A DNA stretch of 38,323 nucleotides. Source: Anaerolineales bacterium. Its GTDB lineage: Bacteria; Chloroflexota; Anaerolineae; Anaerolineales; Villigracilaceae. The stretch spans positions 1-38,323 of the forward strand of contig JABWAU010000024.1 of NCBI GenBank assembly GCA_013360875.1, given 5' to 3'. Of the stretch, positions 1 through 38,323 are shown one piece after another (position 1 is the first letter of the stretch; each line of letters opens with the position of its first letter). A program made the position numbers and the translations under genes. The notes beneath the pieces were generated by a model, which had not been told where the DNA came from, made no database searches, and worked only from the letters and a program-made list of their open reading frames with translations.

Positions 1-150
1 CGCGACGAGGACGGCAAACGCATCCCCATGGATGTGAATGTGGGCGACAGGGTGCTGTTCGCGAAGTATTCCGGCACCGAAGTGAAGGTGGATGGCAAGA
101 AACTGCTCATCCTGCGCGAAAGCGACATTCTGGCAATAATCGAAGGCTAA
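1..150 (+). CDS. groES: Co-chaperonin GroES, C-terminal part
   Basis: The window opens inside this gene in frame 1. The last 49 codons encode the GroES C-terminal half, with '[20 protein letters not shown]' followed by '[13 protein letters not shown]' and a stop. GroES forms the heptameric lid of the GroEL folding chamber in the cytoplasm. The groEL gene follows 77 nt downstream on the same strand, the usual groESL operon order. The N-terminal half and the promoter lie outside the window, so any CIRCE/HrcA-type operator cannot be judged. Identity is clear from both the residues and the context. Confidence 0.96.
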
Positions 151-164
151 ACATTTCCGCGTAA

Positions 165-202
165 GCAACGTTCTCAAACGTTGCGGCGCGCGAGAGCGCG
201 CC
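165..202. repeat. Two back-to-back hairpins in the groES-groEL gap
   Basis: The first stem is GCAACGTT (165-172), loop CTCA, then AACGTTGC (177-184). It is followed directly by GGCGCGC (185-191), loop GAGA, GCGCGCC (196-202). Both stems are perfect. The groEL ribosome binding site GGAGGA at 215-220 lies downstream and stays free. The first hairpin belongs to a family with core CGTT-CTCN-AACG that recurs near 10680 and 24907-24978. In the mRNA these stems could influence the GroES:GroEL ratio or stability (inference). Confidence 0.75.
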
Positions 203-227
203 ACGCAAATAATCGGAGGAATAAATA

Positions 228-1880
228 ATGGCTGCTAAACAACTTGTCTTTTCAGAGGACGCCCGCCGCAAACTCAAGAACGGCATGAATATCGTCGCGA
301 ACGCGGTGAGCGCGACCCTCGGTCCCAAGGGGCGCAACGTGGCGGTGGATCGCAAATTCGGTTCCCCCACCATCACGCACGACGGCGTTTCCGTCGCGAA
401 AGAGATCGAACTCGAAGACCCGTTCGAGAACATGGGCGCGCAACTCCTCAAGGAAGCCGCGACCAAGACCAACGACATCGCCGGAGATGGCACGACCACC
501 TCGACCGTGCTGGCTCACGCCATCGTGAACGAAGGTTTGAAAGCCCTGGAAGCCGGTTTCAACCCGATGCTTATCAAGAACGGCATTGTGCTTGCAACTG
601 AAACCGTCGTGGAGGAACTCCGCAAGATGTCGGTCAAGATTGACACCAAGGAGGAGATCGGTCACGTTGCCACCAACTCCGCCGCGGACGAGCAGATCGG
701 CACGCTCATCGCGGACGTGATGGACAAGGTCGGCAAGGACGGCGTCATCACCGTCGAAGAATCCAAGTCCCTGCAGTTCGAGACCGAATACGTGGAGGGT
801 ATGCAGTTCGACCGCGGCTATATCTCGCCCTACTTCATCACCAGCACCGACAAAATGGAGGCGGTGATCAGCGAACCCTACATCCTCATCCACGAAAAGA
901 AGATCTCCGCCGCGCAGGATATCGTTCCCATCCTCGAAAAACTCGTCCAGATCGGAAAGCGCGAACTGGTCATCATCGCGGAGGACATTGACGGCGAAGC
1001 GCTCGCCACCCTCGTCCTCAACAAATTGCGCGGCATGTTGAACGTGCTGGCTGTCAAAGCCCCCGGCTTCGGCGACCGCCGCAAAGCCATGTTGCAGGAT
1101 ATTGCTATCCTGACCGGCGGCACCGTGATCTCCGAAGAGACCGGGCGCAAACTCGAAACCGCCACCATCCAGGACCTCGGCAAGGCTGAAAAAGTCGTCT
1201 CCGACAAAGAAAATACCACTATCGTTGGCGGCAAGGGCAAGAAGTCTGACATCGAGGGTCGCATCAAGGAGATCCGCGCCGAGATCGAGAAAAGCACCAG
1301 CGACTACGACAAGGAAAAACTGCAAGAACGCCTTGCCAAGTTGAGCGGCGGCGTCGCCATCATCCGTGTGGGCGCGGCGACCGAGACCGAGATGAAGGAA
1401 AAGAAACACCGCGTGGAAGACGCCCTCTCCGCGGCGCGCGCCGCAGTGGAGGAAGGCATCGTACCCGGCGGCGAAATCTCCCTCATCAACACCGCGGCAA
1501 AACTGGACAAACTGGTGAAGGAAAACAGCGACGAATATGAAGAGATACGCGTCGGCATCAACATCGTGCGCAAGGCGCTCGAAGCCCCCATTCGTAAACT
1601 CGCCGCCAACGCCGGGCAGGATGGTTCCGTCATCATTGACACCGTGCGCCGCACCGCCGCCGAGAAGAAGAACAAGAACATCGGCTATAACGTGTTGACC
1701 GGCAAATACGAGGACATGATCCAGGCTGGCGTCATTGACCCGGTCAAAGTGGTGCGCGGCGCGCTCGAAAATGCCGCCTCCATCGCCTCCATGATCCTCA
1801 CCACGGACGTGCTCATCACCGACATGCCGGAGAAGGAAAAACCCGCTCCCGCCATGCCGCCCGGCGGTATGGATTACTAA
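228..1880 (+). CDS. groEL: Chaperonin GroEL (60 kDa)
   Basis: A full-length 550-aa group I chaperonin, the ATP-driven folding chamber that works with GroES. The N-terminal '[15 protein letters not shown]', the ATP-site 'GDGTTT' and the '[15 protein letters not shown]' block containing the catalytic Asp are all present. The start ATG has a strong GGAGGA site 7 nt upstream. The C-terminus ends in PPGGMDY, not in a long GGM tail. One oddity: the family's 'VPGGG' nucleotide-loop motif reads 'VPGGE' here (Glu at about residue 416). A strong terminator follows directly. Identity is certain; whether it is the main or a secondary GroEL copy cannot be told from this window. Confidence 0.98.
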
Positions 1881-1886
1881 AACTCC

Positions 1887-1926
1887 AAACCTTGCGAGGG
1901 TCGAAACCCTCGCAAGGTTTTTTTAT
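1887..1926 (+). terminator. Rho-independent terminator of groESL
   Basis: A perfect 14-bp stem (AAACCTTGCGAGGG at 1887-1900, complement at 1907-1920) with a 6-nt loop TCGAAA is followed by a T-run. It starts 7 nt after the groEL stop. Confidence 0.93.
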
Positions 1927-1930
1927 CCGC

Positions 1931-1936
1931 TATAAT
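1931..1936 (+). promoter_or_regulatory. -10 box TATAAT just upstream of a start codon
   Basis: A perfect TATAAT lies 7 nt before the ATG at 1944. Transcription would therefore begin at or within about one base of the start codon, giving a leaderless mRNA. No useful -35 box was seen, because the region overlaps the groEL terminator. Confidence 0.55.
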
Positions 1937-1943
1937 CGAGGCG

Positions 1944-2846
1944 ATGTTCCTTCACCGCAAAAAAATCAACCGGATATCCTGGGCTCTACTCCTCGCACTC
2001 GGACTTTCCGCGTGCGCTTCTGTTTCTTCGCCCGAGCCTGTTCCCACTGTCGTTGTGGCGACGTTTACGCCCGCGCCTCCCACGCCCACCCTCGAGCCGG
2101 TGGCGTTGACGGTGAACGGAGAGGGCGTCACGGTGGTCGAATTCGAAGCGGAAGTGCGGCGTTATCTCGCGGCTCAGTCCGCGTTGGGCAATTCCATTGA
2201 CGAACAGACCGCCGCCGAAGCCGTCGCCGACGATCTCATCGCGCAACTGCTCCTCGCTCAAGCCGCGCGCTTAAATGGATTCACACTCGACGACGCGGCG
2301 TTGCAGGCGCGCATTGATTCGCTTGCCGCACAGATCGGCGGAGCGGAGGCGTTGTCGGCGTGGCGGAATGCCCAAGGGTATAGCGAGCAGGCTTTTCGGT
2401 CCGCTTTGAGGCGTGCGGCGGAGGCGGCATGGATGCGCGATACGATTGCCGCATCCGTCCCCGGTACTGCCGAGCAGGTACACGTCCAACAAATTCTGCT
2501 CTATAATCAAGCGACGGCTCAGGACTTTCTTTCGCAATTGAACGGCGGAGCCGATTTCGACGAACTCGCCGCGCGGGCTGACCCGCTTACGCGCGGCGAA
2601 CTAGGATGGGTGCCGCGAGGCTACCTGCTCGATCCGCAGATCGAAGAGGCTGCGTTTGGTCTGGAAACCGGGCAGTATAGCGATGTGATCGCAACGAACA
2701 TTGGGTTTCACATCCTGAAGGTTTTGGAGCGGGACCCCAACCGCCCGCTTTCGCCCGATGCATACCTTGCCCTGCAGGAACAAACGCTGCGGCGGTGGGT
2801 GCAAGAGCAAAAGCGGCTTGCGAACGTGACGCTGTTTTTGCCGTAA
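1944..2846 (+). CDS. Parvulin-type peptidyl-prolyl isomerase lipoprotein (SurA/PrsA-like)
   Basis: A 300-aa exported protein. The N-terminus has a basic start, a hydrophobic stretch and a lipobox 'LSAC' (Cys about residue 24), so it should be a membrane-anchored lipoprotein. A Pro/Thr-rich linker follows, then a helical SurA-N-like chaperone region. At about residues 175-275 there is a PPIC rotamase domain: 'VHVQQILLYNQATAQ', 'GADFDELAARAD', 'GELGWVPRG' and 'GFHILKVLERD' match the family's conserved blocks. The likely role is folding of secreted proteins outside the membrane. The start at 1944 has only a very close GAGG, so leaderless translation from the TATAAT at 1931 is probable. Confidence 0.85.
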   Translation: MFLHRKKINRISWALLLALGLSACASVSSPEPVPTVVVATFTPAPPTPTLEPVALTVNGEGVTVVEFEAEVRRYLAAQSALGNSIDEQTAAEAVADDLIAQLLLAQAARLNGFTLDDAALQARIDSLAAQIGGAEALSAWRNAQGYSEQAFRSALRRAAEAAWMRDTIAASVPGTAEQVHVQQILLYNQATAQDFLSQLNGGADFDELAARADPLTRGELGWVPRGYLLDPQIEEAAFGLETGQYSDVIATNIGFHILKVLERDPNRPLSPDAYLALQEQTLRRWVQEQKRLANVTLFLP

Positions 2847-2871
2847 TCAGTACTTCACGAAAGCGCGCATT

Positions 2872-2960
2872 TGGCGGTCTCCCCTGGCGCCGCCCGTCAG
2901 GGCAGAGGTGTACCGCCAGATTTTCGCTAGAGAGCGAAAATTACGCGGCGTTTTCGTAAT
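2872..2960. repeat. Cluster of inverted repeats in the intergenic gap
   Basis: Three nested or consecutive stems are visible. TGGCGGT (2872-2878) pairs with ACCGCCA (2912-2918) around an inner CCCTG/CAGGG pair. TTTTCGCT (2921-2928) pairs with AGCGAAAA (2933-2940) around loop AGAG. ATTACG (2940-2945) pairs with CGTAAT (2955-2960). They fill most of the gap before the gene at 2992. No T-run follows, so a simple terminator is unlikely. Confidence 0.5.
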
Positions 2961-2991
2961 CTACTGATAATTGTTGCAACGGAGTGATTCG

Positions 2992-3690
2992 ATGAGAGCA
3001 CAATCCTCTTTGGGAATTTGGGATATTCTCACGCTCGGCGTGCTGGCACTGACCGCCTGCATTGCCGCCTACTTTGCATTGATTTTTGTCAACCCTAATT
3101 CTTCGCTCAACGTTCTGCCGCCCGGCGGAGGGCTTGCTCCCACGCTGACATCCACACCGGCGCCCGCCACTCTTCCTCCCACCTGGACTGCCAGCCCCAC
3201 GCTGGAAGTGTCCCCCACCAATACTCCCGTCCCCACGTGGACGTCGATTCCCACAAATACGCCGTTTTCGCTCGTGCCGCCCACGCGCACGCCGCGACCA
3301 AGCAATACTCCCAGAGCGCCCTTTACCGCTATCTCGATCCAGCAGGTGGACAGTACCATCATTCATCCGGAACTGGCGTGCAATTGGGCGGGCATCGGCG
3401 GGACGGTGGTGGATACGAACAACAGCCACGTCATCGGGACGGTCGTCGTCCTGCGCGGCACGTTGAACGGAAGCACGGTTGACCTGACGACCGTGACCGG
3501 CATCAACAAGGAATACGGTCCCTCCGGTTATGAGTTCGTTTTGGGGGACGCGCCCGTCGCTTCGAACAAAACCTTATACGTGCAACTCGTGGATTTGAAC
3601 GGTATTCCCCTCTCGGACAAGGTGGAGATCGCCACCTCCGCCGATTGCTCGAAGAACCTGGTTCTGGTGAGGTTCAAGAAGAACCGGTGA
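2992..3690 (+). CDS. Membrane-anchored protein with Pro/Thr linker, unknown function
   Basis: A 232-aa protein of unrecognised function. It has one N-terminal membrane segment (about residues 8-33, 'LGVLALTACIAAYFALIFV'). A Pro/Thr-rich extracellular linker of about 70 residues follows ('PTWTASPTLEVSPTNTPVPT'). The C-terminal domain of about 115 residues is probably beta-rich and has two Cys (in 'ELACNWAGIGG' and 'SADCSKN') that could form a disulfide. The ATG at 2992 is chosen because GGAG (2981-2984) sits 7 nt upstream; a TTG at 2971 has no such site. The layout suggests an outward-facing beta-sandwich on a stalk. It stands alone, between a repeat cluster and a terminator. Confidence 0.75.
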   Translation: MRAQSSLGIWDILTLGVLALTACIAAYFALIFVNPNSSLNVLPPGGGLAPTLTSTPAPATLPPTWTASPTLEVSPTNTPVPTWTSIPTNTPFSLVPPTRTPRPSNTPRAPFTAISIQQVDSTIIHPELACNWAGIGGTVVDTNNSHVIGTVVVLRGTLNGSTVDLTTVTGINKEYGPSGYEFVLGDAPVASNKTLYVQLVDLNGIPLSDKVEIATSADCSKNLVLVRFKKNR

Positions 3691-3701
3691 TCCGATTGGA
3701 T

Positions 3702-3736
3702 CGTAGCGCAAGACGAAGTCTTGCGCTACGTTTTTA
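3702..3736 (+). terminator. Rho-independent terminator
   Basis: A perfect 13-bp stem (arm CGTAGCGCAAGAC at 3702-3714) with a GAA loop is followed by TTTTT. It ends the gene at 2992-3690, and its T-run touches the stop codon of the convergent aminotransferase gene. Confidence 0.92.
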
Positions 3737-4651
3737 GACCGCCACGTTCCAGTGTTCGTACTTTTTATTTTTTCCCCGTAAGATATCCTCGTACATGGTG
3801 CGCAGCCTGGCGGTAATGGGACCCATGACGCCCGCGCCCACAGGGCGGTGATCCACTTTCGTGACGGCGGTGATTTGCGCGGCAGTGCCGGTCAGGAAGA
3901 GTTCCTCGGCGATGAACACCTCCGTGCGGTCAATGGATCGTTCCCGAACCTCCAATCCCAGTTCGTCCCGCGCCAGTTCGATGACCGATTTGCGCGTGAT
4001 GCCCTCGAGGATATTGTCCGTCACAGGCGGGGTAATCAGCGTCCCGTCGCGCACCATGAAGATGTTCATCGCCGAGCCTTCGGAGATGTGCCCGTTGTTG
4101 TCGAGGACGAACGCTTCGTCGAAGCCGGCGCGCACCGCGTCGGTCTTGATCAGCGCCGAGTTGACGTACGCGCCCGCCACCTTGCCGCGCGCCGGGATGA
4201 CGTTATCGTCAATGCGTCGCCAGGAGGAGACCGTCACGTGCGCGTTGGCGTCGTTCTTGACGTAGGGCTCGTACGCCATTACGAACATGCAGAACTCGTC
4301 CTTCAAGCCGTGCAGTTTCACGCCGATGCCCAGGTTCGCCTTGTAAAAGGTAGGGCGCAGGTAAATATCCTGCTGCCAGTTGTCGGTGCGCAAGAGATCG
4401 AGCGTGAGTTCGATCAAACTCTCCTCGTCGTAGTCCGTCTGCATTGCCATCATCTTCGCCGAATGCAGCAGCCTGCGAAAATGATCGTAGGGACGAAAAA
4501 CGAAGAGCCGTTTCATCTCTTCGTTCCAGTAACCTCGCAGCCCGCCGAATACGGCTGTGCCATATAAAAAGCCGTGCGTGGCGATGCTGATCTTCGCCTC
4601 CGAAAGGGGAACGATCTTTCCCTCAAAAAACGCATGCTTCGAGAGATCCAC
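3734..4651 (-). CDS. ilvE: Branched-chain amino acid aminotransferase
   Basis: A 305-aa PLP fold-type IV transaminase. It interconverts Leu, Ile or Val and their 2-oxo acids using glutamate/2-oxoglutarate in the cytoplasm. The start block 'FFEGKIVPLSEAKISI' and 'HGFLYGTAVFGGLRGY' match IlvE. The PLP lysine is K157 in 'RGKVAGAYVNS', and 'EGSAMNIF' (E191) matches the cofactor-binding EGS-x-NIF block. The start codon is GTG, with GGAGGTG 5 nt upstream. A TATAAT on the minus strand at 4697-4702 may be its -10 box. D-amino-acid or 4-amino-4-deoxychorismate activity in the same fold is possible but less likely, given the size and motifs. Confidence 0.93.
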   Translation of the reverse strand: MDLSKHAFFEGKIVPLSEAKISIATHGFLYGTAVFGGLRGYWNEEMKRLFVFRPYDHFRRLLHSAKMMAMQTDYDEESLIELTLDLLRTDNWQQDIYLRPTFYKANLGIGVKLHGLKDEFCMFVMAYEPYVKNDANAHVTVSSWRRIDDNVIPARGKVAGAYVNSALIKTDAVRAGFDEAFVLDNNGHISEGSAMNIFMVRDGTLITPPVTDNILEGITRKSVIELARDELGLEVRERSIDRTEVFIAEELFLTGTAAQITAVTKVDHRPVGAGVMGPITARLRTMYEDILRGKNKKYEHWNVAV

Positions 4652-4696
4652 TACTGCACCTCCAGAAAATGGGATAGGACCAACTCTTACACGGGA

Positions 4697-4702
4697 ATTA
4701 TA
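4697..4702 (-). promoter_or_regulatory. Putative -10 box for ilvE
   Basis: TATAAT on the minus strand (ATTATA on the plus strand) sits 45 nt before the GTG start. The -35 region is not clear, so this rests on the -10 match alone. Confidence 0.45.
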
Positions 4703-4759
4703 CCTGATACCCTCCGATTCGCTCCCACGCCGACGGTTGCTTCGCGCATTATCCGAGCC

Positions 4760-4809
4760 TTGACTTTCGCCCGAAAACGATTAAAATTTAATTCGATAAT
4801 CATCGAATT
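4760..4809 (+). promoter_or_regulatory. Promoter with palindromic operator for the HTH-DUF2087 pair
   Basis: TTGACT (4760-4765) and TAAAAT (4782-4787) are separated by 16 nt, a good sigma-70-type promoter. A perfect inverted repeat follows at once: AATTCGAT (4790-4797), spacer AATC, ATCGAATT (4802-4809). It covers the expected transcription start. Placement and symmetry fit binding by an ArsR-type dimer, so autorepression by one or both downstream regulators is the simplest reading (inference). Confidence 0.7.
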
Positions 4810-4827
4810 GGATTGAGAGCGAAAAAA

Positions 4828-5382
4828 ATGGAACCCCAACCCGAAGTGCTGAATTTCGTCAAAGCCATGGCGTCCGCCGAACGCTTGCGCGTGATCGGCG
4901 CGCTGGCGCGCGGACGCGCCACACAGACGGAGATTGCCGAGCAATTACACCTCCCCATACGGGACGTATTCCAACACTTATCCTTTCTTGTGCATGTGGA
5001 TGTTGTCCATGAAAGGGACGGGGTCTACGAGTTGAATGAGAAAGCCATCGAGTCGCTGGCACGCGGACAGTTGAAGGACAGCCGTCCACAATATGAGGAA
5101 CAGCCCGAGGATGTCCGCAAGGTGCTGAGGGCATACCTCAACGCCGATGGCACGCTCAGGCAGGTCCCGTTGGAAACGAAAAAACTGCTCGTCATTTTGA
5201 ACTTCATCGTGGATGTGTTCGCGTTCGATGCGACCTATACGGAGAAGGAGGTCAACACCATCCTGCGACGCTTCAACCCGGACACAGCCGCCCTGCGCCG
5301 TTACCTCGTGGATCACGGCCTCATGGCGCGCGAGAGCGATGGCTCGAAATACTGGCGCGTGAAAAAGGAGATGCTGCCGTGA
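4828..5382 (+). CDS. ArsR-type HTH regulator with DUF2087 domain (first copy)
   Basis: A 184-aa protein. The N-terminal 75 residues form a winged helix typical of ArsR regulators ('ALARGRATQTEIAEQLHLPI', then 'HLSFLVHVDVV'). The C-terminal part is a DUF2087 domain: 'YLNADGTLRQVPLETKKLLV', 'YTEKEVNTILRRF', 'TAALRRYLVDHGLMARE' and a final 'YWRV'. DUF2087 has no settled biochemical role. No metal-binding Cys cluster is visible. The start is taken at the ATG 4828; a TTG at 4813 in the same frame is less likely. The gene overlaps its paralogue by 4 nt, so the two are co-translated. An inverted repeat upstream is a probable operator. Confidence 0.85.
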   Translation: MEPQPEVLNFVKAMASAERLRVIGALARGRATQTEIAEQLHLPIRDVFQHLSFLVHVDVVHERDGVYELNEKAIESLARGQLKDSRPQYEEQPEDVRKVLRAYLNADGTLRQVPLETKKLLVILNFIVDVFAFDATYTEKEVNTILRRFNPDTAALRRYLVDHGLMARESDGSKYWRVKKEMLP

Positions 5383-5933
5383 GCGAAGAACTTGTCGCCT
5401 TTTTCAAAGCGCTGGCGGACGCGAACCGCCTCAAGATCGTGGGCTTGCTTGCGGAAAAACCCTATAGCGTGGAGGAACTCGCCGCGCTGTTGAACCTCAA
5501 GCCGTCCACGGTCTCGCATCATCTCGCCAGACTTTCCGAGGTGGGATTGGTGCAGTCGCGCCCCGAAAGTTATTACAGCGTCTATCAACTGGATCAAAAG
5601 GCGCTGGAGGAAAAGACCCGCGTCATCTTTTCGAAGGAGGAACTTTCCACTGCCGCCGCCGAAGTGGATGTGGATGCCTACGATAAAAAGGTGATCAAGG
5701 ATTGCACGCGGCGCGACGGCAGTTTGAAAACCATTCCCGCCCAACGCAAAAAACTCGACGCCATCCTGCGGTATGTCGTGAAATCGTTCGAGGTCGGCAA
5801 ACGGTACAGCGAAAAGCGCGTCAACGAGATCCTCTCGAAGTATCACGAGGATACTGCCACATTGCGCCGTGAACTGGTCGGCGCCGGGTTGATGCAGCGC
5901 GAAGGCGGGGGAGGCGAATACTGGAGGGTTTAG
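5379..5933 (+). CDS. ArsR-type HTH regulator with DUF2087 domain (second copy)
   Basis: A 184-aa paralogue of the preceding protein with the same order of domains. The N-terminal winged helix has 'EELAALLNLKPSTVSHHLARL', a more canonical ArsR recognition helix than the first copy. The C-terminal DUF2087 has 'DGSLKTIPAQRKKLDAILRY', 'YSEKRVNEIL', 'TATLRRELVGAGLMQRE' and 'YWRV'. It begins with GTG inside a GTGA overlap with the upstream stop and has AAGGAG 7 nt before it. Two tandem, translationally coupled paralogues suggest a heterodimer or a duplicated regulator (inference). The target genes are unknown. Confidence 0.86.
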   Translation: MSEELVAFFKALADANRLKIVGLLAEKPYSVEELAALLNLKPSTVSHHLARLSEVGLVQSRPESYYSVYQLDQKALEEKTRVIFSKEELSTAAAEVDVDAYDKKVIKDCTRRDGSLKTIPAQRKKLDAILRYVVKSFEVGKRYSEKRVNEILSKYHEDTATLRRELVGAGLMQREGGGGEYWRV

Positions 5934-5963
5934 TCCCTCATCGAAAGGGGATCATAACGAAAC

Positions 5964-5996
5964 GCGGGTCACAGGAGAGCATCGCCTGTGACCCGC
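5964..5996. terminator. Bidirectional hairpin between convergent genes
   Basis: A perfect 12-bp stem (GCGGGTCACAGG at 5964-5975, complement at 5985-5996) with a 9-nt loop lies between the convergent ends of the HTH-DUF2087 operon and the response regulator. The T-runs are weak on both sides (ATTCTT on plus, GTTTCGTT on minus). Confidence 0.65.
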
Positions 5997-6025
5997 ATTC
6001 TTGAATCGCGGCTCAGGAAACCGAA

Positions 6026-6700
6026 TCACTTCTTCAACATCTGGTCCTTGTTGACCAGCCCCCTCTGCCACGCATAGACCGCCACCTGGGTGCGGTCTGC
6101 CAGGTGCAATTTACTCAGGATGTTGCTCACATGTCCCTTGACCGTATTCTCGCTGATCACGAGGGTCTCCGCGATCTGGCTGTTGGTCATGCCCTTGGCG
6201 ATCAACCGTAACACGTCCAGTTCCCGCTCGGTCAATTCGGTGAACAGCGCGAGTTCCTCGTTGTCGTCGCCGCGGATGTTCTGCAGGACGCGTTCGGCGA
6301 CCAGCGGATGCAGGGTCACTTCATGGCGCACCGCCCGTTGCAGCGCTTCCGCCAGTTTTTCCATCTTCATATCCTTGAGAATGTACGAGTTTGCTCCGGC
6401 TTTCAACGCCGGAAAAATGTGCACATCCTCGTGATACGACGTCAATACCACGACCTGCGTGCGCGGGCTGATCTTTTTGATCTGCCGCGTCGTTTCCACG
6501 CCGTCCATGCCCGGCATGATCAGGTCGAGCAGGACGATATCCGGTATCAATTCGGAGACGAGTTTGACGGCAACCTCGCCCGATTCCGCCTCCCCGACCA
6601 CCTCGAAATCCTTGATCGTTTGAAGATATGAACGAATACCGTTTCGGACCACTTCGTGGTCGTCCACGATCAAAATGCTGATGGTGTTATGCTTTGGCAT
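6026..6700 (-). CDS. NarL/LuxR-family response regulator
   Basis: A 224-aa two-component regulator. The receiver domain (about 1-125) has the acidic pocket D13/D14, phosphoacceptor D59 in 'IVLLDLIMPGMDG', T87 and K109. The C-terminal LuxR HTH has 'LTERELDVLRLIAKGMTNSQ' followed by 'ENTVKGHVSNILSKLH'. It would bind DNA after phosphorylation by the sensor kinase encoded 13 nt upstream. The ATG at 6700 is chosen because GAGGCG lies just before it and the receiver fold begins there; the reading frame stays open further upstream but overlaps the kinase gene. The pair forms one operon, and this gene ends at the hairpin at 5964-5996. Confidence 0.93.
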   Translation of the reverse strand: MPKHNTISILIVDDHEVVRNGIRSYLQTIKDFEVVGEAESGEVAVKLVSELIPDIVLLDLIMPGMDGVETTRQIKKISPRTQVVVLTSYHEDVHIFPALKAGANSYILKDMKMEKLAEALQRAVRHEVTLHPLVAERVLQNIRGDDNEELALFTELTERELDVLRLIAKGMTNSQIAETLVISENTVKGHVSNILSKLHLADRTQVAVYAWQRGLVNKDQMLKK

Positions 6701-6713
6701 GATCGCCTCTTTC

Positions 6714-9700
6714 TTAATTTCTGGTTGGCGCCTGGACGAAGATCCGCGTTCCCTGCCCGGGCGCGCTTTGGAAGTGCACTGTGCCGCGGATACTACCCAC
6801 GCGTTCGCGGATGGAGCGGAATCCCAATCCATGCCCCTTCAATTCCATGTCGAAACCGCGTCCGTCGTCCGCCACGGAAAGTTGCAGGGTATCCTCGTTG
6901 TACACGAGGGAAATGTCCACGCGGCGCGCCTGGCTGTGACGCGCCACGTTTGCGAGCGCCTCCTGTATCACGCGATAGATCGCCTGCTCGATGTTGAGGG
7001 GCAGGCGGCGCTCCTTATGCACAGCCAGGTTGACCATAATGTCGTTGCGGTTCTCCCATTCGAAGATGTATTCGCGCAGGATGGCTGCCAGCCCCTTTTC
7101 CTGCAACGCGATGGGATAGATCTCCTGCACGAGGAAGGTCAATTCCTGGATCACGTCCGAAACGAGGTTCTCCGCCTCGCCGAGATGCAAACTCGCCGCA
7201 TTGCCGCCATTGCCGTTCAAGGTGCCGCGCGCTGCGCCGAGCTGCGCGAGCGCCGCAAAGGCTTTTTGTTTGGCGCTGTCGTGCAGGTCGCGCGCGAGGC
7301 GGTTCCGTTCCTCCATCACCGCCAGGTCCTTCGTCTGTTCGAAGAGTTCCATGTTGGCGATGGCGATCGAAGCGCGGTGGGTGAGCGCGGAAAACAGGCG
7401 GATGGAATCGTCGCCGATCAGGCTTGGCTTGGTAAAGCCGACGTTGAACACGCCGACGACCTTGTTGTCCACGATGATGGGAATGTGCGCGAACGAACGG
7501 ATGCCCTCCTTGATGAGCGCCTCGCGTATATCCGGGCGGAAGTCGCGCAATTCGATCTGCCGCACAATGGCAGGCTTGCCCGTTTCCAGCGCCCTGCCCA
7601 CGATCCCTTCGCCCTTCGCAAACTGGAACACCTTGAGCGTTTCAGGCGAGAAACCGCGGCTGACGCGCGGAACGAGCCTGGCCTGTCTTTCATCCCAGGC
7701 AAAGACCACGCTGTGGTCGGCGTCGAGCATATCCACCGCCACGTCCACGAGCGTTTGGAAGACCTGCTGCAGGCTGACGTTGCGCAGGATGCGTTCGTCG
7801 GCTTGATAGAGCGCCTGGATCTCCTGGCTGCGTTTTTCGAGGGCGCTGGTTCGTTCACGGACGAGACGCTCCAATTGGCGGTTGTGATCCTGGATCGCTC
7901 TGGTGCGCAGGCGGATACCGACCGCGACCGCCGCAATCGCGAAAGCCGCCAGCATCACGCGGAACCATGCCGTCTGCCAGAACGGGGGTACGACCTTCAC
8001 GTCAATGCGGACGGGCGTTTCATTCCAGACCCCGTTGCTGTTCGCGGCTTTCAACAGCAGCGTGTATTCGCCGCCGGGCAGGTTGGTATAGCGACCGTCC
8101 CTTTTGGCGCCGATGTAATGCCAATTCGAGTCGAAACCCTCCAGGAAATAGGCGTATTGATTCTTTTCGGGCTGGCTGTAACTCAATGCCGCAAATTCGA
8201 ACTCGAGCGAGTTCTGGGGCCATACCAACACCACCTGCGTTACGGTCTCGACGCTCGAGGCTGTGGGGATGGGCTGGTTGTCCTGCCTGAGCGTCGTCAG
8301 GGTGACCTGCGGCAGGTAGGGGTTCTCGATGATGTTCAAGGGATGGAAAACCGTCAGCCCGTTGATGCCGCCAAAGTAGAATTCCCCGTCCCTGCCTTTT
8401 GCGAACGCGCCCGTATTGAACTCGTTGCTTTGCAAGCCGTCGTCCGCGTCGAAGTTTCGGAAGGTTCGCGTCTCCGGGTCGAAACGCGAGATGCCGAAGT
8501 TCGTGCTTAACCACAGGTATCCAAGATCGTCTTCCAGGATGCCGTAGACGACGCCGTTGGGGAGCCCGTCCTTTTCGAGGAAATAGGAAAACGAATCGGT
8601 CGTGGGGTTGTATAGGTTCAAGCCTCCGCCGCCCGTGCCGATCCATAATCGTCCTTTTGTGTCCTGGTAGATCGAAAGGACCGAGTCGTTGCTCAGGGAC
8701 CTGTTGTCGTTCGGGTCGAAGCGATAATGGGTGAATTGTTCCGTTTCGGGATCGAACCTGTTCAATCCGCTTTCCGAAGTTCCAACCCACAGATAACCGT
8801 CGCGGTCCTCGTAGATCACATCCACCGCCGAACCGCTCAAACTGTTGGGGTTCCCGACCTCGGGCGTGTAATGCTTGAAGGTTCTTGTCCTGCGGTCCAT
8901 CAGGTCCAGCCCGGCGACGGTCCCCACCCACACGTTGTTGGAACTGTCCACAAAGACCTCGAAGACGGTGTTTGCGCTCAGGCTGGCGGGATTGTTGGGG
9001 TCGCGCTGGTAGTGCGAAAAGTTGGCTGTTTTGCGGTCGAAGCGGTCCAACCCACTGGCTGTACCGATCCAGAGAATGCCGTCCTGGTCTTCGCGGATCG
9101 AATACAGGATGTTGGACGCGATGCTGTTCGGTCTTCTGTCGTCGTGACGGTAACGGACCACCTGCCCGGTGGACCACATCAGGCGGTTCAGGCCGGCGCC
9201 GAAGGCGCCGATCCACGCGTATCCCTCCAAATCCACGTGAATGGGAAAGATGAAATTCCCGCTCAACGAGTTCGGATCTTCCGGGATGTGCCGGTAATAG
9301 GCAAAGTTGTCGCGCAGACGGTCATATTTGTTCACGCCGCCGCCATACGTCCCAAACCATAGCACGCCGCCGCGATCCTCGTGGATGGAAAGGATGTAGT
9401 CGTTGCTCAGGCTTTTGGCGTAGGAGGGATCGTTCTTGTAGTGGACGAAACGCCCTTCCGTCCTGCTCAGGCGGTCCAACCCGCTGGTCGTGCCGATCCA
9501 CAGGTTGCCGCCGCCATCCATGTACAGGGCGGTGACGGAATTCCCCGCGATGCTTTGAGAGTCGTTGTCGGAACGGACGTAGCGTTTGAACTCGCCGGTA
9601 TCGGGAACGAAGTAATTCAATCCGTTCCGGGTGCCGATCCACAGGTTCGAATTCCCGGCGTCCAGGATCGCGGTGACGTAATCATTGCTGATCGAGTTGA

Positions 9701-10493
9701 CGTTCTCCGGGTTGTGCAGGTATGGCGTGAATTTTTTGCTTTGCGGGTTGAATTGATTCAGCCCGCCGGAGGCGGTTCCGATCCAAAGCCGCCCGCGGCG
9801 ATCCTTGAAAATGGCGGTCACGCTTTTTCCAGTCAGGCTGTCCGGCGTCAGCGGATCGTAGGAATGGCGCGTGACGGTCCCGGTCGTGACGTCGAAAAGA
9901 TCGAGTCCCTGCGCCGTTCCGATCCAAAGATTGTCCCGGTCGTCCAGGTACAGGACGTTGATGTGATCGTCGCTGATGCTGGAGGGATTTTCCTTGTCGT
10001 GGCGGTAGATCGTGAACTGTTCCGTGCGCGGGTCGTAGCGGTTCAAACCGCCCTGACGCGTGCCGATCCACAGATAGCCCTCCCTGTCCTCCACGATGGA
10101 GGTGATCCAACGGTCGCTCAGGCTGGTGGGGGTATCGGGGTCGGGTTTGTATGTTTTGAACTCGTACCCATCGTAGCGGTTGAGCCCATCCTCCGTGCCG
10201 AACCACAAAAAGCCGAAACGATCCTGAAGGATGACCCGCACCGAACTCTGGGATAACCCCTGCTCGATGCCGATGCGGTCGAAGCGCAGGACGCAATTGC
10301 ATACCTCCGGCAGGGATGACGGGGAAACCCGGTTCGAGGCTACGGGAAGGCTGGTCGCCGTGGAATCAACCTGGGGCGTGGCTGGAAGCGGATTCCCGTT
10401 CCCGCACGAGACCAGCGCGAAGGCGAAAAGGAATCCCATAACGCGGGAGAAGATCCGTTTCGTTCCTCTTCTCATGCCCAAAGTATAGTCCAT
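6714..10493 (-). CDS. Two-propeller sensor histidine kinase (Reg_prop, Y_Y_Y, GAF, HisKA_3)
   Basis: A 1259-aa membrane sensor. The N-terminus has a lipoprotein-like signal ('FALVSCGNG'). Fourteen propeller blades follow, each ending in a 'LWIGT..GLNRFDP'-type strand, which fits two seven-bladed Reg_prop propellers. A Y_Y_Y domain ends in a single membrane segment (about 843-863), then a coiled-coil linker. A GAF domain spans about 905-1040. The HisKA_3 dimerisation helix has 'EERNRLARDLHDSAKQ', with phosphoacceptor H1071. A HATPase domain closes the protein ('QEALANVARHSQARRVD', 'DDGRGFD', 'GLGFRSIRERV'). This resembles hybrid two-component propeller sensors of Bacteroidetes, but here the response regulator is a separate gene 13 nt downstream. 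The ligand is unknown; polysaccharides are usual for this propeller class. Confidence 0.93.
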   Translation of the reverse strand: MDYTLGMRRGTKRIFSRVMGFLFAFALVSCGNGNPLPATPQVDSTATSLPVASNRVSPSSLPEVCNCVLRFDRIGIEQGLSQSSVRVILQDRFGFLWFGTEDGLNRYDGYEFKTYKPDPDTPTSLSDRWITSIVEDREGYLWIGTRQGGLNRYDPRTEQFTIYRHDKENPSSISDDHINVLYLDDRDNLWIGTAQGLDLFDVTTGTVTRHSYDPLTPDSLTGKSVTAIFKDRRGRLWIGTASGGLNQFNPQSKKFTPYLHNPENVNSISNDYVTAILDAGNSNLWIGTRNGLNYFVPDTGEFKRYVRSDNDSQSIAGNSVTALYMDGGGNLWIGTTSGLDRLSRTEGRFVHYKNDPSYAKSLSNDYILSIHEDRGGVLWFGTYGGGVNKYDRLRDNFAYYRHIPEDPNSLSGNFIFPIHVDLEGYAWIGAFGAGLNRLMWSTGQVVRYRHDDRRPNSIASNILYSIREDQDGILWIGTASGLDRFDRKTANFSHYQRDPNNPASLSANTVFEVFVDSSNNVWVGTVAGLDLMDRRTRTFKHYTPEVGNPNSLSGSAVDVIYEDRDGYLWVGTSESGLNRFDPETEQFTHYRFDPNDNRSLSNDSVLSIYQDTKGRLWIGTGGGGLNLYNPTTDSFSYFLEKDGLPNGVVYGILEDDLGYLWLSTNFGISRFDPETRTFRNFDADDGLQSNEFNTGAFAKGRDGEFYFGGINGLTVFHPLNIIENPYLPQVTLTTLRQDNQPIPTASSVETVTQVVLVWPQNSLEFEFAALSYSQPEKNQYAYFLEGFDSNWHYIGAKRDGRYTNLPGGEYTLLLKAANSNGVWNETPVRIDVKVVPPFWQTAWFRVMLAAFAIAAVAVGIRLRTRAIQDHNRQLERLVRERTSALEKRSQEIQALYQADERILRNVSLQQVFQTLVDVAVDMLDADHSVVFAWDERQARLVPRVSRGFSPETLKVFQFAKGEGIVGRALETGKPAIVRQIELRDFRPDIREALIKEGIRSFAHIPIIVDNKVVGVFNVGFTKPSLIGDDSIRLFSALTHRASIAIANMELFEQTKDLAVMEERNRLARDLHDSAKQKAFAALAQLGAARGTLNGNGGNAASLHLGEAENLVSDVIQELTFLVQEIYPIALQEKGLAAILREYIFEWENRNDIMVNLAVHKERRLPLNIEQAIYRVIQEALANVARHSQARRVDISLVYNEDTLQLSVADDGRGFDMELKGHGLGFRSIRERVGSIRGTVHFQSAPGQGTRIFVQAPTRN

Positions 10494-10592
10494 AACGCTT
10501 CCCTTGTATTCACCTGCCTATCGCTTTTTCCTCCCTCCCGCGAGGGGTTTTTGTTCCTTCTCATGTTTCCGGGCCGGCAAATTCGCGGCGGC

Positions 10593-10626
10593 GCGCGAAA
10601 AGAGCGATGCCCTGAAGACATCGCTC
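10593..10626 (-). terminator. Rho-independent terminator of the cytochrome c gene
   Basis: Read on the minus strand, an 8-bp perfect stem (arm GAGCGATG, 10602-10609 with 10619-10626) and a 9-nt loop are followed by TTTT. It lies 134 nt after the cytochrome c stop, with repeats in between. Confidence 0.6.
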
Positions 10627-10643
10627 GAGTGAATACCGTATCG

Positions 10644-10759
10644 CGACACGCTTCGCAGTGTCGCCATTGGTTGTGGAAGGCGTTGGAGAACGCTAACTGC
10701 GCTAATTTTTGAATGTCATCATGCCGCCATTGGTTGCGGAAGCAATTCCGCGTTGACGG
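10644..10759. repeat. Palindromic repeat cluster between kinase and cytochrome c genes
   Basis: Three short hairpins are packed here. CGACAC/GTGTCG surrounds GCTTCGCA (10644-10662), a variant of a hairpin at 22671-22688. GCGTT/AACGC surrounds GGAG (10680-10693), a member of the CGTT-CTCN-AACG family in reverse. A 40-bp unit at 10720-10759 contains GCGGAA-gcaa-TTCCGC and is closely matched at 27478-27516. 'CGCCATTGGTTG' occurs twice, at 10662 and 10725. No gene was seen in 10494-10759. Confidence 0.65.
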
Positions 10760-11167
10760 CTATTTCAACGTGCGGATGAACGCCACCGCCTGCCAGATCT
10801 GTTCGTCGGTCAGAATGCCCTTCCAGGCGACCATGGACGTGCCGGGCTTGCCCTCCGCAACGCGCCAGAACAGGTAATCGTCCCCGACCTGAGCCGCCAG
10901 TTCGGGCAGATTCTTGGGCTTGGGGTCGAGCGCCTGTCCCGCAGGCCCGTCGCCGTGACCCTGGGGACCATGGCAGGATTCGCAGTTGACCTTGAACACT
11001 TTCGCGCCTTCGGCAGCGGCATCCGCGCCGAGGGGATTGGTCTTGCCGGCATATTCGGCTGGGACAGGTTCCAACGCCGCGGGTTCGTTCGACGATCCGC
11101 CCCCGCCGCCGCATGCGGCAAGGACGAGGACTCCGAGGATGAGGATCAGGATCAGGTTCTTTTTCAT
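10760..11167 (-). CDS. Lipoprotein cytochrome c (class I, monohaem)
   Basis: A 135-aa outward-facing electron carrier. A signal peptide ends in lipobox 'LAAC' (C19), followed by a Gly/Ser linker. The single haem site is 'CESCH' (C62, C65, H66), in 'VNCESCHGPQGHGDGPAG'. The distal Met is probably M112 in 'GTSMVAWKG'. 'LTDEQIWQAVAFIRTL' is the usual C-terminal helix. The gene is divergent from the haem-copper reductase operon. Both promoters carry a CRP-like site at the same distance, so it probably serves as electron donor to that enzyme. GGAGGCG precedes the ATG. Confidence 0.93.
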   Translation of the reverse strand: MKKNLILILILGVLVLAACGGGGGSSNEPAALEPVPAEYAGKTNPLGADAAAEGAKVFKVNCESCHGPQGHGDGPAGQALDPKPKNLPELAAQVGDDYLFWRVAEGKPGTSMVAWKGILTDEQIWQAVAFIRTLK

Positions 11168-11209
11168 GTACGCGCCTCCGTTTGACTGATTGTTTTGGAA
11201 ATGTGACAG

Positions 11210-11252
11210 AGTATATGCGATTTGCGCCTTTGCGACAGTGACTTAAGTTACA
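11210..11252 (-). promoter_or_regulatory. Cytochrome c promoter with CRP-like site
   Basis: The 16-bp near-palindrome AGTGACTTAAGTTACA (11237-11252) fits the CRP-type pattern TGTGA-N6-TCACA with small changes. On the minus strand a -10 box TATACT (11210-11215) sits so that the site centre is at -41.5 from the expected start near 11203. This is the geometry of a class II activator promoter. Confidence 0.65.
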
Positions 11253-11281
11253 CGCCGGCGTACAGGGTGGGGAAGGTTCCT

Positions 11282-11318
11282 CGGACGGGATCAACCACCG
11301 GCGGAGAATGAAGCGGGC
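11282..11318 (+). repeat. Conserved intergenic element, copy A
   Basis: This ~37-bp sequence contains GGGATCAACC, a short GC-rich variable core, then GAATGAAGCG. Related copies lie at 21181-21216, 35789-35827 and, inverted, 35735-35770. All four lie before a gene in the same orientation. The family was not recognised. Confidence 0.55.
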
Positions 11319-11329
11319 ACACCTCCCAT

Positions 11330-11372
11330 TGTGACTTTAGTTACAGTTTTTTCAGTTTCGAAATGCTATCAT
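11330..11372 (+). promoter_or_regulatory. Haem-copper reductase promoter with CRP-like site
   Basis: TGTGACTTTAGTTACA (11330-11345) is a second copy of the 16-bp site, one base from TGTGA-N6-TCACA. The -10 box TATCAT (11367-11372) predicts a start near 11379, putting the site centre at -41.5. The matching geometry on the divergent promoter supports co-regulation by one CRP/FNR-family activator. Confidence 0.68.
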
Positions 11373-11437
11373 AAATACAGTATACAGACAAACTTTGTGA
11401 AATTACACACATTTTGATCCGAAGGAAGGAGACTGTC

Positions 11438-11596
11438 ATGTCCGAAAAGGAAAAACACGAGGACGCGTCCGCATCGAAGTGGCAAAAGGTGTTCGATAAC
11501 ATCTGGCTGCTGTTCCTGTTGTCGTTATTAATCAGCGGGGTGATCTATAACGCCTGGGGAATTTTTGACCTGTTGAACGTTCCGCCGGTCCCATAA
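11438..11596 (+). CDS. Small single-pass membrane protein, likely oxidase subunit IIa-like
   Basis: A 52-aa protein with a charged N-terminus ('MSEKEKHEDASASKWQKVFD') and one membrane helix ('IWLLFLLSLLISGVIYNAWG'). It is the first gene of the haem-copper reductase operon, 25 nt before subunit II. Its size, topology and place fit the tiny accessory subunit of ba3-type enzymes (subunit IIa/CbaD), but sequence alone cannot prove homology. The ATG at 11438 is chosen for the GGAAGGAGA directly upstream; an in-frame start at 11414 has no such site. Confidence 0.7.
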   Translation: MSEKEKHEDASASKWQKVFDNIWLLFLLSLLISGVIYNAWGIFDLLNVPPVP

Positions 11597-11621
11597 GCGG
11601 AAGTTGAAAGGAGAATAAGAC

Positions 11622-12140
11622 ATGCTAGCGCCCGAACGAACCTGGTGGAAGCCGATGGGTCGGCTGGAGAAGACCTGGCTGACCGTGGCATTGGTCTGGT
11701 GCATCTTCCTGACCATCATGATGCCGCTCTGGTATTTCATGGGAAAACAAAATGTTCCCACGGAGACGTATAGAACGACCCCGCAGCAATACGCCGCCAC
11801 AGTGAACGATTTTGTGGCGAAGTATCAGGTCGGCGAAGAGAACGGCATCCCGATCGTGGCTGCGCCTCCCGGCAGCGACGTGTACCTGCGCGCCAGCGCC
11901 TGGCAGTGGTATCCCATTTTGCAGTTGGAGAAGGGGAAACAGTATCGCCTGCACGTCTCCTCCATGGACTTTGCGCACGGATTTTCATTGCAGCCCGTGA
12001 ATATCAACCTGGAGGTTCTCCCCGGCTACGATTACGTTGCGACGATCACGCCTACGACGACCGGTGAATTTACCATTGTGTGCAATGAATATTGCTTCCT
12101 GGGTCATCACACCATGGTCGGCAAAATCATTGTGGAATAA
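11622..12140 (+). CDS. coxB: Haem-copper reductase subunit II with CuA centre (B-family)
   Basis: A 172-aa electron-entry subunit. It has a single N-terminal membrane helix (about 18-41), as in ba3-type subunit II; A-family enzymes have two. The CuA cupredoxin domain follows. The copper ligands are visible: H119 in 'MDFAHGFSL', then C154, E156, C158, H162 and M165 in 'CNEYCFLGHHTM'. It takes electrons from a cytochrome c, probably the lipoprotein encoded at 10760, and passes them to subunit I, 12 nt downstream. GAAAGGAG precedes the ATG. A CuA-bearing NO reductase subunit would look the same. Confidence 0.93.
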   Translation: MLAPERTWWKPMGRLEKTWLTVALVWCIFLTIMMPLWYFMGKQNVPTETYRTTPQQYAATVNDFVAKYQVGEENGIPIVAAPPGSDVYLRASAWQWYPILQLEKGKQYRLHVSSMDFAHGFSLQPVNINLEVLPGYDYVATITPTTTGEFTIVCNEYCFLGHHTMVGKIIVE

Positions 12141-12152
12141 GGAGGCGACAAG

Positions 12153-13877
12153 ATGACCGCACTTTCACCTACATTTCCCTGGGCAAAGGACGCGAAGGAC
12201 GACTACCGCGCCTGTCCCGTCACCACCCTCAAAGTGGACATGCACACCGAGCGCCTCATCATCGCCAACGCGGTGATGGCGGTGGTCTGTCTCACGCTGG
12301 GAGGCATCGCGGCATTGTTGATTGCGTTGACCCGCTGGCAGGCGATCCACCTGCTTGACGCGACCTGGTTCTACCGCCTGCTCACCCTACACGGCATTGA
12401 CATGCTGGTCGCGTGGATTGTCTTCTTCGAGATGGCGGGTTTGCACTTCGGCTCGACCGTACTTTTGAATGCGCGTCACGCCGCGCCCAAACTTGCCTGG
12501 CTCGGTTTCATCCTGATGACCGTGGGCGGGCTGATGGCGAACTTTGTAGTGTTGTTCGACACCAGCAGCATCGTGACCTTCACCGCTTACGTCCCGATGA
12601 AGGCGCATCCGTTGTTCTACCTCAGTTACATCCTGTTCGCGGTCGGCGCGTTGATCGCGGTCATTACGTTCTTCGTCAACATCGTGGTCGCCAAACGCGA
12701 AGCCCGCTTCGAAGGTTCCATGCCGCTGGTCGTCTTTGGTCTGATGACCGCCGCCATCCTTGCCACGTACACCCTTTTGCAGGGCGCGGCGGCGATCGTG
12801 CCAGCCTTCTTCTGGTCGCTCGGTCTCATGGACCTCGACCCCGGCATCTACCGCAACTTCTTCTGGGGATTTGGGCATCCCGCGCAACAGGTCAACCTCG
12901 CCGCGATGGTCGCCATCTGGTACGCGTTGGCGCAGATGACCGTTGGCATCCGCCCGCTCAACGAGAAGTTCTCGCGTCTCGCCTTCATCCTGTACCTCTT
13001 CTTCATCAACCTCGGCTCGGCGCATCACCTGTTGGTGGATCCCGGTCTCTCGTTTGGCTGGAAGGCTGTGAACACCTCCTATGCCATGTATCTCGCCGTG
13101 CTGGGTTCGATGATGCACGCCTTTTCGATCCCCGCCGCGATGGAAGTGGCGCTGCGCGCCAAAGGTTTCCGCAAAGGCTTGTTTGGCTGGCTGCGCAACG
13201 GACCATGGAACGAACCGGGCTTCGGCGCGCTGGTCACCTCCATGATCCTGTTCGGCTGGGTCGGCGGCGTGACGGGCGTGACCATCGGCACCGAGCAGAT
13301 CAACATGCTGGCGCACAACACTCTGCGCCTGCCCGGTCACTTCCACGCGACCGTTGTCGGCGGCACGACGACCGCCTTCATGGGCTTCACCTATTACGTC
13401 ATCCCGCTCATCTTCCGCAAGGAATTGAAACTCAAGAAGTGGGCGGTCTGGCAGCCGTACGTGTTCGGCTTCGGCACATTGCTCGTCTCCCTCGGCATGA
13501 TCACCAGCGGTCTGCAGGGCGTCTCCCGCCGCAACTGGGATATCAGTTTCGCAGGCGTCGTGCCCGGCACCGTTGACCTCACCCTCGCCATCTTCGGCAT
13601 CGGCGCGCTCATCGCGGTCACCGGCGGCATCATGTACATCACTGTCGTGCTGACCTCCATCCTCACCGGTCCGCGGCTCGAAGCGAGCAACATGCTCCTC
13701 GTTGCAGGCACGAACAACCCCCTGCTCGAGTCCACGCAACTGACCGATCACCAACTGGAGGACAAGCAGAACCAGCCCAGAGGCACGCTCGTTCTGGTTT
13801 TTGCCTTTCTCGTTTGGTTTGCGGTCTATTACCTCACCAACTGGTGGCTGCTGGGCAGGACGTGGTTCATCCGATAG
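12153..13877 (+). CDS. B-family haem-copper oxygen/NO reductase subunit I, active-site Tyr absent
   Basis: A 574-aa protein with about 13 membrane helices. Haem and metal ligands are intact: H80 (low-spin haem, 'TLHGID'), H242 in 'FGHPAQQVN', H291/H292 ('AHHLLVDPG') for CuB, and H396/H398 in 'GHFHATVVGG'. The helix VI/VII sequences resemble ba3 cytochrome oxidases. However, the Tyr four residues after the CuB histidine (H-P-x-x-Y in oxidases) is Q246 here. In oxidases this Tyr is cross-linked to the His and is needed for O-O cleavage. Its loss is known in NO reductases that evolved within this family. The enzyme may therefore reduce NO, not O2 (inference). Best called coxA-like. Confidence 0.9.
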   Translation: MTALSPTFPWAKDAKDDYRACPVTTLKVDMHTERLIIANAVMAVVCLTLGGIAALLIALTRWQAIHLLDATWFYRLLTLHGIDMLVAWIVFFEMAGLHFGSTVLLNARHAAPKLAWLGFILMTVGGLMANFVVLFDTSSIVTFTAYVPMKAHPLFYLSYILFAVGALIAVITFFVNIVVAKREARFEGSMPLVVFGLMTAAILATYTLLQGAAAIVPAFFWSLGLMDLDPGIYRNFFWGFGHPAQQVNLAAMVAIWYALAQMTVGIRPLNEKFSRLAFILYLFFINLGSAHHLLVDPGLSFGWKAVNTSYAMYLAVLGSMMHAFSIPAAMEVALRAKGFRKGLFGWLRNGPWNEPGFGALVTSMILFGWVGGVTGVTIGTEQINMLAHNTLRLPGHFHATVVGGTTTAFMGFTYYVIPLIFRKELKLKKWAVWQPYVFGFGTLLVSLGMITSGLQGVSRRNWDISFAGVVPGTVDLTLAIFGIGALIAVTGGIMYITVVLTSILTGPRLEASNMLLVAGTNNPLLESTQLTDHQLEDKQNQPRGTLVLVFAFLVWFAVYYLTNWWLLGRTWFIR

Positions 13878-13892
13878 TTGTTCTCCATTCAA

Positions 13893-13929
13893 AAGGACTT
13901 CGGAAGTCTGAAAGACTTCCGAAGTCCTT
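13893..13929 (+). terminator. Hairpin after subunit I
   Basis: A perfect 16-bp stem (arm AAGGACTTCGGAAGTC at 13893-13908) with a TGAAA loop starts 15 nt after the stop. The T-run is poor, with GATTTTA about 8 nt further on. It may be an attenuator or a mobile palindrome doing duty as terminator, since related genes continue downstream. Confidence 0.7.
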
Positions 13930-13953
13930 CCAGTCTGATTTTAGCGGTACATA

Positions 13954-14625
13954 ATGTTGACCTCTTTTCTTTTGGGATTGTTGGGCAGTCTCGGGCACTG
14001 CGTGGGGATGTGCAGCGCGGTGATCGTCCTCCTCGACCGTCAATCCTCGTTTCAGGGAAACAGCCTCTCGTGGATTCTCGCGCACGCGGGACGCATCACC
14101 ACGTATGCGCTTCTGGGCTTGACCTTTGGCATGCTCGGCGAGACCCTGAGCCTTTTCTCCACCGACCTGCCGCGCCTGCAAGGCGTTCTTTCCATCCTGT
14201 TTGCCATCATTGCCTTTTATATGGCTTTCGCATTTATCGGAATTGCCAAATCGCCTGAGTTATTATTTTCAAATCTCGTCTCCAAATGGGGACAAACCAT
14301 GCGCGGACTGAGATCACCCGCGCCATTTGTGGCAGGCATGTTATGGGGCTTGCTCCCCTGCGGACTGGTCCTCACCGCATTGATTCCCGCAGTCACATCA
14401 GGGAGCGCAATGCAAGGTGCCTTGAACATGATCGTGTTCGGTCTTGCCACTGTACCGAGTTTGTTCGCCGTCAAATGGCTCGCGCAAAAGACCATATCAA
14501 GGACATGGTCGCGCAGTCTCGCGTCCCTCGTGATGATGTTCTTCGGCTTTCAATTCGCCATGCGTGGATTTGCCTCACTGGACATGGTCGGGCATTTCAT
14601 GATCGGAGGGGTGATGTTGTGGTAA
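13954..14625 (+). CDS. TauE/SafE (UreH/DsbD_2-like) membrane protein, oxidase maturation context
   Basis: A 223-aa protein with about six membrane helices. It starts with '[20 protein letters not shown]', whose 'GHCxGMC' motif marks the TauE/SafE-like family found next to copper ATPases in cytochrome oxidase assembly clusters. A second conserved block is '[19 protein letters not shown]'. The Cys pair may carry metal or a thiol. The gene overlaps the copper-ATPase start by 7 nt, which implies translational coupling. A role in copper supply or assembly of the upstream CuA/CuB enzyme is inferred from context; transport specificity cannot be read from the sequence. Confidence 0.8.
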
Positions 14626-16997
14626 CCGTCACTGCCTCCCCATCACGCTCCCTCGTCACCTGCTTGGTGTGCGGATTGACGACTTTGCACCCCCTTACGA
14701 ACAAAGCCGGTGAGGTATTCTGCTGTCCCTCGTGCAGGGAGGTCGCGGCGCTCCTGGCGGAGAGTCCGCTCGTTGAGGCGAAGCAGGCAAAGGTCGAGGG
14801 AAGAAGCGAAGAGGTCGTCATCACATTGGGTGGGATGTGGTGCTCGTCCTGCGCGTGGCTAGTGGGCGAACAACTCAAACGAACAAAAGGCGTCGTTGAC
14901 GCGGAAGTCAGTTTCATCCAACATCAGGCAAATCTCACGTACGACCCCTCAATTACCAATCCTCAATTACTAAAAAAACGCGTGCGCTCGCTTGGCTACA
15001 AAGCCGCTCTTCCCAATGAAAAACAATACGACGAAGAGGAATCGTTTTTCACTCGTCTGTTGATCGGCGGCGTGATGGTTTTGCACGATATGATCGTCGG
15101 CGCGGGGATTTACGCGCGGGAGGTTTTCGGCTGGGTGACGCCCGAGTCGCAGCCGCTGGTGGATTTCTTTCAGGTGATGATGCTTATCACGAGCCTGCCG
15201 GTTCTGATCCTGCTCGGTTTGCCGATCCTGCGCGCAGGTTTGGCGAGTTTACTGCGCGGGCAACCGAACATCCACACGCTCATCACCATCGGCACATTCT
15301 CCGCGTTCGGCTTGTCCGTGCGCAATTTGATCGCGGGTCACGGCGGCTTGTACTTCGACACAGCGACGATGCTCATCTTTCTGGTTTCGATCGGAAGGTG
15401 GCTGGAGATGCAGGCGCACAAATCGTCCAACGCGGCGGTGACGCGTTTGCTCGAACAAATTCCCGACTCGGCAACCATCGTGACAGCCGAAGGTGACATG
15501 GTTGTGCACGCCTCGGACCTGCGTGCGGGGCAACGCGTGCGTGTACGCCCCGGCGAAAAATTCCCGGTGGATGGTCTCATCGCAACGGGCGAGGGAGACG
15601 TGGACGAGTCCTTGCTGACAGGCGAACCCCGCCCCGTGACCCATCGCGCCGGCGATGCGGTTCAAGCCGGGACCCTGAACCTGGACGGGGGATTCGAGAT
15701 CATTGCCACCGCTGTCGGCGACTCGACCACAGCCGGGCAGATCGGTCGCCTGCTGCACGAGGCGTTGTGGAATCGCTCTCCGCTCGAACGGCTGGCGGAC
15801 AAGTTGGCGGCATGGATGACTCCCATTGCGTTGACTCTGGCGACGATTGCATTCCTGTTTTGGAATCATCAGTCAGGTGTCGAGGAGGGATTGCTCGTTG
15901 CATTGTCCGTACTATTGATCGCCTGTCCATGCGCGTTGGGGCTGGCAACCCCGTTGACGTTGTGGCTATCGCTGGGACGCGCGGCGGAATCGGGTGTCAT
16001 CCTGCGGAGCACCGCGGCATTGGAACGGCTAGCCAAAGTGGAAAAGATCTTCTTCGATAAAACGGGTACGCTCACGAAGTTGCCCATGAAGGTGGGGAAC
16101 GTGATCAGTAATCAGTTGTCAGTGAACACTCAGCAGTTTCTGCAAATTGTGGCTTCGGTGGAGAATGAATCAGAGCATCCGTTGGCAAAAGCGATTGTGG
16201 AATATGCCAAAGCGGAACATGTTGAATTCATCAAACCCGAATCGTTCAAGGCATTACCAGGTTTGGGTGTCATCGGCAAATTACCAATTACCAATCACCA
16301 ATTACTAATCGTGATCGGCAACGAACGCTTAATCGCACAAGAAGGTTTATCAATTTCAAGCGAGATCAAGCAAAAAGCAGAATCCATGAAAGAGGCTGGG
16401 CAGGTCGTTGTCTTTGCGGGGTGGGACGGGCAGGTACAGGGGTTGGTGGGGCTCGGTGAGACGGTCCGCGAGGAGGCGAGGGATGTGTTGCATCAATTGC
16501 AGTCTCGCGGACTCGGTCTCAGCGTGTTGACAGGCGATGAGGAAAGGGCAGGTCGGAGGTGGGAGGAGGCGTTGGGTGTTTCGGTCAAGGCGGGACTGAG
16601 TCCAGACGAGAAGATGTCGCATTTGGTCGGTCATGCCGCCATGATCGGCGACGGCATCAACGACGGTCCCGCGCTGGCGGCTTCGACTGTTGGCTTGGCG
16701 ATGAACCACGGCACGGACGTGGCGCGCACCGCCGCAGACGTGGTGCTGATGCGCGACGACCTGCGCGTGGTTCCGTGGCTGTTCGATCTCTCGAAGACCG
16801 CCATGCGCCGCGTCAAGGAAAATCTCGGCTGGGCGTTCATTTACAATATCATCGGCGTCGGGCTGGCGATGGCGGGGCTGATGCAGCCGGTCTTCGCTGC
16901 GCTGGCGATGGTGATGAGCAGCGTCTTCGTCACCGCCAACGCGATGCGGATGAACAAGTATCCGTTGCTGGATGAGGAAATGTCGGTGGTCGAGTAG
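14619..16997 (+). CDS. CcoI/CopA-type P1B copper-transporting ATPase
   Basis: A 792-aa heavy-metal ATPase. The N-terminus has a Cys-rich metal-binding domain typical of CcoI-like pumps ('TCLVCGL', '[11 protein letters not shown]'), then an HMA domain with '[11 protein letters not shown]' (C75, C78). The transmembrane metal site is C436-P-C438 in '[12 protein letters not shown]'. D480 in 'DKTGTLT' is phosphorylated; 'SEHPLAKAI' and '[10 protein letters not shown]' are also present. It likely exports Cu(I) for the CuA/CuB sites of the upstream enzyme. The GTG at 14619 has GGAGGGG 7 nt upstream. Three linkers (residues about 111-120, 496-507, 554-565) are encoded by heptanucleotide repeats inserted in frame. 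Confidence 0.93.
14950..14977 (+). repeat. In-frame heptamer repeat in the copper ATPase gene, site 1
   Basis: The units CAATTAC, CAATCCT, CAATTAC and TAAAAAA run in tandem and encode '[10 protein letters not shown]' in the linker after the HMA domain. Confidence 0.7.
16106..16140 (+). repeat. In-frame heptamer repeat in the copper ATPase gene, site 2
   Basis: Five 7-nt units (CAGTAAT, CAGTTGT, CAGTGAA, CACTCAG, CAGTTTC) encode '[12 protein letters not shown]' in the nucleotide-binding region just after DKTGT. They belong to the same CAGTGAT family as the intergenic repeats. Confidence 0.75.
16278..16312 (+). repeat. In-frame heptamer repeat in the copper ATPase gene, site 3
   Basis: AAATTAC, CAATTAC, CAATCAC, CAATTAC and TAATCGT follow one another and encode '[12 protein letters not shown]'. 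This lies in a loop of the nucleotide-binding domain where other family members have a short turn. Confidence 0.75.
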
Positions 16998-17022
16998 CCC
17001 TGGGCGCTCGTTACGAAGGGCT

Positions 17023-17189
17023 TATCGAGACCACCAGTAACCAGTTCAAATCCTGTTACGAAATTACTTTTGAACATCGTGGTCTCGATACAGGCTTTGC
17101 CCTACTCGACCATCAGCGGCGTATCGAAACCACCCGTAAGCAAAGCGTTTCCCGTTACAAAAATACTTTTGAAAACAGGTGGTCTCGAA
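17023..17189. repeat. Tandem pair of long palindromic repeats
   Basis: Two related units lie 99 bp apart. In the first, TATCGAGACCAC (17023-17034) pairs exactly with 17079-17090. In the second, TCGAAACCACC (17124-17134) pairs with 17179-17189, one mismatch. The interiors share '(C)CGTTAC-AAA-TACTTTTGAA'-like sequence, and each unit is followed by a copy of 'CTACTCGACC' (17103-17112 and 17210-17219). They fill the 252-nt gap before the cytochrome b-ferredoxin gene; no gene is seen there. Confidence 0.75.
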
Positions 17190-17249
17190 ACGCTCGCAAA
17201 CTGCGCTCGCTACTCGACCCCGAAATTTTGTAAAACTGGAAGATTCTTG

Positions 17250-19313
17250 ATGACAAGAAAAACCTACACGGAACGACGCTTTATGCGCACACTCGAACGA
17301 GGCTGGGCTTTCATCGAAGGCGTCGTGAACCGATTCGTCAAATCGGATTTCAATCCGCTCTATCACCTCGGCACACTGACGATCTTCATGCTCATCGTGT
17401 TGATCGCTACGGGCGTGTATCTCACGATCATCTACCGTCCCGGGCTGGATGTAGCGTACGCCACCGTCGAAAAGATCGATTCCAACTGGTTCGGCTCGCT
17501 CATGCGGAGCGTGCATCGTTACGCATCCGACGCGATGATCCTCCTCACCATCCTCCACCTCGTCAAGATGTTCGTCAGCGACAAGTTCTGGGGGCAGCGC
17601 TGGCTGGCGTGGACGAGCGGCTGGATCATGCTCGCCATGACGTGGCTGGTCGGCACGTTCGGCTACTGGCTGGTCTGGGATCAGCGCGCGCAGTGGATGA
17701 CCGAATACATGATGGAAACTCTCGCCGGTACCTCGGGACTCACCTACATCGCGCCCGATCTCGCTTCGCGCACATTCTCCAACTTCGTCATCATCCTCTT
17801 CCTGCACGTGTTCCTGCCGCTTATCGGATTCCTCGGCATTTACATTCACGGACTGCGCCTCTCACGCGCCCGCTGGTGGTCGCCGCGCTGGGCGAGCATT
17901 CAGGCGGTCGTCGGGTTGGTCGTGCTCTCGCTCATCAAACCCACCCAATCCTTCGCGCCCGCCGACCTCTCCACGCTGGTCGAATCCGTGCCGATGGACG
18001 CGTACTATCTCGGTTTCCTGCCATTGATAGACAAAATGGGGAACGTGATCTTCTGGGGACTTGCGATTCTCATCGGCGGGAGCCTTTTCCTGCTCCCCTG
18101 GCTCGCCTCGGGGCGTGACGATGGACCTGCCCTCGTCACCGACGCCAAGTGCACGGGATGCGTTCTCTGCTATGCCGAGTGTCCGTATGACGCCATCCGC
18201 ATGGTTCCACGGGATGACGATTCGGGTTATCAAAAACTGGCGGTTATCAATGCGAAGCAATGCACCGCGTGCGGGATTTGCGTTGGAGCATGTCCCACCG
18301 ACGCGATTGATTTGAAGGGCGGTTACAGCAGCGAACAGACCTTCAATGTGATTCGTGGCGCGCTTCATCGTGAAGTAAAGGAAGGACATCCCGTCACGGT
18401 GGTGTTCGTGAGTCAACGCGCGAAGGCACTTGGAGGGATTCCCGCGCAATTAAACGTCAGCGGAGAAAAGGCTCATGTCGCTGTGGCAGGCTGGGGTGAG
18501 TCCGAGGCGGCGCGCGTCGTCACGGCGGTTTTGCCGAGCGTGGGCGCGGTCAACATCGAGTGGATCAAATCCCTGCTCAACGGCGAGGGCGCGCGCGATG
18601 TCGTGATCGTGTCGCATCCATATGACGATGCGCTGAACCGCGAGGACGCGCATTGGATCCTGAACCGTCTGCATTTGCGCCCCGCGCTGGTGACGAAGGG
18701 CTTGCACTGGCTGGAGGTAACGCCCGGCGACGCGGGGACGTTGGCGAAGTTTTTGGATGATCTGCATAGTGAACATACGCAATCGAAGAAGAGCGCGCCC
18801 CTCCTGCCGCCCGTGAAGGGACGCAGCAAACTCGTGCCTTCGCTCGTGAGCGCGTTGGTCGGGACCGTTTTGTTGCTGGGCTTGTTTGCGCTGGCTCTGC
18901 CGTTGGACGTGAAGGCGGGCATGTCTGCCGCGGAGAATTCGGCATTACGAATTGCCGTGGATGCAAAAGGGAAGGTGGAACTGGCGAAGATTCCCGAAGG
19001 CGTAACCTTGCCCGAAGGCGCGGACGCAGAGAAGATCTTCGGCGGCACGCATTACCCGATGAGCGTGCGCGTGGTCGTGGACGGCGCGACGATGCTCGAC
19101 GAAACCTACAAACCCTCGGGCATTAGCGGCAACGGCCGTATCTCCGCGCTGGAGTTTTTGGAAATCGAACCGGGCACGCGCCGGGTGGAAGTGTGGGTGA
19201 AGGACGATTCGGATGAGTATCGTTCGGTGTTTTCGGGGAAGATCGTTTTCGAAAAGGGGAAAGCGCTTATCCTCGCGTACGACGAGGCGAGGGATGTGTT
19301 TGTATTGAGGTGA
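17250..19313 (+). CDS. Cytochrome b / 2[4Fe-4S] ferredoxin fusion membrane protein
   Basis: A 687-aa fusion. Residues about 35-230 form a cytochrome b N-terminal domain of four helices. Its dihaem ligand pairs are H89/H103 and H186/H200, each with 13 residues between. A further membrane helix is followed by a ferredoxin domain with C301, C304, C307, C311 and C338, C341, C344, C348 (two CxxCxxCxxxC-type cluster motifs). Residues about 380-515 resemble the delta-subunit (MvhD-like) fold but lack its cysteines. Another helix (about 528-550) leads to a C-terminal beta domain. It may couple quinol and low-potential ferredoxin electrons; the partner is unknown. The ATG at 17250 has GGAAG upstream; the open frame extends into the repeat region. 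Confidence 0.85.
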   Translation: MTRKTYTERRFMRTLERGWAFIEGVVNRFVKSDFNPLYHLGTLTIFMLIVLIATGVYLTIIYRPGLDVAYATVEKIDSNWFGSLMRSVHRYASDAMILLTILHLVKMFVSDKFWGQRWLAWTSGWIMLAMTWLVGTFGYWLVWDQRAQWMTEYMMETLAGTSGLTYIAPDLASRTFSNFVIILFLHVFLPLIGFLGIYIHGLRLSRARWWSPRWASIQAVVGLVVLSLIKPTQSFAPADLSTLVESVPMDAYYLGFLPLIDKMGNVIFWGLAILIGGSLFLLPWLASGRDDGPALVTDAKCTGCVLCYAECPYDAIRMVPRDDDSGYQKLAVINAKQCTACGICVGACPTDAIDLKGGYSSEQTFNVIRGALHREVKEGHPVTVVFVSQRAKALGGIPAQLNVSGEKAHVAVAGWGESEAARVVTAVLPSVGAVNIEWIKSLLNGEGARDVVIVSHPYDDALNREDAHWILNRLHLRPALVTKGLHWLEVTPGDAGTLAKFLDDLHSEHTQSKKSAPLLPPVKGRSKLVPSLVSALVGTVLLLGLFALALPLDVKAGMSAAENSALRIAVDAKGKVELAKIPEGVTLPEGADAEKIFGGTHYPMSVRVVVDGATMLDETYKPSGISGNGRISALEFLEIEPGTRRVEVWVKDDSDEYRSVFSGKIVFEKGKALILAYDEARDVFVLR

Positions 19314-19328
19314 CTGATGACTTCAGCC

Positions 19329-19387
19329 CAGTGATCAGTTACCAGTGATCAGCAGTGATCAGTTACCAGTAATCAGTGATCAGTATT
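19329..19387. repeat. CAGTGAT-family heptamer tandem repeat
   Basis: About eight 7-nt units (CAGTGAT, CAGTTAC, CAGTAAT and CAGTATT variants) with one 3-nt slip. The array supplies the last codons and the stop of the minus-strand gene at 19373-19882. Confidence 0.85.
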
Positions 19388-19882
19388 CGGTTTCGGCTTC
19401 CTGTTATAGGCGATGAAAAACGCCGCCAGTATCACTACCAGGATCGCAAGTGGAATCCAATTCAGGCGGGCGCGTTCGGCGAGGGCGGCGCGGAAGGGTT
19501 CGTTCGCAGAGGGGTTTGCCGCGTACCATTTACCGTCATACTCGGAGGAGCCCTCCACAAGCCCATCGTAGAAAACATACCCCGTGTAGGGATAATAATG
19601 CAACTGGTCGAAGGGTCTGGCTGTGGGTTTGTCGTCCACTGTTTCGACGTACACGCGCACGATCTCGTACCCCTGACCGGGGTCGGCGGGAGGCGGGATC
19701 TCGCCCCGCGTAAAATCGGCGAAGGCGAAGAAATCCTGTGTGAGCGCGGGGTTGGTAATGTTGATTTCGCCCGTGATGCCCGGTCCCTTGACGGTGAGGT
19801 AATCGAAACCGCCCTGGGCAAGGACGATTGCCGAGGGGATGAAAAGGCTCAGCGCAACCAGGAGGAGGGAAAGTCTTTTCAT
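19373..19882 (-). CDS. Exported membrane-anchored protein of unknown function, coupled to haem A synthase
   Basis: A 169-aa protein not recognised. It has a cleavable-type signal peptide ('LLVALSLFIPSAIVLAQ'), an outward domain of about 110 residues without Cys, and a C-terminal membrane helix ('WIPLAILVVILAAFFIAY'). The ATG overlaps the stop of the haem A synthase gene (ATGA), so the two are co-translated and probably work in the same process, oxidase assembly. The outer domain starts 'FDYLTVKGPGITGEINITNP'. The gene's end lies in a heptamer repeat array, which provides the final residues 'NTDH' and the stop, so the native C-terminus may have been changed. Confidence 0.75.
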   Translation of the reverse strand: MKRLSLLLVALSLFIPSAIVLAQGGFDYLTVKGPGITGEINITNPALTQDFFAFADFTRGEIPPPADPGQGYEIVRVYVETVDDKPTARPFDQLHYYPYTGYVFYDGLVEGSSEYDGKWYAANPSANEPFRAALAERARLNWIPLAILVVILAAFFIAYNRKPKPNTDH

Positions 19883-20919
19883 GCCTCCGCCATTTTTGCA
19901 TCCAGCGCCCTGAACCGGTGAATGAGGTAGACCGCCAGCGAAAACAGTACGATGGCATTCGCCTGATGAACCAGAGCGACAACGATATTGACGAAAGATA
20001 AGACCGTCCACACGCCGAGCGTGATCTGCAATGCGACCGCGCCGAGGAGCCACAATAAACTGTTTTGAATGTCGCGCGGATAGTTTTGTTTCTTTACGAC
20101 CCAGAACACGTAAGGCACGGCAAGCAATCCGATCCACGCGAACCAGCGATGGATGAATACGATGGTCTGCGGCATTTCGAGGAAATTAATCCACGAATCG
20201 AACAGATTGGGCGGGATCCATTTGCCGAACATCAGGGGCCAGGTGCTGGATACGTGACCCGCCTTGAGTCCCGCTGTCATGCCGCCGTAGGCGATCTGGA
20301 TGATGAGGAGGACGAACGAGATCAGGGCAAGTTTCGAGGGCAGGGACCATTTCGCTTTTTTGTTGTTATCGGGGAAGCCGAATTTATGTCCCAGCGCAGT
20401 CCATAACGCGAGACCGAGGAGGGTAAGCGCGAGGAGGAGATGGATCGTAAGGTTGAAGTGACTGACCGCGGGTCGGTCCACCAGTCCGCTGGCGACCATG
20501 ATCCAGCCTGCGACCGCTTGCGAGATGAACAGCATCCCCATGACGAAATACATCCCGAATTCCTTCCACGGAATGGCTTTCTTGAAGAGGAAATAGAAAA
20601 CGGGAATCGCGTATGCAAATCCCGCGAGACGCGCGATGAGGCGGTGGATCCACTCGATGTAGAAGATGTATTGGTATTCATCGAGCGTCATCCCCGTGTT
20701 GACCTTGATGTATTCGGGCGTCTGCTGATATTTGACGAACTCCGCCTCCCAGGCTCTCTGCCCAATGGGCGGAATGACCCCGCTAATCGGGTTCCATTCC
20801 ACGATGGAGAGTCCCGAACGGGTGAGTCGAACGAACCCCCCGAAGATAACGAGAAAAGCGACGATGCCGCTGAAGAGAAAGAGCCACTTCATCACGGCTT
20901 TGTTCTGTGTTTGAGGCAC
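19879..20919 (-). CDS. ctaA: Haem A synthase (COX15/CtaA family)
   Basis: A 346-aa membrane enzyme with eight predicted helices. It oxidises the C8 methyl of haem O to the formyl group of haem A. The hallmark 'GGFVRLTRSGLSIVEWNPIS' is near the N-terminus. The conserved His residues are in 'EWIHRLIAR', 'HFNLTIHLLLA', 'FIHRWFAW' and 'LVHQANAIVL'. The start is GTG with GGAGGG 4 nt before it. It is convergent with the cytochrome b-ferredoxin gene and overlaps the small membrane-protein gene after it. No haem O synthase (ctaB) is in the window. Its presence suggests that some oxidase in this organism uses haem A. Confidence 0.95.
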   Translation of the reverse strand: MPQTQNKAVMKWLFLFSGIVAFLVIFGGFVRLTRSGLSIVEWNPISGVIPPIGQRAWEAEFVKYQQTPEYIKVNTGMTLDEYQYIFYIEWIHRLIARLAGFAYAIPVFYFLFKKAIPWKEFGMYFVMGMLFISQAVAGWIMVASGLVDRPAVSHFNLTIHLLLALTLLGLALWTALGHKFGFPDNNKKAKWSLPSKLALISFVLLIIQIAYGGMTAGLKAGHVSSTWPLMFGKWIPPNLFDSWINFLEMPQTIVFIHRWFAWIGLLAVPYVFWVVKKQNYPRDIQNSLLWLLGAVALQITLGVWTVLSFVNIVVALVHQANAIVLFSLAVYLIHRFRALDAKMAEA

Positions 20920-20950
20920 GTTGCCCTCCGATGATGTGATTTAACCTGAG

Positions 20951-21079
20951 TTCGGGATAAGGATGCGCAGGCGCTTTTTGTACACGGATAACGCGGAGCA
21001 GACGGAGAAGTCCGTAAAAAATACGGAAGGATTCCGTGCTGTTCGTGTAATCCGTGGCCCCAAAAGGCTTATCCCGAAC
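20951..21079. repeat. MITE-like element with 11-bp terminal inverted repeats
   Basis: TTCGGGATAAG (20951-20961) and its exact complement (21069-21079) bracket an interior built from CACGGAT/ATCCGTG and ACGGA/TCCGT pairs. The interior resembles the sequence at 38231-38323, including 'TTTTGTACACGGAT'. No coding sequence is seen. Confidence 0.65.
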
Positions 21080-21180
21080 CGACGTTATTTATGGAGTCGA
21101 ACGACTTGCTGTTCAGTACCCCGGAAGCAAGTTCCGGTTTCCAGGGCGGAATTATAGCATCAGGGTATGAGATGCCGATT

Positions 21181-21216
21181 AAGCAGGATCAGCCTCCGGC
21201 TGGGAATGAAGCGCAC
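21181..21216 (+). repeat. Conserved intergenic element, copy C
   Basis: AGGATCAGCC, a small AGCC-TCC-GGCT hairpin core, then GGGAATGAAGCG. It lies directly before the -10 box of the hypA-like gene and matches the elements at 11282, 35735 (inverted) and 35789. Confidence 0.5.
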
Positions 21217-21224
21217 GTCCCGGG

Positions 21225-21230
21225 TATAAT
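21225..21230 (+). promoter_or_regulatory. -10 box TATAAT of the hypA-like gene
   Basis: TATAAT ends 10 nt before the ATG at 21241, leaving a leader of only about 3-4 nt. No Shine-Dalgarno sequence is present, so a near-leaderless mRNA is likely. Confidence 0.6.
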
Positions 21231-21240
21231 CCGCCCATCC

Positions 21241-21579
21241 ATGCGCGAACTTCAGTCCATCAAAGCCCTCGTCGAAAAGATGATTCGCCGCGCGGATGCG
21301 GCGCGCATCCGGCAGATCCATCTGGCGCTGGGCGAACTCGCCTACCTCGACCGGGACGCGCTCCAAAATCACTGGGACGAACTGACCAGAGGCACGCCGT
21401 TGGAACACGCCCGGCTTCATTTCCGTCTCATCCATGCCGAGGCGCAGTGCATGGCGTGTTTCAAGAAATATCGTCCCATCAGCGGGAATATCCATTGCCC
21501 GCATTGCGGAAGTTTCGGCGCAAAAATTTTATGCGGCGAGGAGTTCCATGTTGAATCCATCGAGACGGACGAAGAATAG
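21241..21579 (+). CDS. HypA/HybF-like zinc protein lacking the nickel-binding His2
   Basis: A 112-aa protein of HypA size and layout. HypA delivers nickel to [NiFe] hydrogenase or urease. The zinc ribbon is intact (C70, C73, C86, C89). 'MRRADAARIRQIHLALGELA' matches the HypA central block. HypA proteins start Met-His-Glu and bind nickel through the Met amine and His2; here residue 2 is Arg (M-R-E). No hydrogenase gene is nearby. Either nickel binding is lost or the protein has another role. The start is firm, since a TATAAT lies just before it and no other in-frame start fits. A TolB-like gene overlaps its end. Confidence 0.78.
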   Translation: MRELQSIKALVEKMIRRADAARIRQIHLALGELAYLDRDALQNHWDELTRGTPLEHARLHFRLIHAEAQCMACFKKYRPISGNIHCPHCGSFGAKILCGEEFHVESIETDEE

Positions 21580-22642
21580 ATTTTGTCGGACTGCGCCGAT
21601 CCTGCTTCTGCTTGCGGCAGCGGGATGCAACATGCCCGTCGCCTCCACTCCGACCCCGGACCTGTTCTCCACACTGCAAGCCTCCACCCCGCTGACGGCT
21701 TTCACGCCCGAACTTCTCGAAACGCAAACGCCCCTGCCGACGGACTTTGCCTTGCCCACCCTCACGCCCACAGCCTTTCCCACAGGTGGCATCCCCTCTC
21801 CATCCCCGGCCGACGGCTTGACGGGACACATCGTCTTCACCTGCCAGGTTTTCAAGGTTCAGGCGCAAAACCAGATCTGCATCATGAACGCGGATGGTTC
21901 CGGCTATCGCCGCCTGACGACCGACGACACAAGGCAGCACTTTTATCCCTCGCTTTCCCCGGATGGAGCGAGCGTGCTGTATTCGGCGTTCTATGAAACG
22001 AACAACTTCGAGATCTTTGAGATGAGACTCAGCGACGGGAGCGTCACTCGCATTACGAATTCTTCGGTTGTCGAGACCGCACCGGAACTTTCCCCAGATG
22101 GAACGACCATCGTTTATTCCCGTTACAACCCGAACACGGAGAAGTATCAGATCATCCTCGCGGAACGCAATGGGGCGAACCCGGGCAACATCCCCGGCGC
22201 GTCGGGCTGGGACCCCACCTGGTCGCCGGACGGCAGGCAGGTGTTGTTCGCCTCCGATGCCAGGGGAACCACGCAACTGTACGCGGCGCGTGTGGATGGA
22301 CGGGAACTGCGGACGATCACGAACCTCCCCGCCATCCGCGGGCGAAGCGACTGGTCGCCGGATGGGAATTCCATCGTCACGTATTCCGGTCCCGCGTGGA
22401 ACCGCGAACTCTACATCCTGAACGCGGACGGGTCGAACGCGCGTCAACTCACGCCAGGCGGCGGCAACAGCCAGGGACCGTCCTTTTCGCCGGATGGCAA
22501 GTGGGTTGCGTTCACCGCCTACTTCGACAATTACGGCGACGACCACGGATGCGAACTCTACGTCATCCGCGTGGACGGAACGGATTTGCGGCGGCTGACG
22601 AACAACGATTACTGCGATTACCAACCGCGCTGGGGACCGTAA
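21548..22642 (+). CDS. TolB-like beta-propeller lipoprotein
   Basis: A 364-aa exported protein. The signal peptide carries a lipobox 'AAAGC', followed by a Thr/Pro-rich linker ('TPTPDLFSTLQASTPLTAF'). The rest is a PD40/TolB-type propeller with six recognisable 'SPDGxxVxF/Y' blades, such as 'PSLSPDGASVLYSAF', 'PTWSPDGRQVLFASD' and 'PSFSPDGKWVAFTAY'. 'ICIMNADGSGYRRLT' and 'LYILNADGSNARQLT' are the partner strands. The blades resemble the C-terminal half of the kinase at 35937. The ATG at 21548 has GAGGAG 4 nt upstream and overlaps the hypA-like gene by 32 nt in another frame. The ligand is unknown. Confidence 0.87.
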   Translation: MLNPSRRTKNRFCRTAPILLLLAAAGCNMPVASTPTPDLFSTLQASTPLTAFTPELLETQTPLPTDFALPTLTPTAFPTGGIPSPSPADGLTGHIVFTCQVFKVQAQNQICIMNADGSGYRRLTTDDTRQHFYPSLSPDGASVLYSAFYETNNFEIFEMRLSDGSVTRITNSSVVETAPELSPDGTTIVYSRYNPNTEKYQIILAERNGANPGNIPGASGWDPTWSPDGRQVLFASDARGTTQLYAARVDGRELRTITNLPAIRGRSDWSPDGNSIVTYSGPAWNRELYILNADGSNARQLTPGGGNSQGPSFSPDGKWVAFTAYFDNYGDDHGCELYVIRVDGTDLRRLTNNDYCDYQPRWGP

Positions 22643-22814
22643 CGCGACTTTCAAGTCGCGATCTGATGACGACACGGCGAAGCGTGTCATGGTACCGCAA
22701 GATTTTGCAGGTTAGTTAAATCCAGCAAAAGAAGAGCCCAGCTTCGTACTGCAAAGTTCACTTGGCAGCAGGCGCGCTTCGGCAGGGAAGCCGTCCTTTA
22801 CAATCTGAAGATTG
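22643..22814. repeat. Mosaic of short palindromes
   Basis: The 269-nt gap after the TolB-like gene is a string of small hairpins: CGCGACTT-tc-AAGTCGCG (22643-22660), GACACG-gcgaag-CGTGTC (22671-22688), GCAA-gatt-TTGC (about 22697-22708) and CAATCT-ga-AGATTG (22801-22814). The second is also found, reversed, at 10644-10662. The gap ends with the AGGAGA site of the SDR gene. Confidence 0.65.
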
Positions 22815-22911
22815 CTGTACTTTATTGCGCGATTAATTTGGTAAAGTACAGTGTCTTGCGCTCTAAAGGCGATACTAAGAAACGTGTCGCGGTACGAAAC
22901 AGGAGAACAGC

Positions 22912-23736
22912 ATGGACATTAGAGGTAAAGTCGTCATCGTGACCGGCGCGTCGTCGGGCATCGGTGAGGCGACCGCCCGCCGGTTCGGAGGGGAAGGGGC
23001 TAAGGTTGTGCTTGCTGCCCGCCGCGTGGAGCGGCTTGAAGCGCTCGCGCAGGAGATCAACAGTATGAACACCGGCGCGAAAACGCTGGTCGTGCAAGCC
23101 GATCTATCCAAACTCGAAGACATTCAAAGGATGATCAACGAAACCCTTGAGAAGTTCGGTCGCATTGACGTGCTGGTCAATAACGCCGGGTTCGGTCGGC
23201 TCGACTGGCTGGAGAAACTCGACCCGCTCAAGGACATTCAGGCACAGTTCGACGTGAACGTGATGGGCGTCATCCAAACCACACGCCAGGCGCTGCCGGT
23301 GATGATAAAACAACGGTCGGGCCACATCATCAACATGTGTTCGATGGCGGGGCTTGTCGGCACTCCGACCTACACGATCTATTCCGCCTGCAAACACGCC
23401 GTGCATGGATTCTCGGAGGCGCTGCGGCGTGAGGTCGAACCCTGGGGCATCCACGTTTCGATGATCTACCCCGGCGGCGTGGTGACGGAGTTCGCGCAAC
23501 ACGCGGGCATCCGGCGCAAGACGAAAGCCACGACCCCCAAAGCGTTACTGCTCACGGCGGATCAGGTGGGCGAAGCGGTGGTAAAACTGACGCGTAAACC
23601 GCGCGCCATGTGGATCATCCCCTGGGTGTGGACGTTCTCGGTCTGGATGAATCGTCACCTCAACTGGCTCGTGGATCGCGCCACCGTCAATCGTTTTACC
23701 ATTCCCGAACGCGAGGAAGAATTGAAGGCGGACTAG
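22912..23736 (+). CDS. Short-chain dehydrogenase/reductase
   Basis: A 274-aa classical SDR, a cytoplasmic NAD(P)-dependent oxidoreductase. The nucleotide loop is 'VTGASSGIG' (about 10-18), followed by 'LAARR', whose Arg residues favour NADP. 'VNNAGFG' is present. The catalytic residues are S144, Y157 and K161 ('YSACK'). A hydrophobic segment near the C-terminus ('MWIIPWVWTFSVWMN') could touch the membrane, as in some lipid-acting SDRs. AGGAGA precedes the ATG. The substrate is unknown. The next gene, a PfkB kinase, starts 86 nt on and has its own possible promoter. Confidence 0.9.
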   Translation: MDIRGKVVIVTGASSGIGEATARRFGGEGAKVVLAARRVERLEALAQEINSMNTGAKTLVVQADLSKLEDIQRMINETLEKFGRIDVLVNNAGFGRLDWLEKLDPLKDIQAQFDVNVMGVIQTTRQALPVMIKQRSGHIINMCSMAGLVGTPTYTIYSACKHAVHGFSEALRREVEPWGIHVSMIYPGGVVTEFAQHAGIRRKTKATTPKALLLTADQVGEAVVKLTRKPRAMWIIPWVWTFSVWMNRHLNWLVDRATVNRFTIPEREEELKAD

Positions 23737-23822
23737 CGCGCCGCGCGGATTGTGTTTTACAATGGGGTGGGATGAGTCCGCAGGTCAATGGATTTACAGC
23801 GCGACGCGCCCTCTGACAACTT

Positions 23823-24809
23823 ATGGATATTCACTTCATCGTCTTCGGTCGTCTCACGCGCGAGTTCCTTTTGCCGGCAGCCGCTCAGCCGCGGCTCGAC
23901 GCGGCGGGTGGGAGTCTGCTCTATGCGTCGGCGGGGCTTGGGGTCTGGGAATCAGGCGTCGGGTTGGTGGGACGCGTGGGGAACGATTATCCGCGCGCGT
24001 GGTTGAACGAGATCCGGGCGCGCGGTTTCGATACGAGCGGCGTCCACATCCTGCCGCAGAATTTGGACGTGCGCGAGTTCGTCGCCTACAACGAATCGTT
24101 CGAGGCGAATCGCGTCAATCCCGTTTCGCATTTTGCGCGGCGTCAGATGACCGTGCCGAAATCGCTGCTGGGTTATCAGGCGGATAAAAAACCGGACGAG
24201 GCGCTCAAACTCACCGTACGCGATATCCCGGACGATTACCTGACCGCGCGCGCCGCCTATCTCTGCCCGATGGACCTGGTTACGCAGACGCAGTTGATCG
24301 CGGGGCTCAAACGCGGTCACGCGCATTCGTTCATCCTGGACCCCGCGCCTGCCTCCATGACCCCGACTGCGCGTCGCGAACTCCCCGCCCTGCTCAACGG
24401 CGTGACGGCTTTCCTTCCCTCCGAGGAGGAGTTGCGCAATCTCTTTCAGGCTGAAACGCACGACCTGTGGGAGATGGCGGAGGCGGTCTCATTGTATGGA
24501 TGCGAATACGTCGTAATCAAGCGCGGCGCGCATGGACAGTTGCTCTACGACGCGGACGCAAAACGCAGATGGGAGATTCCCGCCTATCCGTCACGCGTGG
24601 AGGACGTGACCGGCGCGGGCGACGCGTTCGGCGGCGGGTTCGTCTCCGGCTTTTGTAAAAATTACGATCCGCTGGAGGGGGTGTTGCATGGGAACGTCTC
24701 GGCTTCGCTGAAGTTGGAGGGCTACGGCGCGTTCCATCCGTTGGAGGTTTTGCCGGGGTTGGCGAAGGCGAGGCTGGAGGCGTTGAGGGAGTTGGTGAGG
24801 AGGGTGTAG
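23823..24809 (+). CDS. PfkB-family carbohydrate/nucleoside kinase
   Basis: A 328-aa ribokinase-fold kinase. The signature is 'VTGAGDAFGGGFVSGF', with catalytic base D267. 'GLVGRVGNDYPRAWLNEIRA' is the N-terminal substrate-side block, and 'ECEYVVIKRGAHGQLLY'-type sequence precedes the ATP site. The substrate (sugar or nucleoside) cannot be told. Upstream, a TACAAT at 23758-23763 is followed by a possible 14-codon leader ORF (23772-23816) ending 6 nt before the ATG. No strong ribosome site is visible, so translation could depend on that leader or on leaderless initiation. Confidence 0.88.
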   Translation: MDIHFIVFGRLTREFLLPAAAQPRLDAAGGSLLYASAGLGVWESGVGLVGRVGNDYPRAWLNEIRARGFDTSGVHILPQNLDVREFVAYNESFEANRVNPVSHFARRQMTVPKSLLGYQADKKPDEALKLTVRDIPDDYLTARAAYLCPMDLVTQTQLIAGLKRGHAHSFILDPAPASMTPTARRELPALLNGVTAFLPSEEELRNLFQAETHDLWEMAEAVSLYGCEYVVIKRGAHGQLLYDADAKRRWEIPAYPSRVEDVTGAGDAFGGGFVSGFCKNYDPLEGVLHGNVSASLKLEGYGAFHPLEVLPGLAKARLEALRELVRRV

Positions 24810-24822
24810 GGTGTTGCGATGG

Positions 24823-24878
24823 CAGTGGGCAGTTGTCAGTGATCAGTGATCAGTGATCAGTGATCAGCGATCAGGTGG
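24823..24878. repeat. CAGTGAT heptamer tandem array
   Basis: Eight 7-nt units: CAGTGGG, CAGTTGT, four exact CAGTGAT, CAGCGAT and CAGGTGG. A short GTGGAAA heptamer run follows. The same CAGTGAT unit occurs at 19329, 26197, 31482 and inside the copper ATPase gene. Confidence 0.92.
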
Positions 24879-24900
24879 TGGGAAGTGGAAAGTGGAAAGA

Positions 24901-24982
24901 CGCGTAGCGGACGTTCTCTAACATCTGCGCACAGATCACGCACGAGCGAAGGCGCGTAGTGGACGTTCTCTAACGTCCGCTT
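24901..24982. repeat. Two direct copies of a GGACGTTCTCTAAC hairpin
   Basis: 'GCGTAGCGGACGTTCTCTAA' occurs at 24902-24921 and, with one change, at 24953-24972. The second folds perfectly (GGACGTT-CTCT-AACGTCC). The first has GCGGACGTT against AACATCTGC, where both changes still allow G-U pairs. They share their core with the hairpins at 165-184 and 10680-10693. No gene was seen in 24810-25067. Confidence 0.75.
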
Positions 24983-25055
24983 GCGTATTTTTATTGGTGA
25001 TCGAGGCGCAATCAGTTGCCAGTGATCGGATGGGAGTTTATTCCCGCCCTGTTGG

Positions 25056-25061
25056 TAAAAT
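25056..25061 (+). promoter_or_regulatory. -10-like TAAAAT next to the M20 peptidase start
   Basis: TAAAAT ends 6 nt before the ATG at 25068, so transcription would begin at the start codon itself. No Shine-Dalgarno sequence is seen. Confidence 0.45.
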
Positions 25062-25067
25062 ATATCC

Positions 25068-26216
25068 ATGACGAATACCATCGAGCGCATCATCGAGCTT
25101 GCGATTCAGATCCAGCAGATCGCCGCGCCGACGTTCCACGAGCGGAAGCGGGCGGAGTTTGTGAGAGGGTTGTTCGAGAAGGAAGGTTTGAAGGATGTGA
25201 GGATGGATGAGGTGGGGAATGTGTATGGATTGTGGTCGCAGGTTGAAGGTCGAAGGTCACAGGTCAAGCCGCTGGTGATTTCGGCTCATTTGGATACGGT
25301 GTTTCCGTTCGAGATGGATTTGTCCGTGAGGCGGGAGGGGGAGAGGGTGTATGGCATCGGGATCGGGGATAACTCGCTGGGGGTGGCGGCGTTGTTGGGG
25401 TTGATGTGGATGTTAACCTCACCGCTTCGACAGGCTCAGCGCGACGCCCAACCCTCTCCTGAAAGGAGAGGGGGAAGAGATGTTTGGTTCGTGGCGAATG
25501 TGGGCGAGGAGGGATTGGGCGACCTGCACGGGATGAAGGCGGTGGTGGATCGGTTTGGTTCGGACGTTCTCGCCTATCTCGTCCTCGAAGGGATGGCGCT
25601 GGGTCACGTGTATCACAAGGCGGTGGGGGTGAAGCGGTATCGCATCACGGCGAAGACCCAGGGCGGACATTCGTGGTCGGATTACGGTCAGCCCTCGGCG
25701 GTGCTGGAGTTATCGAAACTGGTCGTGCAGTTGTCTTCGTTGATACTGCCCTCGAAACCGCGCACGACGATGAACGTGGGCAGGATCAACGGCGGCACTT
25801 CGATCAACGCCATCCCTGCGGAGGCGTGGCTGGAGTTGGACCTGCGCTCGGAAGGGGGGCACGAACTGGCGGAACTGGTCGCCGGGGTGGAGAGGTTGAT
25901 CGAAGCCGCGAACAAGCCCGGGGTAATCGTCGAGGCGGAGGCGATCGGGTCGCGTCCCGCGGGGGAGATGCCCGCGGATCATCCGCTTGTGAAACTCGCG
26001 CAGAGATGTCTCATCGAGCAGGGATTGGAGGCGACGCTGACTTCCGGTTCGACGGATGCGAATATCCCGCTGAGCAAGGGCTATCCCGCCATTGTGCTGG
26101 GCGTGACGAAGGGCGGCGGCGCGCACACGAGGAATGAATTCATCGAGACCGCGTTCGTGGAGAAGGGGATGGGGCAGTTGGTGAGGTTTGTGGAATCAGT
26201 GAGCAGTGACCAGTGA
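25068..26216 (+). CDS. M20-family metallopeptidase/deacylase
   Basis: A 382-aa di-zinc hydrolase of the M20 (ArgE/DapE/PepT) family. Metal-site residues are H74 and D76 in '[10 protein letters not shown]', D101 in '[13 protein letters not shown]', and the E147/E148 pair in '[12 protein letters not shown]'. A dimerisation domain follows ('[13 protein letters not shown]'), then the last metal site near the C-terminus ('[12 protein letters not shown]'). It probably cleaves a peptide or N-acyl amino acid; the substrate is unknown. Three foreign-looking stretches lie in frame: a heptamer run at residues 56-68, a palindrome at about 117-136, and a C-terminal tail from a CAGTGAG array that also reaches the end of the convergent reverse transcriptase gene. 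Confidence 0.9.
25235..25269 (+). repeat. In-frame heptamer repeat in the M20 peptidase gene
   Basis: Five 7-nt units (GTCGCAG, GTTGAAG, GTCGAAG, GTCACAG, GTCAAGC) encode '[12 protein letters not shown]' in the loop before the first metal ligands. Confidence 0.8.
25422..25473. repeat. In-frame palindromic insertion in the M20 peptidase gene
   Basis: It contains the perfect palindrome CCCTCTCCT-gaa-AGGAGAGGG (25452-25472), preceded by CGCTTCGACAGGCTCAGCG-type sequence. It encodes '[20 protein letters not shown]', where family members have a short linker between a helix and the '[12 protein letters not shown]' strand. Confidence 0.75.
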
Positions 26217-27312
26217 GCAGTGACCAGTGGGAAATGGAAAGTATGGTTCGGCGCAAGCCCCAGGTATCCGCATAACGGACGTGGTTGACCCAGCCCTGCA
26301 CGGAGGCGGTAATTTTTGCGCGTGAAACTTTCCCGTTTGCACATTCAAACAGTAGTTGTTTGTATTTTCGTTGAAATGCGATGCCCCTGCGTCTTTTCAA
26401 TTTTCGGTGACCGGGAAAAATCTGAAACCCGAGAAAGGGAATTCCTTCCGAAGCGGGGCGCGGCTGCGTTTTTTGTTCGTGAAGCGTGAGGCGGAAATCC
26501 GTCAATCTTTCGATGATCAAGGCTCTCCAATCACGCAGTTCCTGCTTGTCGTTCGAGAACAGCAGGAAATCATCCACGTAGCGGAGATAGCCTTTGCATC
26601 GTAATTCCCTTTTTACGAAATGGTCGAACGGATTGAGATAACAGTTCGCCCAGAACTGGCTGGTGAGGTTGCCGATGGGCAATCCGCGCGGACGGTGGAG
26701 TGTGAACAGGTCGTCGCCGGGGAAATACACCATCTGATATTCCTCGGACAGGACCCCGACCCCGCTTTGCAGGATCTTGTCTATCAACCACATTACATCC
26801 CCGTCATTGCGAGACCGAAGGTCGAAGCAATCTCCCTTGTGGTTGTTGGGGATTGCTTCGCATAGAACGCTCGCAATGACATTTCGCAAAATTTCATGGT
26901 CGATGCTTGGAAAAAATTGACGGATGTCGCAAGCCAACACATACTTGAAGCGCCGGGCATATTGTGTGGCGCGGTCGAGGGCTTTGTGCGTGCCTTTGCC
27001 GATCCTGTTTGCATAGGAATCGAAGATGAAAGACTTTTCAAAGATCGGTTCGATCAAATTACACAAGGCGTGATGCACCACGCGGTCGCGGAAAGGCGCG
27101 GCGGAGATCAGGCGTTTCTTGGGGTCGTGGATGTAGAAACTGCGGTATTCCCCCGGTTCGTAGGTTTTTGTTTCGAGTTCGTGTTGGAGTTGGAGAAGGT
27201 TATCCTCCAGTCTGTATTCGAAGGCGGCGACGTTGGGATGCCCGCGCTTGCCTTGGCCGGCTTTGCGGTAGGCGAGCAGGAGGTTTTCGAAGGAGTGGAG
27301 TTGTTGATACAT
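26140..27312 (-). CDS. Diversity-generating retroelement reverse transcriptase
   Basis: A 390-aa RT of the DGR clade. The catalytic Asp residues are D129 ('[14 protein letters not shown]') and Y245-V-D-D248 ('[10 protein letters not shown]'). '[19 protein letters not shown]' (about 209-227) carries the I/LGxxxSQ motif that separates DGR RTs from group II intron and retron RTs, which have QGxxxSP. '[20 protein letters not shown]' and '[11 protein letters not shown]' are further family blocks. With the Avd protein it copies the template RNA with adenine errors. A 26-aa stretch (145-170) is encoded by a palindromic repeat inserted in frame. The C-terminal tail after 'WGLRRTIL' comes from a heptamer array. 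The gene is convergent with and overlaps the M20 peptidase by 77 nt. Confidence 0.95.
26197..26231. repeat. CAGTGAG/CAGTGAC heptamer array at converging gene ends
   Basis: Five 7-nt units (CAGTGAG, CAGTGAC, CAGTGAG, CAGTGAC, CAGTGGG). On the plus strand it encodes the M20 tail 'SVSSDQ' and its stop. On the minus strand it encodes '[11 protein letters not shown]' in the RT tail. Confidence 0.9.
26803..26880. repeat. 78-bp palindromic element inserted in frame in the RT gene
   Basis: The outer arms GTCATTGCGAG (26803-26813) and complement (26870-26880) are perfect. The inner arms CGAAGCAATC (26823-26832) and complement (26851-26860) are also perfect. The length is 26 codons, and the RT frame stays open through it. 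Arms of this kind recur in the intergenic DNA of many bacteria. Confidence 0.88.
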
Positions 27313-27477
27313 GATGAGGCGTTCCCGTCCACGAATGGGACCGCGAATTCACGCATGGGGCGCTGGTCATTCGTTCATTCGTGGAATATTCGTGGATGGT
27401 TTGTGCGGATCAAATCCGTTATATAGTATTACTCCGCGAAAACTATGCCAAACGCGAAGATTTTGCAACGCGATTTC

Positions 27478-27606
27478 ATGCCGCCATTAGGTTGCGGAAT
27501 AAATTCCGCGTTACGTATTTGCCCCGCTTCAAATCGTTACCCGATCAGGAAGCGGGGCTCTTCTATATTTGCCTGACCGCAACATGGAGTCGGACGGCTT
27601 GCCGTC
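27478..27606. repeat. Hairpin-rich spacer between template repeat and RT gene
   Basis: The 424-nt stretch between the RT start and the template repeat has no convincing gene. Perfect hairpins are GCGGAAT-aa-ATTCCGC (27494-27509), GCCCCGCTTC/GAAGCGGGGC (27521-27530 with 27549-27558) and GACGGC-tt-GCCGTC (27593-27606). The first belongs to a unit also present at 10720-10759. Nearer the RT (27313-27400) there are short CGTGGA/ATTCG repeats. In other DGRs the RNA just after the template is needed for priming, so 27600-27736 may be functional RNA. Confidence 0.6.
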
Positions 27607-27736
27607 GCAATCACGGGAGCAACTCCCCGAGTCCATATTTCAGATCAGCCAGGAATATGCCCCGCCATTTTTCTAAGGAGCCTCAACCGCGAACCCCTGA
27701 AAGCGCGCGGACATTTTGGCAATACAAGAAAAGCGT

Positions 27737-27854
27737 GGACACCACCACACGAAACCCCTGATTGTTGTTCCTGTTCTCAGGGTTGTTCCTGTTGCGGACC
27801 GCACAGCGCACGTTCCTCTCATTATTGTTGAACGCGCCGCCGCGCACCACACGG
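27737..27854 (-). other. DGR template repeat (TR)
   Basis: This 118-bp sequence aligns without gaps to the 3' end of the NACHT-FGE gene (28379-28496, offset 642). There are 10 mismatches, at 27769, 27775, 27783, 27787, 27792, 27793, 27813, 27814, 27819 and 27826. All ten are A in the template's coding (minus) strand. The block has 28 such adenines; none of the 90 other positions differs. Read in the target's frame it encodes '[19 protein letters not shown]', rich in AAC/AAT codons as expected of a DGR template. It sits 46 nt after avd. The 24 nt at its 3' end contain one adenine, fitting an IMH-like segment. Confidence 0.96.
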
Positions 27855-27880
27855 TGATGTTCGGGCATATCCCCGCAACA

Positions 27881-27894
27881 GCGGCAGTTGCCGC
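27881..27894. repeat. Short perfect hairpin between avd and template repeat
   Basis: GCGGCA (27881-27886), loop GT, TGCCGC (27889-27894). It is 7 nt from the avd stop and 26 nt from the template repeat, so it would lie in the DGR RNA just 5' of the template. Confidence 0.5.
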
Positions 27895-27900
27895 GAATTG

Positions 27901-28245
27901 CTACTGTGTGACCTTCCTCCAGCCGCCGAGTAGTTTGCCGATCTCGGCGACCATATTCGAAACGTGAAAATATTGTCCCTGAGTTAACCATTCCCATTTT
28001 GCGGCGAGACGCAGATAGGTTCGCACTTTATCGAGCGATTCGTCCGCCGCTTTGAGATACACCAGCCGTTCCTTTCCCATGCGATGATTTGCGGCTTCGA
28101 GTTGTTCCCGAAGATCGAACGCCGCGTCCAGAAGCCTTTTTGTAAATGTATGCCTGTGTGCCGTGGGAAAGTGATTGGTGATCGGCAACAGCCAGGTGAG
28201 AAAATCGAACGTGCGGGTGAAGATGGGCATTTCCTGTCCGCTCAT
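27901..28245 (-). CDS. avd: DGR accessory variability determinant (Avd, four-helix bundle)
   Basis: A 114-aa helical, basic protein of the four-helix-bundle family (related to 23S rRNA intervening-sequence proteins). Avd proteins form a pentameric barrel that binds the DGR RNA and the reverse transcriptase. The sequence shows '[20 protein letters not shown]', '[20 protein letters not shown]' and '[20 protein letters not shown]', matching the helices, and ends 'GKLLGGWRK'. The ATG has GGAGGC 5 nt upstream. It lies between the target gene and the template repeat on the same strand, which is a common DGR order. Confidence 0.92.
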
Positions 28246-28278
28246 GCAGAGCCTCCAAACCGAAAATTTTTAATTCCG

Positions 28279-28300
28279 GTGGGGGGCATTCGCCCCCCAC
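28279..28300. repeat. GC-rich hairpin downstream of the variable repeat
   Basis: GTGGGGGGC (28279-28287), loop ATTC, GCCCCCCAC (28292-28300): a perfect 9-bp stem with a 4-nt loop, 67 nt beyond the target stop. DGR targets in phages carry a similar stem-loop or cruciform after the variable repeat that aids retrohoming. The loop on the coding strand is GAAT, so equivalence is uncertain. The stretch 28321-28366 holds CAGAG-based short repeats. Confidence 0.5.
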
Positions 28301-28366
28301 ACCCCCCAAAGAAAAAAACAAGAGAATCAGAGACCCCAGAGAACCAGAGTCTTCAGAGTACAGAGT

Positions 28367-31300
28367 TTAGAAAAATGGGGACACCACCACACGAAACCCC
28401 TGATTGTTGTACCTGTCCTCAGGGCTGTACCTGAGGCGGACCGCACAGCGCACGAGCCTCACATTATCGTTGAACGCGCCGCCGCGCACCACACGGAGAA
28501 TATTCTTGTTATCTATCTTTTCAAGTTTTGCCTGTGGGTCGAAGGGATATTCCTTGTATTCACTGCGCGTCCATTCCCAAACGTTGCCGCTCATGTCCTG
28601 AATTTCATAAGGGCTTTTGCCCTGCGGGAAACATCCCACCGCGCTGGTCGAGCCGATGATCCTATTGTTGTTGACTTTGTCCTGGTCGAAGTCGTCGCCC
28701 CAGGGGAAAACCCTCGGACCTATCCCCCCGTCCCCCTTCCCTACCAGGGAAGGGGGAGTGAGGGGGTTAGGTGCGCGCGCGGCTTTCTCCCATTCGGCTT
28801 CGCTGGGCAGGGTGACGATGAGATTGCCCGCTTCGATGCCGCTCCAGAATTTTTCCTGCGCTTCATTTTCGGACTTTTGGCTGGGCGCGGCAGATTTGAG
28901 TTTTTCATTCAACCACTTGCAGTATTCGAGAGAGTCGTACCACGTCACATAAACGACGGGATGGTTTGGATGCCCGCGCAGGCTGTTTTCATTGGTCGGT
29001 TTATATCCGCTTTCCTCTACAAAGGCTTTGAACTGCGCCACGGTTACCGGATAACGCGCCATGTAATAATCGGGCAAATGCAATTTGTGTTGAGGCGTTT
29101 CATTCTTATAGTAACCTTCATTGCCGCCGAATTTTTCGATCAAGTCCTGGATGTCGCTTTCCTTTGTGCCCATCAAAAATTCACCGGCGGGGATGTGGAC
29201 GAAACCAAGCAGTGGTTCTTTGGGCAATTGCCAGTTGTTTTCATCGAAGCGCGGGTCGCCGAGGCGGGCGAGGGTGTCGCCGGCAGAGGCACGCAGTTTG
29301 AGGTCGGAAGGCTTTTCATCCTCGATCAGTTTCACCAACCGCTCAGCCAATTGTTCTGCAAGGTCGGGAATGGCTTGCTGGAATTCCAACAGGGCAGAAG
29401 AGGCAAGTTCAGCGGAGGCGATCTGAATATTTTGCGCCATTGAACGATTTCTCTCGTTGGCGTTTTCATCGAGTCCGCCAAGCCTGGATAGGAGTTCTTT
29501 GGCGGGTTTGGGCGCGTTGATGTCCAGATAGCCGCAGAGCAGGAGGATCGGTTCGCGCCACCATGAATCCAAAACCTTGTCATCTTCGATGAATCGGGAA
29601 ATTCCATCTATTTCCCGCATTTGCTCGGCAAGGTAACGTCCCACAAGAAACTCCTGAAACGATAAATGCAGGAAACGAAACGCGCCGCCGCGAAAATCAA
29701 GCACGCCGCCGCGTGCGCGCGCCAGTTTGAGCAGGTCGTCAATGTGGATGGCATAGGCGGGTTCCAATATTTCACGCAGGATTTGTTCGTCCACCTCTTT
29801 GCCCTGTTTTTCGCCGCGTTGGTGCAGATGAAACGCCAGGGTTTGCAGCATCTCGCGGTGAATGGAGACTCCTCCGCCCACGCGCTTGGAAATATCCTCC
29901 GCCACCTTTTCGTCGAGAATATTTTCAGGACGAAGCATTGCGTTTACTGTTTTGTCGTACAGGTCAGCCCTTTGGTTTGGCAGGACGCGGTTGTTGGCGG
30001 CTACCACCAGCATCATCCTCACCATCAACGGACTGTCAACAAGCGGTTCCGCGTTCTCGCCGAGCCTTTTTCGTCTTTCCTGTTCGAGGCGCTGGATGCC
30101 CTCGATCAGGTCGTTTGCGCTCTTTTTGGCGCGGGTGGGCGAATTGACAAAACGATAGTTGTACGCCTTCCGCACCATGGATTCGATCTGTTCCATTTGC
30201 AGAGGCAGAACACGGATGTGTCGAAAGTCGTGTCCCAGCCTGGCAGGTCCGATGTATGCGGCGGTGCGGCTGGTGACAACCATGCGCAGATTGTCTTTTC
30301 CGGAGATCAATTTTTCAATGTCGTTTCTGACTTGAATTCGCTCATCTTCAGTAGGCACTTCGTCCAGCCCATCCAGCAGGAGAAGCACTGAGTCCTTTTC
30401 CTGCAACAGGAAGGCAAAGAAATCCGAACTGATCTCCGGTCCCACCATGTTCAAGACCAGATACTCCGAAATGAAGCCAGCCAATGTCCTTTTCTTTGCA
30501 GGCGCGTTCGCAAAATCGCGTAGATGCCTGGCATATAGATTGAGCGGGACGTAAATGGGCAGGGGATAAGGAGGCTTGATGCCGGTCTTCTTTTCTGCAA
30601 AATTCGAGTTTTCGAGCCAGCCTTGTGCCAGGCTCCATGCGATGTGTTGTAAAACGGTGGTTTTGCCGCACCCGGGTCCGCCGGTAATGATGATCCTGGT
30701 TTTATCGTCAACGAGCAACTCATCCAGTTGAATACGTCGGTTTTCAGCGCGGTCAGTCGGCTTGATACGCGTCCCTTTTTCCTTGATACGGAATTGATCT
30801 TCGATGAACTCTTCCGCCTCGCGCAATGTTTCAGCCTGTAAGGGAATGTACACTTCATCCAGCTTCAAACGAATCACCGGGCTCTCCCCCTGCTCGATGC
30901 CGCGCAATTCGATGTATTCGAAATAATCCTTTACCCATTTCAGATAATTGACAAGTTGATCTTCAAGGATTTTGGGGTCGCTGTTCTTGTCATATTGGGT
31001 GAAGTTGTTGATGGTCTGCTGGATTTGCCCTCCGTGTGTGGCGACCAGATTTTTATCGCCAGTGATGGCGGTCGAGTCTTTCATGTCCCCATCAACAACA
31101 ACGCTTCGATCTCCGGTTTGAACATGGGAAACCTTGATCTCCCCAATCGTGACAGAGACCTCTTCCGCGAACTTCAAATCCTTCGCGAGAATCCTTTTGA
31201 TCTGCTGGCGCAGGGAAGGCAGGGTGTCTTCATCCGAGGGGTCTTTTACGAATTCCTCCACGGCATCCTGCGCGGCGGGCTTGGCTTCCACTTTGGGTTT

Positions 31301-31471
31301 TAACTTTCCCCATAACTTCTCCGCGCCTTCCCAACCCTTCTCCACGAACTTCTCCCCGGCTTTTTCAAAGGCTTTCTTCGCGGCGATCTTTCCGCCTTTC
31401 ACCAAATACGGCAGGTAAGGTGCCAGCAGCGCGGCGGTCTCTGCGGCAAGTTTTGCAATGTCAATTTCCAT
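28367..31471 (-). CDS. DGR target: NACHT-type NTPase with C-terminal variable FGE/C-type lectin domain
   Basis: A 1034-aa protein. The N-terminal 100 residues are helical; residues 105-150 hold short Gly-Asp-rich beta repeats ('GDRSVVVDGDMKDSTAITGD'). The NACHT-type NTPase has Walker A 'GGPGCGKTT' (264-272) and Walker B 'VLLLLDGLDEVP' (362-373). After a helical region, an FGE-sulfatase domain of C-type lectin fold runs from about 755 to the end ('FVHIPAGEFLMGT', 'PVTVAQFKAFVEESGYKPTN', 'LPSEAEWEKAAR', 'DMSGNVWEW'). The last 40 residues are the variable repeat. STAND NTPases like this act as signal-driven switches, so the diversified tip probably senses ligands (inference). A palindromic insert adds about 18 residues at 901-918. 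GGGAGG precedes the ATG at 31471. Confidence 0.94.
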   Translation of the reverse strand: MEIDIAKLAAETAALLAPYLPYLVKGGKIAAKKAFEKAGEKFVEKGWEGAEKLWGKLKPKVEAKPAAQDAVEEFVKDPSDEDTLPSLRQQIKRILAKDLKFAEEVSVTIGEIKVSHVQTGDRSVVVDGDMKDSTAITGDKNLVATHGGQIQQTINNFTQYDKNSDPKILEDQLVNYLKWVKDYFEYIELRGIEQGESPVIRLKLDEVYIPLQAETLREAEEFIEDQFRIKEKGTRIKPTDRAENRRIQLDELLVDDKTRIIITGGPGCGKTTVLQHIAWSLAQGWLENSNFAEKKTGIKPPYPLPIYVPLNLYARHLRDFANAPAKKRTLAGFISEYLVLNMVGPEISSDFFAFLLQEKDSVLLLLDGLDEVPTEDERIQVRNDIEKLISGKDNLRMVVTSRTAAYIGPARLGHDFRHIRVLPLQMEQIESMVRKAYNYRFVNSPTRAKKSANDLIEGIQRLEQERRKRLGENAEPLVDSPLMVRMMLVVAANNRVLPNQRADLYDKTVNAMLRPENILDEKVAEDISKRVGGGVSIHREMLQTLAFHLHQRGEKQGKEVDEQILREILEPAYAIHIDDLLKLARARGGVLDFRGGAFRFLHLSFQEFLVGRYLAEQMREIDGISRFIEDDKVLDSWWREPILLLCGYLDINAPKPAKELLSRLGGLDENANERNRSMAQNIQIASAELASSALLEFQQAIPDLAEQLAERLVKLIEDEKPSDLKLRASAGDTLARLGDPRFDENNWQLPKEPLLGFVHIPAGEFLMGTKESDIQDLIEKFGGNEGYYKNETPQHKLHLPDYYMARYPVTVAQFKAFVEESGYKPTNENSLRGHPNHPVVYVTWYDSLEYCKWLNEKLKSAAPSQKSENEAQEKFWSGIEAGNLIVTLPSEAEWEKAARAPNPLTPPSLVGKGDGGIGPRVFPWGDDFDQDKVNNNRIIGSTSAVGCFPQGKSPYEIQDMSGNVWEWTRSEYKEYPFDPQAKLEKIDNKNILRVVRGGAFNDNVRLVRCAVRLRYSPEDRYNNQGFRVVVSPFF
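28379..28496 (-). other. DGR variable repeat (VR) in the FGE domain
   Basis: This is the 3' end of the target gene, residues about 992-1031 of 1034. Compared with the template, eight codons change: Asn to Asp (twice), Leu (twice), Tyr (twice) and Ser, and Glu to Val. The invariant frame 'VRGGAF', 'VRCAV' and 'NQGFRVVVS' is kept. The changed residues would lie on the ligand-facing surface of the lectin fold, as in other DGR targets. Confidence 0.96.
28719..28771. repeat. In-frame palindromic insertion in the FGE domain
   Basis: The perfect palindrome CCCCCTTCCCT-acc-AGGGAAGGGGG (28732-28756) is flanked by further arms CCTATCCCCC/GGGGGTTAGG (one mismatch). On the minus strand it encodes 'NPLTPPSLVGKGDGGIG' between 'EWEKAAR' and 'RVFPWGDD', which normally are separated by a short loop. 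Confidence 0.85.
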
Positions 31472-31481
31472 GCAAAGCCTC

Positions 31482-31541
31482 CCACTGATCACTGATCACT
31501 GATGACTAACAATCTTATAACGATTTACACTCGACCATCAA
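31482..31541 (-). promoter_or_regulatory. Putative promoter of the DGR operon inside repeats
   Basis: On the minus strand, TTGATG (31536-31541) and TATAAG (31514-31519) are 16 nt apart. The expected start is near 31508, giving a leader of about 37 nt. That leader is largely TGATCAG heptamers (31482-31505), and the -35 box lies in an 8-nt repeat run (ATGGTTCA, ATGGTTTG, ATGGTCGA). The repeats may thus form part of the promoter. Confidence 0.45.
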
Positions 31542-31584
31542 ACCATTGAACCATCGAACTACCCAACGTCCAAACCAACTCAAC

Positions 31585-33288
31585 TCACTTCAACCCCAGC
31601 ACCTCGAACACTTCCAGCGGCTGGGTCTTGCCTTTCGCAGCGACGGGGGCGATGGGCTTGACCTCCACCTCCTTTTTCACGCGGTCGTACGCCACTTTGC
31701 TGATGATGATCTGGTTCCTGGCGGAATTTTCCTGTAAACGCTTCGCCGTGTTCACGCTGTCGCTGATGGCGGTGTATTCGAGCCTGCGTTCCGTGCCGAT
31801 GAGACCCAGCACCGCGTCGCCGTAATGGATGCCCGCGCCGAAGGCGAGATGCGCCTCCTTGGGCAATTCCTTGTATAGGTTTTCCACCGCCTCGCGGATG
31901 GCAAGCGCGGCTTTGACCGCGCGCAGGGTGTGGTCCGCCTGCGGGATGGGCGCGTTGAACCATGCCATGATCGCGTCGCCCATGAACTTGTCAATGGTGC
32001 CTTCGTGCAAAAGGACCGCCTCCGCCATGGCGGCAAGGTAACGGTTGAGGATCGAAACGAGTTGCTCCGGTTCCTGCGATTCGCTGAACGAGGTGAAACC
32101 GCGCACGTCTGCGAACAGCACGGTGATGTCCGCGCGTTTGCCGCCCAGTTGCAGGCTGTTCGGGTCGAGTTGCTGGATGACGGCCGGCGAGACCATGCGC
32201 TCGAAGAGTTTGCGCTGCGCTTCGAGTTTCTTCTGCTCGGTCAGGTCGTCCAGTACGATGGCGACGCCCTGGGTCTTCTGTCCGGCGTCCTTCAGGGGGG
32301 AGAGATTCAGGCGCCACTCCACGTTGCCGCGTTCGGGCAGTTTGTGGCTGAGTTCGAGTCCCAGGATGGGTTTCTCGCTCTCGCGCACCGAATTCAAATG
32401 CTGTTGAATGTCGTTTGCAAAGGAGGGGACGATCTCATCGAGCTTCCTGCCGACGACTTCCACCGGCGCGCGTCCCAAAATGGACGCGGCGGCTCGATTA
32501 CACAGGGTGATCTGATCCTGCACGTCAGCCGTGATCACCCCCGAGACGATGGAGGCGAACACGTCGTCCATCAGGTTCTTGAGTTCGGTCACTTCCTCGA
32601 GGGTGCGTTTAAGGGAGGAGTACAAGCGCGCGTTTTCGATGGCGACCGCCGCCTGGTTCGCAAAGGCGATCAACAGATCACGGTCCGCTTCGGAAAAGAT
32701 GCCGGTGCGGATGCGGTTATCCGTGTAGATCACGCCGATCAGGTCCGTCTTGACCATCAATGGCACGCATAGGATCGAACGCAGGTTGAAGGCGATGATG
32801 CTTTCCTGCCCGCCGAAGCGCGGGTCTTCGCGCGCGTTGGTGGTCAGAACCGCCTCGCCCCCCTGGATGACGCGTTCGATGATCGTGCGGCTGATGGCGA
32901 ACTCGCTCTTGTTGATGGATTCCTGCTCCCAGTTGCGCGCGAGGCGGGTTTGCATTTCGCCGTGTTCGTCGCGAAGCATGAGGAAGCCGCGTTCGGCGCC
33001 GGTCAGGCGCACGATCGTGTCCATTACGATTTGCAGCACCTCGTCAATTTCGAGCGTCGAATTGACGACCTGCCCGATCCCTGCCAGAGCCTGCAGGTGG
33101 CTGAAACGCTGTTCGAAGGGGATCATTACTTCGCTGATGCGCGAGAGGGAATTTTCGAGTTCCTTGATTCCCTCCACCGCCTCCGGGTGACGGTTTGCGT
33201 CCAGCGAGGCGCGCAGTTTCGCGGCGCGCTGCGTTACGGATACCAGTTGATCGTTGATGGTGACGGATTTCGTTTTTGCTGTAGCCAT
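31585..33288 (-). CDS. GAF-PAS-class III adenylate cyclase
   Basis: A 567-aa cytoplasmic signalling protein. A coiled coil (about 10-60) leads to a GAF domain (about 70-220), a PAS domain (about 235-350) and a class III cyclase domain. Metal-binding Asp residues are D394 ('VLFADVRGFTSFSE') and D438 ('FMGDAIMAW'). K434 and D510 ('AISDSVNTAKRLQ') are the adenine-selecting pair, and N513 and R517 are the transition-state residues, so the product should be cAMP. The window also has CRP-like sites, which makes a cAMP-CRP link possible but unproven. GAAGGATAG precedes the ATG. It ends 114 nt before the DGR target start. Confidence 0.93.
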   Translation of the reverse strand: MATAKTKSVTINDQLVSVTQRAAKLRASLDANRHPEAVEGIKELENSLSRISEVMIPFEQRFSHLQALAGIGQVVNSTLEIDEVLQIVMDTIVRLTGAERGFLMLRDEHGEMQTRLARNWEQESINKSEFAISRTIIERVIQGGEAVLTTNAREDPRFGGQESIIAFNLRSILCVPLMVKTDLIGVIYTDNRIRTGIFSEADRDLLIAFANQAAVAIENARLYSSLKRTLEEVTELKNLMDDVFASIVSGVITADVQDQITLCNRAAASILGRAPVEVVGRKLDEIVPSFANDIQQHLNSVRESEKPILGLELSHKLPERGNVEWRLNLSPLKDAGQKTQGVAIVLDDLTEQKKLEAQRKLFERMVSPAVIQQLDPNSLQLGGKRADITVLFADVRGFTSFSESQEPEQLVSILNRYLAAMAEAVLLHEGTIDKFMGDAIMAWFNAPIPQADHTLRAVKAALAIREAVENLYKELPKEAHLAFGAGIHYGDAVLGLIGTERRLEYTAISDSVNTAKRLQENSARNQIIISKVAYDRVKKEVEVKPIAPVAAKGKTQPLEVFEVLGLK

Positions 33289-33332
33289 TATCTATCCTTC
33301 GCCCTTTCGCGGCTGGACGTGGAAAGGACAAT

Positions 33333-35678
33333 CTACGGGCTCTCGAGCGGTTTGCCTTCCAGCGCGTAGCGGACCCGTTCACGAACCGCCTGCCAACGGA
33401 GGCGCATGGCGGCGCGTTGCGCGCGGAGGACATCTGCGGTTCTGGAAGTATAAAGGGATGTTTGATGTTCGTCCAGAAGCGCGCCGATCTCTTTTTCCGC
33501 CCTGGGGAGGAGGCTCTTCAATTTTTCCGCGCGCTCGATGGGCGTGGCGTCAACGGGCATGGGTTTATCCAGCAGGCGCAGGCTGAAGTTGACGCTTTCG
33601 AACGCCCTCTCGATGGGGGAGATATTCGTCCAGCGCTCCCAGTTGAGGACCCACCTAGGTATCTGAAAGCCGCTCCGTTCGTACGCGGCGCGCAAGAAGC
33701 CCGGCGCGCGCTCAGGCACGGAGTAGCGCCGGCTGAAGTAAATTGTCAGCGCCGCGAAGGCAAGGAGAAGCGGAATCAGGTACAGGTTTGGGTTGACCGT
33801 GCGGGTTTCCGTCTGTTCGGGAGCGGCGGCGCCCTCGTCGTCCTGCAATCCCCTGAAACGCTCGCGCGGGTTTTCCGGCTCGTCCGGGATCGCCGGTTCG
33901 CGGTCGAAGAGGCCGAGGTCGTCAATGTCGTTTCGCGGCGGGAGGGGACGGGATAACACGGGCTGGTTTCCTGTGGGTTCAAATTCCACCCAGCCGACGC
34001 CGGGGAAGTACACTTCGGGCCAGGCGTGCGCGTTCTTCTGGCGGACAACGTACAGGTTCTCTTCGCCATCGCGTTCGCCTTCTGCAAACCCGACCGCCAT
34101 TCTCGCCGGGATGCCGAGCGAACGCAGCATGAGGATCTCTGCAGAGGCATAATAAACGCAATAGGCTTGTTTGTTCTCGAAGAGCATCCATTCCAGCGGG
34201 TCGCGGTTGCGCGGCGCCTGCGGGAGGGTGTCCGCGTATTCGATGTTCTCGCGCAGGTATCTTGTGATCGCCGACGCCTTGTCGTAGGGAGTGTTGTATG
34301 CGGCGGTAATCTCTTCCGCGAGTTCGACGATGCGCGGCGAAAGATCGTCGGGAATTTGCAGGTATCTGTTGACGACCCACGCGGGGTAATCCTGGCCCGC
34401 GCCTCGCAATTGACCGATATCCGGATTGTCGAGGACGGCATCCACCTGGTAGGTTTCGCCGCCGAGCAGGGACGGGTTCGCGTACCACGAGATGATCTCA
34501 CTGCCGCCGTCCGCGGGCAGCGTGCGTATGGCTCCCTGCCTGCTGAACCAGATCGGTTGCGACGGCGCATAGAGCAATGAAAACGCCAGTTCGCCGGTTT
34601 GGAAGACGAAGCGCGTCACCTCGCTCGCCTCGGGCGCGAGCGGGGCGGAGAACCTGTCTGCCGGCGAATAGTCCTCCAGCGATGATCCCGTGGTGTACCA
34701 CAGGTTTCCTTCGAAATAATCGTAGGTGCGCCCGCGCCAGTAAAAGCGCGGCGGCTTTTCTTCGCCGGGCGGTTCGGGTATTTGCACGCGGAACATGATC
34801 GTGTCGGCAAGCGGGAAGCCTCGTCCGAGCGTGAGTTCCGGTCCGTAGAATTCGCTGCTCGTTCCGCCGGCGGGGGACTCCAACGCGGAAACGGCGTTTT
34901 CCATCCGTTCCGTGAAATCGCGCCAGGGTTGCGTGAGCCTGTTCCAGGTTTGTATGGCGGCATTCACCCCGGCGGCGGAGGCGGGTGGAATCCACGAGAT
35001 CAGGATGACCAGCGCTGCGGCGATCGCCATGATGTTCGTCAGGTCGAAGTTATCGTCCGGCGAAAGGAAGACGCGCCTTTCGCGCCACACCCGTTTGTTT
35101 TCCAGGTGATGCAAACGTCCGAGCAGGAGCAGCGCCGTGAAGGCGAAGAACGCGACGAACCAGACGCGCCCCGGCGAATAATTATCGTAACTTTGTATGA
35201 CGAGCAACGCGACCGCGGAAGGCACCGCCGCCGCAAGATAATTCTGTTTTCGCACGAGTTGGAAAGCCGCCGACGCGCCGATGATCCAAAACCCCATGGT
35301 GATCAACGTGATGAAAAAGATCGGATCCTCCACTGGGCGGCGCGAGAAGAGGTCCGCATAGGAAACCAGCAGCCGCCCGCCGACGCTCAGGAATTGTTCC
35401 TCCAGCGACGCCTGCTGGTCAATCATCAGCGTCCACTGCAGCGGCAGAAAGATGAGCATGTAGATGAAGGAAAGCCAGCGCGCCAGCCTCGGGGAGAAGC
35501 GCGTGTATCCCAGCGCCGCGCCGAGGGTGAAGGCGATGTATGCCACTGTTTGTCCCAGGTACAGGAACGGGACCCAGTTTGTGACGACGAGGCGCGTCGC
35601 GGTCGTCTCGACGAGGATGAACAAAAGGACGACGGAAGCCCAATCCCACCAGCCAGAGGCGGCGGACGTTTTTTGCAT
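33333..35678 (-). CDS. TgpA-like transglutaminase-domain membrane protein
   Basis: About 781 aa. Seven or so membrane helices at the N-terminus are followed by an outward transglutaminase-like domain. The catalytic Cys is about residue 507 ('NKQAYCVYYASAEILMLRSL', then 'GIPARMAVGF') and the His is about 551 ('KNAHAWPEVYFPGVGW'). A further membrane helix and a C-terminal DUF4129-like part ('FERVNFSLRLL'-type sequence) close it. Such proteins act on cell-surface peptides; the substrate is unknown. The start is unclear: GTG at 35735 and ATGs at 35702, 35693 and 35678 are all in frame, none with a good ribosome site. 35678 is chosen because a TACACT -10 box lies 7 nt before it (leaderless). Confidence 0.86.
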   Translation of the reverse strand: MQKTSAASGWWDWASVVLLFILVETTATRLVVTNWVPFLYLGQTVAYIAFTLGAALGYTRFSPRLARWLSFIYMLIFLPLQWTLMIDQQASLEEQFLSVGGRLLVSYADLFSRRPVEDPIFFITLITMGFWIIGASAAFQLVRKQNYLAAAVPSAVALLVIQSYDNYSPGRVWFVAFFAFTALLLLGRLHHLENKRVWRERRVFLSPDDNFDLTNIMAIAAALVILISWIPPASAAGVNAAIQTWNRLTQPWRDFTERMENAVSALESPAGGTSSEFYGPELTLGRGFPLADTIMFRVQIPEPPGEEKPPRFYWRGRTYDYFEGNLWYTTGSSLEDYSPADRFSAPLAPEASEVTRFVFQTGELAFSLLYAPSQPIWFSRQGAIRTLPADGGSEIISWYANPSLLGGETYQVDAVLDNPDIGQLRGAGQDYPAWVVNRYLQIPDDLSPRIVELAEEITAAYNTPYDKASAITRYLRENIEYADTLPQAPRNRDPLEWMLFENKQAYCVYYASAEILMLRSLGIPARMAVGFAEGERDGEENLYVVRQKNAHAWPEVYFPGVGWVEFEPTGNQPVLSRPLPPRNDIDDLGLFDREPAIPDEPENPRERFRGLQDDEGAAAPEQTETRTVNPNLYLIPLLLAFAALTIYFSRRYSVPERAPGFLRAAYERSGFQIPRWVLNWERWTNISPIERAFESVNFSLRLLDKPMPVDATPIERAEKLKSLLPRAEKEIGALLDEHQTSLYTSRTADVLRAQRAAMRLRWQAVRERVRYALEGKPLESP

Positions 35679-35734
35679 TTTGGAAGTGTACATCAAATGA
35701 GACATCGCCGTCAGATTCTTTGGAGGGGTTTTCA

Positions 35735-35770
35735 CGCTTCACGCGCGACCCGGACCTGATCCTGCCCGAG
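35735..35770 (-). repeat. Conserved intergenic element, inverted copy B2
   Basis: On the minus strand, GCAGGATCAGG, a GC-rich core and GCGTGAAGCG. It points toward the transglutaminase gene and lies head-to-head with copy B at 35789-35827. Confidence 0.45.
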
Positions 35771-35788
35771 ACGCGTGCCCCGCCTCTC

Positions 35789-35827
35789 GGACGGAATCAA
35801 CCCGGGGACCGGGCGTGAAGCGGAACC
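35789..35827 (+). repeat. Conserved intergenic element, copy B
   Basis: CGGACGGAATCAACC, a CCCGG-gga-CCGGG hairpin core, then GCGTGAAGCGG. It lies upstream of the kinase promoter. 'CGGACGGRATCAACC' matches copy A at 11282 almost exactly. Confidence 0.55.
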
Positions 35828-35888
35828 GCCAGGGTTGTCATTCCGTATCAAATGAAAAGCAAGTCCAACATGTGGACGTATGCTCTGA

Positions 35889-35894
35889 TATAAT
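35889..35894 (+). promoter_or_regulatory. Extended -10 promoter of the kinase gene
   Basis: TGA-TATAAT is a perfect -10 box with the TGn extension. The start would fall near 35901, leaving a leader of about 36 nt with GGGAG at 35918-35922, unusually far (14 nt) from the ATG. Confidence 0.6.
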
Positions 35895-35936
35895 CCCAAA
35901 TCTAGCGCAATTATTACGGGAGCCTTTCATAAATCA

Positions 35937-38135
35937 ATGACACTCGAACGCGGCACATTATTACATAAAAGATATCGCATTGTTGAGATACTGGGTCAGG
36001 GCGGGATGGGCTCCGTCTATCGCGCCGTGGATGAAAACCTGGGCGTGGACGTGGCGGTCAAGGAAAACCTGTTCACCACCGACGAATACGCGCGCCAGTT
36101 CCGTTTGGAAGCCGTCATCCTGGCGAACCTGCGCCACCCCAATCTGCCCCGCGTCACGGATCATTTCGTGATTGGCGACCAGGGTCAATATCTCGTGATG
36201 GATTATATCGAGGGCGAAGACCTGCGCCAGCGCATGGAACGGCTGGGCAACATCCAGGAGGATGAAGCCATCCTGCTCGGCGCTTCGATCTGCGACGCGT
36301 TGACCTACCTGCACACGCGCAAACCCCCGATCCTGCACCGCGACATCAAACCCGGCAATGTCAAGATCACGCCCGAGGGACACATCTTCCTCGTGGACTT
36401 CGGTCTCGCCAAGGTCCTGCACGGCAACCAGGCGACGACCACCGGCGCGCGCGCCATGACGCCCGGTTACTCGCCGCCCGAACAATACGGCACTGCCCGC
36501 ACCGACCCGCGCACCGACATTTATTCGCTTGCCGCCACGCTCTACGCCGCGCTGACCGGCATCATCCCGGAAGACGGCCTTGCCCGTGCAATGGACAACA
36601 CGCAACTTACCCCGTTGCGGAAGCGCAACAGCAAAGTTTCGCGGAGGCTTTCCGCGGCGATCGAAAAAGCGATGGGTATTGACCCCGCCGACCGTTTCCA
36701 GACCGCGGAGGAATTCAAGCGCGCCTTGTTGGGCTCCAAATCGAAGACCCAGCGATTGCCGGGCGAATACGTCATTCAACCGCCCCCTTCGGATGGAGGC
36801 GCGCCCGAAAGCCGAAAGCCAGCCGATGAAGTATCGAAACCGCTTGCCTCCCTCAGGGAGGCGGAACCGTCCGAGGAATTGCCGGTCTTCAAGCCACCGA
36901 AAAGGCGCAGGAAGAAGCGCATTCTTCCGACCTTCCTGCTCCTTCTCTTTTTGCTTGCCGCTTTGCTGGTGGGAGGCGTTCGTTTCGCGCCTCATCTCAT
37001 TCCGCCCGTCGTGATGAACGTGATACCGCCGCAGATGGTTTCCATGCTGGTCACGCCCACGTCCGCGTCGCGCATCCCGACGGAAGTCGCTCCATCGCCG
37101 ACATCCATGGAAGTCATCCCTGCGGATACCGAATCGCCGACGCCCACCGAAACGCCGGCGCCGACCACAACGGCAACGTCCATTCCGCCCACGCCCACCT
37201 TGCCTCCCGTCGTGGAAGTCACCGCGACGCCAGATGTCGTATCCATTGTGCCTACCAAGGTCGGCGGCGGAACCGGTCAGATCGCATTTGCGTCCGCGCG
37301 CACGGGCATACCGCAGATCTACATCATCAACCTCGATACGACCGGCTTAACCATGCTCACGAACATAGAGGAAGGCGCGTGTCAGCCCTCCTGGTCGCCG
37401 GATGGATCGCAGATCGTGTTCATCTCTCCATGCCCGGCGCGCGGCGAATTCTACGAGAACACCTACCGGAATTCGAGTCTCTACATTATGAACGCGGACG
37501 GCTCCGGGCAAAAAACCTTGACGACCACCCCCGGCTCCGACTTCGACCCAGCCTGGTCGCCCGACGGCAAGCGCATCGCCTTCACCTCCTTGCGTGACGG
37601 CAAAAAAGACATCTACCTGCTTGACATCGAAACCGGCGTAACCGTCCGCCTGACGACCGCCTCGGGTGACGTGCAGGAAAATAGCCAGCCCTCCTGGTCG
37701 CCGAACGGAAAGCAGATCGCCTACACGGTCCGGAGGTTCAATGCCTATCAGGTCTGGGCGATGGACGATACGGGACAAGGCAACGTCCAACTTGCCCGCA
37801 GCGGACAGGATTTTTGGGATTACTTCCCGGTCTGGTCGCGGGACGGACAGACGATCCTGTTCAACCAGCGCAACCCGCCTCCGACGGTGGTGCGTCCGTG
37901 GCTGATGAGCCTCCGTTACGAAGATCGGGACACCAAAAGCCCCATCCGCCTTGACCTTCCGCGACCGATCGAAGATGCGGAATTTTCACCGGACGGTCTG
38001 TGGCTGGCTTACGAGGGCAGGGATAACGAGGGCAACCGCGACGTCTACTTTATGACCGTTACGGGCGGAAACCTCACCCGCCTCACCTCCGACCCCGCGG
38101 CGGATTTCGACCCCGCGTGGAGACCGATCCCGTAA
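35937..38135 (+). CDS. Ser/Thr protein kinase fused to TolB-like propeller
   Basis: A 732-aa membrane receptor-type kinase. The cytoplasmic Hanks kinase domain (about 12-265) has the Gly loop 'LGQGGMGSV', K42, 'HRDIKPGN' (D136), 'DFG' (D154) and 'PGYSPPEQYG'. A basic stretch precedes one membrane helix (about 325-347, 'ILPTFLLLLFLLAALLVGG'). A Pro/Thr-rich stalk leads to an outer PD40/TolB-like propeller of about six blades ('PSWSPDGSQIVFISP', 'PAWSPDGKRIAFTSL', 'PSWSPNGKQIAYTVR', 'FSPDGLWLAYEGR'). The propeller probably senses a wall or extracellular ligand. The blades resemble those of the lipoprotein at 21548. A terminator follows. Confidence 0.94.
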   Translation: MTLERGTLLHKRYRIVEILGQGGMGSVYRAVDENLGVDVAVKENLFTTDEYARQFRLEAVILANLRHPNLPRVTDHFVIGDQGQYLVMDYIEGEDLRQRMERLGNIQEDEAILLGASICDALTYLHTRKPPILHRDIKPGNVKITPEGHIFLVDFGLAKVLHGNQATTTGARAMTPGYSPPEQYGTARTDPRTDIYSLAATLYAALTGIIPEDGLARAMDNTQLTPLRKRNSKVSRRLSAAIEKAMGIDPADRFQTAEEFKRALLGSKSKTQRLPGEYVIQPPPSDGGAPESRKPADEVSKPLASLREAEPSEELPVFKPPKRRRKKRILPTFLLLLFLLAALLVGGVRFAPHLIPPVVMNVIPPQMVSMLVTPTSASRIPTEVAPSPTSMEVIPADTESPTPTETPAPTTTATSIPPTPTLPPVVEVTATPDVVSIVPTKVGGGTGQIAFASARTGIPQIYIINLDTTGLTMLTNIEEGACQPSWSPDGSQIVFISPCPARGEFYENTYRNSSLYIMNADGSGQKTLTTTPGSDFDPAWSPDGKRIAFTSLRDGKKDIYLLDIETGVTVRLTTASGDVQENSQPSWSPNGKQIAYTVRRFNAYQVWAMDDTGQGNVQLARSGQDFWDYFPVWSRDGQTILFNQRNPPPTVVRPWLMSLRYEDRDTKSPIRLDLPRPIEDAEFSPDGLWLAYEGRDNEGNRDVYFMTVTGGNLTRLTSDPAADFDPAWRPIP

Positions 38136-38159
38136 CCTGACTTGTTCGGAAAACGATCC

Positions 38160-38191
38160 GCCCATTGCTTGCGATAGCGATGGGCTTTTTC
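38160..38191 (+). terminator. Rho-independent terminator
   Basis: A 10-bp stem GCCCATTGCT/AGCGATGGGC with one G-T pair and a 6-nt loop is followed by TTTTTC, 25 nt after the kinase stop. Confidence 0.9.
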
Positions 38192-38230
38192 TTACATATG
38201 GTCTTCTCATTATCACTTGACAATAATCCT

Positions 38231-38323
38231 TTTGTACACGGATCACGCGGATGACACGGATGCCTCCGTGAAAAAACGGAAAAAAAGTCCGTTCACTCCG
38301 TGAATTCCGTGTCCAGAAGTTCG
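38231..38323. repeat. ACACGGAT-type palindromic repeat, second copy
   Basis: 'TTTTGTACACGGAT' and the following ACGCGGAT/ACACGGAT and TCCGTGAA/ACTCCGTG blocks resemble the interior of the element at 20951-21079. The window ends inside it. No gene is seen in 38136-38323. Confidence 0.65.

Follow-up and report, generated by a model that had tools for sequence, protein, structure and literature searches.

Diversity-generating retroelements (DGRs) such as that of Bordetella phage BPP-1 (brt, avd, Mtd) combine a reverse transcriptase (RT), Avd, a template repeat (TR) and a variable repeat (VR) with adenine-directed change, and in BPP-1 the target is a phage tail protein. Cellular DGRs that diversify NACHT/STAND proteins with a C-lectin (CLec) domain were published in 2024 (PMC10907252). 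The part of that publication available to us describes, for clade 5, a NACHT or nSTAND1 core with a C-terminal CLec domain that holds the VR, several DGRs per genome, hosts that include filamentous Chloroflexi, domain shuffling and MITE-like repeats; 128 of the 156 clade 5 RTs from described species are from multicellular or aggregate-forming bacteria, and the examples include Thiohalocapsa PB-PSB1 DGR 3 and 6 as well as 'clade 5D'. Anti-phage STAND/NACHT proteins (Avs, bNACHT) and animal NLRs also have a NACHT core flanked by N- and C-terminal modules.

Here we analyse a window of 38,323 nt (the whole stretch of DNA studied) from an Anaerolineales bacterium, in which we find a DGR that is a further case of this known type, since such cellular DGRs have been published (PMC10907252, as far as its accessible text goes). 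We consider it probable, with the sensor role discussed below included, that the locus is a complete chromosomal, cellular DGR with a NACHT NTPase as its target. It resembles the BPP-1 DGR in its RT, Avd, TR, VR and adenine-directed change (the RT is 34.5% identical to brt and has a fold like 8ub7), but is chromosomal, and its target is a NACHT protein instead of a phage tail protein. A link to clade 5D is suggested by target architecture (a STAND NTPase with a single CLec domain) and host type, not by placement of the RT in a tree; the window DGR and a second DGR in the genome have one target each, whereas clade 5D commonly has two, according to the accessible text of PMC10907252. To the published idea, two features are added here: replacement of the NACHT core at one site, and in-frame palindromic repeats in a loop of the RT. 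The corresponding events in the available part of PMC10907252 are duplication or recombination inside a genome, whereas core replacement here is between species at an orthologous site, and MITE-like arrays that replace RT genes, whereas the repeats here are in frame within an open RT.

The original prediction had placed a complete minus-strand DGR at 26140-31471, and all four parts are indeed found there, on that one strand. The RT gene (26140..27312, 390 aa; RVT_1 E 2.5e-20) is one open frame in the assembly; a frameshifted RT had been named as a finding that would count against the prediction. The RT was correctly recognised as DGR-type, with YVDD at 26569-26580, [10 protein letters not shown] at 26656-26685, and as best PDB sequence match the DGR reverse transcriptase 8ub7 (E 2.6e-49), which is also the best fold match (TM 0.87 by target length) of the RT model (pLDDT 82, with a low-confidence tail under 50 at residues 361-390). 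The RT frame overlaps the convergent M20 peptidase gene (25068..26216, plus strand) at the 3' end of that gene. The TR (131 nt) lies at 27727..27857, and the avd accessory gene (114 aa, 27901..28245) scores 89.3 bits with NCBIfam NF033474 (cut-off 80) and 64.4 with Pfam bAvd (cut-off 40) and matches the PHROG 'Avd protein of DGR'. The VR (131 nt, 28369..28499) encloses the interval first proposed for it, 28379-28496, and forms the 3' end of the target gene (28367..31471; 1034 aa from ATG at 31471, with GTG at 31492 a possible alternative start), where it covers target residues 991-1034.

The target was predicted to be a NACHT-type NTPase and matches the NACHT profile with E 3.8e-15 (56.6 bits versus a cut-off of 26.7). 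An N-terminal helical region (residues 1-110) and a linker precede the NACHT core, with Walker A GGPGCGKT at residue 264 and a Walker B-like LLLLDGLDE at 363; a helical region extends to about residue 740 and is followed by an FGE-sulfatase/CLec domain, an FGE-type C-lectin, at residues 757-1029 (E 3e-49), with the VR at its end. The target model is moderate (pLDDT 67) and poor across the VR (under 50 over residues 979-1023); its top PDB folds are NLRC4, NOD2 and NLRP3, with TM-scores to NLRs, by query, of 0.35 or less, and ToxD is at rank 27. Profile scans recognised no effector domain in the N-terminal region, and a known fold for it was rejected since PDB sequence matches were unconvincing. 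A partner effector with the same N-terminal region was also rejected, as only the two DGR targets of the genome match at E 0.01. In its build the protein resembles the immune receptors of animals and plants. Unlike Avs, bNACHT and NLRs, it has a DGR-rewritten C-lectin domain as its C-terminal module and an unrecognised N-terminal region. We infer that it would act as an NLR-like switch, in which the C-lectin end would bind a ligand and the NACHT core would oligomerise and thereby activate the N-terminal helical region. Phages, neighbours or surface molecules, as named in the original prediction, are candidate ligands.

Over the 131 nt of the repeats, TR and VR differ at 14 positions, 12 of which are at template adenines (30 A in the TR; hypergeometric p 1.8e-7), while the other two are both at the 3' edge. 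The template adenines are distributed 15/15/0 over the three codon positions, with 30/30 in positions 1-2. Together, these three features argue that the mismatch pattern is not due to chance, and the alignment shows the 3' end of the target gene as a TR copy altered almost solely at template adenines. From established DGR biology, we expect the RT, together with Avd, to copy the TR RNA into a cDNA that contains errors at adenines and then takes the place of the VR. When the genome was searched with the TR for a further VR, the hits were the TR itself, its own VR and the template repeat of the second DGR; the hit that follows these spans 26 bases with E 0.0055. The proposed check, that VR differences between relatives be confined to template adenines, was run against the ortholog in the congener G012 and bore out the prediction: 17 of the 30 shared template-A columns differ but 0 of the 94 shared non-A columns (Fisher 3.5e-13), the one exception being a single inserted base in the G012 VR, which shifts its frame. 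Of the seven columns in which the two TRs differ, there are 5 at which both VRs equal their own TRs. As read from these alignments, TR to VR copying has continued since the split from G012.

The minus-strand GAF-PAS-cyclase gene that flanks the locus (31585..33288) served as a marker by which orthologs of the site were located in 18 genomes belonging to the genus, and there the DGR is present, decayed or absent; in 10 congeners without the DGR, the M20 peptidase gene adjoins the cyclase gene. The DGR is missing at the site in 13 of the 18 genomes, and in the nearest congener, G006 (cyclase 98%), it is reduced to a remnant, in which residues 1-174 of the target survive, along with residues 1-74 and the tail of the RT. 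The DGR is therefore dispensable.

Between the window and G012, dN/dS values are 0.15/1.33 for the RT, 0.07/1.79 for avd and 0.15/2.01 for CLec, and third-position differences are 45, 45 and 48%, respectively. The avd genes are 92% identical, but recent exchange of avd is disfavoured because its third-position differences match those of RT and CLec. In quick trees, the three site orthologs are united by CLec (SH-aLRT 100) and separated by starred branches in the NACHT core, and placing the three cores in one clade is rejected (p-AU 5e-7). The window core is only 16-30% identical, by segment, to either ortholog, while the three cores have closer relatives elsewhere, at 44, 67 and 50%; these closer relatives and the AU test disfavour the alternative that the core was not swapped but diverged fast. 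Thus, in these comparisons the C-lectin end, avd and RT of the window and G012 show equal silent-site divergence and the NACHT core differs by replacement, and across the three congeners, at the same chromosomal site, the lectin ends have remained orthologous and the NACHT cores belong to three separate lineages.

We tentatively suggest, jointly with the proposal made below for the RT loop, that the site is a two-layered receptor chassis, in which the DGR would rewrite the tip fast and, over species time, one NACHT motor would be exchanged for another in situ, with the N-terminal module on one side and the lectin end tied to the DGR on the other. If this is true, one locus is fitted with differing signalling cores. 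Because the NTPase core is exchanged, tip and motor come apart, which suggests that the two may be combinable across lineages. The locus is a well-documented Anaerolineales example of the already published idea of bacterial NLR-like sensors with DGR-rewritten tips, and the comparison of a single site over 18 genomes serves as a natural experiment, in which the VRs of different species differ only at template adenines, where their TRs differ and by one inserted base; questions of ligand and output thus become testable on a defined ortholog pair.

The second DGR in the genome is also complete, with 20 of 21 TR/VR mismatches at A (p 1.4e-15). Its RT has an open frame of 366 aa, and the stops counted there come no earlier than the end of this frame; a broken second RT was rejected on this ground, and the RT is intact. 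Among 103 RT loci, 64 have a TR/VR pair that satisfies our own A-bias criterion, applied without a shuffled control, and 39 have no qualifying pair; contig ends truncate several of these. A scan of 41 related ORFs shows that 38 have an FGE domain, 28 NACHT, 4 TIR_2, 2 EAD1 and 1 trypsin; the scanned set includes L114 and both L135 rows, which probably account for the three ORFs that lack FGE. Three of 57 'target' ORFs (L099, L114 and L178) contain an RT. We claim no designed target-RT fusion, since the frames of L099 and L114 are those of the RT itself and not of a target, and L178 seems to have a shifted VR reading, with the result that its frame continues into the RT.

The original prediction also held that the DGR is cellular, as no phage genes are nearby. 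If it were instead the remnant of a prophage or other mobile element that its target once served, this would fit the RT matches in 128 phage records, the plasmid RTs, whose identity reaches at least 49% among the 5000 records listed (cyanobacterial plasmids), and the gain or loss of the block as a unit, which follows from its being missing in 13 of the 18 genomes. However, the top phage match of the RT has 36.5% identity over 92%, and none of the 128 phage records reaches 60%, compared to up to 75% for RT relatives on MAG contigs; none of 50,697 phage records covers 80% of the target, which itself has a NACHT domain; and a Pfam scan of 16 window proteins, among them the three of the DGR, found neither an integrase nor a structural protein. 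In a PHROGs scan, eight window proteins from outside the DGR match solely enzyme, kinase or unknown-function families, a narrow IMG/VR scan (six peptide patterns, one protein) found no relative, and the site is chromosomal, since its empty form lies within a 3.97-Mb contig of G011. After these scans we consider a mobile origin very improbable, and the view of a cellular system is supported. An arrested system, in which the VR is fixed and no longer diversified despite the intact look of the machinery, is also improbable, if less so: the G006 remnant, the frameshifted G012 VR, and the repeat insert in the RT (three of seven insert-bearing RTs have no TR/VR pair) would suit such a relic, but the window TR and VR have just two non-A differences, at the 3' edge, with silent sites near saturation between orthologs, VRs follow their own TRs at 5 of 7 changed columns, and the insert is in a loop, with A-biased pairs kept in three other insert-bearing RTs.

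C-lectin folds are known to bind many ligands. The diversified NACHT protein might be a receptor that serves adhesion, signalling or recognition between cells, not defence, as might also be expected from the weak matches of the target to defence families, which are in the ATPase region only (best PADLOC match 2e-4; NCBIfam EruA 3.5e-4, 18.8 bits versus a cut-off of 1000), and from the multicellular or aggregate-forming hosts of most clade 5 RTs from described species in the accessible text of PMC10907252. We regard this as unlikely, though clearly less so than a relic, in view of the NLR-like core found by fold search, the TIR_2, EAD1 and trypsin domains among related ORFs, and the association of NACHT-CLec targets with conflict systems in the same part of that publication. 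The role of the target would most likely be that of a defence or self/non-self sensor.

The RT gene of the window contains, in frame, a 78-nt dispersed palindromic repeat (26803..26880, minus strand), which encodes RT residues 145-170; in the protein, this stretch follows motif A FPSIDH and precedes motif [11 protein letters not shown]. The repeat has 38 one-arm matches in the genome, compared to 0 with a reversed-pattern control, and in the RT model it lies in a loop between two helices (block pLDDT 55-66). Palindromic repeats of differing families are found, in frame, within the same RT loop in relatives; of the seven insert-bearing RTs, including that of the window, L026, L059 and L111 have A-biased TR/VR pairs, while L061, L063 and L069 gave none (L061 and L063 are at contig ends). 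As part of the same tentative joint reading, the recurrent in-frame uptake of unrelated palindromic repeats by this loop may go beyond tolerance and could reflect, for instance, selection on the loop or a feature of the folded RNA. Rickettsia palindromic elements are likewise dispersed and palindromic and are translated as in-frame parts of proteins; the repeats here are of other families, in another phylum, and several of these families occur at a single loop in one gene family. That the RT of the window and that of the second DGR share a single repeat insertion was rejected, as the two did not hold as one clade (p-AU 0.002, insert columns omitted), and conversion of the repeat segment between the two RT genes is possible.

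The diversity-generating retroelement (DGR) runs along the minus strand of contig C201, whose 38,323 bases make up the entire window within a 4.0 Mb assembly of 208 contigs, in the transcription order target (28367-31471), avd (27901-28245), template repeat (TR, 27727-27857) and reverse transcriptase (RT, 26140-27312), flanked by an M20 peptidase gene and a GAF-PAS-cyclase gene. The TR and the variable repeat (VR) are mismatched at 14 of their 131 positions; 12 mismatches fall on the 30 template A (P = 1.8e-7), and the two non-A mismatches both lie at the 3' edge. Template A occurs at codon positions 1, 2 and 3 in 15, 15 and 0 cases; substituting these A, which fall in 19 codons, produces no stop and gives access to ∼10^17 proteins, a count in which edge codons at both ends may fall outside the copied stretch. 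The RT model (pLDDT 82, low confidence in the last 30 residues) has the DGR RT 8ub7 as its top fold. The target model (pLDDT 67) is better in the core and poor in the VR, and its best folds are NLRC4, NOD2 and NLRP3, at a TM-score by query of ≤0.35, with ToxD at rank 27. The RT frame also overlaps the 3' end of the convergent peptidase gene (26140-26216). The DGR is real and its diversification mechanism is well supported; we infer that the target functions as a sensor. The system is one more case of an already published kind, to which we add a cross-species VR test at one site, an in-place exchange of the NACHT core and a repeat-prone RT loop.

The best 80 of 92 loci from a genome scan for RT relatives, in which bins may be impure, comprise 66 Chloroflexota by record title and 14 others (5 Pseudomonadota-type, 3 KSB1, and one each of Myxococcales, Actinomycetota, Nitrospirales, Desulfobacteraceae, Calditrichaeota and other). 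Within the genus, family and order, 34 of 61 genomes have an RT match at E 0.001, many being weak matches to other RTs. Some genomes are counted twice among the 103 RT loci, 64 of which have a TR/VR pair passing our A-bias criterion. We read 57 ORFs under a VR, three of which include the RT in faulty or shifted frames; after exclusion of 17 (including duplicates and contig-cut ORFs), the remaining 40 and that of the window were scanned, and these 41 contain 38 FGE, 28 NACHT, 4 TIR_2, 2 EAD1, 1 trypsin and 1 RVT_1 domains.

To follow the chromosomal site through the 18 genomes of the genus, we used the cyclase gene as an anchor and read the site in 16 of 17 congeners, with DNA matches for five; one genome (G008), with a cyclase fragment only, was left out. 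Four of 18 genomes (that of the window, G012, G007 and G006) have a whole or partial DGR at the site, which is complete in the window and G012. The G007 target leaves the contig end, with residues 1-909 visible. The nearest congener, G006, retains a decayed remnant (L159, contig C4, 7616-8844) consisting only of target residues 1-174 and the RT ends (residues 1-74 and the tail), and its cyclase is nonetheless 98% identical. The peptidase and cyclase genes adjoin in 10 of 18 genomes, and a PfkB sugar kinase gene adjoins the cyclase gene in 3 of 18. Long RT matches lie elsewhere in the genome in five congeners (G006, G010, G013, G015 and G017).

The original prediction was that VR variation between relatives would be restricted to template A, and this is what we find in comparison with G012, apart from columns where the TRs differ and one inserted base. 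The VRs differ at 17 of the 30 columns with A in both TRs, but at 0 of the 94 columns with another base common to both (Fisher 3.5e-13); at the 7 columns where the TRs themselves differ, each VR matches its own TR at 5. This column comparison indicates that copying from TR to VR continued after the two lineages split, although the G012 VR carries one extra, frame-shifting base, which counts against continued copying. Third-position differences between the window and G012 are 45% in the RT, 45% in avd and 48% in the C-lectin (CLec) domain; dN/dS is low, but these ratios are rough because silent sites are near saturation. The VRs of two loci, L169 (G012) and L178 (G010), show small apparent length changes relative to their own TRs that shift the target frame, which in L178 continues into the RT; these changes are either homing by-products or assembly errors.

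The CLec domains of the three site orthologs (window, G012 and G007) are mutual best matches (66-72%). The N-terminal regions of the window, G007 and the G006 remnant resemble one another at 81-86%; the G012 region, at 42-47%, is no nearer to these three than to other loci. The target middle of the window is only 16-30% identical by segment to those of G012 and G007, and the window/G007 DNA match ends at residue ∼109 and starts again at ∼732. The closest cores to those of the window, G012 and G007 are, respectively, L095 (44%), L066 (67%; another locus within the same genus) and L079 (50%). In quick trees, the three orthologs group together by CLec (52 rows, SH-aLRT 100) and are set apart by starred branches in the core (37 rows). 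Constraining the three cores as one group, defined by chromosomal site and chosen after the identities were known, was rejected (p-AU 5e-7; 33 rows, with four long-branch rows removed). DGR targets that duplicate and shuffle their domains within one genome have been described (PMC10907252); we found no in-place replacement between species in the portion of that paper available to us or in the literature searched.

A second complete DGR, in the same order of target, avd, TR and RT, lies on contig C30 of this genome (L026, 1156-6330), with a NACHT-CLec target and an intact RT. TR and VR show 21 mismatches over 142 positions here, 20 of them at A. Its RT is 70% and its target 31% identical to those of the window, and its avd product (109 aa), named from position and likeness to the window avd, is 48% identical to it over 106 residues.

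Both RTs carry a palindromic repeat in the same loop, between helices 139-153 and 170-184 of the model. In the 91 of 102 RT rows that cover both motifs, the motif A-B length is 66 residues in 72, 67 in 8, 52 in one, 70 in two and 74 in one, and is 81-129 in seven (window, C30, L059, L061, L063, L069 and L111), all within one 11-row clade of an 82-row tree. Three repeat families among these inserts proved to be dispersed. The first, CATTGCGAG..GAAGCAATC, is translated within the window RT (26803-26880), in frame in C30 and present in L061; a search with one arm gives 38 matches in this genome, 68 in the L061 genome and 0 in controls. Other families occupy the same loop in relatives: GACCCTAAAGGTTTC is in the RTs of L059 and L111, with 191, 46 and 96 matches (≤1 mismatch) in the L059, L111 and present genomes and 0-1 in controls, and AAAAGTCT..AGACTTTT is in the L063 RT, with 16 strand matches at 8 places (control 0). 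By eye, L069 holds a different insert rich in repeats, and the short insert in L067 is palindromic. We found an A-biased TR/VR pair at 4 of the 7 insert-bearing RTs (window, C30, L059 and L111) and none at L061, L063 or L069. Our search of the literature on palindromic elements found no report of such inserts in DGR RTs.

The window RT groups with the insert-free L058 and the C30 RT is placed elsewhere in the 82-row tree, and a clade of the two is rejected (p-AU 0.002, 24 rows); thus, this genome's two inserts probably arose independently or by conversion. In-frame copies of the first repeat also occur outside the RT: among 32 further copies that were fetched, three (L191, L195 and L199) are flanked by ≥100 open residues on each side, and two of the three appear gene-like by eye. 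L191 and L195, both in this genome, lie in helicase-like and aminotransferase-like frames. At another point in the RT, after GDD, L041 and L069 have a further short in-frame insertion of different sequence (read as PSTGSGQG) that we take to resemble a dispersed repeat.
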